From Amyelois transitella (Eukaryota; Arthropoda; Insecta; Lepidoptera; Pyralidae), in assembly GCF_032362555.1 (NCBI RefSeq), contig NC_083517.1, positions 1,012,001 through 1,076,000 of the forward strand: a DNA stretch of 64,000 nucleotides, written 5' to 3'. The position numbers and the translations under genes are program-made. Under the pieces are notes generated by a model. That model worked only from the letters and a program-made list of their open reading frames with translations. It had not been told where the DNA came from and did no database searches. Below, in pieces: positions 1-64,000 of this stretch (position 1 is the first letter of the stretch; each line of letters starts with the position of its first letter).

Positions 1-287
1 TTGTACATATCTTACTGAAACAAGTATTATGTGCAATTTTTTTATTGAATATAAATTTGTATTAAAAAAGCATACACAGTAATTTTGTGTTTCTTTAAAT
101 TACTTTGAATTTAGTTTATTTTTAAATTGAACATGGTTTTGGCTCTGCAACATCATTTTGAATTAAGTTGGAAAATTACACAGGTGTGATATTAAAAGTG
201 TATTTTATTTAGTTGATAGATCATAGATTTTTATTGTCGCTCGAAATTACTCTGTGCTGATTATTAATCAAGTCTATTATATTTCAG
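1..287. other. Intron sequence upstream of first visible cappuccino exon
   Basis: AT-rich sequence with no coding potential that I can see. It ends in a pyrimidine-rich stretch and TTTCAG (282-287), a good 3' splice site for the exon that begins at 288. The cappuccino promoter and first exons must lie outside the window. Confidence 0.6.
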
Positions 288-3200
288 CCAAATGTGATGT
301 ATAACTGGGCACACATGGAGACACCGGCAGCACAAACAATAACCCCGGGCCGCATTCCCCCCACTCTATGGTCAACTGACAAAGAACATCAGATTGGCCA
401 GGGACACATCACCAATTACTGCACAATAGAAAACCATAGGACCTGCAATCAAAACAATAATGATGAAATCAACGATATAAATGAAGCAAAAATTCTCATA
501 TCACAACTAAAAAGAAAATTAATAGAGTTAGAATTCCAATTAGAAAAATATAAAATTAGTGCTCAAATCGATACATTAAACAAAAACTTGGAAATGAGTT
601 TTGATGTTGAACACAAAGCAGTGAATAGGAAAAGAACAGATTTAGTAAATAAAGAAGTGCAAACATATGAATTAAATAGATTATCTGATAAACCTGTGAT
701 AAATATACCTGAAAATGACACTCATGTAAGAACAAACTTGAATAATGATAATAATATGTTAGTTGTAAGTAGTATAGCAAAAGATGTTAATATTATACCT
801 GAGAGATCTGAGAAAATAGAGAATTATTGTAAATTGAATAAAAGCAGGGATTACAATCAGTCATATGTTGAAAGTGAACAATGCACAGATAATGACAATA
901 TTGTTGAAACACAAACTAAGAATATAGAATCTTCAGTCCCTGATGTGAAATCATCAAATCATTCCAGTGTCAATGCTCGAGACAGTTCCTCTGATGCATC
1001 ATTCCTAAGCACATATGCTGATTTGCCATGCTCACAGAAAAATGATTACCCATTGAAAATTGCTGCAAACTCATTAAATATTTCATCAGATGTAAATTGT
1101 AACGATGCTGATGATAAAAAAGATGGGTTGAACAGTAGCATATCAAGGAATAAAAATGACAATATTGAGATGGATAGTATGAAATCTGAAATAACTGTTG
1201 TGAATGCTACGAGTACAGTTTTTGCTCCCCTTCCTCCCCCGTCGCCAGGAATGTCTCCCCCGCCGCCTCCAATGCCAGGGACAGAGTCTTCGGAGTCTGT
1301 AAATACATCTTTAAATGTAACAAATGTGACCAGCCCGAGTATTTCTACATCTGAAGTAGAATCTCTATCTACGAAGGCTGTAAAAGATTCATCAGCATCT
1401 CTTGTTGTTTCCTCGTCAGTGTCGAGTTCAGGTTCCTCCTCCCCGCCACACCCAAAATGTGAAACAAGTCCAAGTCATTCTCCCCCAGTGGCGGATATTG
1501 CGCCGCCTCCCCCTCCGATGCCAGAAGTAGTACCACCTCCACCCCCTCTAATGCCAGAAGTAGGACCATCACCACCATCTATGACAGGAATTGAACCGCC
1601 TCCCCCACCTATATCCGGAATGGGCCCCCCTCCGCCCCCTCCGATGCCAGGAATGGGTCCTCCGCCACCTCCGATGCCAGGAATGGGTCCTCCGCCACCT
1701 CCGATGCCAGGAATGGGTCCTCCGCCACCTCCGATGCCAGGAATGGGTCCTCCGCCACCTCCGATGCCAGGAATGGGTCCTCCGCCCCCTCCGATGCCAG
1801 GAATGGGTCCTCCCCCACCTCCGATGCCAGGACTGGGTCCACCTCCGCCTCCAATGCCAGGAATGGGTCCACCTCCGCCTCCAATGCCAGGGATGGGTCC
1901 ACCTCCGCCTCCAATGCCGGGGATGGGCCCCCCTCCACCACCCATGTCTGGATTAGGTCCCCCACCACCTCCCCCCGCGCCCAGCATGGGCTCATCCGCC
2001 CCCGCGGCGCCCCCGCCCCCAAACATGGGACCCGTTCCCTTCCCAGCCCCACCCGTTGGCGGTTGGAATGTACAAAGAGCAAGTATGTACCAGTGTCCTT
2101 AACAATTTGTATCATATCTCGCTTATTAATTTCTCTCTATATTTATAAAATCAAGTATTCACTTTCAGCGTTACGTAAAACCCCCATCAAACCGGCGGCG
2201 CCAATGAAACCTCTGTATTGGACGCGGATCTTAGCACCACCAGACCCACAGGTGCACCAAACCGAAGAGGGAACAGCGAAATTGAAACCGTTGTGGCTGG
2301 AAATTGAAGAGGCAAAATTGGACAATATAGATGAATTCACGGATCTGTTCTCTCGGCAAGTGGTGAAAGCGCCCGTCAAGAAAAAGGTCGAAGTGAAAAC
2401 AAAGATACAGCCAGTGAAAATATTGGACAGCAAGCGGTCACAGAATGTGGGCATTTTAGCGCAGAGTTTACATGTAGAGTTCTCGGAAATTGAGAACGCT
2501 ATTTACAATTTTGATACGTCTGTGGTCAGTTTGGAAGCGCTCCAACAGATATATGAATTGGTAAGTGTTCATTTCACAAAATGGCTCCAATAACGGGTTA
2601 CATTTGGCATTCTCCACCAGTCCACCACCAGCTGACCAAACAATAAAACATTAAGTGGACATTACCGAAAATATGACATAAAGAAAAATGTTAACCTATC
2701 GCATTATCCGTCTCGTTCCCATGGATGTTGTAAAAGGCGACTAAGGGATAGGCTTATAGACTTGGGATTCTTCTTTTAGGCGACCGGCTAGCAACCTGTC
2801 ACTATTTGAACATTAAGCCAAATAGATCAATGCGGCCTATCAGTCTGCGAGACTATTGGCTCTGTCTACCCCGCAAGGGATATAGACGTGACTATATGTA
2901 TACATACATACATATAATCACGTCTATATCCCTTGCGGGGTAGACAGAGCCAACAATCTTGTAAAGACTGATAGGCCACGTTCAGCTATTTGGCTTTTAG
3001 ATAGAATTGAGATTCAAATAGTGACAGGTTGCTAGCCCATCGCCTAAAAGAGAATCCCAAGTATGTAAGCCTATCCCTTAGTCGCCTTTTACGACATCCA
3101 TGGGAAAGAGATGGAGTGGTCCCATTCTTTTTGTATTGGTGCCGGGAACCACACTATATGTATGTATGAATGTAATTCTTAAACAGAGAGCAACCGACGA

Positions 3201-6200
3201 GGAACTGAGTTTGATCAAGGAGCACCTGGGCAGCAGGTCGGACGCCCCCCTGGACAAGCCCGAGGCCTTCCTCCACGACCTGTCCGGGATACCCAACTTC
3301 GCGGAGCGGATATCCTGTTTCATGTTCCAGGCGGAGTTTGAGGACTCCATTAGCACGATAATGCACAAACTGGACAATTTGAAGCACACTTGTGAGGTAT
3401 GTTCAAGGCATTTCAAATTACATGTGGGTTTATATATATATTTAAACTAGCTTTAAGAATCATGATGGGCATGATGAGAAAAGAACTTTTTCTGTTTGGC
3501 CTGGGTCTTGGATGTTTATCTATAAAAGTATTTATTATAAAATATAGTATCGTTGAGTTAGTATCTCGTAACACAAGTCTCGAACTTACTTCGAGGCTAA
3601 CTCAATTTGTGTAATTTGTCCAGTATATATTTATGTATTTATATTTATACTCCTATAAAATTCAAGTACATGGCATGGTTTTAATATTCAGATGACTATA
3701 ATTGATACATAATTAGAAATTGTATATTCAATGGTTTATTTTCAGTTTCTCATGACCAATGAATCTCTGAAGAAGTTGTTTGCAATAATATTGACTCTTG
3801 GAAATTATATGAACGGAGGCAACGGGCAGAGGGGACAGGCGGACGGGTTTGGACTTGAGATATTGTCCAAGTTGAAGGATGTCAAGGTGAATTGAATTGA
3901 TATTCAGTAATAATTAATTTGTACATACATAATGATCACGTCTATAACCCGCTAAGGTTATAGAGATCATATCTGTCATAGTCATAGTCTGATAGAGAGA
4001 GCCAGCTGTTTTGAAAATTCTCAAAAGATAAGCCATGTTCAGCTGTTAAGATTATTTTATAGAATTGAGATCCAAATAGTGACAGGTTGCTAGCCCATCG
4101 TTTACAATAAGAATCCCAATTTTATAAGGGATTAATTAAATATTTTTTATTTAATTAAATTGTTAACATAATTTTTTTTATGTTATTTCGTTATAATTTT
4201 TTTTTTATTTACCACACAAAATCATTCTCAATTATCATAAAACCGTGGTTATTGATTTAATAGAATAGAATAGATTTATTTTCAAAATTGGATACAAGGA
4301 CCACTTATTGACGTCACATCACTTAAATCTTACCTTAAATTATAACTACTAATGCTTCCAAAGCGCATGTGTAGAAGAAGCGGCGGAACACACTACACTG
4401 CAGCATCTTCACCGGACGTCAATTTACAAATATAGATCTCTTAAATCTAAATCGTGGACGAATGTACATTGTCTACATTAAAAAACATGAATAAATGTAA
4501 AACTTAATATTTCAATACGAATATATCGTCAAATAAATAATGATAAAATAATATATGTACACTGTACAAATTATGTCAACACCAGATCAAAAATGCACAA
4601 GCATTTAAGAGGCCATCAAGCTCGGGCCACACATGTTTATTATTAATATAATTCTCCTTGCTGTAATACGAAGCTCATCATTAATGTAGTCTGTCAGTCT
4701 GTTTCTCAATCATGCAAGGCAGGTCGTTAATATAGACCAGAAAGAGAAAAGGTCCCACAATGGAACCTTGCGGTACCCCTATTTTTGCCTTAGCTCCGTT
4801 CGATTTTGTGTTATTAAAATCTAACGTCTGTAATCTATCACTAAGGTATGATTTTATTAGTTCAACGGCTGTAGTGTAGAACCCGTAATGAGCGAGCTTG
4901 AACAGCACGACTTCTATGATCTACGCAATCAAATGCTTTACTCAGATCGCAAAACACTCCGATGGCATCCTGTCAGTCTTCCCATGCATCATAATACATC
5001 TCTTATGTCCCAATAATGGTTTGATCAGTCGAAGCAGTCCAACGTGACGCTGCTGCACTTCATCGTGCGCACGCACACGCGCGCGGCGGGCGGCGGCGCG
5101 CTGCCCGTGCCCGAGCCCGGGGACGTGGCGCGCGCCGCCGCCACCGACTTCGCCGACGTGCGCGCGCAGCTGGACCATCTGGGGAAGCAGTTGGCTGGTA
5201 AGCTGGCTTTCAGCTCGTGGTGGAGGAAGGATTGATGTAACGGGAGCGATGATTCGGGTTGGTCGGCGACAAAGGGAATATTACCGCCTGGCTAGGTGTG
5301 ATGCCTGGAGAAATGTAATGTTTATTGTAAATGTTTGTCATGTAACCTGTTGGTGTACCTAAATAAATAAATAAATAAAATAAGAACTTTATTTATAACA
5401 AGCTTTTGTTTGCGTTTGGCTTCCAGAAAATAGAATATACAGCAATAAAAGTAGACAATGTAACTCCCTCATTTCTATACCTGTGTCAAATTTCGTGCAA
5501 AATCGGTCAATTAGTTTTTGCGTAATCTACAAAAATACAAATATATTCTCTTTATAATTAATATTAATCTCCATTGTTTATTTAGGTTGCAAAGAGAAAA
5601 TGAAGAAAGTGATAGACACGGTAGCTCAAAATCACGAGGAAAATTCTACAGCCGAGAAACGGCACGATGTTTTCAAAGAGAAGATGACAACATTCATGAA
5701 CTCTGCTGAAGAGAAACTAAAGACTGAATATGAGAATTTGGAGGATTGTCAGTGCAAGTTTGTAGCCACTGTTAGGTTCTACCAGTACTCCCCTAAATGT
5801 GGGAAAGTGGAGGACTGCGAGCCGAAAGAGTTCTTCTCGTTGTGGACTTCGTTCTGTAGCGATTTTAAGGATATATATAAGAAGGAGGAGCAGATGGCGA
5901 TAAAAGAAAGGTGAGAATTATTTTGTTTAATTTATCTAATATTACCTGTGCCCTGTGCAACTTCGTCCGCGTTGAATCCGATATTATCTATATATCCGTG
6001 GAGTCCGATAGTTTGCACTATCGATAGTGGGCTGTGATTCAACAGAATTGAATCACAGCTAATTCAAGAAGGAAAGAGGAGACGGAGTAAAAGGAGAGTA
6101 GGGAATGGAGGGACGATAGTATCGATAGTCATTTCAATAGTATCGATAGCCTATCGATAGTGGACTATGTAAGTACAATTTTCGATATAGTTTAAAACGT

Positions 6201-6332
6201 ATTTTAATTTATTTTCACAGATTGAAAGAGGCCAAAAAGCAACAGGGCGAAAGGAAATCACTCACGCAACCGAAAAAAGAGGGCGGATTGAAAGCGCGCT
6301 TACAGAAATTGTCGAGTACAACTAAAAAATGA
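288..6332 (+). CDS. capu: Formin cappuccino, 3' part (FH1-FH2-tail)
   Basis: Formin that nucleates and elongates unbranched actin filaments and works with Spire. Seven exons are visible: 288-2082, 2169-2560, 3187-3396, 3746-3886, 5029-5197, 5586-5910 and 6221-6332. All have GT-AG borders and matching phases, giving 1047 codons before TGA; the frame is open at 288, so the 5' end is missing, although a Met at 297 could start a short isoform. The N-terminal part has a short predicted coiled coil ([18 protein letters not shown]). FH1 spans about 1228-2060 with about twelve [10 protein letters not shown] units. FH2 starts with KPLYWTRI and contains [30 protein letters not shown] and [12 protein letters not shown], which match Capu/FMN-type formins. 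The tail is lysine-rich and ends [10 protein letters not shown], like the Capu tail that binds Spire. Orthology to capu over other formins is inferred from remembered similarity of these blocks. Confidence 0.93.
1614..1961 (+). repeat. FH1 polyproline minisatellite (30-bp unit)
   Basis: About twelve near-identical 30-bp units encoding [10 protein letters not shown] lie inside the cappuccino FH1 region. In formins this segment recruits profilin-actin. Several consecutive units are identical in DNA, so the copy number is recent and probably variable. The long open frames on the other strand and in shifted frames here are by-products of the repeat. Confidence 0.95.
2700..2905 (+). mobile_element. 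SINE-A copy
   Basis: A copy lacking the first ~50 bases, ending in the ATATGTAT tail. It is the left arm of a tail-to-tail inverted pair with the next copy. Family hallmarks are GTGCCGTGTGGTTCC at the 5' end, GGCGACTAAGGGATAGGC, GATGGGCTAGCAACCTGTC, and a (TATG)n tail. Confidence 0.85.
2906..3163 (-). mobile_element. SINE-A copy, inverted partner
   Basis: Nearly complete copy reading on the minus strand, with its (CATA)n tail touching the previous copy. Its 5' end lies about 24 bases from the 3' splice site of the cappuccino exon at 3187. Confidence 0.85.
3455..3635 (+). mobile_element. SINE-B fragment (tRNA head missing)
   Basis: The body and tail of the tRNA-derived SINE-B seen complete at 58109: the ATGATGAGAA start, TTGGATGTTTATCTATA, then the GTATCTCGTAACACAAG block and AATTTGTCC. 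The tRNA-like head is missing. Confidence 0.8.
3925..4120 (-). mobile_element. SINE-A, degenerate
   Basis: Tail, central part and GACAGGTTGCTAGCCCATCG block are recognisable. The 5' third is missing and there are internal changes. Confidence 0.7.
4258..5025 (-). mobile_element. LINE-C 3' end with RT remnant
   Basis: Minus-strand LINE, 5' truncated. The plus-strand left edge shows the reverse of its pentanucleotide (TATTC)n tail (TAGAATAGAATAG), then the family 3' UTR including GCTTCCAAAGCGCATGTG, then part of a reverse transcriptase frame. It fills the end of a cappuccino intron and stops within a few bases of the next exon at 5029. Confidence 0.85.
4681..4908 (-). pseudogene. Non-LTR reverse transcriptase fragment
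   Basis: A 75-residue frame contains [21 protein letters not shown]-type residues, the GxPQGSxLGPxLFxxYINDLP block of non-LTR reverse transcriptases (jockey/CR1 type). The catalytic YADD part is absent, so this is a dead 5'-truncated piece belonging to LINE-C. Confidence 0.85.
5996..6160. promoter_or_regulatory. Cluster of TATCGATA sites in a cappuccino intron
   Basis: Four exact TATCGATA octamers at 6019-6026, 6120-6127, 6141-6148 and 6152-6159, plus a perfect 12-bp stem (6031-6042 with 6048-6059). TATCGATA is the DRE core bound by DREF in flies; regulatory use here is inference. It could instead be part of an uncharacterised repeat. Confidence 0.4.
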
Positions 6333-8173
6333 AATTGTATCGCGCCGCAACGAACGAATCTAATCCTAACCTAATTTAAGTTAACGCACAAATATTGCCA
6401 TCGAATATTACTCGTATTATGGTTTTTTTTTGTACAAATTATTCCTTAAGTAGTTACGTCAAACAGAGCGCCATTTTGACAGTGACGTTGTAAAATTTGG
6501 GAAAAACAAATTTATGGACAGATCATAAAGCTTGCTTTTGCTCTTGAGCAACGCTAAAAAAGGCGACATTAAATGTCTTACGGGTAAGACAGAGTTAAGT
6601 CTCTAAATTTTGCTGTCAACAGCGACACTTGTAAAGAAAAAAATATTGTAAAAAAAAGTAATTTGAATTAAAGAGAGGCTCGCGCGACCAGATTAATGCG
6701 GCTCTCTGAAATAAGTTTGGGTGCAAACTACTTAAATCTTTAAAACATTCCAATATCTACTGTTTGTTGTTTAACTATGATAGCATAGCTGTTATATGTT
6801 TTTGTTGAATTTTCAATTGGGCTGTTGATCTGTGAATTTGATTTTACACGAAAACATGTACTTGCATTAATTGGCTAGGATTTTTTTATATAGGTATCTG
6901 AAAGTAAAACAATATTTCAATGCGACTTCTTTATTTTAAAATGATTTAAACTTTTGTATTTGTGGCGACCTCTCTACGCCATAAGTCACAACAACCAAAC
7001 ACGCGACGCTGTCAGTCAAATACAGCGAAATGTCTGAATCACGCAAGCAAATGTTCACGGATTGGATTGAAATCATTAAAAACCTTGTTTTCGTAACGTG
7101 ACGTCATAATCCTAGCAAGTGCGTTATACAAGTGTTACTCTTACCTACTGTTAAGGATGTTGCTAATTATAAAGCCTCTCTACTTATTTAACTAATTAGT
7201 TATAATACAAGGATTGTAATCTGTCTCGTATAAAAGAACAGATACCCATTACCTGCTCGAAGTATGACGTCACGCAGACTACCCCGAAATCAATTGATTT
7301 ATCAATTTATTCCTGAACAAATATAGGGTCGTTTAATTATATTTATAAAGGAAACTTAAATTCCGTGAGCATTTATTACTCAGGGTGAAAATACTTGCAA
7401 AATTTATTTTTTATTGCTCAATAATTACATACTAAGTATATTATAAAAAGCTCTCTGCAATATTTCGAGCTTAGAAGTTTAGCAGAATCGGCTTTGTTTT
7501 TTATATATACCATTATGTTATATATCTTTTCAAATCTGTATGGCGCTTATCAGTTAAATATTTTGAAAGTCTTTATGATAAGTAATTGCCAACTTTATAC
7601 CCAATTACGTGTATGTATTGTTAATAATGTACATAGTAAATGCTACACCATGAGACTGCAGTTTATAAAGATATTGTTTATGGCTACCCCAATCTACAGA
7701 TATATTTGGAACTACAATAAAGTGTTGATTTGATTTTAAAAATATACTATCAGATATTAACCTCTCAATTTTAGGGATTCATTTAGGGAATAAGGATCTG
7801 AAATCAAATAACATGTTCAGGATTGTCCTTAACAGAATACATGCCCATTTCCTAAATAGGCTCCTGAATTTGGGTGGAATTATGTAAAAGAAAAATACCT
7901 ATAAAGCTTATTTATTGTCAGTTTCCAATGTTACTATATAAAAATGGTGCTGTAATAAGTATATTGTATTGTACATACCAAATAAATAATAAAAATTAAG
8001 AAATCTTTTTATTGAATACTAGCTTTTGTGCTGAGCTTTGCTATCGTGAGAATTTGCAGAAAAAAGTATCTTGTCTATTCTATCTCTGTCCCAAATTTCG
8101 TCATAACTGGTCCAGTAGTTGTTACAAACAAAAATATAAAAACAATCTTTATCTCTTTTTAATACCTTTTTAT
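6333..8173. other. Shared 3' region between convergent cappuccino and NEPRO
   Basis: No coding frame is supported. This holds the cappuccino 3' UTR, with a candidate poly(A) signal AATAAA at 7726-7731, and the 3' flank of the minus-strand NEPRO gene, with TTTATT on the plus strand at 8168-8173 and 8008-8013. A short RTE-like 3' end (CCAAATTTCGT block) lies near 8020-8130. Confidence 0.6.
7726..7731 (+). terminator. Candidate poly(A) signal for cappuccino
   Basis: Canonical AATAAA about 1.4 kb after the stop codon, followed by a T-rich stretch. Not confirmed by any transcript. Confidence 0.4.
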
Positions 8174-9844
8174 TTAAATATAATCTAAACATTTTTCTTG
8201 CCAGATCTTCTGGAACTTTCTCTCAATTTTCCTGTTATTAGCCAGAGACTCATTCAGTTTTTCTAATGATGATTTCAGTACTTGCCATTGCATGAAACTA
8301 AGGTGTTTAGTTAATGATTGATCATCACCATCATTCCTTAATGATTCCTCGTTCTTCAAGAACTGCTGTAGTGAAGACTTGTTTGTAACTCGAGCTGATG
8401 TATGGCTGTTCTTATCTGGAACTGATTCAGTTTTGAAGAACTTTTTAAAATAATCCCTTGATATTGTCTCACCCTTATCAATAACAGGAAGCTCTTCTAT
8501 AATGGCAAGCTGTGTTTCCTCACTTATTACTTTATCAGGCTCAGGTAAATCATCATTTTCAGCATATTCCTCATTGATTTGTTTTACATAATCCAAAATG
8601 TTATCGCTTTCATCGTTCTCCAAGATTCCCGGATCAAATTTCTGTTTTTCAATTGACCAATTGAACTTTCCATAGCTATCAATATTGTCCAAGTCCAACC
8701 AAGTTTGAAAATCATTAGGCAACTCATATCCACTTGGTAATAAATCAAGCCCTTTCAATACCAATTTGTCTTGATACTTATACAAATCTGTATACCAAGA
8801 CGTAGAATGTTCTAGTAGAACTAAACTTGTGGACCATATCCGACTTAAAAGACTATACGGCATCAGCGACATCCAATGACTTTCGCCCCTCTTCAACCTG
8901 TCCATATAAAATATAGCAGATTGTTTTGAACAAACACAAGTCCTAAACATTATTTTTGAAAATGTTATTATTCTTATAAGAATATACTGTAACATCTGTC
9001 TGGTCGGAAGATATAATTCTTCTCCGGACGATGGTAGAACAGAACTGAAACTTTCAACGTCTTTCAACAGATTCATTGATAAATATTTTCGTAAAGCAGT
9101 GTTCACCTTCTTGAAGTTTCTGTAGCCAATGTCGTTGCGAAACTTTTTATCAAATTTGTACAGAAACCTGGACAGGAGAGCACTTTCTTTGTGCAGTGGC
9201 GATTGTCTTGATAATATGTTGATTATATTGTGGAAGATATGTTTCAACTTTTTGACATCTGGTAAAATAAATATTGAGCATATTATTTATATGCAGTCAG
9301 TTTTCATTTATACTACTATAATAAACCATGGTACAGAAATAAAGATTTTATTATTATTTATTATTATTACTACTTACATAAGATAATGTGTATAATATTT
9401 GATAAGCAACTAAAGGATAGGATTATAAACTTGGGATTCTTCTTTTGGGTGATAGTCTAGCAAATAGTAACTATATGCATCTCAATTCTATCATTAAGCC
9501 GAACAGTTGAACAGGCCACGTCTTTCAAGACCCCGCAAGGGTTATGATTGTGATACAGACGTGATTATGTATGTTTGTATTTGACTAGTAACTAAAGATG
9601 AAGTCCTGTTTGTACTTAGACATGCAGTTACTACATCTGGTCACGATCTCTGCTTCTTTTGCTTTATTCACATACTCTGATGCTGGTACAGTTTGCGTCT
9701 ATCATTTCGGTTCGATTAAGAATTATAACAATCAAGAGGCTCAAAACTTCAAAAAAATATCAAATACTAACCTATTTTGTCGGTGTGTAGAGTAGTACAT
9801 ATTGGAGGTGGCAAGAGATTACAATCATTCCAAATATCCAGCAT
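8174..9844 (-). CDS. NEPRO: Nucleolus and neural progenitor protein (NEPRO)-like
   Basis: Two exons on the minus strand: 9844-9772 and 9258-8174, with a GT-AG intron and a split GAT codon, giving 385 aa. The first exon starts with a Met followed by LDIWNDCNLLPPP; the tryptophan-asparagine near the N terminus resembles vertebrate NEPRO. The next block (ESALLSRFLYKFDKKFRND, then ALRKYLSMNL) matches the N-terminal NEPRO domain as I remember it. The middle is acidic and low in complexity, and the C-terminal 80 residues are lysine- and leucine-rich. The vertebrate protein is nucleolar and linked to RNase MRP/P and ribosomal RNA processing; the function here is inferred. It runs convergent to cappuccino and divergent from the PC4 gene. 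Confidence 0.75.
9405..9570 (+). mobile_element. SINE-A, 5' truncated
   Basis: Starts at the GGATAGGATTATAAACTTGGG block and runs to the GACGTGATTATGTATG tail. It lies inside the NEPRO intron. Confidence 0.7.
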
Positions 9845-10574
9845 TTTGTTTTTCTATGGTTGGAAGTTGCAGAGAGATTGAATATTTAATGAAAATCAAT
9901 TAAAATTACATAGGTATGAACTCGTAGTGTTTTGAATTGTAAATAATAACGAGCGCGCACAAAACACCATCACAACACCATCAAATGTCTTTTGTTTTGA
10001 CATTGAAATCTACGTCGTGACAGACAACGACAAAGCTTGAGCCCTTTGCTTTTCTCTTATGTGCTGACTTCACAGATTTCTGTGGCTGAATAGCTGCTAC
10101 TCGTTAAAGTTTACTCAAAATCTTTAATTCCCCTCTTTAAACAACTTCTACCCCTTTTTACGTAATAAAAAGCCTATGTTCTTCCGTAGGGTCAGCTCTT
10201 ATCTGTGTACCAAATTTCGTGAAAATCTGAAAACTGACAAATTTACAGTGTTACTTTCGTAGGTATTTATAATAAATCATCAGTAGGTAGGGATTAATTT
10301 GATTGATGTGTCACTGTCATAATCGATTTATTGCAAAATAACCTCGCAATCGCAACCGGTTAAAGAAACGTAAATTTTTATAGATATATTTCTTGAGCTG
10401 GCTACGGCATACAAATTGCCGATATAAGTCAAATTATATTGATTAAAATTGTAATTTGTTAGTTTATTTAATAAGACAGGTAAGTTTTCCTACCCGCTTC
10501 TACATTCGTGGCTCGTGGGTCGTGGCAAGTGTTTTTATATCGTCCATTATTTCAGTTGAGTTCCTGCTGTAAAA
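9845..10574. promoter_or_regulatory. Divergent promoter region of NEPRO and PC4
   Basis: The start codons of the two divergent genes are 730 bases apart, so their promoters must share this stretch. A fragment of an RTE-like 3' end (with TACCAAATTTCGTGAAAATC) occupies about 10145-10265. No TATA box stands out. Confidence 0.5.
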
Positions 10575-11102
10575 ATGCCAAAAAATAAGAAGAAAGAAGA
10601 GAGTTCCAGTAGCGACAGTGATGATGGTCCTGTGGATGTAAGTTATTTTAATACCTACATTGTTTAGAGTATACAATATTCTATTAACTTCAAAAAGGAG
10701 TAGGTTCTCAATTTGAATATTTATCAACAATTTTTTTTTACAAATAATATCATGTTACGGCTATACATTTATAATAGGCTTGATTTACCACCGCATTAAG
10801 CAACACAAGAATATTTTTCGTACAAAGTAATTTTAATGTTTTAGAGAAATCCACCTCCAGAGAAAAAAGCAAAGATGGGATCCAGGACAGATGATAAAGA
10901 ACCAACATGGGTTCTACAGGGAAAAAAATTGGTTAAAGTCAGGGAGTTCAAAGGGAAAGTGTATGTGGATGTGAGAGAATTTTATGAGAAGAATGGAGAG
11001 CTGCTGCCAGGAAAGAAGGGAATCAGTCTGACTCCAGAACAGTGGAGGAAGCTATTGTCACTGGGTGATGAAATCAATGAGACTATAAGCTCTAAATGTT
11101 AA
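10575..11102 (+). CDS. SUB1: RNA polymerase II coactivator PC4/SUB1
   Basis: Two exons, 10575-10637 and 10845-11102, giving 106 aa with clean GT-AG borders in phase 0. The N terminus (MPKNKKKEESSSSDSDDG) is the usual lysine- and serine-rich regulatory tail. Residues about 37-100 are the PC4 single-stranded DNA-binding domain (WVLQGKKLVKVREFKGKVYV, then DVREFY, LPGKKGISL and QWRKLL). PC4 homologues bind single-stranded DNA and aid activator-dependent transcription and genome stability in the nucleus. Length and order match the family (Ssb-c31a in Drosophila). A poly(A) signal follows 34 bases after the stop. Confidence 0.96.
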
Positions 11103-11135
11103 GTTTATTGTATGTTTCTATTTGTTATACATATA

Positions 11136-11141
11136 AATAAA
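11136..11141 (+). terminator. Poly(A) signal of PC4
   Basis: AATAAA 34 bases after the stop codon, consistent with a short 3' UTR. Confidence 0.6.
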
Positions 11142-13744
11142 GAATTTAAGCAATCATCTTTGAAGATTTTTATCTTTCTTTCCATTGTAGGTGACAATAG
11201 TTTTTGGCAATTTAATTAGGGGATATACTGTCCTTTGGTAGTACCCAAGTAAGGAGCAATTTCTTATTACATCTTAGAAGCTAAATTGGATAGGAATAAA
11301 ACCCATTAAATATGGCAAGATATCCTTTATTTTGTCCAAACCAAGTACTTATAAATAGTTAAAAATTTTTGCACTGGCTATAGACCTCACCTTAGTGGGA
11401 GAATACATGGGATATACAAGAGATACACATATAGGAAGTAATGAATATCCAAAACCTACTCTTATAGGTATTTGTATGTTATGAACCTAATACAAAAAGA
11501 GATAACAGAATATTACATTTGTTTCAATCACAACTCAGAGCAAAAAACAACAGTTGTTTATCGGCAATAATTACAGCTTTGATAGTCACTACACCCTTAT
11601 ATCTATACGTCCACATAAATGTTAGTGTATGTACAGAGTCAAAACTAAAATACGAAAACTATATTATTGCAACAAAATGGTGTCTTTTTGCAATAAGACA
11701 TGTGCATGGTTTGTATGTAGAGATAAAATTAACAACTTTTTTTTTAAATTTTGTAAAGTTGCTAAGCTTCTCATATGCTTCGCGCAATTGGTCTTTACTC
11801 ACTAATTGACTTATTGTTATTGACTGAATATATGTTCAATAATAAAAAAAGTTATATAGTAGTTTCGGATGACAATACAGTGAACATATTATACAGTATT
11901 GACTGAAAAATAAGCTTATATTACACATATCATAATAATCAGGTTTATTGTTGCAAAAATTTATTTAACATTAACACTAATAAAAACTACATCTTTGTTA
12001 AAATGAGATTCTTCTTGATGGAAATATATACATGCAAATTTCATTTAAATTATACAGCTTTGACATTTCATGTTTCAAATTAAAACAATGACTAGGTACC
12101 ACTAGTAACTTTGGATTCCACTTATGAGAGAGCTAATAAACATAAACAAACGATTCCTTGGCTTATCAACAGATTTTTTTAAGGGGTTCTGCCCTCTTAG
12201 CACGCGCGACGTCGTTTTTATCGCGCAGAAAACTATCGCTGTCCCGTTTCACGTGTTAATAAAAAGCGCAACAGCAACAGTTTTTCGCTATTCGGGCTGG
12301 CCCTTAAATGTGAAATTTGAAATCCTGGGGTTACAGTATTGCTTAACCAACCCCTTCTACATGCATACTACAAGTTCATGTAAATTGTAAACAAATAAAT
12401 ATATAGACTTAAATATTAGAAAATAAAATAGACATGTGTGACAAGTCATCACCAATAAAATATAATTTTGTTTCTATTAGAAAAGAATAAAGCAAAATAC
12501 AGGGGGGAGATTGACGATAGAAAATAGAAAACACGAAAAAAGCGCTCAACATCTGGCTCTCCAGATCACCCTGGTAGCTCAAAAAATATAAAACTTAATA
12601 CATCCCACAAAATAACCAAAGGAGACAAAAAAATATCAGTATCTACTCAAAAAATTCCAAAGGAATTATACAGGACTTATTCAAATACAAACAAACAATC
12701 ATATGCTAAACAGTGTATTCTGGACATATTCAAGAAATAAATAAATGATTAAATGAGTGTGAAAACATATTTATATGCACAAATACATAAAAGACTCCTT
12801 ATTCTTCGTTCAATTCGACCACAGACACTCTTAAAAAGAGAAAGAAATTGAAATTTGAAAGTTAAAAATATAAAGAAAGAGATCTTCAGAACAGAAACCA
12901 AAGAGTAATAACAACGGAGAAAATAAATATTCAAAAATAAGAAACAAAAATCGGACCTCAAACAGATAGCAATTGTAAGCAAAGAAATCAATGAACTTAT
13001 AAATAAGCAGGAACAAGGTTAGTAAGATAAATTGCATTACTTACCAATGTAGCAAGAAATAAGTATTTTTTTTTTGGGTACACTTAGGTATGTATGTATC
13101 AAATATTATTATTATTCGTTGTTACATAATAATATTCATTTTTATGCGTTGTTTCATAAAAATACCTAAATATTATATCGATTTTTAACTATTTCTCCTA
13201 CATAATAATGATAATATCAATATTATTCGAATGAAATTGGATTTTTTTTGTCTATAATTGCCTTTTAAAAAAGTGGTAACATTGTATTGAAAATGTTCTT
13301 AAAAATTAACTACAAATATTTTTTGATTAGAATCGATTATGTTGAACGAATAACCTTACCATCTGGCGCAGTCGAGTAAATATTGGTAACATCCAAGCAT
13401 TTAGTAGGTAATATTAATTTTCTTTTGTCAAAAAATATTTGTATTGAATTTTTTGTCTGTTATCCTAATTTCTACTGAGAAAATCTCTATTGGTCAGAAT
13501 CTCGAAGTTTCACTATACCTACATACTTTACATAGATAAATGCGAAATGTTCTACATAATTATTTTACATATTATATTGACAGTAAGCTGCCTCACACAA
13601 TTTTGGAATGACGTTAGGAAGTTGGCTTCGCCATTTTAACGGAAGACCGTTGTTATTGGTATGATATGTTTGGTATAATTATAGATATCATATACATCAT
13701 ATATATCTTATAGAATACAATGTATAAAGGAATCATTGAGGTTT

Positions 13745-13860
13745 TTACACGAAGCGACTCCCGTCTGACCTCCGCAACCTTCGCAGGTAAACCTAACCCG
13801 TATTGGATCGACCATGGTTATACATCCAGTTGCTTGAATGTGCAGGTTTGAAACAAAAAA
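13745..13860 (-). mobile_element. SINE-D fragment
   Basis: Contains the family block ACACGAAGCGACTCCCGTC and CCGTATTGGATCGACCATGG, found also at 16290, 27700 and 51050. Both ends are truncated. Confidence 0.75.
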
Positions 13861-14644
13861 TGACTGAATGAATTGTGCAGCTGAGAATCCTCTGAACGAA
13901 TCTCGATATCCCTAGTAATAATATTGCTACTTTCATAGTACATTTCTTTAGATATAAAAATTAAACAATCTGACTCTTGGAAAATTAATTTTTTAAATAA
14001 AGATTGGTAAATTTCAGAAGTATTTTTTTCTTCTGGTAAAATTTATTTAAAACTGTTATTTTTTTTAAACAAAATAAGTAGGTACTCATTAATATTGTTT
14101 TCATTTACCTACCAGTACCTACCTGTACTATGATTTTGAAGATTTTTGAATATTTCCATGGCATCTTCAGAGTATCTTTTTGGCGGAACGACGTGAGTGT
14201 ATTCTATGGTTTATTTTTAATCTCGTTATAACACTGTTCTGAAATCTATGTTCTGTATTTTCAACATTGTTTATAGAGCTATTAATGTATAGTAAGCCTA
14301 TACCAATTTGGTGTATTTCTGAAACTTGTTATTCATCCATCACCATAAAAAATGACTTCATCATCGTTGCCCCTACACCGTAAAAGTAAAGGCCAGTTTT
14401 AAAAGGCGTTGTTATAAATAAATATAGCTTTATAAACGCATCAATTATCTACCTTCTAAAAAACAAAAAAACAATATCACTCTTCCCTTGACAAAATAAA
14501 GCAAGTCTTTGTATATGCAGACCTTACAAGCAGATTTTATGTATAACAATAACCTTTTTTTTACGTTTTAATTAAATAAAAGATTAAATTGATAAGCACG
14601 TGACTAGTCATTCAGTTAATATATATTTAAAAAAATAATAAATA

Positions 14645-14850
14645 TACCTATATAGGACATATCACACAGATTTAGTTGGCATCAAAATAAAATCGAGACT
14701 TGTGTTACGAGATACTAACTCAATACTCTATGTTATAATAAATATAAACATCCAAGACCCAGGACAATCAGAAACGTTTCTCATCATGCCCTGGCCGGGA
14801 TTCGAACTCGGGACCTACTGTGTCACAGACTGCGCCACAGAAGTACATAT
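14645..14850 (-). mobile_element. SINE-B copy
   Basis: Minus-strand tRNA-derived SINE. The reverse of a pol III B box lies in GGGATTCGAACTCGGGACC, followed by the reverse of the A-box area (CTGCGCCACAG). The tail is on the left. Confidence 0.8.
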
Positions 14851-15097
14851 ATGCACGCAGATTTACGACAAATCACGGAATGACTTGTGAAGTTTTTTTT
14901 TAAACGTATAAACCATAGACTATATAAACATTTAAACACAAAATGTGCTTCCTTTTTTAACTCACATTATCTAAAAGTATAATTGACTATTTCAACCTTC
15001 TTCTAACCTCTACGCCTTTTAAAACTGGTAGTTTAATATTTAAACACGTATATCATGTTTATAATAATGTTTAACTAATAGGAATAATTATAGTTAA

Positions 15098-18000
15098 TTA
15101 TTTAATCTTTGGTTTTATATGGAAGCAATTGATTTTAAAGTGCTCGCACATTTCTTGGACCTGAAATGAAGAAAATGTTTGAAAAATTAAATAAGCCGCA
15201 CCAGTCAAAAATGTATATTCATACATATAATCACATATTTATCCCTAGCCAGGGTAGACAGAGCCAACAGTATCAAAAAGACAGAAAGGCCACGTTCAGC
15301 TGTTGGGCTTAATGAAATTAATGGCTATACGAGGATAGCCTTTCCCTTAGTCGCCTTTTACGACATCCATGGTAGTGTCCTAAAAATAAGAGAATAGCCT
15401 TTCCCTTAGTCGCCTTTTACGACATCCGTGGTACTGCCTATAAAATACGAGAATTGACTTTCCCTTACTCGCTCTTAACGACACCTATGGGAAAGATATG
15501 GAGTGGTGGTATTCTAAAATGCAACACCAATGACATTTGTGACAAAGATAATATGTACTCACAACTCTAGTGCCGTAGTATATGTGCTGTATGGAACTGG
15601 ACACACACAGTACAGTCAGCATAACAAGCTCGGCTCTCGGCGAGGGCTTGAACACCAGTACCGTCAGCACGGACAGCGTGTACGGCAGCAGCAGGGGGTT
15701 CCACGCCTCGCAGCGGGTGTCGCTCATCTGTGACACTATCAGGCGGCACTGGAATTATACAATAATTATTGTTAACTTCGATGATATGGGATACCTATGT
15801 ATATTATAGCCCGCAAAATATAATTTGTACTCTGTGACAGCTGGATTGAACGATAACCATGACGTAGATGCGAAAAGAGAAATATAAATCAAAATTCAAA
15901 TATTTTATTCATTATTATGAGACACTTCATATCATTTAGTAATGTCATATCTTTTGGTTTAACAACATTGGTTGACGTCAAATATGTATGCATTTGACAT
16001 TTGTTACAGAAGCAAAGTTATATTTTAAAGACTTTTAATAAAATAAAAAAGATAAAACGAATGTACCACTGGCGCTGTCTAATGGGAAGAAATAAACGTT
16101 AACAGTCGATAAAACAACTCACAATATCATATATCAGAATTAGCGCCATCTATTGGTGAGTATTTTGAGTGTCGGTGGTCGAATCGATAAGGTGGTTAAA
16201 ATGTGTGAAGTGCAAAGAGGTACAGGTTCAAATCCCAGTTCGGCCTGAACATTCAGGCAACTGGATGTGTAACCATGATCGATCCAATACGGGTTAGGTT
16301 CTCCTGCAAAGGTTGCGGAGGTCAGACGGGAGTCGCTTCGTGTAAAATCCTGATTCACCTAATCCAGGGTCCATGGTCAAATGCATACTCCGGGCTCCTC
16401 TCCAGAGCGGTGAGGATGCAACCGGAACTGAAGCCAGGAGGGAGAAGACGAGTGCCAGTACATGATGAATAAATGCAAATAAAGCATGAACGCCCTCGAC
16501 TGTCGCCTACGCATGTGTTTGTGCCTCGATAAGAATAGAATAGAATAGATTTATTATCAAAATTGGATACGAGGTATCACTTTTTGACGTCACATCACTT
16601 ATCTATATCTAATTATAACTACTTACTACCGCTTCCAAAGCGCATGTGTAGAAAAACAGCGGAACAAACTACACAACATCATTTTCACCGGCCGTCAATT
16701 TACAAATATAGATAAATCTCTCAAATCTAAACCGTGTACCAACGCACATTGTGTACATACAAAAAAAACTTGAATAAACCAGTTTACCTTCCCAACCTAT
16801 CAGAACAAACAACTCACATTGATATTAGAGAATATAGTCCCAGTCAGCACGTAGAACAGCCTCGGGCAGCGCGTCACGATGTCCGACGGGGAGTACAGAG
16901 CCCACACGGAGCTGAGCGCGAGGAACAGCGCGAGCGGCGCCAGCGGCCGCGCAGCCTCCGGCAACGTGCGCATTTTGCCCGAGCGGTCGCGGTACGATCT
17001 GAACTCCAAACATTCCAATCAAATCAAATCAAATCAAACATCTTTATTGTGAAACACAGGTAAAAACAATCATCCGTTTAGAATAGAATAGATTCATTCA
17101 TACATACGATCACATCTATATACCTTGCGGGGTAGACAGAGCCAACAGTCTCGTAAAGACTGAATGGCCACGTTCAGCTGTTTGGCTTAATGATTGAGAT
17201 TCAAATTGCGACAGGTTGCTAGCCCATCGCCTGAAAGAAGAATCCCAAGTTTGTAAGCCTATCCCTTAGTCGCGTTTTACGACATCCATGGGAAAGAAAT
17301 GGAGTGATCCTATAATTATTTGTATTGGTGCCGGGAACCACACGGCGCGGCACAATAGAATAGAAAAGAATAAATTTATTTTCAAAATTGGATACAAGGT
17401 ATCATTTATTGACGTCACATAACTTAAATCTATAACTACTACCGCTTCTAAAGCGCGTGTGTAGAAGAAACGGCGGTAACAAACTGCACTGCAGCATTTT
17501 CTTCAACTTCACAAATATCCAAACTTAGAATAGAATGTGGACGAGAGAATACATTGTTCAGATTAATATATTTATATGAGATTTTAATACATACATACAT
17601 ACATAAAATCACGCCTCTTTCCCGGAGGGGTAGGCAGAGACTACCTCTTTCCACTTGCCACGATCTCTGCACATTTCCTTCGCTTCATCCACATTCATAA
17701 CTCTCTTCATGCAAGCTCGGCGGAGATTTTAATATTTAAATATATATATATGATATATATATATAATATATATATATATTATGTTATATTTATATATTAT
17801 GGATTGCCAATTTCAAAAAGATTTACGTACAGAGTGTACCTACTGCATTTCGATTTAGTTTCAAATCAAACTACAATTCACTACAAAGTTCCTGTGCCAA
17901 AGCTCACCCAAAAACCTGCTACATACAACAAAGCGACTCACTTGTATATATTCCACAGTATTACAGTCTGACTGGTGAGCATCGCTGAGAAGTACAACAC

Positions 18001-21000
18001 GAATTCGAACACTGTGCCCGGGGTCAGGCCTCCGGGCAGCGCCACGTGCCAGGCCCGGGGTCCGGTCACGGAGGTCACCAGCAGCAGCAGGCACGAGCCC
18101 TGGGCACGAGTAAATAAATATGTACGGGACAAAATACACAGATTGGGTTAGCCTCGAAGTAAGTTCGAGACTTGTGTTACGAGATACGATACTATTTTTT
18201 ATACATACATACATACATATGGTAACGTCTATATCCCTTGCGGGGTAGCCAGAGCCAACAGTCTTGAAAAGACCGAATGGCCACGTTCAGCTATTTGGCT
18301 TAACCTTTTAAGCGCTTGGCTAAATATCAATTGTCGTGCCCCTAGCGCGCCGCTACAAATCGATAAAATAATACCTACAATAAATAAGGAGGAGTAATCG
18401 TTGTATCGATAAAAAAAAGTCAAAAAGTTTTTTATGTTTTTATTTAAAATCAGCCTTCTTGTATCACAATTATTCATCTTTAAGGTGAAAGCTTATCTCT
18501 AAGTGAAAATTAGTAAAATTTCCGAAATCTAACTTATTTTGACTAATTCTTTGTGAGAGCGAATGGAGCGACCGTTTTAATAATTCTTATGTTTAAAGTT
18601 ATATTTGTTAATTTAACTTTATTTCGTATGACACTGTTTATTTCATGCTGAATGATGCATTATACCTGATTATTTAACTGTTTGTTATTTTGTTTTTAAA
18701 ATGCGCATTGCATTGTATCCCATCCCTATGGTCATATTTATGCGACACGCGCGATAGACACCGAAGAAAAGTCCGAGCTGCCAATTACTTATTTTTGTTT
18801 AAGTTTTTTCAATGCTTAGAGCTATGAAACATAATTTTAAGTAATTGTTGTAATAAATAGCTCTATTCAATAATAGTTTTAGTTATACCACGAAGTTAAT
18901 AGGACGATAATAGAACGAAAAAATCATGGATATTCTCTGTCGCAGAAATACGACACGGGCGGTAGGGGCACGGCAATATTTGTCGCATATATGCGACTCG
19001 CGCGGTTAAAAGGTTAATGATAGAATTGAGATTCAAATAGTGACATGTTGCTAGCCCATCGCCTAAAAAAGAATCCTAAGTTTGTAAGCATATCCCTTAG
19101 TCGCCTCTTACGACATCCACGGGAAAGAGATGGAGCGGTCCTATTCGTTTTTGTATTGGTGCCGGGAACCACACGGCACCCCGGTACCTCTCGCAAGCCA
19201 AGCGAGAGATACCGGTAATAATTATATTTATGTATGATTATTGAAATATATATACTAATATTATAAAGCTGAAGTGTTTGTTTGTTTGTTTGAACGCGTT
19301 TATATTAGGAACTTCTGGTTCGAATTGAATTATTTTTGTGTTGAATAGATCATGTATCGAGGAAGGACGAACTAATGGAAAATGTTAAAAAATACGGGGA
19401 AAATTATTCATCCTTGAGGGTTTCAATGACTAATCCACAAATAACTAATCCACAAGGACGAAGTCGCGGGCACAGTAATTGTATGTAATTATAATTATTT
19501 AAGCGCATCCATTAGTACTTTCTATCTGCGCTGTTTTTTTTTTATTTGGTATATTCCTATTTTTAATTTTGGTCGACTGTAAGTAATCCCAAATAAATAA
19601 AAAAAAAAAACCAAAAACATCAACAACATTTTTTTTTCACACACAAACAGGCACAGGTTCACATCTCATCTCGGCCATGTACCAATGACCATTATCATCG
19701 AAGTTATGTTCATAATTTGAATACCTACTAGCCAGCCAGCTCTTACGGTGAGGGAAAACATCGCAAGGAAATCGGCACATTCAAGCGATTGAATGTGTTA
19801 ACCCTTAATTTGGCACCGATAAAAATATTCAAAATATATGAATTTGACAATTTAGTGGTTTCAGGAGTATGTCATAAAGTTCTGGAAAAATGAAAAAAAA
19901 AAAAAATCTACAATAGCCCACTGCTGGGAAAAAAATTAACATTTAATCGATTAGAAATTGATGAAAATGAAATAAATACTTGGTAGGATTTATTTTGAAT
20001 AAGTGTCCGTCACACCGGACTTTATCAAATTAAGGGTCATGACCGATATATAATACGGGTTAAGTTTACAGGAGTATCGCTTCGTATAAAAACCTGACTC
20101 ACCCAATCCAGGATCCATGGTCAAAGGCATACCGCGGGCTCCTCTCCAGAGTGGTGAGGATGCAACCGGGACTATTGGCTTTAGCCAGGAGGAAGTAACT
20201 AAAAATAGGACCTGGGTGTTAGATGAATCACATACATACATACATATAATCACGTCTATATCCCTTGCGGGGTAGACAGAGCCAACAGTCTTGAGCGGAC
20301 TGATAGGCCACGTTCAGCTATTTGGCTTAACGATAGAATTGGGATTCGAATAGTGACAGGTTGCTAGCCCATCGCCTAAAAAAAGAATCTCAAGTTTGTA
20401 AGCCTATCCCTTAGTCGCCTTTTACGACATCCATGGGAAAGAGATAGAGTGGTCCTATTCTTTTTTTGTATTGGTGCCGGGAACCACACGGCACAGAAAT
20501 CCCAATTGGGATAAAAAAAATAATTTCAATAAAATCAACAAGATTCCATCTTTTTTGTGCAATTAGGAGTTTACAAACAAACAAACGACCACTTAAAAGT
20601 GAGAACAACGGAACAGTCTAGTATAAAGCATATTGATCGAAACAGCTGAACGTGACCTCTCAGTCTTTTCAAGACTATTGGCTCTGTCTACTCCGTAAGT
20701 GATATAGACGTGATGATATGTATGTATGTTGGTTGGAACGCGCAAACCAAATAATGACTTTTCACTTCAGCCGGCGCGCTGTGCCGAAGAAAGTGATTCA
20801 CACACATATTCCTCACCAGCATTGTGAAGTCGTATCCCCAGGGCAGGAACATGACGCCCGTGTTGTACTTCTCCCAGTGAGTCAGGTAGAAGTTGATGAA
20901 GATGTTCCAGATGACGAAGAAGAAACGCAGGGGGCTCAGCTCATCCCTGTAAACATTTATCTTGGGTTAACTTCAGGAATAACTGACTGGTAGATAATGC

Positions 21001-24000
21001 TTCTAGAATTAAGTCCGCCAATTGTGCTATACATTTGTATTTTCACTACATAGTATAAAAGCCGTGCCGTGCCGTGTGGTTCCCGGCACCATTACAAACA
21101 AGAATAGGACCACCATCTCTTTCCCATGGATGTCGTAAAAGGCGACTAAGGGATAGGCTTATAAACTTGGGATTCTTCTTTTAGGCGATGATCTAGCAAC
21201 CTGTCACTATTTGAATCTCAATTCTATCACTAAGCCAAATAGCTGAACGTGGCCTTCAGTCTTTGCAAGACTGTTGGCTCTGTCTACCCCGCAAGGGATA
21301 TAGACGTGATCATATGAATGAATGAATAAATTGTTGACTGGTAGATAATGCTTCTAGAATTAAGTCCGCCAATTGTGCTATACATTTGTATTTTCACTAC
21401 ATAGTACAAAGCAGAGTCGCTTCCCGCGTTCGTATGTATGTATGTTTATATCTTTAAAACTACACAACAGATTTTCAAGCGGTTTTTTTAAACAGATAGA
21501 GTGATTCAGGAGGAATGTTTGAATGTATAATAACATGCTTAATATTAGAGAATTTTAAGATTTCTAATATTAAGTCAACGATACTAAATTTTATACTAAA
21601 TACTTAGATAGATAAACATCCAAGACTCAGACCAATTAGAGGACGTGCATTTCTCATCATGCCCTGACCTGCATTCGAACCCGGGACCTCCGGTGTCACA
21701 GACAAGCGTATCACCGCTGCGCCACAGAGGCCGTCATAGATAAGTATTATTATTACCTTCCGAAGATGCTGTAGAGGCATGTAGGTATGAGGACAGCAGA
21801 GTACGAGTCCAGGCCGTGATCAAACAGCTCGCCCAGCGGCCCGCTCGTGCCCGTACGGCGAGCTTGCTTGCCATCAATGCCATCTGTGGTTTAAAATAAA
21901 TTTACGTAGCAAACTAACATAGATAAGCATACATACATATGATCACGTCTATATCCCTTGCGGGGTAGACGGAGCCAACAGTCTCGTATAGACTGAACGG
22001 CCACGTTCAGCTATTTGGCTTAATGATAGAATTGAGATTCAAATAGTGACAAGTTATAAGCCTATCCCTTAGTCGCCTTTTACGACATCCATGGGATGGA
22101 TGAGAGATTGAGTGGTCCTATTCTTTTTTGTATTGGTGCCGGGAACCACACGGCACACACATAGAAAAGAAAAGAGGAAAAGGGAAAGAGGCGTGATTTT
22201 ATGTATATATGTATGTAAACTAACATTACAAAGTGCCGTGTGATTCCCGGCACCATTAGAAAAAAGAATAGGACCACTCCAGCACTTTCCCATGGATGTC
22301 GTAAAAGGCGACTAAGGGATAGGCTTATAAACTTGAGGTTCTTCTTTTAGGCGATGGGCTAGCAACCTGTCACTATTTGAATCTCAATTCTATAACTAAG
22401 CCAAACAGCTGAGCGTGGCCTATCAGTCTTTTCAAGACTGGTGGTTCTGTCTACCCCGCTAGGGATATAGACGTGATCATATGTATGTATGTATGTAACA
22501 TAAGACATACATACATACAATCACGTTTATATCCCCTGCCTGCCTGCCTGATACGCCACATTCATAGGCCTTTCATTATCCGCTCTGTCTACCCCGACTT
22601 ATGATAAAGACGCGGTTATATATGTAGGTATGTTTTAGGCGATGGGCTAGCAACCTTAACACTATTTGAATCTCAACGCAGCTAAACGTGGCCTTTCATT
22701 ATAAGCTCTGTCTACCCCGCCTAAGGGATAACGACGCAATTATATGTATATATATAGGTAATAGTAGTGTAATAAAAAAAAGAATAGCTGGAGGGGTCTC
22801 CATCTCGTTCCTATGGATGTCGTAAAAGGCGACTAAGGGATAGGCTTATACACTTCGGATTCTTCTTTTAGGCGATGGGCTAGCAACCTGCCACTATTTG
22901 AATCTCAATTCTATCATCAAACCAAAAAGCTAAACGTGGCCTATCAGTAAGTATATTCAAGACTGTTGGCTCAGTCTACCCCGCAAGGGAATATAGACGT
23001 GACTATATGTATTATGTATGTATGTATATAATAGTAGTGTAAGAACATAACGATTTATATTTCATTGACACGGGACGATTCCTTTAAGATTTGATTGTTT
23101 GTGCCCTCTCTTATCTAATGTTAAGAATTGTAGATAGCGCGGAATAGAGACGATGCCATTTCGACATTATGCTCCAATTCCGGTTACTAATTATAATTAT
23201 ATTGACGACACTCAACGACCCACACTGGAGATTGGTCGTGGACGAGGATTTTCGATGAAAAGGATTTGGAATAATTCATTCATTCATCCATTTATTCAAG
23301 ACTTATAAACTTGGGATACTTCTCTTAGGCGATGGGCTGGCAACCTGTCACTATTTGAATCTCAATTCTTTTGCTAAGCCAAACAGCTGAACGTGGCCCT
23401 GCAGTTTTTTCAAGACAATTGGCTCTGTCTACTCCGCAAAGAATATAGACGTGACTACATGTACATACGTACGGGAATAATTATTCATACTTGAGGGCTT
23501 CAATGATGCCCAAAATAACTATTCCACGCGGACGAAGTCGCGGGCACAGCTAGTATAGTAATAATACAGCTTTTGCTCAAAACTTGAAGTTCCCGTTGAA
23601 GGTCATCCTTCTTCAGCGGTGAAGCCTACGTAATGAAAACTAAAAGCCTACATACCTATCGATTTAAGCCCGTTTCGCCTCTATCTACCAGATGGGAAGT
23701 AACGATAAGGTATCACACGCAAGCTCAAGAAATGCCCATTACAATGTTACCTTGAAAACCAAATTAATTATTTATTCCAAATTAATTAGGTACTTAAATT
23801 TTTCGGGAAAAACGTAAATTATATACATACATACCATCACGCCTGTTTCCCATTGGGGTAGGCAGAGACTATGTATTTCCAATTGCTACGATCCTTACAG
23901 ACTCATTACTCTTTTCATGCATATTCGACGACTACCTGCGCCCGCGACTCCGTCCGCGTGGATTAGTTATTTTGGGCATCATTGAAACACTCAAGGATGA

Positions 24001-26669
24001 ATAATTTTTCCTGGTTTTTTTCACATTTTCCATTCTTTCTTCGCTCCTAAAAGTTGCAGCGGGATGTTATATAACCCAAAGCCTTTCTCGATAAATGGTC
24101 TATTCAAAACAAAACGAATTTTTCAATTCGAACCAGTAGTTCCTGAGATTAGCGTGTTCAAACAAAATAAACTCCTAAGCTTTATAATATCAGTATAGAT
24201 GTTATAAGAAGAAATCCTAAATACAATTCACCTACATTATTGTATTTAATCCTTCTGTAATTGGATAATGAAGACAATCTAATGCGACCTTTGTTAGTTA
24301 CGCATTAGTGGCTACGTATATAACAGGGCGGGGTAGGCAAGCACCTGTGTTGCAAGAAAAAAAGGTCAAGACTTACACTTGTTTTTTTTTAAATCTAACA
24401 GTCAGTTAGGCTTTGGCGCAGTGGTGAACTGCTTGCCTCTGAGTCACAAGGTCCCGGGTTCGAGTGTCGGTAAAACTAGGATTTTTTTAAATAAAAAAAG
24501 CATTTATAACTATTAATGTGGCATAAAGCCAGACTATTATACCGCCATATAAAAAAAACTTGAAGATATGCATGTTTGATTACGATACGAATCATTAAAA
24601 ACATTGAGTATGTTCATAAAATTACTAAATGAGAATGTTTCCTTTCTGTAATTTTATTTTAGAGGTAAATTCACACGGAAATAGTAAGGAATTCTAAAGT
24701 TTTTCATATAGTATGTAATTTGCTGTAATGAGTAGGATTAATTATGGCAAACAAGAGTTTGAATGCCTTCTCGATGTTTCTAGAGACAGGTTGCTGGCCC
24801 ATCGCCTACAAGAGGAGTCCTAAGTTTAATATCCCCAAGTCGCCTTTTACGACATCCATGGGAAAGAGATGGAGTAAGAGGAGATCTTTTTTACATTGGT
24901 GCCACACGGCACTCATTGGTCACTATTGATTTATAGATACATACATATGGCCACGTCTATACCCTTTGTGGGGTAAAAAGAGCCAACAGTATTGAAAAGT
25001 CTGACAGGCCACGCTCAGCTATTTGGCTCAATGATAGAATTGAGATTCAAACTGTGACAGGTTGCTAGCCCATCTCCTAAAAAAAGAATTCCAAGTTTGT
25101 TAGCCTTTTACGACATCCATGTGAAAGAGATGGAGTGGTCCTAATCTTTTTTGTACTGGTGCCGGGAACCACACGGCACTATTGATTTATACCCCAAGTA
25201 TTGGTCTCAAGTCAGGGGTGTCTGTGAGCTGTTGCCTAGTGTGTTCAAATTAAAAAAAATGCTTACCAAGTGTGTACGCAACAAACAGGTTAACAGCCGA
25301 CACGGCCCACACCCACCGAGGAATCGAGTCACCATCCTTATTCTGCTGGGTGAGCGCGTAGAAGCCGAAGTCGTAATACGAGAACAGTAGGAAGTTTAGG
25401 ACTGTGAGTAGGAAGCCAGCGAATGTTAGGAGGTTTGGTGCCACCCACACCGGACAGAACTGCAATCACGGTTCTACATTAGTTGTTTGTTGAAGAAGCA
25501 AGAAGCAATAGATACTATGAAGGTCTACTGTGCATGTATACAATTACCAGCAAGGTTTTTTATTTAGAAGCATATAATCAAGTACTCATTATACCAAGCT
25601 TATAGGTTAAAATTAATTTTTAAATTCAAATTTTATTTGTATATGAAAAATAAAGTTCTTTTCTTTTTTTTTATTGTTTTTTTTTATTTGTTTGGGCCCA
25701 CCCTATGTGAGACAAAATTCAGAAAATCTATGCCATGTCAAGTTTACTTGTAAAACAGGCAGAATTTTTTACTTAATTTATTATTCATATTTTGCTACCT
25801 TGAGACCAATAGCTGTCTGAATAGCTAATTAAATATATTATTTTAATTTTTATTAACTAATGAGAATCGTGACTTGGATATATTATTTTATTTGTTTTTT
25901 TACTGTTAACTTATTTTATGTTACATATATTTACTTTTTATTGTTCAAGGTTCATCATATCAGTTTATATAATTTTATGTCATTCTATAAGTCCACTTGT
26001 TGTGCATAAAGTAGGTATAATGTGCATTAAGTTTAAATAAATAAATCATATTATTAACATTGTAAATATCAATTTATTATTAGTTATAAGGTCAACTTTA
26101 AATGCAAGAATAATTGGGTATTTTGAATGTGTATAATTTTTTGAATGTTAATTGAATAGACTAAATATATAAAATACTTACATAATATTTACAAAAACAC
26201 TAAAAAACTATTATCAGACAAAAATATAGTTTTACGAAATTATGAATAGATTTTTGGAAAATTGCAAATTTGGAAAATGTACTAATTATTTAAATATTTA
26301 CATACCTGAACACACCAGTTCCAAAACGGGTGCATAACATATTTGCTGAGAATGCATGTGTCAATTGAATTATACTGAAACAGAGTAAAACAAAACAATG
26401 AAATAAATCTTGTTGAAAAACAACTCTCGTGTAGTATGTAAACATTGAGGTATCAAATTTTTTTGCGTTGTATCACGGCCGGCCGGTTATGAAGGCGGAG
26501 ACAAGATGTTAAAGGTCACAGTACAAATTCTAAAAAGATTTAAAATAAATACACGCAGGATATGTAATCGTTGTTTCTTATTCTGTTCAAAACAATATTC
26601 GTGAAGCATTCCACCAACCTTGTATTTTTCAAAACCTTCCAATTTGTCCTGTGATAGGAAACGACCCAT
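15098..26669 (-). CDS. EPT1: Ethanolaminephosphotransferase 1 (EPT1/SELENOI orthologue)
   Basis: Membrane enzyme transferring phosphoethanolamine from CDP-ethanolamine to diacylglycerol (last step of the Kennedy pathway, ER/Golgi). Nine minus-strand coding exons: 26669-26619, 26374-26306, 25459-25267, 21883-21757, 20946-20817, 18099-17942, 16998-16818, 15748-15563 and 15160-15098. Phases agree throughout, giving 385 aa. The start [18 protein letters not shown] aligns with the human start region. The CDP-alcohol phosphatidyltransferase signature D-G-x2-A-R-x8-G-x3-D-x3-D is complete at residues 108-130. Several hydrophobic segments follow, with family blocks [20 protein letters not shown] and LYSPSDI. 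The last exon ends [15 protein letters not shown] then TAA, so the selenocysteine tail of vertebrate SELENOI is absent. The first donor is GTTGGT, slightly weak. Cholinephosphotransferase activity cannot be excluded. Confidence 0.95.
15215..15500 (-). mobile_element. SINE-A with internal triplication
   Basis: Tail and central part are on the left; the block CCCTTAGTCGCCTTTTACGA then appears three times (about 15343, 15404 and 15464, progressively diverged), separated by about 60 bases. Confidence 0.8.
16160..16460 (+). mobile_element. SINE-D copy
   Basis: Head has an RNA polymerase III B-box-like GGTTCAAATCC near 16227, then the blocks ACATTCAGGCAACTGGATGTG, GCGGAGGTCAGACGGGAGTC and GAGGATGCAACCGGAACTGA. 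It lies in an EPT1 intron. Confidence 0.75.
16535..16760 (-). mobile_element. LINE-C 3' end
   Basis: Starts with the reverse of the (TATTC)n tail and carries the GCTTCCAAAGCGCATGTG block. It abuts the EPT1 exon at 16818. Confidence 0.85.
17010..17090 (-). repeat. (TTTGA)n-tailed LINE end
   Basis: CAAATCAAATCAAATCAAAC followed by CATCTTTATTG is a pentanucleotide tail and 3' end of another retroelement on the minus strand. It lies just outside the 3' splice site of the EPT1 exon starting at 16998. Confidence 0.5.
17097..17347 (-). mobile_element. SINE-A copy
   Basis: Complete apart from the last 5' bases, with a small deletion near the centre. Confidence 0.85.
17352..17580 (-). mobile_element. 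LINE-C 3' end
   Basis: TAGAATAGAAAAG tail on the left, then the family 3' UTR with some decay. It is directly next to a SINE-A copy. Confidence 0.8.
17586..17720 (-). mobile_element. LINE-F 3' end
   Basis: Reverse of the (TATG)n tail, then reverse of the frame ending in RDRGKW...[11 protein letters not shown]-like residues, the C terminus of a LINE reverse transcriptase found repeatedly in this window. Confidence 0.8.
18118..18195 (-). mobile_element. SINE-B tail fragment
   Basis: Reverse of the GTATCTCGTAACACAAG block. Only the tail region is present, next to the acceptor of the EPT1 exon starting at 18099. Confidence 0.7.
18212..19176 (-). mobile_element. SINE-A split by a TTAA-flanked insertion
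   Basis: The left part (tail to GGCTTAA) lies at 18212-18303 and the rest (TTAATGATAGAATTGAG to CGGCAC) at 19014-19176. Removing the insert and one TTAA restores an ordinary SINE-A order. Confidence 0.9.
18304..19013. mobile_element. piggyBac-like non-autonomous element (710 bp)
   Basis: Flanked on both sides by TTAA (18300-18303, 19014-19017). Terminal inverted repeats CCTTTTAAGCGC and, reversed, CCTTTTAACCGC match at 11 of 12 positions. Subterminal inverted sequences around CGTGCCCCTA add a second match. No transposase frame is present. TTAA target use is typical of the piggyBac superfamily. Confidence 0.8.
19181..19215. repeat. Short hairpin at edge of SINE-A
   Basis: Arms 19181-19194 and 19202-19215 pair at 13 of 14 positions around a 7-base loop. 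Function unknown. Confidence 0.6.
19250..19482 (+). mobile_element. RTE-like interspersed repeat E
   Basis: Begins TTATAAAGCTGAAG with GTTTG repeats and ends GACGAAGTCGCGGGCACAG, the same ends as the minus-strand copies at 23935 and 40992. Confidence 0.75.
19640..20190 (+). mobile_element. SINE-D, long decayed copy
   Basis: Head with a B-box remnant at 19655 and the CGGCCATGTACCAATGACC block. It is interrupted by unrelated AT-rich sequence before the CCCAATCCAGGATCCATGG and GAGGATGCAACCGGGACT blocks (20100-20190). Confidence 0.6.
20229..20494 (-). mobile_element. SINE-A copy
   Basis: Full-length, ending at CCACACGGCAC. Confidence 0.9.
20640..20745 (+). mobile_element. SINE-A, 5' truncated
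   Basis: Only the last third and the TATG tail remain. Confidence 0.75.
20984..21055 (+). repeat. 72-bp direct repeat, left copy
   Basis: Identical over 72 bases to 21335-21406. The two copies bracket a full SINE-A. The last bases (CACTACATAGTA) match the start of another interspersed repeat at 41258. Confidence 0.9.
21063..21318 (+). mobile_element. SINE-A copy between 72-bp direct repeats
   Basis: Full copy starting GCCGTGCCGTGCCGTGTGG and ending in an AATG-type tail. Confidence 0.9.
21335..21406 (+). repeat. 72-bp direct repeat, right copy
   Basis: Perfect match to 20984-21055; continues into CAAAGCAGAGTCGCTTCCC, the onward sequence of an interspersed repeat. Confidence 0.9.
21595..21737 (-). 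mobile_element. SINE-B copy
   Basis: Minus-strand tRNA-derived head: reverse of the B box in CATTCGAACCCGGGACC and reverse of the A box in CGCTGCGCCACAGAGGCC. The tail is cut. Confidence 0.85.
21929..22157 (-). mobile_element. SINE-A copy
   Basis: Nearly complete with a deletion around the GATGGGCTAGC block. Confidence 0.85.
22180..22218 (+). mobile_element. LINE-F tail fragment
   Basis: GGGAAAGAGGCGTGATTTTA and a (TATG)n tail, the extreme LINE-F 3' end. Confidence 0.6.
22233..22500 (+). mobile_element. SINE-A copy
   Basis: Full-length with a GTATGTATGTATG tail. Confidence 0.9.
22504..22760. mobile_element. Decayed SINE-A pieces in both orientations
   Basis: Tail-proximal parts only (CTCTGTCTACCCCG and partial GATGGGCTAGCAACC blocks), rearranged, with a short CCTGCCTGCCTG run. 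Confidence 0.55.
22780..23030 (+). mobile_element. SINE-A copy
   Basis: Starts at the AAGAATAG block and lacks the first ~30 bases; the tail is complete. Confidence 0.85.
23290..23470 (+). mobile_element. SINE-A, 5' truncated
   Basis: Starts at ACTTATAAACTTGGGATAC and ends near GTACATACGTAC. Confidence 0.75.
23480..23560 (+). mobile_element. Repeat E terminal fragment
   Basis: Only the last part is present: CTTGAGGGCTTCAATGATGC to GTCGCGGGCACAGCTAGT. Confidence 0.7.
23826..23935 (-). mobile_element. LINE-F 3' end
   Basis: ATACATACCATCACGCC tail on the left and the decayed C-terminal frame on the right. Confidence 0.7.
23935..24200 (-). mobile_element. Repeat E copy
   Basis: Full minus-strand copy from GCGCCCGCGACTCCGTCC to AGCTTTATAATATCAGTA. 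Confidence 0.8.
24405..24480 (+). mobile_element. tRNA-like SINE head, separate family
   Basis: A-box-like TTTGGCGCAGTGGTGAACTG and B-box-like CGGGTTCGAGTG spaced as in a tRNA. No cloverleaf-quality acceptor stem, so a SINE head is likelier than a tRNA gene. Confidence 0.6.
24780..24915 (-). mobile_element. SINE-A, partial
   Basis: From the GACAGGTTGCTGGCCCATCG block to a shortened 5' end. Confidence 0.7.
24935..25177 (-). mobile_element. SINE-A copy
   Basis: Full copy with a small deletion in the TTAGTCGCC block. Confidence 0.85.
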
Positions 26670-27076
26670 TATGACCGAATTCAAAGGTTGTTGAAAAACT
26701 AAATGCCGATTTATATCATAACGATAGCGAAGAGTCACTTGAAATAAAAAAGTTTACTTGCACGTATTTTAGTTTAGTAAGAATAATAGAAATGTAAAAT
26801 AAATGCAATTCAGTAGAGAATAATGAAAACGAAATATATTCTTTTACATGGAGCACATCCACCCACAATCTTACTTTATTGACAACTGAAAACAAAAAAC
26901 TGCCTGTCTCGGATTGATCTACCGAACAGCGGAACTGTTAGCTGCCATTATCTGACATTGACGTATGAGGTTCAAACATATAAAATCTGTGCTTCAAAGT
27001 TCAATGAATTGTGAAAAAACAAATTTTGGCGCGATATTTTTTGCGGGAAGTTTGTAATTATTTCTTTTGGCCACCA

Positions 27077-27560
27077 TATAATTCAAAATTGGATACAAGG
27101 TATCACTTATTGACGTCACATAACTTAAATCTAATTATAACTACTACCGCTTCCAAAGCGCATGTGTAGAAGAAGCGGCGGAACAAACTACACTGCAGCA
27201 TTTTCATAGGACGTCAATTTACAAATATAGATCTCTTAAATCTAAATCGTGGACGAATGCACATTGTCTACATTAAAAAACATGTATGAATGTAGAACTG
27301 ATTATGTCAATATGAATATTTCGTCAAATAAAATAAATAAAAAATAAAATATGTACATACTGTACAAATTATGTCAAGATCATGTCAAAAATACACAAAC
27401 ATTTAAGAGGCCATTATGTCCAGCTCGGGCCACACATGTTTATCATTAATATAATCATCCGTGCTGTAATAGGCTTTCCTACAAAGCTCAACTTTAATAT
27501 ACTGTTTGAATTTTCTATCATTCATTTCAAGAACACTTTTTGGTAATTTATTATAAAATC
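27077..27560 (-). mobile_element. LINE-C 3' end
   Basis: Longest clean 3' UTR copy of the family, including the TAATATAATC and AAATTTTCTATCATTC blocks that lead towards the reverse transcriptase. Confidence 0.8.
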
Positions 27561-27574
27561 TTATACAATTAATC

Positions 27575-27875
27575 AGAAACACAGGTATACACAGGTTCGA
27601 ATCCGTCCTTGGCTATGTACCGATGACTATTTTCAAAATTATGTACATTAAGTAGTTTTAAAACCAACCGTGAAGAAACCTGCACATTCAGGCAACTGGA
27701 TGTTTGTAACCATGATCGATCAAATACGTTTAGGTTTACCGGCAAAGGTTGTGGAGATCGGACGGGTATCGCTTCATGTAAAACCTGACTCACCCAATCC
27801 AGGATCCATAGTCAAAGGTATAACCCGGGCTCTCTAGAGGTTAATGCAACCATCTGGAAAGCCAAGAGGAAGAAG
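27575..27875 (+). mobile_element. SINE-D copy
   Basis: B-box-like GGTTCGAATCC at 27593, then the whole family order to GAAAGCCAAGAGGAAGAAG. Confidence 0.75.
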
Positions 27876-27889
27876 AAACATGGGATTGT

Positions 27890-28030
27890 TTTTGTCGGCG
27901 ACTGACTAGCAACCAGTCACTATTTTAATCTCAATTCTATTCTATCATTAAACCATATAGCTGAAAATGGCTATTCATTTTATTTTTGAAAAAGTTGCCT
28001 CTGTCTACCCTGTGAGGAATAAAGATGAAA
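27890..28030 (+). mobile_element. SINE-A, decayed
   Basis: GACTAGCAACCAGTCACTAT to GTCTACCCTGTGAGGAATA only. Confidence 0.55.
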
Positions 28031-28634
28031 TACTCGGTAACTCCACGAGTCAAAAAGTTCAAATATAAGTTTTGAAAAAATTATTGCTAGGAGTTGCTAG
28101 GTATATTTTTTAAATTTAATTTTGACCTCTATCTTAGGTCACCTTATAGTGATTTTCACACATTCTATTACCTGCTTACTACCTATTTTCAAAACGAAGT
28201 CACTTTTGAACTTTCCAAGGACCAGCGGCAACAATAGTACACTTTCATTTCTTTTAGCAGTTTCCTTTTTTGGTAGCTGAACCATGTTAAATCTAAACCC
28301 TGATTACCCTCAATTAGGGGTAATCTGTGCATCCAAATTAATAATTTTCTCTCCTCAAGTTGATCAGAAATCTGTACCGTACCTACTACAAGCAACAGTG
28401 GATAAAATGGGAGTCAAATCGACCCGCTAAAGTAGAACGAAATCTCTTCCAGCTTCCAGATAAAACATCAGTTTACTTACATCATTATTATAATTACTCA
28501 AAGGAACAACGGTTAACGCAAGATCACAAATAGCCGATAATATGTTGTTATTATTACATATCAACGAATATTATCTCATAAGTAAGTAATCGTTGGCGTT
28601 ACACCGAACAAATAAACAGGGCTATTTGGTCACG

Positions 28635-29174
28635 TGGGCGTAGCCAGGATTCGAAATTGAGGGGGGTAGTGCCACCCCTCTCATGTCGCCCCATTTAAGA
28701 GTTTTTACGGACATCCATTATTTTGGCATTCATGTTCTACTACACTTAAAAAGCTCCCTCCTTACAGACATCCCGATCCAATATCTTTCTATTAGGGATG
28801 CATATAACAGACGTGGCCCACCTGCCCTCACTAGTAGATTCCGTTCTTCCGTATCTATTTCAGCATAATTTACCTAAGCTTAGCATCACTCCTTTCCATG
28901 TTATCACTGGAGGTAAAATAGGTTTTAATTTGAACATGTTGAAAGCGGAACATCAAAAGCCATTATTCATCTTCCTCCTGGCTTCAGTCGCGGTTACATC
29001 TTCATTACTCTGGAGAGGAGTCAGGGGTATGCCTTTGACCATATATCGTAGATTGGGTGATTCAGTTTTTTCATCAACCATGTATCTGTCTTCTTACGAA
29101 TGAGAGCGAGCTTCGCAGCTACCCCCAGCTGCCCATCCTTTAAATAGCGGTTAGCCCGTATCTAGCTACGCCCA
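28635..29174. mobile_element. Possible TIR DNA element
   Basis: TGGGCGTAGCCAGGAT at the left is matched at 14 of 16 positions by the reverse of ATCTAGCTACGCCCA at the right, 540 bases apart. A SINE-D piece (28965-29100, minus) lies inside. No transposase and no clear target duplication. Confidence 0.4.
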
Positions 29175-29345
29175 TTCTCGGTCATATTAAATCACTATCA
29201 CTAATGATAAACGTGGACGATTGATTCAGTCGGGAGAATTAGTAACAAGAGACGGTTCTTACGAGCTCTCATTTCTCGCCTTATCACCATTGCGAGATTA
29301 TATTTTGTTAAACAATTAATTAAATTAAAAAATTGGTACTTAAAT

Positions 29346-32300
29346 ATGTTACACAAAACGGCGGCTCTTCGGACGAAGAGTCGATTGTTTAAGTTTGTTA
29401 ATTACTCCACTGCGAAGGTAAGTTTAATTTTTTTTTGTTTGTCTTAAGCATGAGGTGGAGAAAGTTATATTTAACCCTATTTTTTAAACAACTGTTTGTA
29501 AAATGTAAAGATTTTAAGATACTTTAAAAAGAGTCTTTATATATGTATGGAAACTAAGGAATGACAACCTACCTCAAGATATAAAGTGCAAAGGTAAAAA
29601 TGAAGTGTACTAGAAAGTTACAAAATCGGAAAGAATACAAATATACTGTCTTCCTTGTAAGAAATAAAAACGTGATGTATTTATTTACTTATTTTATTTA
29701 TTTTTCATTGTAACATTTACAATTTTAATAATTACAATAGACGGACCTAATGGTAAATTACTCTAATACAACGTCCATATTGACGTCAAACATTAATTTC
29801 ACAAATTAAATTCATAGGTACCTAAAGGAAAAAAGGCATTTATACACAAATACTTTAAAGTATTTCTACAAATCAAATAATTTAAGATACCTAGCATGGG
29901 TACGCGAAAGAGATCATTTAATTAATTAATATTCAAATATTTCTTGTCTCACAAAACATATCCATTTTCCTTGTATCTGATACAACTTTAAAGTTTCAGA
30001 AAATTGTAATGAAATATAAATTATCTATGTGCAACATACCGGTATCAAGGATTTTTGTCCATTTTAATATTTTATAGGTAGGTACTCTTAATTCAACCAT
30101 TTATATCTCAAAGAAGTCTTATTTTAACTTCTAAATAATGGTACAAACTATATGTAGGTATATAAAAAAAGAAATGATCTACATAAAAGTGAACAAATAA
30201 ATTGTTTGAGAAAGTGTTGCCAATTAATATATAAGTAGATATGCCTATAAAACATACAAACATACATATAATCACGTCTATATCCCTGGCGGGGTAGACA
30301 GAGCCAACAGTCTTGAAAAAACTTATAGGCCACGTTCAGCTGTTTGGCTTTATGATGGAATTGAGATTCAGATAGTGACAGGTTGCTAGCCCATCGCCTA
30401 AAAGAATCCCAAGTTTATAAGCCTATCCCTTAGTCGCCTTTTACGATATCCATGGGAACGAGATGGAGAGGTCCTATTCTTTTTTTTATTGGTGCCAGGG
30501 ACCACACGTCACCTATGTCTATAAAAATCTACTAAAAAAGAAAAAAAATATTTGTTTACGAAACTTTGTTTGCTTAATGAGTATGACAATTTTCAAGTTC
30601 ATGTCCTTGATAAGATTACCTTCGATAAAGGTGTTAAGAACTTCATTCTTTGTTGTTCATCATGACACGTGGTGTAATTATTGTAGCCATAACAACATTA
30701 TGATTACTAATGTCTGATAATATTTACGTGATACCAACCTATTTTTTTGTTTAAACAACATACATACTACATTATCGATCATAAATAAACCATCTTTATT
30801 CCCGGGTTGGACGGAGCCAACAGTCTTAAAGTACCTACTGAAAGGTTCAGCTAGCGGACTTAGGACTGAATTCAAATTTTTATTACACAGGGTAAGAGCG
30901 AGTGCTTAAAAATCACAATTAAGAAGCCTTTCCTTTGACTGACTTTTGTGATCAACACAATTTCCTTCATTTCGCTACCAAACCTGTATGGAAGACGAAT
31001 GTGCTCATCCCTTAGTCGCCTTCTATCATATCAATGGGAAAGATTGAGTGGTCCTTTTTTAGTGTATCAGAAACCACACATTGTTAAAAAAAATTCTAAA
31101 TTCGTTCTAGCAATAAAACAAGAAAGTTACAATTGGATCATTCGGATATTCCAACGAAAACTATTAAAATCTTGACTTACTGATTGTTTTAACACTTAAG
31201 TAGTATATGGTCTATGGTAAAATATAGTGATAAGACTTTTATCTTTTCAAAAAAGATAACGGCCCAGTAGAAAGGTTAAGGGTCGACATGTTAATATCCA
31301 TTAAGGTAAAAGCACCTATTACGGAGGTATTTCGCAACATTTGAAAGTAAGAAGCAAAAATAAGCATAAGTAAGTATTTTTAAAGGTTCCAAACAAAATT
31401 ATTATCTAAAATGGAATTTAAATTTTGTATTGCTGTTGAGTCTAAGTATCCTTTCATGCGATTTCTTATTTAAAAAAAATATTTAAAAAGGCAGGTCGAT
31501 TTTCCCTAATACGGAGGTATGATTTTGGTCAGAGCCTAATACTGCGGTAGACGGCTCCTAATACGGAGGGTCAGGAAGTACATTAATTTAGGTTCCGTAC
31601 AAATAATATGTATAACAATAATAGAAATGTGTAAGTACCTTTATTGTAAGTTTTTCGTTCATTGACTATTTAATTACATTATTTCACTTTAATGAAATTA
31701 AAGACGACTTTGAATTTAAAGTATATTATTTATTTAAAGTATATATATGTATATATTATTATTTAGTGTATTCTACACGCGTGTGTACAGCTTTCACGGA
31801 TTTAACAATATAAAAAAATGCAGGTTCATTTAGGAATTAAGTTTTATTTTTTATTACAATTAGTTACTTTGGCTAATAAATAATGACGAACAATAACAAT
31901 CATCTAAAATCTTTCAAAAATCAACAAGTAGAGGAACAAAAAGTAACAATAATGAAATATTTATAACATCAGTCTTTCAAAAACTAACACTCCGCAGAGG
32001 ATAGTAAACTGTAACTAAAAGTTTTACATATTAAAAAATAATCACTTTAGTAATGGTAAGTGAACTTAATATAAGATACCTAAGTAAAGTTTAGGGTCAA
32101 TTCAGGCTGCAGTTACAGTGGTCGACAGCAGCCCGAAGAGCATTTACAGCTTCGGAAGAATTTTAAACGTTCGCTACTAGACTAGCTTCGCTTCAAAACT
32201 GCTGGCTGTCGTCAGCAACCGACGCCGCATCAGTCACCAACAGTTTTATTTTTTCGAGCGATTACTGGTCTATAAAATAATGAAAATAAAGTTTAAAACT

Positions 32301-35300
32301 CTTTTAAAACTTGCGTCAATGCTGCCCGCTGCCACTGCTGCCTGAATTGAGCTATGAAAAAATGAAAAGAACAATTACGTAGATTGCATTAATTGATATT
32401 AAAATATTTAATTATTTCAATGTTTTTGATTTTACAAAAAAAAAAAAACATTTATAAAAAATAAGAATCAGAAAAAAGACGATTTTTTTATTTATTTACG
32501 AAACCCTAAAATCTTGTGATTTTCTGTTTAATTAATAAAGCCATAATAGGAAACCATATTACCTAATACAGAGTTACCTGGAAATAACTACCACCGTATT
32601 AGGAAAACTACTCGTGTTTTTAATAATCCTAATTCTGACCCATCAAAATTCCGATTAACAAAAGAGTGTAAATTTTTAATCAAACGACAACTATTTTGTG
32701 GCTAAGATGTGTAAAACTGAAGTAACAGTTATACACAGGATATTATTTGTGATAAATTAAAACACACCTCTCAATTTTTACCCCTCCTAAGAAACTAACA
32801 TTTTGTACTCAACAGTTTTATTATTTAACTAGATTTCTAATTGAGAACACATACCTCAGAATATGGTTATTAATTTATGAGATTAATAATTATTTCAATT
32901 GAACTTTTAACTAATTCAAAAACTTAATAATTTGAAAGTTATAAACAATTAAATTTTATCAGTATTTTTCCTATTACGGAGTTATACCACCGAGTTAGGA
33001 TTAGTCTATAAAATTCGTATCCTATTACGGCGGTATTTTATTTCTTATTTTTTGGGTAAAAACTGAGTTACAAACGTGAAACAAGCTATTTAATTTAAAA
33101 ATTTAAAAGTAGGGAAATGCTATAAGTTATTCATAAACAAACTTGAACGGCCTATTAATACGAAAAATTGCCTTTGTAAATATTAGTGTGCTTACTTTTG
33201 TTGTTCCGCGTTTGTATGAAAACACCTGTCCCGTCGATGCCGTGACACAAACTGATTGATTTTGTTGTGTTGCCAATGTGTTGTAGTTGCAAATGTTAGT
33301 TAAGTCGTGCCGTAATAAATTTAGAATAACACATTTGCGTTATGATGTACTTACACTGAATAGAACAGGAATAAAACGAAGAAATATAAATACCACCGTA
33401 ATTGGAAGCGATTTCGACTACCGCCGTATTAGGAGCTTTTACCTTATAATCCATTGTTAGTAAAAATCAAACGGAAAGAACCATATAAATCAGCATCAAA
33501 TACGATTAAAAATGTAGCGACAATAAAACCTTCCATAGAGCAATGCACTAGGCAGAAACTTCATCAGTACACTTGCTACAATGCCTGTTTACTTCATTCA
33601 TTCATATAATCACGTCTATATCACTTGCGGTGCAGTCAGATCCAAAAGTCTAGAAAGGCTAATAGACCACGTTCAGCTTAATAGAATTAAGCTTCAAATA
33701 GTGACATGTTGCTAGCCCTTCGCCTAAAAGAAAAATCCCAAGTTTATAAGCCTATTCCTAAGCCACCTTTACGATATCGTAAAGAGATGGAGTGGTCCTA
33801 TTCTTTTTTATATTGGTGTCAGGAACCACACGGCCTGCAAACTTCTTTTGCTTCTATCCACATTCACACCTCTACATGAAGCTGGTCGTTCAAGGCTTCT
33901 CTTGATCCAACTTCCCCCAGATTGCCCCAAATTTGATCAAGATACGTATTGTTGGAACGTCCCCCCTTTTACAACTATGAATTATGCTTTGTTGCTAGTT
34001 TTTGTCCGAAGTTTCTTGCCGTAAGAATAGTGTCGTAAGAATTTTAGTAAGATTAGTTTACTAAGAATCACTATTCTTATATTTTAGCACTCACTCATTT
34101 TTTCTGCCATTTTTTTATTATTCTATATTGGATTAGGCATTTGTCTTCCATCTTAAGTGATAGTAAGTGACGATAAAAATGTTACATGTCTAACCAAGAG
34201 ATACGACCAAAATCGTATCTAAACAACAGGCAGTCAGACTGTCGCATTTATTTTATTTATTTAAAGTTCATTGCACAAAATAAAATGTGCCAAATGTGCT
34301 ATATATTTGATATAGCACATTTGGCGAACTTAATGCTTAAAGCATTATCAACCAGTCAAGCATTGGGTCTGACAGAGTTAATATTATGAATGAATGAATG
34401 AAATAGTATTTATTTAAGTAACCAGGACTCATAATATGTTAGTAAACTTAAAACTATGTCAGTACTAATAGTAATTAATTAAATTCATAAAATTACATTA
34501 ATAAAACTCATAAAATTATATACCTATTATTATATTATCTAGTAAAGGAGAACGGATTGTTTCCAGAACCAACGAGTTATAGCAATAAGACGGGAAGACC
34601 AGTCAGTATGGGAGCGCAGGGCTCCATTCTCGCCCATCAACGTGAGCAAGCTGGTGCGCCAGGGAGTCAAGGTCATTGTGCAGCCCTCCAACCGGAGAGC
34701 GTACCCTATGCAGGTAAATCTATATTATAAAGCTGAAGAGTTTGTTTGTTTGAACGCGCTAATCTCAGGAAATACTGGTTCGAATTGAAACATTATTTTT
34801 GCGTAGTGTCGTTGAGTTGGTATCTCGTAACACAAGTCTCGAATTTACTTCGAGGCTGACTCAATCAGTGTAATTTGTCCCGTATATATATAATATATAC
34901 ATAAATATATATTTTTCTACAATGTTAGTGATTTAGCCTGCATGAAGAGAGTTATGAATGTGGATGAAGCGAAGGAAATATGCAGAGATCGTGGCAAGTG
35001 GAAAGAGATAGTCTCTGCCTACCCTCCGGGAAAGAGGCGTGATTTTATGTATGTATGTATGTTAGTGATTTACATTAGTTTCGACAAATAATCAGCTACA
35101 AAGTTTAGGTAAAAGTCACATATCTTTTACAGTCTTACATAAACGCTGGTGCCATAGTCCAGGAAGACATCAGCGAGGCCAGCGTGATATTCGGGGTCAA
35201 GCAGACGCCCGTAGACCTGCTCATACCCAACAAGACGTACTGCTTCTTCTCACATACCATCAAGGCTCAAGAAACCAATATGCCGATGTTGGATGCCATT

Positions 35301-38300
35301 TTAGCTAAGGTATTGTTGCCCTTACTGTAAAATTAGAATTAAAAAGGTGATCTTTTTAAATTATTAGCAAAGAGGTTATGTGCAAATTATATACTCTTTA
35401 CCTAGGTATTTCATTTGCAAAATGAACGACGATGTTACTGGCCACATACATAAAAAAATTTAATATATTTAAGTTTAGTCTTCTGGTAAGGAGTTCATGT
35501 TCTAACAAAGAAATATTTTTTAAAGATGTGTCCTAAGTCTAGCTCTCAGACATAATTTTTACATTTCATCATTACATTTCACGGTATGAATAACAAAATA
35601 TTTTATTTTTAACAATGTTTAAGTACTTACACGCGGCATTTAAAAAAAAATCGAACTACAATTCATCCAGCATTTAATGAAAATTTTTCCGATTAAAAAT
35701 TTTAAAGGAGTGTAGTACTCGTAACTGTTACAACTAAATCCCATAAAGATGATTCAATATCAATTCAACGTTATATTTCAGAACATCCGTCTAATAGATT
35801 ATGAGAAACTAATGGACGATGCCGGTAACCGTGTGGTTGCGTTTGGGAAGTACGCAGGAGTGGCGGGAATGATCAACATACTGCATGGCTTGGGCCTCAG
35901 ACTCCTGGCCTTGGGGCACCACACACCGTTCATGGTAACTAAGTTTATTGTAGTACCAATTTTAATTAGTGAATAAAAATGATCTTTGAGCTTTGCCACA
36001 AAATATCTGATTCGTAGCACCTTGCTACGATCTCGTAGAACCTTGCTACGACGTCGTAGAACCTTGCTACGATCTCGTAGAACCTTGGTACGACGTCGTA
36101 GAACCTTGCTATGATCTCGTAGCAGCGCTACGACGGTTCCACCCGTTTTGGTGTAACACTTATATAAACTAAAACGTAATTTTTTGGACTTATGTTTTTC
36201 GGCATCTCGGACTATGATCCGTGGTCACCTAGTAAAATAAAAAAAAAAAAAGGTGACTAAGAATTTACGAGCGCGTTTTAATAACCTGTATTATTTTTAA
36301 AAAAATCTAGAAATTATTAGTGCCGTATATTTCCCGGCGTTTTATAATAGAACCACTCCATTTCTTTCCACGGATGTCGTAAAAGGCGATTAATGGTGAT
36401 GCGTAAAAACTTGTCATTCCTCTTATAGGCGATGTGCTAGCAACCTGTCACTATTTGAATCTCAATTCCATCATAAAGCCGAACGTGACCTTTCAATCTT
36501 TTCAAGACTGTTGGCTCTACCCCGCAAGAAATATAGACGTGACTACATACATACATATGATCACGTCTTTATCCCTAGCGGGGTAGACAGAGCCACCAGT
36601 CTTGAAAATATTGATAGGCCACGCTCAGCTGTTTGGCTTAGTGATAGAATTGAGATTCAAATAGTGACAGGTTGCTAGCCCATCGCCTAAAAGAGGAATC
36701 CCAAGTTTACAAGCCTATCCCTTAGTCGCCTTTTACGACATCCGTGGGAAAGAGATGGAGTGGTCCTATTCTTTTTTGTAATGGTGCCGGGTACCACACG
36801 ACTATATGAATGTATGTATGTATGTTTGTATGTATGTTTGTATGGTGTAGCACATCGGCCCCGCCCACAACTACCGCAACTCCAGCATGGCGCGGCAGGC
36901 CATCCGCGACGCCGGCTACGAGGTGGCCCTCGGCATGATGCCCAGGTCGTTGGGACCGCTGACGTTCATATTCACAGGATCTGGGAACGTGTCACAGGTG
37001 CGAATAGGATATAATATGGAATATGATGTGGAAGTACCCGGTTGACCGAGCTTTGCTCGGTTTACCAGAGATGGCGCTGATATAGTTTCTTAAAACGCGG
37101 TTTTTAAAATGTTTATATATCTTGGGAACCGAGGTTTTCTCGAACCTAGGACCTTGATAAATCGATTTCTTGAGCCGAAAAGCCCCTAATCTGTAACTTT
37201 CATGAAAATCGTTGGAGCCGTTTCCGAGATCCTGATTATATATATACAAGAATTGCCCGTTTAAATATTTTAGATATGATATGGAATATTATATGGAATA
37301 TGATATGCAATATGATATGCAATATGATATGGTATATGATATGGAATATGATACAGAATATAATATGGTATATAATAAAGAACTCTCTACACGAGACAAT
37401 TATAAAAAAAAAAATCAAAAAATTTCGATGAGTGTGTCCTATATTATCCTGATTTATAATGGTTAAATTAGTTATTAAACATTCATTAGAATGATGATAG
37501 AATATTATGGTGATAGTTTTATAATTATTCAGGGTAGCCAGGAGATCTTCCAGGAACTTCCTCACGAGTACGTCCCCCCGGAGATGCTGAGGAAGGTTGC
37601 CGAGCACGGGAGTGGGTATATTCAATAAACTATTCTTGTTGCCGCTTCTTTTGCACTGACGCCTTGGAAGCGGCAGTAAACTTAAATATATAATACTAGA
37701 GGCCGCCCGCGACTTCGTCCGCATGGAAACCCTATCAATCCCGCGGGAACTCTGGGATAAAAAGCCTATGTGTTATTCTGGGTCTTCAGCTACCTACATA
37801 CCAAATTTCATGGTAATCGGTTCAGTAGTTTTTGCATGAAAGAGTAACAAACATCCATACATCCATACAAACTTTCGCCTTTATAATAGTAGTAGGATAA
37901 GTTTATTGCTCACCATAATCAATTACAGTTAAATAGAACAATATAAAAAACTTAATTCTAAGACAATTGGTACATTAACAATTTTTATTCTTATTTAGGT
38001 GTTAGGCTAATAAAACAGTACCTACCTTCTTCTATAAAATTATGGCGGATTGACACCTGAACTAGGACTAGTCCTGTATCTCAGGTTATCAACCCTCCAC
38101 CCCAAGAAAAATGGTCATATTATGTAATACAAACACATACATACATGTAGTCACATCTATATCCCTTATGGGGTAGACAGAGCCAATAGTCCCGAAAAGA
38201 CTGAATGGCCACGTTCAGCTGTTCGGCTTAATGATGGAATTGAGATCCAAATAGTGACAGGTCTCTAGCCTATCGCCTAAAAAAAGGATCGCAATTTTAT

Positions 38301-41300
38301 AAGCCTATCCCTTAGTCGCTTATTACGACATCCATGGGAAAGAGATGGAGTGGTCCTATTCTTTTTTGTATTGGTGCCGGAAACCACACGGCACGGCAGT
38401 AAACTTAGTTTTAAGTAATTTATTTGACGTCAACCAATGTTCTGAAACCAAAAGATTTGACAATTGTTAAGCGATATGGAGTATCCTTCAATCATTAATA
38501 AAAAAAATTACTTTTTTAATTTTAGAGATGCCTTTTCTTTAAGTATGATCACGCATCTGACTGACTCTGATAACTACGAGATTATTAAAATTAGCGCTTA
38601 CATAAACCATCTCAGATCTCGTCTTGCTTACCATCAGGCTGTTTAAAGTCAATAACACACAAATAAAGTAAAGTAAGGTAAATAAAAAAAAATTTTATTG
38701 AGTAAAAAACATGTATTAAATAACATAAAAAAAAATACTGATAATTCATATATACATACATATGGTCACGTCTATATTCCTTGTGGGGTTATCCCACGTT
38801 CAGCTATTTGGCTTAATTATTGTATTGAGATTCAAATAGTGACAGGTTGCTAGCCCATCGCCTAAAAGAGGAATCCCAAGTTTATAAGCCTATCCCGATA
38901 ATAACTAAGAATAATGCTGGCTGAATAAATTAAAAATTAACGTTCCATGTTCAAGGTCCGAACAAAATATACGGCTGTGAGGTGCGCAGGCGCCACCACC
39001 TGGTGCGGAAGAATGGCGGAGGGTATGACAACATGGAGTACGAGGAACACCCCGAGCGATATATATCTACTTTTGCACAAACGGTAAGTAAGAATTAATG
39101 TCAAAGTGCCGTGTGGTTCCCGGCACCAATACAAAAAGAATTCCTATTCACCACTCCTTATCTTTCTCATGGATGTCGTAAAAGACGACTAAGGGATAGG
39201 CTTACAAACATGGGATTCTTACTTAGGCGATGGGCTAGCAACCTGTCACTATTTGAATCTCAATTCTATCATTAAGCCATAAGTTGACGTGGCCAGTCAG
39301 GCTATTCAAGCCTGTTGGCTCTGTCTACCCCGCAAGGGATATAGACGTGACCATATGTATGTATGTATGTAGAATTAATATAATAATTTTAGATTTTTAT
39401 AAAATTAATTTCTATAACGTGATTCAGTCAGCCGCAAACTTTCCTTCACTTAAAATCGGTTCTTTTCTTATTTTTCTATCCAGATTTTTAAATAAATTGA
39501 ATTCCAAAACGCGCGTGTGCTTGTAGTGAATAAATAAATGATAAATGTGATATTATTTTTATTTTCTTTGGTATAATCTCACTTTTATATTGTATAAGTA
39601 TTCCGTGAAGTTCATACACCACCAAGCTTTGTATTATATTCCTATTAGCTTTATTCATAACTAGAGGCCGCCCGCGACTTCGTCCGCATGGAAACCCTAT
39701 CAATCCCGCGGGAACTCTGGGATAAAAAGTAGCCTATGTGTTATTCTGGGTCTTCAGCTACCTACATACCAAATTTCATGGTAATCGGTTCAGTAGTTTT
39801 TGCGTGAAAGAGTAACAAACATCCATACATCCATACAAACTTTCGCCTTTATAATAGTAGTAGGACTAGAGGCCGCCCGCGACTTCGTCCGCATGGAAAC
39901 CCTATCAATTCTGTAAGTGGCCTTTATTTTTTTTATTTTGCTCAACTCAGTTTGTGTGATTTGTATAATTATTTATTATTCACTTACTAATCTACGCCGG
40001 AAATTGTAAACAGAAAAACCATGTTTATTTGATAAGCACTGATTTAGATTATTGTTATCATTGTTATTTGCATTAGTTGTGTTTACATGGAAACCAAAGC
40101 CACCACCCACTTTAATATTATCATTAATTTATCTATAATCATACGTTCTGTTTACGACTTTTTTGTTTATATGCGATTAATTTAAATCTTAATCGATAAA
40201 ATTTCCCTGTTTGTTGATAAAAAATAATAATTTGTGACGTTCGACATTCGAATATCATTTTAAATAAAATAACATACATACATACATATGATCACGTCTT
40301 TATTCCTTACGGGGTAGACAGAGCCAACAGTCTTGAAAAGACTGATAGACCACGTTCAGCTGTTTGACTTAATGATAGAATTGAGATTCAAATAGTGACG
40401 GGTTGCTAGCCCATCGCCTAAAAGAAGAATCCCAAGTTTATAAGCCTATATATATAAATAAAATAACAGTGAATTAAATCGTATATTCATGAAGAGTACA
40501 ATATGTACTTAAGCGTCTAGGAATCGCATAAATAAAAGAAATTCTATAGTAAATAATAGAAATCGATGTCACTGTTTAATTATATTATTCGGTTTAATGG
40601 TTTCTTCAATTAAAATAACTCTTAAAGGTCTCTTCAGTATCTTCGTATTAATATTTGAGTATACACCTAGTCCCCAAAGTCATATTGTAAACCGGTGTTA
40701 GCTTTTAAATGCATTTATTTTTAACAATCCTCGGGATAATTTTCGAATTCAACAGCAAAAGAAAAATAAATAATTAGGACCTACCTACGTATATGTGTGT
40801 TGGCAAAGGAAGTAGTGGACTTATTTTAGAACTGCAGGAAGAGTTCTCGATGGAGAGCTCTTTATATACCTGCCTATATATAGAGTAATGTTACATACAT
40901 ACATAATTAGCACGTCTACATTGCGGGTTAGAGCAACAACCAATCGACAGCCTTGAAAAGGCCGAAAGACCACGATCATCTGTATGTATTAACTAGCTGT
41001 GCCCGCGACTTCGTCCGCTTGGAATAGTTATTTTGGGCATCATTGAAGCCCTCAAGGATGAATAATTTTCCCCGATTTTTTCACATTTTCAATTATTTCT
41101 TCACTCCTCATAGTTTCAGCGTGATGTTATATAGCCTAAAGCCTTCCTCGATAAATGGTCTATTCAACACAAAAAGAATTTTTCAATTCGAACCAGTAGT
41201 TCCTGAGATAAGCGCGTTCAAACAAACAAACAATCTCTTCAGCTTTATAATATTAGTATCATTACATAGTATAAAACAAAGTCGCTATTTTAGTCTGTTT

Positions 41301-44300
41301 GTCTGTATGCTTAAATCTTTAAAATTACGCAACGGATTTTGATGCGGTTTTTTGTAACAGGTAGAGTTCACTTCATTCAAGAGGAAGGATTTTATGTATA
41401 ATTTTTTCCGAATTTTGCACCCGTGCGAAGCCGGGGCGGGTCGCTAGTAAATGATAAAATTGAGATTCAAATAGTGACAGGTTGCTGTTGATTTATCCAG
41501 ATCGCACCCTACACGTCAGTGCTGGTGAACTGCATCTACTGGGCGGTGGACAGCCCCAAGCTGCTGACGATCCCTGACGCTAAACACCTGCTGCTGCCCT
41601 CCCACACCCCCTGGCTGCCCAGGAGTATCGGGGCTCCAGCGTTGCCCCACAGGTGTGTCTAACTGATGGTCTTCAAACTGTCAATGGCCTTAAACTATGT
41701 AAGAGCATAGCCTGCAACTTCGTACTTACTGATGGTCTACTCTTAAACTGTCAATTGCCTTAAACTATGTAAGAGCTATTGCCTGCGACTTCGTACGTCG
41801 TAAAAGTTCACTGAATAGAATAGAATAGGTTTATTTTCTCTTTATTAATTTTTAATTTTTTTAGGTCTCTGCCTACTCCTACGGGAAAGAGGCGTGATTT
41901 TATGTATGTATGTAGGTTTATTATCAAAATTGGATACACGGTATCACTTATTGACGTCACTTTAATTAAATCTAATTATAACTACCACCGCTTCCAAAGC
42001 GCATGTGTAGAAGAAGCGGCGGAACAAATTACACTGCAGCATTTTCATCGGACGTAAACTGGACAAAAAAAGCAAGTGTGTTGCCACTTATAGGGATAGG
42101 GGGATATTCTTTTGTATACCATTTTGTGAGTTGGACTTAACACATCTAAGAAAACCGCACTCAAACCGGAGCAATGTTTTTGCTATTTGCGACAACAAAC
42201 ATACAGACAGAAATGTAAAAACAAATTATGAGTTCTGTTCTGCTAATCTGATATATAGATCTCCCAAATTTTTTTTTATAATCATCGACTTTACCCGAAA
42301 CCGCCGAGCTTGCATGAAGAGAGATATGAATGTGGATGTAGCGAAGGAAGTATGCAGAGATCGTGGCAAGTGGGCCTCCTGCCTACCCCTCCTAACAAAT
42401 GAATGTATGTATCATCGACTTTAACCGTTTCACTAGGATGCTGGCGATATGCGACATCTCTGCGGACCCTGGAGGCTCCATCGAGTTCATGAACGAGTGC
42501 ACCACCATAGACACACCTTTCTGCCTTTACGACGCTGATCGGAACAAGGACACTAAGAGGTGAGGACAGCTATTTGTAATCGAATATCTCATAGGTGGAT
42601 TGGCCCCAGGTCCAATCCACCTATGAGATGTACATCAGGGAGAGTCCAGTCTTCTGGACTCTCCCCTGATAACCTTATGACAAAGAAATGAGGAAGACAT
42701 ATGTTGTATCTTCTACCCACATATTCAGTGTGTTACACAACTAAGACAGACATACCAACTCAGAATTTTGATGCAGACATTATCTCCTATTGAAAGTATT
42801 GGTTTTAAAGTTTGGAGCCTAAGAGCATTAAAAATACACAGACAGAGACATGCTGTGAAAATGCTGAAGATATTGACCAAAATTTTTAAGGTTTACTTCA
42901 TTAACTTCCTTCACTACCTCACCTTGGACAAATAAATGTCAACCGTTCATAAAAGGCTTGAATATTCTCTATCGAATTCACAGCATAAGTAATCTCATGT
43001 TGTAAATGAAATCGTGTTGTATTTAACAGTTATTCTATCCTTTCTTCTTTGTGTTCACTAACAGTTTCAAGGGGCCAGGCGTATTAGTGTGCTCCATCGA
43101 CAATATGCCTACTCAGCTACCACGGGAGTCCACAGACTTCTTCGGAGACCTGCTGTTTCCTTACGCTGAAGACATCATGAGATCAGACGCCACTAGGCCT
43201 CTTGAAGAGCATAACTTTACGCCGGTCGTGCAAGGGGTAAGATTTCTACGTCTATATATCTACCTAACTGTAATTAATTTGACTGCCTCTGTGGCGCAGC
43301 GATAATAGGTACGCTTGTCTGTGACACCAGAGGTCCCGGGTTCGAATCCCGGTCAGTGCAATATGGATGCGAACTTTCTCTGATTGCTCTGGGTCTTGGT
43401 TGTTTTTCTATATAAGTACCTATTTATTACCTATAAAATATAGTATCTTTGAGTTAGTATCTCGTAACACAAGTATAATTAAAACATTAATTAAATAATA
43501 ATAAATAAGTATTTAAATAAATATATTTATTCATTATTATGTAATTAAAGTGCCGTGTGGTTCCCGGCACGAATACAAAAAAGAATAGGACCACTCCATC
43601 TCTTTCCCATGGATGTCGTAAAAGGCGACTAAGGGTTAGGCTTACAAACTTGGGATTCTTCTTTAGGCGATGGGCTAGCAACCTGTCACTATTTGAATCT
43701 CAATTCTATCATTAAGCCAATTAGCAGAACGTGGCCATTCAGTCTTTTCAAGATTGTTGGCTCTGTCTACCCCGCAAGGGATATAGACGTGACTATATGT
43801 ATGTATTAATTAATGTGCAGTTTCTAACGGCCGGACTTGTTGGTATGTTCCCGACTTAGCTACCATGCTCGGAGATCTGCTGACTTTTCTATACTTTTGT
43901 GTACAGTACGAGTTAAGATGGTTCGGTCATGTGGAGAGGATGAATGAAAGCAGGTTGACTAAGCAGATATACAAGAAGAGTGTGGAGGGAAAGGTCGGAG
44001 TGGGAAGGCCTAGACGAACGTATCTAGATCAAATTAAGGACGTCCTGGCAAAGGGTCAGGTCAAGAGTACCCGAAACGAGAATATTATATATAAGATGAG
44101 GTCACATTCAGCTGTATGGCTTTATAATAGAAAGAGAATTATATAGTGACAGGTTGATAGCCCATCGACTACAATCTCAATCTCAAATTTATTAGCCTAT
44201 CCCTTAGTCGCTTTTTACGAAATTCATAGCAAAGAGATGGAGTGGTCCTATTCTTTAGTGCCGGGAACCACACGGCACTAAAGAAGAGTAAGAAGCAAGT

Positions 44301-47300
44301 AGGTACTTACGTCACAAATGCACAAACATAGCTGATAAGATAGTTATTATTTGTCTAATAAAATTATCAAAGTATAGTGTTTATTATAATATATTTTTAA
44401 TAGTAGAATTGGTTTGAATCTAAAAAGTAATACCAAGCTAAAGGAATAAATGTGAAGTTATATCTGACATTATTTTTTTTTACATGTCTTGACGTTTTAT
44501 TTGTTTTTTTTTTAATTTGTTTCTTATCAAATATTGTTTTTTGTGTTCTCCCAGGCTATAATAACAAGTAATGGAAAGTTGACAGCTCCATTTGAGTACA
44601 TTAACGAGTTGCGTATGGCGAACACGTAAGTTATTTTTCTACCAAATAAGTATATTGAATTTGTTATTTTTCTAATTTCTACCAAATAAGTATCTATATT
44701 TATTCCTCAATGTCTGTCTCAAGTTTATCTCATCATACACGCATAAATACATGTAATCACGTCTATTCGCTTGTGGGTGAGACAGAGCCAACAGTCTTGA
44801 AAAGGCTGAAGGGCCACATTCGGCTGTAAAGCCATACAGTTGAACGATGAAATTGATGAATTGATCAATGATGGAATTGAGATTCAAATAGTGACAGGTT
44901 GCTAGCTCATTACCTAAAAGGAGAATCTATCTTGTATACTTGTTTTCCAATCATAATCGGTCTTTATGCAAAGTGGGAAAATAGTTATTATCCAACATGC
45001 CTCTTCGTTTTCATCCTTTTCAGAGAACCAGGGATTCAGAACTTAATCGTGGTCTTTGAAATATCCATTTTTCTCCAGACGATCTCGTCACAAGGTGGAC
45101 GGGTGTGAGCAGCAGACGCCAGTGGTGGTGCTGGGCAGCGGGCTGGTGGCCGCGCCAGTGGTGGAGTACCTCGCCCGGGACAAGAACGTGGCCGTCACTG
45201 TCGGTATGATACTGTTCTATATCATTGTTCTTTGACGGCCTCTGTGGCGCAGCGGTCGTGCGCTTGTCTGCGACACGTTAGGTGCCGGGTTCGAATCCCG
45301 GCCAGGGCATGATGAGAAATGATTTTTTCTGATTGGTCAGGGTCTTGGATGTTTTTCTATATAAGTATTTATTATAAAATCAGAAGCCAACAATCTTAAA
45401 AAGACTGAAAGAACACGTTCAGCTGTATAGCTAGAAGATGGAATTTAGATTCAAATAGTGACAGGGATTAGTCTAGGCTGTCTGCAAGACGAATTCCAAG
45501 TTAAACCTATTCCTTTTACGACATCCATGGGAAAGATATGGACTTGATCCATTCTAAAGTATCGGAATCCACACGGTAACCTAACCAGTAACAGTATCTG
45601 TCCCCAAATTAACCTCAAGACATTTACAGCATCACAAGTCCAAGAAGAGGCCGATGAACTCGCCCACCGTTACGGCGTCCGCGCAGAATACTTCCAGGCC
45701 AACGACGAGGGAGCCCTCAAGTCCTTAGCGTCGAGAGCTCGTCTGGTCATCTCCTTGCTGCCTTACGATTTGCACGGAGCTGTGGCCAGAGCCTGTGTCA
45801 GTACTGGTTCACATATGGTGACGGCTTCCTATGTCAGGCCTGAAGTTCAGGAGTTGCATGATGCGTGAGTATAACATTATAATTATTAGGATAATTAAAG
45901 CTTTCCACGGCAGACCCTTTTGTTTTGAGAAGAGTTGATCTAAACTTAGTCGCACCTTCAGAAAGCGAAGCACTGTCAGTTCACGAGCTCGTCTGGTCAT
46001 CTACATACTTCCTAATGATCTTCATGGAGCTGTAGCAAGAGTCTGTGTCAGTACTGGCTCTCATATGGTGACGGCTTCCTATGTCAGGCCTGAAGTACAG
46101 GAGTTGCATGATGCGTGAGTATCAGAACATCATGTTTACTGCTTTTGAGGATAGCATTCCACAACAGACCCTTTTGTTGGTACCCTTTTTTTGTGAGAAG
46201 AGTTCATCCATTATCTGTCGCACGTTCATAAAGTGAAGTACTGGCCGCTAGGGTTCCTAGATTCTCCATTGTCAGAACTGACTAGAAATCTATTGAAATA
46301 TAAGTATATGAGTATTACGAGCTCGTTTGGTCATCTACATACTTTCTTATGATCTTCATGGAGCTTCATATGTCGGGCCTGATGTATAGGAGCTGCATGA
46401 TGCGTTAGTATTAGAACTAATTATGTAGTGCATTCAGATTATTAAAGAAATAATCAGTTCTACATTCATACATGTTTTTTAATGTAGACAATGTGCATTC
46501 GTCCACGATTTAGATTTAAGAGATCTATATTTGTAAATTGACGTCCTATGAAAATGCTGCAGTGTAGTTTGTTCCGCCACTTCTTCTACACATGCGCTTT
46601 GGAAGCGGTCGTAGTTATAATTAGATTTAAGTTATGTGACGTCAATAAGCGATACCTTGTATCCAATTTTGAAAATAAATCTATTCTATTCTATTCTATT
46701 CTAATCACTTTGACTTAAAACGATGTCCTTTAGTAATTTTGCTTTAATATTGAGTCTTGATAGTCACACGAAAGTCGCTTCGTGCCACCATAACTTAATT
46801 GAATTTATGAATTAAAAATTAAAAAAAATTGAAATTTAAAAATTGAATAACTTCTTCCTGTATTGCCATTGTACGGGAGCCCAGGGATGGTACAGCTGAA
46901 TGAAGTTCTAATACAATGATGAGCATAATTTTTGTTTGTTTGTTATATCTTTAATGCACATAAATTTACACAGTAACAAGAAATAGTACATGGTAATAAA
47001 ATAATGCGTGTTGGAGGACGCTTAGTTAATTCCTTGTTTTGTTTTGAGAAACAACACCCTATAAGAGAACATTTATTTTTCAAATATTACATACAATTGT
47101 TTATAATTAATCAGAAAAGTACTAATAATAAATATAACTAATAAAATAATTTAAACTAATATTAATTATAATTAACGTTAATTGTACATGGTTATAAAAG
47201 AAACAAATCACTTGCAATGGTGGACTTATCCCATGAAGGGATCTCTTCCAGTCAACCGGCAAACAATGAAGGAACTAGATTACTAAGTAAAACAAAAGAA

Positions 47301-50300
47301 TCTTTTTTCCGAGTCAAGAATCTGATCATGACCTGATTCATTTCGGATTTGTTTCACTTCCAGTGCCAAAGAAAAAGGTGTGACGATCCTCAATGAAGTA
47401 GGGCTGGACCCTGGCATCGACCACCTCCTGGCTTTGGAGTGCATCCACGACATTCAAAGCCACGGCGGGAGAGTTGATTCCTTCGTGTCATACTGTGGAG
47501 GTAAGAATTCTCTGTCATCATTATGTTAGGTGGTACCAATTGGATTTGAAGCTGTCAGTTTCTAAAGCTTTTTAAATCACGCGGTTGAAGTTGTGCAAAG
47601 ATTATTTTAACCGCCTTCAAATTAAGAGCTATAAATATATATATTTATAATTCTATGTTATATATATATAGGTATATATGTATGTTGTTCCGCTATTATG
47701 TCGCATTTCGCTGAACCGGTTTCGATACGATTTTAAGGAAAGTATTACTTACACTTAAGAGAAGCTTTTACAAAATTCTACCAACTTCAAAAAAAAGCAA
47801 GATATCGATTGGAGGCAATTTTTCTTTTGGCAAAAGTTATTCGATCAAGAAAATTGGCTGAAATACCAACTTTGTGCGCAGGTCTACCTGCGCCAGAGTT
47901 CAGTGATAACGCGTTGCGCTACAAGTTCTCGTGGAGTCCACGCGGCGTCCTACTCAACACTATCTCCGGAGCTAAATATCTGAGCAGAGGGCAGGTGAGC
48001 GAATAGTAGGGGGAGGGGGGGTCTTTAAATAATGTACTACAGAAATATAGATATAAAATTATCGTGACGTGCGGTTCCAGGTACCAATAACAAAAATAGG
48101 ACCACTCCATCTCGTCCCAACAGATGTCGTAAGAGGTGACTGAGGAATAGGGTTATAAACTTGGCATTCTTCTTTTAAGCGATGTGCTAGCAACCTGTCA
48201 CTATTTGAATCTCAATTCTATCATTGAGCCAAACAGCTGAACGTGGCCTATCAGTTTTTTCAAGACCATTGGCTATGTCTACCCCGCATGTAAGTATGTT
48301 TGTATGTATATATTTCTTAACGTTTTACCATCAGATCGTCGAAGTCCTGGGTGGTGGGGAGCTGATGTCAGTGGCTCGGGAGCTGGACTTCCTGCCAGGG
48401 TTCGCGTTCGAGGGGTACCCCAATAGGGACAGCACTATGTACTCCTCATTGTACGGCATTGAGGACGCCCATACTATGTTCAGGGGAACTTTGAGGTATA
48501 GAGGTAAGGGAGTCAAGGATCTACATACATACATACAATCACGTGTACATCCCTTGCGGGGTGGACAGAGACAACAGACCCGAAAGATTGAAAGACCACG
48601 CTCAGCTGTTTGGCCTGATGATGGAATTGAGATTCAAATAGTGACAGATTTTGCTAGGGCATCGCCTCACAGAAGAATCAAATATATATTCTACTCTAAA
48701 GAGAAAGATTTGTATTGTTTTTGTGTTCTTGACTTTAATATAGGAGTAAACCAGACCGATTGTGATGAAACCTGGCAAAAAGATACGTCAGCTTAACTTT
48801 CAGATGGTGCAGATATTATATCTATGATGTGAAACTCATTGCTCTACTCAAAGAGTTCTTTAGTTACCGATGTTTACCTACCATATATAGAAAGTCAACT
48901 AAATGGTCTATTTTCAAAACTAAATAGACAATATTTGCCATTATAATTATGGTAGATACTAGATATATATAGAGTTAGATGCTAGATAGCCTTCCTAGAC
49001 CTATTTTTATGCTTACTATCATCATATTTTTATAAAACAAAGCCTTAAACAAAATGCTTTGATAAAGGTGTAGCGAGTGCGATAGTTCTTTCTAGACCAC
49101 CACTAAAGTAAAGATCTTCTGCGAGGCTTGGTGTGATGCCTGGGGAACCGCGTGTCAGACGACGTTGGGCCGAAAGCTATATTTATGCTCCAATCCGTTA
49201 TATCTTCTCTATCACAATTTAGAACACGTGAGTGGCTCGTTGCCTGTGCCATTTGAAATGACGCCATAGACTCTTCGCTGCTATTGGTTGAGCGCATCGC
49301 TTTCTCACAATGATTGGCTGATGGCGTGTGACGTAAGCGAAGTCACCATAAAAATTTTCTAACTGTCTCGTTTGGTAATATTTTTAAATTGTTATATATT
49401 TTCTGAGCGTTTATCAGCAATATATATTAATGTGTTTTTTTTTAGGTTTCGGGGACACAATGAAAGCCATGCAACTGTTCGGCTACATCGACCCCAATCC
49501 TCATCCGTCACTCCATCCAGAGGGGCCAAAGATTACTTGGGTAAGTTATGTATTTCAGGAAAGAACATCTTTAAAAGTAAAAGTAAAAAAGAATTTATTC
49601 AAAGAACATCATAACAAAAAGACAAAAATGGAAACAAAAATATGTACAAAAACAAACATGTAGTAGTATGGTGCTCCCGAAAGGGTACCCCCTCAGCATA
49701 ATGCTGGCTGTAAACAATATGCTACACGGCCAGTGCTGATCTTCCGGGGGTGCCCGGGTATTCATCACGGACATACGTACAATGAAAACAATGAAACAAA
49801 TCTTTATTCCCCGAAGCTAAGGATCGGCGGTCGATTCATGATAACAATGATATCGTATATTTATTTATTTATTTATTTATTTATTCTTTATTGTAACAAT
49901 TACAATTTGTAAAGTACAATAGGCGGACTTAATGCTAATAGCATTATCTAACAGTCTACCATTGGGTTAAGCAGAGAACCTTTGTGTGGGTGATAATAAA
50001 AATTTATAATAAACATACTTACTATACCATTTATACTATAAACCTATACTTAATATATACATATATATACCCATAAACTACACATACATACATATATAAA
50101 TATATATATACATATATATATTTGCAGCAGATTACATACAGAGATTATTTACTCTCTCATGACTGAGCCAGAAACAACTGGACCACGTGCGACTTAAAAC
50201 TGGCGCGGCTCAGAGAAGCTTGAACGGAATCGGGAAGTGCATTCCAAAGTCTGACAGCTGTAGCAGCGAAAGAATTTGAATAGAAACCTGTACGGTGAAA

Positions 50301-53300
50301 AGGTGTTGCAAGGGTCAACCTGTTAGAGGAACGTAGGATTCTTTCATGGGTGGAACTTAAAAGTTGAAATTCGGATCTAAGATAATCTGGAGCTAGGGGA
50401 TTATTAAGAATATTATAAAGTTGACAAAGAATATGAAGATTCCTACGTTGTCGGATGGGCAGCCACTTAAGCTGAGAACGGAATTCAGAGACATGGTCAT
50501 ACTTACGAAGACAGAAAATAAATCTGATGCAGTTATTGAGAAGACGTTCAAGCTTATTAAGTTGTTCTTCAGTTAGATCCAAACAACACACATCAGCATA
50601 ATCAATAATGGGTATAACAAGTGTTTGCGCCAGCATTACCTTAGTTTTGACGGGAAGAAAATGTTTAAGACGTTGCAGGTAATGTAGGGACCCGTAGACC
50701 TTTCGACTGAGCTCAACGACATATGGGTTCCAGCAAAGGTTTGAATCAATAAGAAGACCGAGGTCTTTGACAGTCGGACTAAAAGGTATCGGAGTGCTGT
50801 CGAACATCAGAGGCGGCGTACTATTGAGGTCTAAATTATTTATTTGATAGGCACTTCCCACTACAACCGCCTGACACTTTTTTACATTAACGTGAATATA
50901 TTATATTTCTCTGGTTTTTAAACAACTCTTCCTCCTGGCTTTAGTCCCGGTTGCATCCTCACCACTCTGCAGAAGAGCCCGGGGTATGCCTTTAACCATG
51001 GATCCTGGATTGGTTGAGTCAGGTTTTTACACGAAGCGACTCCCGTCTGACCTCCGCAACCTTCGCAGGTAAACTTACCCGTATTGGATCGATCATGGTT
51101 ACACATCCAGTTGCCTGAATATGCAGGTTTCCTCACGACGTGTTCGCTGAATTAACTGACATTAAAATTGTTCAGCATTGTAAATTTTTTGGTCTTAATA
51201 CGCGAACATACCGTACTTTCCTGATGTTTTGACCAGGTTGACGGACCATAGTCCATGATGAATGGTGAACCGGTGTTATAATTCCGTCGACGCGGTTGAA
51301 GCTTTTCTTTTCTTTCTTTAGGCTAAATCATTTACAAGTTAGGTCTGATTGACACGCTGGAATTCCAGACGTAATAGAACTTCAATTGTTTGTGAACGCT
51401 ACGATAGAATTAGCAAAAACAAAACTCGTAATTTCATTTCGTTCACAGCGCTAATTCAAATGTGAGCTATTAAGCCTGCAAGACACGCTTTAATCGCCAA
51501 AATTCTAGACAGAACAGAATTTCAATGTTCGTCACCACGTCGTTTAATGAATTTAAAATAGGACTTGACCTAAAAAAGAACCTTACAAACATTGTTATTA
51601 TCCATCCTTTTCGTCCACAGCGCCAATTCGCATGCGAGCTACTAGGCCTTTTGGACACAACGATCTTCTACGAAAACTTACGTACTCGTGTAGCGGAGCG
51701 CGTGGGCAGCGCAGGCGCAGCCGCGCTCGAGTCGCTCGGGCTCTTCAGCGAGGACCTCGTGGTCAAGTGCAACACGCCGCTGGACACTGTCAGCCATTAT
51801 CTGGGGAAGAGGTTGCAGTTGGGTAAGACATAGGATGATAAAGACGATCATTACGCTCAGGGAGTTGCTGTTGCTGGTTATATCTCTTTGGAGGTCTGGA
51901 AAAGCAGATCTAGTGGTTCTTTTGTCATTATATCTATATTTTTCTAAAAGTGTTATATATTTGTATACTTCTTCATGAAAACAATCTCCTACTCCAACAC
52001 AAGTGTAGTCTTTTGCTAGCTTCACTGCAGTTTCTTTAAATGTCATCAAACCGAAGAGACATCCTACAGCAGCCTTTACATATTGGAACAGGTGTCGCAA
52101 AAGGCGACTAAGGGATAGGCTTATAAACTTGGGATTCTTCTTTTAGGCGATGGGCTAGCAACCTGTCACTATTTGAATCTCAATTCCATCACAAAACCAA
52201 ACAGCTGAACGTGGCCTTTCAGTCTTTCAAAGTCTATTGGCTTTATCTACCCTAGTAAGGGATATAGACGTGATGATATGCATGTAACAGCTGAAGACGA
52301 GACGGACTTCGTGGTTCTCCGCCACGAGCTGGGGGTGAGCCTTCAGTCTTTTCAAGACTGTTGTCTCTATCTACCCTAGTAAGGGATATAGATGTAATAA
52401 TATGTATGTAACAGCTGAAGACGAGACGGACTTCGTGGTGCTCCGCCACGAGCTGGGCGTGACGTGGAGCGACGGGCGGCGCGAACGGCGCGAGGTCACC
52501 ATGACGGTGCGGGGGGAGCCCGCGCGCCACACCGCCATGGCGCGCACCGTGGGGCTTCCCACCGCCATCGCCGCCAAGATGCTGCTGGACGGTATGTGTA
52601 TTGATTCTTCTACTTCTAGTTTGGAAGCGGTGGTGGTTATAATTAGATTTAAGTGATGTGACGTCAATAAGTGCTACCTTGATAGATAGATAGATAATTC
52701 ATTTATTTGATTTGCTACACACGATTTACAATTTCATATGGAATACAAATTAATAGGGTGTGAGTTGCACCTTGTATCCGATTTTGAAAATAATTCTCGT
52801 CCACTTCACTCTATGTGTCGTTTGGTTGCTGCCACTTCCGAATAAATATACGAGTGGTTTCTGCCATTTCGAAATAGGACCTACTAGATCTCTATGGCGC
52901 AGCGGTACTGCGCTTGTCTGTGACACTGGAGCCAGGGTTCGAATCCCGGCAAGGACATGATGAGAAACGAACTCTTTCTAATTGGCTTGGATTATGGATG
53001 TTTATACATGTATAAGTGTTTATTATAAAATAAAGTATCATTGAATTAGTATCTCGTAACACAAGTTCAGAACTTACTTCGAGGCTAACTCAACCTGTGT
53101 AATTTGTCTCATATATACATATAACTCACGGATGTCGTACTCAGAGAATGGACACAATCATCCAATACAACTATTTACCAGGTTTCGGAGATCAAGCGGG
53201 AGACGCTTCATGCGAAAACTTGACTTAATTCAGGATCATGACTAAAGGGCGCAGCCCGAACTCCCAATGATTTGAGGATCCCCTTAATCACCTTTAACGA

Positions 53301-53637
53301 GTTGAGGATTTAAGCGTGATCCCCTTAATCGCCTTTAACTACATCCATGAGAAAGAGATCGAGATCGAGAGTGGTCTATTCTTATTACATGGTGGAGTCT
53401 ATTCTTAAGTGCTGTGAACAACACGGCAAAAGCTTACCAATAAAAGACACTTTACATACAATTGGGCGGTTTAACAAATCATGCCTGTATTTTTTTTGAC
53501 TATACCTTCCTCCATCAGGTGAGATCCAAGAGCGAGGTGTGGTTCTCCCGTTCTCACCAGTAGTGTACAAGTCTCTGCTCTCCCGCCTCCGAGCAGACGG
53601 CATCACCGCCAGGGAATCATCCACGCCGATCAATTGA
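29346..53637 (+). CDS. AASS: Alpha-aminoadipic semialdehyde synthase (LKR/SDH)
   Basis: Bifunctional mitochondrial enzyme for the first two steps of lysine breakdown: lysine-ketoglutarate reductase, then saccharopine dehydrogenase. Twenty exons: 29346-29417, 34567-34713, 35133-35309, 35782-35934, 36851-36997, 37533-37611, 38956-39083, 41501-41652, 42437-42559, 43065-43236, 44555-44625, 45079-45203, 45630-45864, 47364-47500, 47882-47994, 48335-48503, 49446-49540, 51621-51822, 52415-52591 and 53519-53637. All phases agree, giving 930 aa (human about 926). Exon 1 is a basic presequence ([17 protein letters not shown]). Exons 2-11 are [56 protein letters not shown]. Exons 12-20 are SDH: Rossmann loop VVVLGSG (489-495), [47 protein letters not shown]. 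The exon 7 acceptor is AAG. Exons 13, 18 and 19 have partial copies nearby. Confidence 0.97.
29685..29760 (-). mobile_element. LINE 3' end fragment
   Basis: ATTTTTCATTGTAACATTTAC followed by an ACAATAGACGGACCTAATGG block, also seen at 49865 and 34240. Confidence 0.5.
30255..30509 (-). mobile_element. SINE-A copy
   Basis: Nearly full; the 5' end reads CCAGGGACCACACGTCAC. Confidence 0.85.
30780..31080 (-). mobile_element. SINE-A, strongly decayed
   Basis: GGACGGAGCCAACAGTCTT and CCCTTAGTCGCCTTCTATCA blocks, with extra sequence between them. Confidence 0.5.
31302..33446. mobile_element. 2.1-kb TA-flanked inverted-repeat element with TACGG motifs
   Basis: Terminal inverted repeats of 28 bases (31302-31329 and 33419-33446) match at 25 positions and start TAAGGTAAAAGC; TA could be the target duplication, as in Tc1/mariner-type elements. 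Eleven copies of a CCTAATACGGNGGTA-like motif lie at the ends and inside, in both orientations (31504, 31534, 31555, 32572, 32586, 32969, 32985, 33020 and 33389 besides the ends). No coding frame. It sits in AASS intron 1. Confidence 0.75.
33597..33834 (-). mobile_element. SINE-A copy
   Basis: Full order with many substitutions; an older copy. Confidence 0.8.
34240..34390 (-). mobile_element. LINE 3' UTR with perfect hairpin
   Basis: Shares the GGCGAACTTAATGC and AGCATTATCAACC order with the LINE 3' end near 49920. It contains a perfect 15-bp stem (34289-34303 with 34311-34325) around a 7-base loop. Confidence 0.6.
34722..34895 (+). mobile_element. Repeat E start joined to SINE-B tail
   Basis: TATTATAAAGCTGAAGAG and GGTTCGAATTGAAAC (repeat E) run into GTTGGTATCTCGTAACACAAG (SINE-B tail). 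Confidence 0.65.
34935..35065 (+). mobile_element. LINE-F 3' end
   Basis: Encodes residues like [18 protein letters not shown] then [11 protein letters not shown], followed by the (TATG)n tail. This is the best-preserved LINE-F end in the window. Confidence 0.85.
36020..36132. repeat. 21-bp palindrome-bearing tandem array
   Basis: Five 21-bp units starting CCTTGCTACGA; alternate units carry TACGATCTCGTA and TACGACGTCGTA, so the true period is 42 bases. It lies in AASS intron 4. Confidence 0.9.
36330..36550 (+). mobile_element. SINE-A copy
   Basis: Older copy; left arm of a tail-to-tail inverted pair. Confidence 0.8.
36551..36800 (-). mobile_element. SINE-A copy, inverted partner
   Basis: Well-preserved copy. 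Its 5' end is followed by a TATG/TTTG microsatellite that runs to the 3' splice site of AASS exon 5 at 36851. Confidence 0.9.
37010..37380 (+). repeat. 12-bp GATATGGAATAT minisatellite split by an insertion
   Basis: The repeat starts at 37010, is interrupted by about 235 bases of retroelement-like sequence (to about 37265, ending TATATACAAGAATTGCCCG), then continues as about nine units to 37375. Confidence 0.75.
37698..37895 (-). mobile_element. RTE-like 3' end, copy 1
   Basis: Contains CGCCCGCGACTTCGTCCGC, AAATTTCATGGTAATCGG and a TTTATAATAGTAGTAGGA end. Almost identical to 39660-39868. Confidence 0.75.
38132..38394 (-). mobile_element. SINE-A copy
   Basis: Full-length to CCACACGGCAC. Confidence 0.9.
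38750..38897 (-). mobile_element. SINE-A, 5' truncated
   Basis: Ends abruptly at AAGCCTATCCC, about 60 bases before AASS exon 7. Confidence 0.75.
39104..39372 (+). mobile_element. SINE-A copy
   Basis: Full-length with (TATG)n tail; starts 20 bases after AASS exon 7. Confidence 0.9.
39660..39912 (-). mobile_element. RTE-like 3' end, copy 2, plus adjoining third piece
   Basis: The near-identical partner of 37698-37895. It is followed directly by the first ~45 bases of another copy (from ACTAGAGGCCGCCCGCGAC). Confidence 0.8.
40275..40450 (-). mobile_element. SINE-A, 5' truncated
   Basis: Tail to AAGTTTATAAGCCTATA. Confidence 0.8.
40890..40985 (-). mobile_element. SINE-A, short decayed piece
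   Basis: Tail and CAGCCTTGAAAAGGCC only. Confidence 0.5.
40992..41265 (-). mobile_element. Repeat E copy
   Basis: Complete minus-strand copy from AGCTGTGCCCGCGACTTCG to AGCTTTATAATATTAGTA. Confidence 0.85.
41258..41452 (+). mobile_element. Interspersed repeat starting CATAGTATAAAAC
   Basis: Shares the start (ACATAGTATAAAACAAAGTCG) and TTAAAATTACGCAACGG block with 21395-21500, and ends AAGCCGGGGCGGGTCGCTAG. Confidence 0.6.
41815..42060 (-). mobile_element. LINE-C 3' end interrupted by a LINE-F piece
   Basis: LINE-C tail (AATAGAATAG) and 3' UTR with a foreign segment at about 41840-41912 ending GGCGTGATTTTATGTATG, the LINE-F 3' end. AGGTTTATT flanks it on both sides. Confidence 0.8.
42296..42412 (+). 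mobile_element. LINE-F 3' end
   Basis: Residues like [20 protein letters not shown] and GKW, then an altered end and short TATG tail; 25 bases before AASS exon 9. Confidence 0.75.
42586..42669. repeat. Two adjacent near-perfect hairpins
   Basis: Hairpin 1 has 18 paired bases (42586-42603 with 42612-42629, 8-base loop). Hairpin 2 has 15 paired bases with one bulged C (42635-42649 with 42654-42669, 4-base loop). Both lie in AASS intron 9, beginning 26 bases after the donor. Confidence 0.9.
43281..43475 (+). mobile_element. SINE-B copy
   Basis: A box CTGTGGCGCAGCG, B box GGGTTCGAATCC, then body and tail. Confidence 0.9.
43551..43806 (+). mobile_element. SINE-A copy
   Basis: Full-length from GTGCCGTGTGGTTCC to TATGTATG. 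Confidence 0.92.
43865..44096 (+). pseudogene. LINE-F reverse transcriptase C-terminal remnant
   Basis: Frame contains [20 protein letters not shown] and [15 protein letters not shown], the C-terminal region typical of lepidopteran endonuclease-reverse transcriptase LINEs, just before the segment seen in the LINE-F 3' ends. Confidence 0.85.
44097..44275 (-). mobile_element. SINE-A, tail missing
   Basis: Joined directly to the LINE-F remnant; runs to CCACACGGCAC. Confidence 0.75.
44740..44930 (-). mobile_element. SINE-A, 5' truncated and rearranged
   Basis: Tail, CAACAGTCTTGAAAAGGCTG and GACAGGTTGCTAGC blocks, with a local inserted segment. Confidence 0.7.
45234..45380 (+). mobile_element. 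SINE-B copy
   Basis: Full tRNA-like head with GGCGCAGCGG and GGTTCGAATCC; the body is cut after TATTTATTATAAAAT. Confidence 0.9.
45381..45577 (-). mobile_element. SINE-A, decayed
   Basis: GCCAACAATCTTAAAAAGAC to CCACACGGTAACC. Confidence 0.65.
45980..46114 (+). pseudogene. Tandem partial copy of AASS exon 13 (in-frame, spliceable)
   Basis: A 135-bp copy of the 3' part of exon 13, preceded by TGTCAG and followed by GTGAGT, with no stop codon in the matching frame. It would add 45 residues if spliced in after exon 13. It could be a real alternative exon or a dead copy. Confidence 0.8.
46314..46405 (+). pseudogene. Third, decayed copy of AASS exon 13
   Basis: Matches CGAGCTCG and GGTCATCTACATACTT, then has a deletion and an in-frame TAG; the donor has become GTTAGT. 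Confidence 0.75.
46470..46705 (+). mobile_element. LINE-C 3' end, plus orientation
   Basis: Shows the family 3' end in sense orientation with a (TATTC)n tail at 46680-46702. Confidence 0.9.
48062..48310 (+). mobile_element. SINE-A copy
   Basis: Moderately diverged, with tail ending 25 bases before AASS exon 16. Confidence 0.85.
48520..48680 (-). mobile_element. SINE-A, 5' truncated
   Basis: Tail begins 17 bases after the AASS exon 16 donor. Confidence 0.75.
49855..50930 (-). mobile_element. LINE fragment (3' UTR and ORF2 C terminus)
   Basis: Minus-strand retroelement: a TTTATTTATT-rich tail near 49860, a 3' UTR with the CGGACTTAATGC block and AT dinucleotide runs, then the ORF at 50157-50861. 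Confidence 0.85.
50157..50861 (-). pseudogene. Jockey/CR1-type reverse transcriptase, C-terminal 234 residues
   Basis: Frame includes [36 protein letters not shown] and [20 protein letters not shown], the thumb and post-thumb region of insect jockey-like LINEs. The palm with its catalytic residues is missing, so it is 5' truncated though uninterrupted over this length. Confidence 0.85.
50931..51145 (-). mobile_element. SINE-D copy
   Basis: Minus-strand order from TTCCTCCTGGCTTTAGTCCC to CATCCAGTTGCCTGAATATG. Confidence 0.85.
51366..51530 (+). pseudogene. Decayed upstream copy of the AASS exon 18 start
   Basis: TTCGTTCACAG then CGCTAATTCAAATGTGAGCT repeats the real TTTCGTCCACAG border and first bases of exon 18, about 170 bases upstream, with an in-frame TGA. 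Confidence 0.65.
52090..52285 (+). mobile_element. SINE-A running into duplicated exon 19 start
   Basis: 5' truncated copy; its TATGCATG tail ends at AACAG next to the first (false) exon 19 start at 52291. Confidence 0.8.
52291..52334 (+). pseudogene. Partial upstream copy of AASS exon 19
   Basis: Repeats the first 44 bases of exon 19 with one change and is followed by GTGAGC. Use of that donor would break the frame with the real exon 19. Confidence 0.75.
52610..52800 (+). mobile_element. LINE-C 3' end with an insert
   Basis: Family 3' UTR split at about 52682-52770 by an insert that starts with GATAGATAGATAG. ACCTT is present on both sides. Confidence 0.65.
52889..53120 (+). mobile_element. 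SINE-B copy
   Basis: A box TATGGCGCAGCGGT and B box GGGTTCGAATCC, with full body and tail. Confidence 0.9.
53165..53280 (+). mobile_element. SINE-D, decayed
   Basis: Partial matches to the CGGGAGACGCTTCATG and TCAGGATCATG blocks. Confidence 0.5.
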
Positions 53638-53794
53638 AACATCTGTCTGTCTGTCTGTCTGGATCACGGATGTGTAAACAATGTGGAAAACCAACTCGAA
53701 ACAAAATTGGGGGCGTAGAGAATTATATTATAGGTCTTCTTTTTTTTTTTTAAAGTGACGTTTTCTCCAGCGATCCCCAAATTTGTCACATTCA

Positions 53795-53895
53795 TTCATT
53801 TATCCATCCATTCATTCATTTATTCATTATAAGTTCGTTCGTTCTTTCGTTCTTTCGTTCTTTCGTTCTTTCGTTCATTCATTCATTCATCCATT
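53795..53895. repeat. TTCATTCATTC / GTTCTTTC microsatellite
   Basis: Two neighbouring simple tandem runs (4-bp and 8-bp units) leading into the SINE-A piece at 53896. Confidence 0.9.
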
Positions 53896-53982
53896 CACGT
53901 GGCCATTCAGTCTTTTTCGGGACTATTGGCTCGGTCTCCCCCGCAAGGGATATAGACGTGACTATATGTATGTATGTATGTA
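53896..53982 (+). mobile_element. SINE-A 3' fragment
   Basis: CACGTGGCCATTCAGTC to the (TATG)n tail. Confidence 0.8.
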
Positions 53983-54599
53983 GTTCCCATTACAATGGCT
54001 CTCGTAGTTAAATACATACATATCAAAATCATTACCCTCTTTTTTGCTTCGTCATAAAGGGAAGGTATAAAAAGGGACGAGAGAAGAGAGTGTGTTTTTC
54101 ACGTTGTTTATATTTCTCAAGGATATAATGATCTCTCAAAGGACCATTTTATAAGGAGTGGTGATCAGAATGATCACATAGGTACTCTTATTAGATAAAT
54201 TTATGAATTATTTTGTTTAAAATTATACCTTATCGTCTTAAATTTAAGAGATAACACTTGTCAGTGGAATTAAGTGGAGCGTTCTTTTAAAATACGTTAT
54301 TAATGTCGAATAGTCGATCAAAAATAAAAGTAAGTAGAACCAAGTAGAAATTTTACTTCTAAATAGTTACGTTAAAAGTGAAAAGACGTTGAAATTATGG
54401 TTGTTTGAATTATTTTTATATACCTTTTGTTGATACATTGCAAAATTCAATGCAATTGTTTCTTGTTCTGTTGATCTTGTGATTGATTTTATACGTAATT
54501 TTAATGTAAATAAACTGAGGTGAGAATGTCGTGGTTAATTATTAAGTCCCTTACTTTAAATATGTAAGAAATAAATAATTCAATTTTCCTATGGTAGTT

Positions 54600-54737
54600 T
54601 TAATTTTGTCACTATTTTGAATCTCAATTCTATCATTTAGCCAAACAGCTGAACGTGACCTATCAGTTTTTAAAGACTGTCAGCTCTATCTGCCCCGCAA
54701 GGTATATAGACGTGATTATATGTATGTATGTATGTAA
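54600..54737 (+). mobile_element. SINE-A, 5' truncated
   Basis: Starts at GTCACTATTTTGAATCTC and ends in TATGTATGTATG. Confidence 0.8.
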
Positions 54738-54789
54738 GTTTTAATCCTTTTTTTCTAACACTCACCGAATTCATCGTGTCCATAGTTTT

Positions 54790-54990
54790 ATACACATACA
54801 AATAATCACGTCTATATTCCTTGCGGGTTAGACAGAGCACACAGTGTTGTAACGGCTGAAAGGGCCACGTTCAGCTGTAGGTAGCATTATGATAGAATTG
54901 AACTAGTGACAGGTTGCTAGCCCATCGCCTACAAAAATAATCCTAAGTTTATTAGCAATTTCCTTAGTTGCTGCAAGGGAAATAGACGTG
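54790..54990 (-). mobile_element. SINE-A, decayed
   Basis: Tail ACATACAAATAATCACG through CCCATCGCCTACAAAAATAA. Confidence 0.65.
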
Positions 54991-55214
54991 ATCAGGAAAT
55001 TGAATGAGTTGAAATTGTTGTAGAGTTATGTCAGAAATCGTAGGCGTGCTACGAAAGTGCTACGAAGACTACGTACTGTAGTTACTACGAATTAACTACG
55101 TTCTTTGAATTGAACCTATATTTTCATTTAGAAGTGTACGTTACATAACTTGGTTATTTTTTTTAAGATATTTTAGAAAGAAAGATCCTAAGTAAGAGTA
55201 CAAAAGTACAGTAC

Positions 55215-55456
55215 ATACTTACATATAATCACAGACGGGGTAGACAGAGCCAACAGTCTCGAAAAGACTGATAAGCCACGTTCAGCTGTTTGGCTTAATG
55301 ATAGAATTGAGATTCAAATAGTGACAGGTCGCTAGCCTAAATAGGAATCCCAAGATAGTAAGTATGCCTTTCCCTTATTCGCCTTTTACGACACTCATGG
55401 GAAAGATATAGAGTGGTCCTACTATTGTTTCTATTGGTACCGGGAACCACACGGCA
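55215..55456 (-). mobile_element. SINE-A copy
   Basis: Nearly full with small deletions; ends CCACACGGCAC. Confidence 0.85.
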
Positions 55457-55894
55457 CTGTTTAAAGAAGAAAGTTAATAAATAAAAAGTAGTAAATTTAA
55501 AGAAAGTTAATATAATTTTTTATTGTATCAGGTAAAAGTTAAAACAACCTTTTTAATGTGACTGGCGCCGCGGCTAGTTTGACGGCACGAAAAAACAATA
55601 TCAAACGTTTTTGATTTCAGTAAGGCTACCGCTGAAAATGAAAATACTGCTATCCAGTAATGTCAACAGGAAAAAAAAGGTTTGACATGTTTGTCACGGT
55701 TGTATCAATTTTTTTGCTAACCTAAAATGTTTTTTCAAATGACCTGATTTGCTGTTTTGAATTAATTTTTTACTGTTATTTTTTACAAATTCACTTAACT
55801 AAATCCCGATTGTGTCTTGGCACGTCATATTTGCGCACTTGGATTTATTACGCGTTACAATTTTTTATAATGATGACTTTGCGTTAAGACTGAA

Positions 55895-58800
55895 ATGGAA
55901 AACGACCCGAATAACACTGTAAGTAGCTCCATTATTTATGGAAATCGTCGAAGGGTTCATAATCAAACATGTCGATAACTCAGACAGCGTGCTTTCTTGA
56001 AATTACCGCGAAAATTATCAATAAAGATGCCAGTCGATAAAAGAATAATAGGTTAAGCGGTAGGAGTCGAACTTGTACCTACTTCTTGAAACAGGAAAGC
56101 CATTATTAGTCTGATTCTATAACCTCTTGTCCACCGTTACGGGTTCTTTTTTCGTCTAGACCATGTAAAAATATGTTTTATTAATACGACAGGTATTGAA
56201 CGCGTAAGTAACGTACTTTTATATTATCTTAAAACATACATACATACATAAAATCACGCCTCTTTCCCGGAGTTTTTTTTTCTTTTTAAATATAATATGA
56301 GTTTTTTTTCCGAATTTTTCCTCTTTCTCTTTTTATCTTAAAACATGGATCATTGTAACATGATTCCAAACGTCCGAGATAAAAAAAAGGTACGTTAGGT
56401 GCGCGTTTAATACCTTTATAATTTACAAATAGTTTAACTCAAAGTGAAAGTTTAAAATCATGTTAATGTTTCATGAACCTTGCCATCCTTAAGGAATCTG
56501 TCAGAAGATAAATACTCTTCGATAATACCTATCTAGATCCTATAAATATTATTTATATAAAATTTATATTTGGTCCGAAATAAACCAAAAAAAATGCACG
56601 TTTGTCGGCCTCTGACACTGTATATACTTGAGATTTCTAACCAAAGACTAATTATATACTGAACAACAAATAATAACTAAGTACATAATTAAGCACATTA
56701 AGTCTGATTAGAAATTCCATCACGTCTATCAGTGATGACTAGTTTTATTAATCAAATAATACGATAGCCAGCATTTCCTTGTTTACAAAATCAACCACAT
56801 TAATGACATTGATGTAATCGGGTTAATGATTCGAGTCAGGTTTGACTCCTGTCTGACGTCCGTGAACCTATAAATAATGGAATCAAGTAGAATTTGCATT
56901 AGGTACTTAGGCAAAATATCTCCAGTCTGTTCCCGTTTCATTTTATGCAAATTCCATATTCTGTTTTATGTAAATAATTAATTTTGTAACCAAACCTAGC
57001 ATAGATATGGTTTTTGCATTATTCCATTTACACGTCGCCACCTACGCCTTCAGCAAAAAGATGAAGATAGAATTGAGATTCAAATGGTGGCAGGTTACAA
57101 GCTAATCTAAAGATCATTTAAAGATTGTTTAAATTTGAATACAAGCTAACACCTTATTGACCTCAAAAAACTTAAATCTAACTACATATATCTACTGTCG
57201 CTTCCAAAGCGCATGTGTAGAAGAAGCGGCGGAACAAACTACACTGCAGCATTTTCACCGGACGTTAATTTACTAATATAGATTTTTTAAACTAAATCGT
57301 GGACGATTATTATAATTAGTGGAGTGCAGATTAAATTAGAAGGCCTTCTATAATATCCACGGGAAATAATACAAAAGTTAGGCCTCATTATAGTATGTAT
57401 AAAAATAAAACTTGTTGCCATGCACATTGCACAAGGGGAGTCGCGTGCGCCGGCGCCGCATCTAAGATAAAACTTACGGATGTAGTTAGCATTGAGAATG
57501 CATCTCCTTAATATAAACATTTCTACGAAAACGTGACTGAATAAATATATAGATTAAACTAACCTATAAGATACTAATAGAAAGGTCTAGAACCTACCAA
57601 GGCGACGAGTTTGGATGAAAAGAATTATGAACATGAATATTAAACAAAAGGAGTATGTCTTATGCAAAGATCCTAATATGTGGTGTCTGCCTTTATCTAT
57701 CCCTATCCGAAAAAGAGGTACTTAGTTTTTACATAACATGAACGAACACGCCTGAACATTTTACCTGGCCTCTGGTCTCGGTGAAGACGCCAAAACCAGA
57801 TTATCTTACAAATGTCTGGGTTAGAAAAAGTGAATTCTTGCCGTGTGGTTCCCGGCACCGATACAAAAAAGAATAGGACCACTCCATCTCTTTCCCATAG
57901 ATATCGCAAAAGGCGACTACGGGATAGGCTTAAAAACTTGGGTTTCTTCTTTTAGGCGATGGGCTAGCAACCTGTCACTATTTGAATCTCAATTCCATCA
58001 TAAAGCCAAACAGATGAACGTGGCCTATCAGTCTTTTCAAGACTGTTGGCTCTGTCTACCTCACAAGGTAAGGTCTATATCAGACGTGATTATATGTATG
58101 TATGTATGACGGCCTCTGTGGCGCAGCGGTAGTGCGCTTGTCTGTGTCACCGGAGGTCCCGGGTTCGAATCCCGGCCAAGGCATGATGAGAAACGAACTA
58201 TCTCTGATTGGCCTGGGTCTTGGATGTTTATCTATACAAGTATTTATTATAAAATATAGTATCGTTGAGTTAGTATCTCGTAACACAAGTTTTGAACTTA
58301 CATCGAGGCTAACTCAATCTGTGTTATTTGTCCCGTATATATTTATTTTACATACATACATACATATGATCACGTCTATATCCCTTGGGGGGTAGACAGA
58401 GCCAACAGTCTTGAAAAGACTGAATGGCCACGTTCAGCTATTTGGCTTAATGATAAAACCGAGATTCAAATAGTGACAGGTTGCTAGCCCATCGCCTAAA
58501 AGAGGAATCCTAAGTTTATAAGCCTATCCCTTAGTCGCTTTTTACGACATCCATGGGAAAGAGATGGAGTGGTCCTATTCTTTTTTGTAATAGTGCCGGG
58601 AACCACACGGCACTATATATTTATATATTTGTTTATATATTTATTTTATTTATATTTATTTATTTATTTATGTATATGTGTGTGTTCTAGACGGCGGGTC
58701 GCGAGACGGGGCGGTGTATGTCGGTGGCCGCCATGCAGGCGCTCCACCGGCTGCGCGAGTGCCGGCTGCTGTGCGACGCCATCGTGCGGGCGGACGACGG

Positions 58801-61800
58801 CGCGGCCTTCCCGGTGCACCGCGCCATACTCTCCGCTTGCAGCCCGTACTTTCTGTGAGAAAGAGAATTTTTCACTTAAATATAAGGTGTATCGGGGCAT
58901 ACTCTCCGCTTGCAGCCCATACTTTCTGTGAGCTAACGGCTTAACTCTGTAAATAATTACTAAAAGATCGCTCTTGCCTATGCGGATCAGATGACGCGGC
59001 CTATAAGGTGTATCGGGGCATACTCTCCGCTTGCAGCCCATACTTTCTGTGAGCTAACGGCTTAACTCTGTAAATAATTACTAAAAGATCGCTCTTGCCT
59101 ATGCGGATCAGATGACGCGGCCTATAAGGTGTATCGGGGCATACTCTCCGCTTGCAGCCCATACTTTCTGTGAGCTAACGGCTTAACTCTGTAAAGAATT
59201 ACTAAAAGATCGCTCTTGCCTATGCGGATCAGATGACGCGGCCTATAAGGTGTATCGGGGCATACTCTCCGCTTGCAGACCATACTTTCTGTGAGCTAAC
59301 GGCCAAACTCTGTAAAGAATCATTTAAAGACCGCTCTTGTCTCTGCGGATCAGACCGGCCTACCAGGTGTATCGGGGCATCCTCTCCGCTTGCAGCCCGT
59401 ACTTTCTGTGAGCTAACGGCCAAACTCTGTAAAGAATCACTTAAAGATCGCTCTTGTATCTGCGGATCAGACCGGCCTACCAGGTGTATCGGGGCATCCT
59501 CTCCGCTTGCAGACCATACTTTCTGTGAGCTAACGGCCAAACTCTGTAAAGAATCACTTAAAGACCGCTCTTGTCTCTGCGGATCAGACCGGCCTACCAG
59601 GTGTATCGGGGCATCCTCTCCGCTTGCAGACCATACTTTCTGTGAGCTAACGGCCAAACTCTGTAAAGAATCACTTAAAGATCGCTCTTGTATCTGCGGA
59701 TCAGACCGGCCTACCAGGTGTATCGGGGCATCCTCTCCGCTTGCAGACCATACTTTCTGTGAGCTAACGGCCAAACTCTGTAAAGAATCACTTAAAGACC
59801 GCTCTTGTCTCTGCGGATCAGACCGGCCTACCAGGTGTATCGGGGCATCCTCTCCGCTTGCAGACCATACTTTCTGTGAGCTAACGGCCAAACTCTGTAA
59901 AGAATCACTTAAAGACCGCTCTTGTATCTGCGGATCAGACCGGCCTACCAGGTGTATCGGGGCATCCTCTCCGCTTGCAGACCATACTTTCTGTGAGCTA
60001 ACGGCCAAACTCTGTAAAGAATCACTTAAAGACCGCTCTTGTCTCTGCGGATCAGACCGGCCTACCAGGTGTATCGGGGCATCCTCTCCGCTTGCAGACC
60101 ATACTTTCTGTGAGCTAACGGCCAAACTCTGTAAAGAATCACTTAAAGACCGCTCTTGTATCTGCGGATCAGACCGGCCTACCAGGTGTATCGGGGCATC
60201 CTCTCCGCTTGCAGACCATACTTTCTGTGAGCTAACGGCCAAACTCTGTAAAGAATCACTTAAAGACCGCTCTTGTATCTGCGGATCAGACCGGCCTACC
60301 AGGTGTATCGGGGCATCCTCTCCGCTTGCAGACCATACTTTCTGTGAGCTAACGGCCAAACTCTGTAAAGAATCACTTAAAGACCGCTCTTGTATCTGCG
60401 GATCAGACCGGCCTACCAGGTGTATCGGGGCATCCTCTCCGCTTGCAGACCATACTTTCTGTGAGCTAACGGCCAAACTCTGTAAAGAATCACTTAAAGA
60501 CCGCTCTTGTCTCTGCGGATCAGACCGGCCTACCAGGTGTATCGGGGCATCCTCTCCGCTTGCAGACCATACTTTCTGTGAGCTAACGGCCAAACTCTGT
60601 AAAGAATCACTTAAAGACCGCTCTTGTCTCTGCGGATCAGACCGGCCTACCAGGTGTATCGGGGCATCCTCTCCGCTTGCAGACCATACTTTCTGTGAGC
60701 TAACGGCCAAACTCTGTAAAGAATCACTTAAAGACCGCTCTTGTCTCTGCGGATCAGACCGGCCTACCAGGTGTATCGGGGCATCCTCTCCGCTTGCAGA
60801 CCATACTTTCTGTGAGCTAACGGCCAAACTCTGTAAAGAATCACTTAAAGACCGCTCTTGTATCTGCGGATCAGACCGGCCTACCAGGTGTATCGGGGCA
60901 TCCTCTCCGCTTGCAGACCATACTTTCTGTGAGCTAACGGCCAAACTCTGTAAAGAATCACTTAAAGACCGCTCTTGTCTCTGCGGATCAGACCGGCCTA
61001 CCAGGTGTATCGGGGCATCCTCTCCGCTTGCAGACCATACTTTCTGTGAGCTAACGGCCAAACTCTGTAAAGAATCACTTAAAGACCGCTCTTGTATCTG
61101 CGGATCAGACCGGCCTACCAGGTGTATCGGGGCATCCTCTCCGCTTGCAGACCATACTTTCTGTGAGCTAACGGCCAAACTCTGTAAAGAATCACTTAAA
61201 GACCGCTCTTGTATCTGCGGATCAGACCGGCCTACCAGGTGTATCGGGGCATCCTCTCCGCTTGCAGACCATACTTTCTGTGAGCTAACGGCCAAACTCT
61301 GTAAAGAATCACTTAAAGAACGCTCTTGTCTCTGCGGATCAGACCGGCCTACCAGGTGTATCGGGGCATCCTCTCCGCTTGCAGACCATACTTTCTGTGA
61401 GCTAACGGCCAAACTCTGTAAAGAATCACTTAAAGACCGCTCTTGTATCTGCGGATCAGACCGGCCTACCAGGTGTATCGGGGCATCCTCTCCGCTTGCA
61501 GACCATACTTTCTGTGAGCTAACGGCCAAACTCTGTAAAGAATCACTTAAAGACCGCTCTTGTCTCTGCGGATCAGACCGGCCTACCAGGTGTATCGGGG
61601 CATCCTCTCCGCTTGCAGACCATACTTTCTGTGAGCTAACGGCCAAACTCTGTAAAGAATCACTTAAAGACCGCTCTTGTATCTGCGGATCAGACCGGCC
61701 TACCAGGTGTATCGGGGCATCCTCTCCGCTTGCAGACCATACTTTCTGTGAGCTAACGGCCAAACTCTGTAAAGAATCACTTAAAGACCGCTCTTGTATC

Positions 61801-64000
61801 TGCGGATCAGACCGGCCTACCAGGTGTATCGGGGCATCCTCTCCGCTTGCAGACCATACTTTCTGTGAGCTAACGGCCAAACTCTGTAAAGAATCACTTA
61901 AAGACCGCTCTTGTCTCTGCGGATCAGACCGGCCTACCAGGTGTATCGGGGCATCCTCTCCGCTTGCAGACCATACTTTCTGTGAGCTAACGGCCAAACT
62001 CTGTAAAGAATCACTTAAAGACCGCTCTTGTCTCTGCGGATCAGACCGGCCTACCAGGTGTATCGGGGCATCCTCTCCGCTTGCAGACCATACTTTCTGT
62101 GAGCTAACGGCCAAACTCTGTAAAGAATCACTTAAAGACCGCTCTTGTCTCTGCGGATCAGACCGGCCTACCAGGTGTATCGGGGCATCCTCTCCGCTTG
62201 CAGACCATACTTTCTGTGAGCTAACGGCCAAACTCTGTAAAGAATCACTTAAAGACCGCTCTTGTCTCTGCGGATCAGACCGGCCTACCAGGTGTATCGG
62301 GGCATCCTCTCCGCTTGCAGACCATACTTTCTGTGAGCTAACGGCTTAACTCTGTAAAGAATTTTTTACTTAAAGACCGTTCTTGTCTCTGCGGATCAGA
62401 CCGGTCTACCAGGTGTATTAGTGCATCATATTGCACAGGATCGCTTTTGACTACGCATTAAATGGTGCGGCCTTCCTGATGCATCGCGCCATCCTCTACG
62501 TTTTCAGATCTTACTTTCTGTGAACTTATATGTAACAAATTTCTGTAAATACTCTTCTTGTCGAAGCGGTATATTGTAAGAAGTCACTCTAATATCTGAG
62601 TATCTGATGGCTTAGCCTTTACAACAATTTTGAGTCAAATTACACACATACATACAGGGTAGACAGAGCCAACAGTCTTGAAAAGTATGACCACGTTCAG
62701 CTATTTGGCTTATTAATAGAATTCAAATAGAAACAGGTTGTTAGCCCATCGCCTAAAAGAAGAATCACAAGTTTATAAGCCTATCCCTTATTCGCCTTTT
62801 CAACAACTTTCATGGAAATGAGACATAGTGGTCTTATTCTTTTTTTTATTGGTGCCGGGAACCACACGGCACTTGAGTTAAATTGGTGTGATTCATCCCC
62901 TTTTATGTAAATCCAGGGCACTGTTTACAACAACTCTTCACCGGCGCGAGCAGAGCGACGTGGTGATATCGGGTGTGCGCTCCGAGATCCTGCAACTCCT
63001 GATCGAGTACGCTTACCTCCGGCGCATCGACGTCTCTGACTCCAACGTTCACGAGCTGCTGATGACCGCCGACTACCTGGCCTTCCTCGGAGTACTGCAA
63101 CTGTGCTGTGACCATCTCTACAACTCGCTGAATCCGAAAAACTGCTTAGGGATCATGATGTTTGCCAGGTAAATAAATGTTGGTCCTAATAATTTCCTGT
63201 TATCTCCTGTAATCTCTGTTTGGTTTCCTTCCACCCAAACGTTGATTGGAAGAGATTATATTAGCTATTAGTCCACCTTTGGGCTATCTCTGTCTGTTTT
63301 GTAGATACTGTTTTTAACGTTTTACTCTTATGGTGCAATAAAGAGTTTTATCTATCTATCTAGATTCAGGTAGGTCACTTCGGAGTTCTATTACTCATTG
63401 ACGTCCCAGACTTAAATGTCACGATCTTTTGAATTCTGCTGACTACTTAGTCTTCCTCGGAGTACTGCAACTATGCTGTGACCATCTCTAACAACTCGCT
63501 AAATCGGAAGAACTGCTTAGGGATCATGATGTTCTAAAGCGTGAAACTATATCTTCAAGTAATGAAGCCTCAAATCGAAATATACATCAACACCTGGTCG
63601 ATGTTTGCCTTCTAGCATTTGGAAACTGTGAATCTGTTTCGATAATCTCTACACTTGCTCAGTCTAAAGTCCTTTATAGATGATTAAATATAAAGTTTTA
63701 GAGGTCGGCTACTTACACGGACACCAAATTCACTTGCTAATTTATATGCGTTCCAATTTTTCCTACCCAGCTGAAAGCCAAATGTTGTGTATAATCCTAA
63801 TGCATCAACAGGCGCGTCTTCTGCTACAAGTTAGAGGCTGACTCTCGGCGTTATTTGCTGCGCTACTTCGTCACCGTGGCGACCCAAAGCGAGGAGTTCC
63901 TACACTTGCCTCTGGAGGAGCTGAACTCTATAATTCTGGAAGACGAGCTCAACGTGAAGAGTGAGGAGGTGGTGTGGGAGGCTGTGCTGCGCTGGGTCAA
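55895..64000 (+). CDS. klhl10: Kelch-like protein 10 (BTB-BACK), 5' part
   Basis: Adaptor that links substrates to the CUL3 ubiquitin ligase; KLHL10 acts in spermatogenesis in mammals and flies. Exons: 55895-55918 (MENDPNNT, inferred start), 58691-58854, 62917-63168 and 63812 onward, cut by the window end at 209 complete codons. All phases agree. BTB domain about residues 23-130: LCDAIVRADDGAAFPVHRAIL, SACSPYF, then IEYAYLRRIDVS and LLMTADYLAFLGVLQLCCDHL. BACK starts at NCLGIMMFARR and continues through LPLEELNSIILEDELNVKSE to EAVLRWVK. The Kelch repeats lie beyond the window. The first exon is short and could be wrong; a Met at 58718 is an alternative start. Intron 2 holds the satellite built from this gene's own exon. 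Confidence 0.85.
57160..57310 (-). mobile_element. LINE-C 3' UTR piece
   Basis: GCTTCCAAAGCGCATGTGTAG block and flanks, in KLHL10 intron 1. Confidence 0.8.
57595..57720 (+). mobile_element. LINE-F 3' end, decayed
   Basis: GATGAAAAGAATTATGAACATG and GTGTCTGCCTTTATC resemble the C-terminal frame; the tail is lost. Confidence 0.5.
57839..58108 (+). mobile_element. SINE-A copy
   Basis: Full-length with (TATG)n tail. Confidence 0.9.
58109..58345 (+). mobile_element. SINE-B, best copy
   Basis: Sits exactly at the end of the SINE-A tail. Head has A box TGTGGCGCAGCGGTAGTG and B box GGGTTCGAATCCC about 30 bases apart, as in a tRNA. Body runs from GGCATGATGAGAAACG to TTATTTGTCCCG. Confidence 0.93.
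58350..58612 (-). mobile_element. SINE-A copy
   Basis: Full-length; its 5' end is about 80 bases before the KLHL10 exon at 58691. Confidence 0.92.
58885..62380 (+). repeat. Satellite made from a KLHL10 exon end (3 x 121 bp, 26 x 117 bp)
   Basis: Tandem array starting 30 bases after the exon that ends at 58854. Every unit includes about 30 bases matching the exon end (CTCTCCGCTTGCAG, then CATACTTTCT) and the donor GTGAGC. The first three units are 121 bp, later ones 117 bp with a C/A variant at TTGT(C/A)TCTGCGG. Because 117 is divisible by 3, both strands stay open for about 1000 codons, which is an artefact. Confidence 0.97.
62440..62525 (+). pseudogene. Diverged longer copy of the KLHL10 exon end
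   Basis: GTGCGGCCTTCCTGATGCAT and CGCGCCATCCTCTACG repeat a longer stretch of the real exon (58800-58854) than the satellite units do, ending at TTTCTGTGAAC. Confidence 0.85.
62651..62872 (-). mobile_element. SINE-A copy
   Basis: Complete order with several deletions; ends CCACACGGCAC, 45 bases before the KLHL10 exon at 62917. Confidence 0.85.
63408..63536 (+). pseudogene. Partial copy of KLHL10 exon 3
   Basis: Repeats the last ~120 bases of the exon at 62917-63168 with a one-base insertion (CTCTAACAACTC) and loss of the donor, so it cannot be used in frame. Confidence 0.85.

Follow-up and report, generated by a model that had tools for sequence, protein, structure and literature searches.

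The intron that follows a KLHL10-like coding exon in Amyelois transitella is occupied by a satellite whose units each repeat the 3' edge of that exon together with its 5' splice donor. Judged from sequence, this anatomy matches exon stuttering, here in a moth and apparently with a bias toward donors. The array lies in the 64,000-nucleotide stretch of DNA that was analysed (the window), and we give a probability of roughly 0.75 to the following reading. The array formed by stuttering, that is, by local tandem duplication with later growth and homogenisation; it is tolerated because the exon-proximal donor is used; and the same process has acted in other genes. The initial event would have been a tandem duplication, in place, of a segment comprising the exon edge, the donor and some 55 nt of the intron. 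Slippage or unequal exchange would then have expanded and homogenised the copies; in this scheme unit 0 is the real exon edge. Splicing would use the exon-proximal donor together with the acceptor of the same exon. Occasional splicing at a decoy would add intron sequence, meet an immediate stop and cost the cell that transcript. Such arrays could persist because extra donors that lie inside the intron, downstream of the true one, would normally be ignored. We infer this mechanism of duplication, the use of the first donor and the near-neutrality of the arrays.

The host gene has a coding exon at 58691..58854, a next exon at 62917..63168 and the start of a third at 63812..64000, all on the + strand. 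The third exon continues beyond the window, and its exact start was taken from the sequence by reading. These three pieces join in frame, and the joined peptide carries a BTB domain that spans the first junction (PF00651, E = 4.8e-26) and a BACK domain (PF07707, E = 5.7e-17) whose frame continues into the third exon. Further open stretches downstream on the same contig match Kelch proteins and motifs in pieces, and together with the BTB and BACK domains these matches make the host a kelch-like gene. KLHL10 is a presumed name for this gene. The next exon is preceded by the acceptor AAATCCAG/GGCACTG (a slash marks the splice border) and ends at the donor CCAG/GTAAAT. The array-bearing intron therefore covers 58855-62916 (4062 nt), and the 30 intact units fill 3526 nt of it.

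Two other repeated elements are present near these exons. The following intron contains one decayed copy (63396..63533, + strand; 83% over 139 columns) of positions 63025-63162 in the 3' part of the next exon; the copy leaves out the donor and carries a frameshift. A dispersed repeat of about 270 bp, present for example at 58349-58614 and 62657-62873, flanks the exon and the array, and AT-rich sequence after this repeat adjoins the exon's acceptor. The repeat is very abundant, with 119 BLAST hits in 200 kb of sampled genome.

Tandem Repeats Finder (TRF) places the array at 58885-62418 with a period of 117, 30.1 copies and a score of 6511. Exact parsing resolves it into 30 units, four of 121 bp and 26 of 117 bp, plus one decayed unit. 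All of them lie on the + strand. The three units at the left edge (58885..59247) are 121 bp each, and alignment to the exon shows that their 3' half is the most exon-like. They are followed by 26 homogenised core units of 117 bp (59248..62289; units 4-29) and by a last intact unit of 121 bp (62290..62410) that is partly diverged from the others. The decayed outermost unit (about 62430..62551) matches a left-edge unit at 86/126 positions. Its exon-like part (62464-62523) agrees with the exon at 49/60 positions, and its donor has been altered to GTGAAC, with a U1-duplex energy of -1.7.

Each of the 30 intact units has a decoy donor, TTTCT/GTGAG (58928..62337, + strand; first GT at 58928, last at 62333). 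The composite pattern CTTGCAG-N12-GTGAG, an acceptor-like site 12 bases before a donor, has 31 + strand matches in the window, one in the exon and one in each of the 30 units, and none on the - strand. The preliminary description of an exon end and donor turned satellite in the following intron, with about 30 tandem units that each carry CTTGCAG 12 bases before the donor, is thus borne out. The decayed full unit lies beyond the end that it gave (62380), and its figure of about 30 copied exon bases is too short, since the similarity to the exon spans 57-72 columns. Left-edge units agree with the exon at 50/59 positions over 58801-58859, or at 59/72 over 58790-58859 under looser scoring, and core units agree at 48/57; shuffle maxima are far lower. 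The copied part runs through the exon end and donor, covering 58803-58859 or more, and the source of the unit within the exon is approximately 58790-58854. After the real donor come 30 nt that resemble a shortened unit, and positions 58864-58880 match the last unit at 16/17 positions. Because this real intron start is in register with the units, the exon edge itself appears to be the array's initial unit, which has lost sequence through an internal deletion.

The real donor (TCT/GTGAGA, GTGAG at 58855..58859, + strand) is weak. Its predicted duplex with what we take to be the 5' end of U1 has an energy of -4.4, and the same value is obtained for the eight unit donors tested, as against -8.3 for the donor of the next exon. 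With equal duplex energies the true donor has no advantage in sequence strength, and position is therefore the obvious candidate for how it is chosen. Cells probably must pick one true splice signal among long rows of copies here. Splicing at any of the 30 decoy donors would lead to an identical in-frame stop at 58856. The units also hold AAG/GTGTAT, a candidate recursive splicing site with a U1-duplex energy of -5.2.

The unit looks to have arisen locally from the adjacent exon edge. A 234-bp unit query was compared with the whole genome (327,366,114 bases in 33 contigs); only the best candidates were scored, so counts from this search are lower bounds. It returned at least 17 matches, all within C13:1070803-1074526, which holds the exon, the array and the decayed relic. 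A second locus unlinked to the gene, which would have pointed away from this exon as the source, was not found among the at least 17 matches in 327 Mb. An exact genome scan for CTTGCAG-N12-GTGAG yields 54 matches, of which 31 are the ones in this gene, and only those 31 end in TACTTTCTGTGAG. A 31-letter unit pattern has no exact match in viral or bacterial contigs. If the exon end had been taken up by a satellite from elsewhere, or donated by a KLHL10 paralogue, the difference of about 16% between core units and exon would be accommodated, and an old klhl10 sister copy is reported in insects (PMC6826512). Such an outside source is extremely unlikely, given the single locus among the scored candidates of the unit query and the near identity between units and adjacent exon in most of the other arrays described below.

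The uniformity of the units is confined to the core. Units 4-29 differ by a mean of 0.9% per site and comprise only six distinct sequences among 26, whereas divergence from them reaches 11% in the left three units and 5% in the last unit. The extreme uniformity noted earlier thus holds for the core and fails at the edges. Similarly, of the earlier suggestion that the array is either young or homogenised, homogenisation stands and youth does not, as the exon differs from the units by about 15-16% and from the relic by about 18% while the core varies by less than 1%. Such a layout, with old copies toward the ends and uniform ones between them, is typical of arrays that undergo unequal exchange. 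On this sequence evidence, the array locus is old and its core has been homogenised. The units also carry interspersed variants, such as a C/A difference at one site that divides them 18 to 12.

These variants bear on whether the array could be an assembly artefact, produced from a short duplication through collapse or over-expansion of its reads. The exact copy numbers rest on one assembly. An artefact would have to produce interspersed variants, diverged edges and a decayed relic, and independent arrays with different units exist at other genes, which makes it very unlikely.

The similarity between units and exon is unevenly distributed along the copied part. Left-edge units have mismatches to the exon at 8/24 positions in the 5' half and only 1/35 in the 3' half (Fisher p = 0.002), and core units have 6/22 and 3/35, respectively (p = 0.075). 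The decayed relic has no such skew (4/26 versus 7/34, p = 0.74). At two variable sites, unit 5 has the same two bases as the exon. The exon-like 3' half of the left-edge units could reflect constraint or conversion rather than neutrality, and it is possible that the exon and the array have exchanged sequence.

The reading frame permits a functional interpretation of the array, in which the units are in-frame mini-exons or act as a splicing rheostat to set the level of KLHL10 output in testis. From the acceptor-like GATCAG to the next donor, 26 of the 29 pairs bound a 54-nt stretch that is free of stops in the frame of the gene. These stretches are separated by 63-nt gaps, and joining all 26 introduces no stop. 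The 12-nt mini-exon that would follow CTTGCAG is also in frame in 30/30 units. However, the three left-edge GATCAG-donor pairs enclose 58 nt and contain a stop, and the same design does not recur elsewhere: of the first 10 other arrays examined, one has a period divisible by three and none has an exon copy of such a length, and the corresponding pseudo-exon in the PSMD2 array is 77 nt. Donor/acceptor pairing within units has no consistent coding potential across loci. In-frame mini-exons are attractive at KLHL10, and we reject them as a general explanation because the frames do not fit at the other loci. Two further signals of function were considered and set aside. Long open frames cross the array (1047 and 1038 aa), yet two stop-free frames of six are reached by 21% of shuffled units. 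Two units fold into RNA structures no better than those of shuffles (z = -0.49).

A human array offers a parallel in a single gene. A VNTR in ABCA7 intron 18 is reported to have a 25-bp unit with 23.7 copies in the reference, starting at the GT of the exon 18 donor, and exon 19 skipping is reported to increase with VNTR length (PMC5954066). Retention of one unit there is a minor isoform of about 2% that is independent of VNTR length (PMC5954066). As in the moth, a donor is present in every tandem unit directly after the exon, at what is in ABCA7 a single human locus. If the moth array behaves in the same manner, the expectation is mostly first-donor use, a little one-unit retention that ends in transcript decay, and perhaps length-dependent skipping. 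A splicing rheostat in testis is no more than a possibility, and we consider a functional array of either kind unlikely.

A second array of the same design occurs in the gene for the 26S proteasome subunit PSMD2 (E = 2.2e-71). It was met by chance rather than through a screen, as 15 of the 54 genome matches to CTTGCAG-N12-GTGAG. Because the pattern matched the coding part of this array on the other strand, PSMD2 was not picked for having a donor. The array (C12:3938239-3940556) consists of 15.1 copies of a 153-bp unit with a 99% match, each containing the exon end and donor, and it lies inside the next intron. The last 82 nt of the real exon are identical to the first copy. Fifteen occurrences of the donor stretch GACTGCAAGAACAGTCAGT are spaced exactly 153 bp apart, and the real donor is the first of them. 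Parsing by unit start (15 in all) yields 13 identical units, another that differs by a single change, and the truncated end of the array. The native intron after the array resembles, by eye only, the exon at the unit start, which suggests an exchange at short similarity.

A genome-wide scan indicates that these arrays belong to a recurrent class. Triple donors were sought as GGTRAGT-N{100,130} repeated three times, with the reversed motif as the control. The donor motif gave 173 + 152 = 325 matches against 14 + 51 = 65 for the control, a ratio that overstates the excess in loci because match counts weigh copy number. When matches are grouped by hand on the contigs of the listed donor matches (C1 to C17), there are at least 23 donor clusters versus eight control clusters, two of which are themselves donor arrays matched through overlap. 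The complete list of the reversed-motif control contains 19 clusters genome-wide, also counted by hand. Two stretches on C1 were treated as one donor cluster.

The 5' edges of all 23 listed donor clusters were inspected, starting with the first 10 that looked coding and continuing with the other 13. A cluster was assigned to the class if at least 50 open codons run into the first donor and the exon end aligns downstream with a score above the best of 200 shuffles. Open codons were counted in whichever of the three phases stays open longest, and such a run may extend across an acceptor. On this basis 17 of the 23 listed clusters qualify (L040-L049, L051, L052, L054, L055, L056, L060 and L061), and in all 17 the unit consists of a coding exon end, a donor and an intron start. 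For L054, 49 codons are open in the phase that is probably the true one and 69 in another phase. L050 is borderline, with a 13/13-nt match that scores 26 against a shuffle maximum of 28, and L053, L057, L059 and L062 fail. L058 passes by the numbers and was set aside, since the stretch starts inside the array and the real exon is not seen. In our judgement, the KLHL10-like array is real, is no product of chance and is a member of this class.

The members of the class are mostly closer to their exons than the KLHL10 units are. Copy identity to the exon is at least 95% in 14/17 arrays and 78-92% in three (L052, L054 and L055). The copied exon part ends at the exon border in 16 of the 17, while that of L055 stops 8 nt short. 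The first 10 arrays have an exon copy of 61-104 nt at 99-100% identity, an intron part of 20-59 nt and a period of 110-133 bp. Tails occur at the 3' edges of nine of 10 arrays and stop at differing points in the unit with no single rule; at L070 the array continued past the fetched stretch at its 3' edge. KLHL10 is atypical in this company in that its array is older and its donor is weak, no better than its decoys. In L042 and L043, the units appear to join an upstream exon part directly to the exon end, as if the copy were internally deleted.

Among the 17 hosts, eight can be named by matches above the cut-off or with E values of 1e-7 or better: Tra1 ring, HSP70, ANTH, protein kinase, PRP16, Integrator subunit 1, Peptidase M1 and laminin G. 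L043 matches a DIL domain below the cut-off. The searches gave no name for L041, L044, L045, L054, L055, L056, L060 and L061, and for L041 no solved structure matched either. We take L041 to be an integrin alpha and L054 an SLC17 gene, the HSP70 match to be HSPA4 and the ANTH match to be HIP1R/Sla2, and the genes that host arrays are presumably essential. The arrays sit on several contigs of about 10-14 Mb. As a background sample, 10 kb was taken from every contig of C1-C20 at a fixed place (20 stretches, 200 kb in total), and this sample contains three arrays with a period of at least 40, each with two copies. Arrays of the size found in KLHL10 are therefore not everywhere.

The acceptor side shows a different balance. 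A scan of the same design for TTGCAGR gave 66 + 52 = 118 matches against 141 + 7 = 148 for its control, whose lopsided counts look to be dominated by a few long arrays. Grouped by hand, the listed acceptor matches form 14 clusters, of which nine are on C1-C17 and one is the KLHL10 array itself. At C22:574761-576732 and C24:2840167-2841172, TTGCAG is followed by GT, and these may be further donor arrays read through CAG/GT. A donor-side excess next to one acceptor word without an excess suggests a donor bias, as a lead and no proof, and we infer that acceptor-side arrays are truly rarer.

This asymmetry might arise where the copies are made rather than where they are kept. If 5' splice sites are hotspots, then co-transcriptional events at GC-rich exon edges, such as R-loops, U1-bound nascent RNA or re-insertion of eccDNA, would generate donor arrays, and the bias would be mechanistic instead of a selective filter. 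The excess of donor arrays over the reversed-motif control, which the one acceptor word lacks, fits this model, as does the GC content of the copied exon parts: 0.54-0.80 in the first 10 arrays, 0.68 in PSMD2 and 0.53 in KLHL10, all as raw values. The chicken authors likewise tie stuttering to GC-rich coding sequence (PMC12954441). However, a tolerance filter predicts the same asymmetry, because a duplicated acceptor ahead of the true one would disrupt the exon, and the acceptor side is sampled weakly. We regard the hotspot model as rather unlikely. A broader version of the idea is donor-specific amplification, in which arrays form from the 3' ends of exons together with the adjoining 5' splice sites, but not from exon starts, in many genes of basic function (Tra1/TRRAP, PRP16, Integrator 1, PSMD2 and others). 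The asymmetry would then mark an active hotspot at transcribed 5' splice sites that goes beyond what tolerance by splicing explains, and splicing would have to choose the first of many near-identical donors by position alone. We advance this claim only tentatively, as a minority possibility.

Stuttering by duplication in place, the reading that we prefer, has its closest counterpart in the chicken. There, a lateral exon part with its splice site is copied through the intron in 115 genes and 236 introns, and 190 of the 236 are on dot microchromosomes, according to a 2026 report in Genome Biol Evol (PMC12954441). More than 90% of the sources lie no more than one base from an exon border, the exon part is 20-187 bp long (median 36) and is present in 1-44 copies, and 183/192 such introns vary in length between birds (PMC12954441). 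The authors describe the phenomenon in birds, and in gerbils as data not shown (PMC12954441). The moth arrays resemble these cases in having tandem blocks, tens to hundreds of bases long, confined to the intron (here 117/121-bp units at 58885-62410), in having blocks that hold the adjacent exon edge and splice site with the source at the border, and in affecting several genes (here 17 of the 23 listed clusters, KLHL10 and PSMD2). They differ in their host and in their location on ordinary large contigs; the concentration on dot microchromosomes, which the moth arrays lack, is a feature of the avian case and no part of the anatomy. The part of that report at hand names donor or acceptor with no stated bias, whereas donor copies exceed the control in the moth.

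Two further systems share some of these features. In human segmental duplications, a minisatellite-type expansion of internal tandem repeats where exon and intron meet is able to create or activate splice sites (PMC2812944). These repeats have units of about 30 bp in about four copies on average and change the exon/intron structure, and the part of that study at hand describes no long arrays of decoy donors (PMC2812944). A proposal from Drosophila is that single old tandem exon duplications produced new introns (PMC2891723). It shares with the moth arrays a partial exon duplication beside a splice motif in which one copy turned intronic (PMC2891723), while the moth intron existed beforehand and was filled by many copies. 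A limited literature search found no description of donor arrays in insects beyond the papers cited here.

The occurrence of stuttering anatomy on ordinary chromosomes of a moth would detach the process from avian chromosome biology and direct attention to the exon edge itself. The arrays also constitute natural competition experiments: PSMD2 offers 15 donors whose surroundings are identical, and the KLHL10-like gene offers 31 that share one core. Competition among donors in such arrays tests how the spliceosome picks the exon-proximal site. Arrays of this kind may also create false exons in genome annotation. A shorter coding repeat is present elsewhere in the window, where 11.5 copies of a 30-bp unit at 1629-1972 lie in a proline-rich open frame that we presume to be formin-like.
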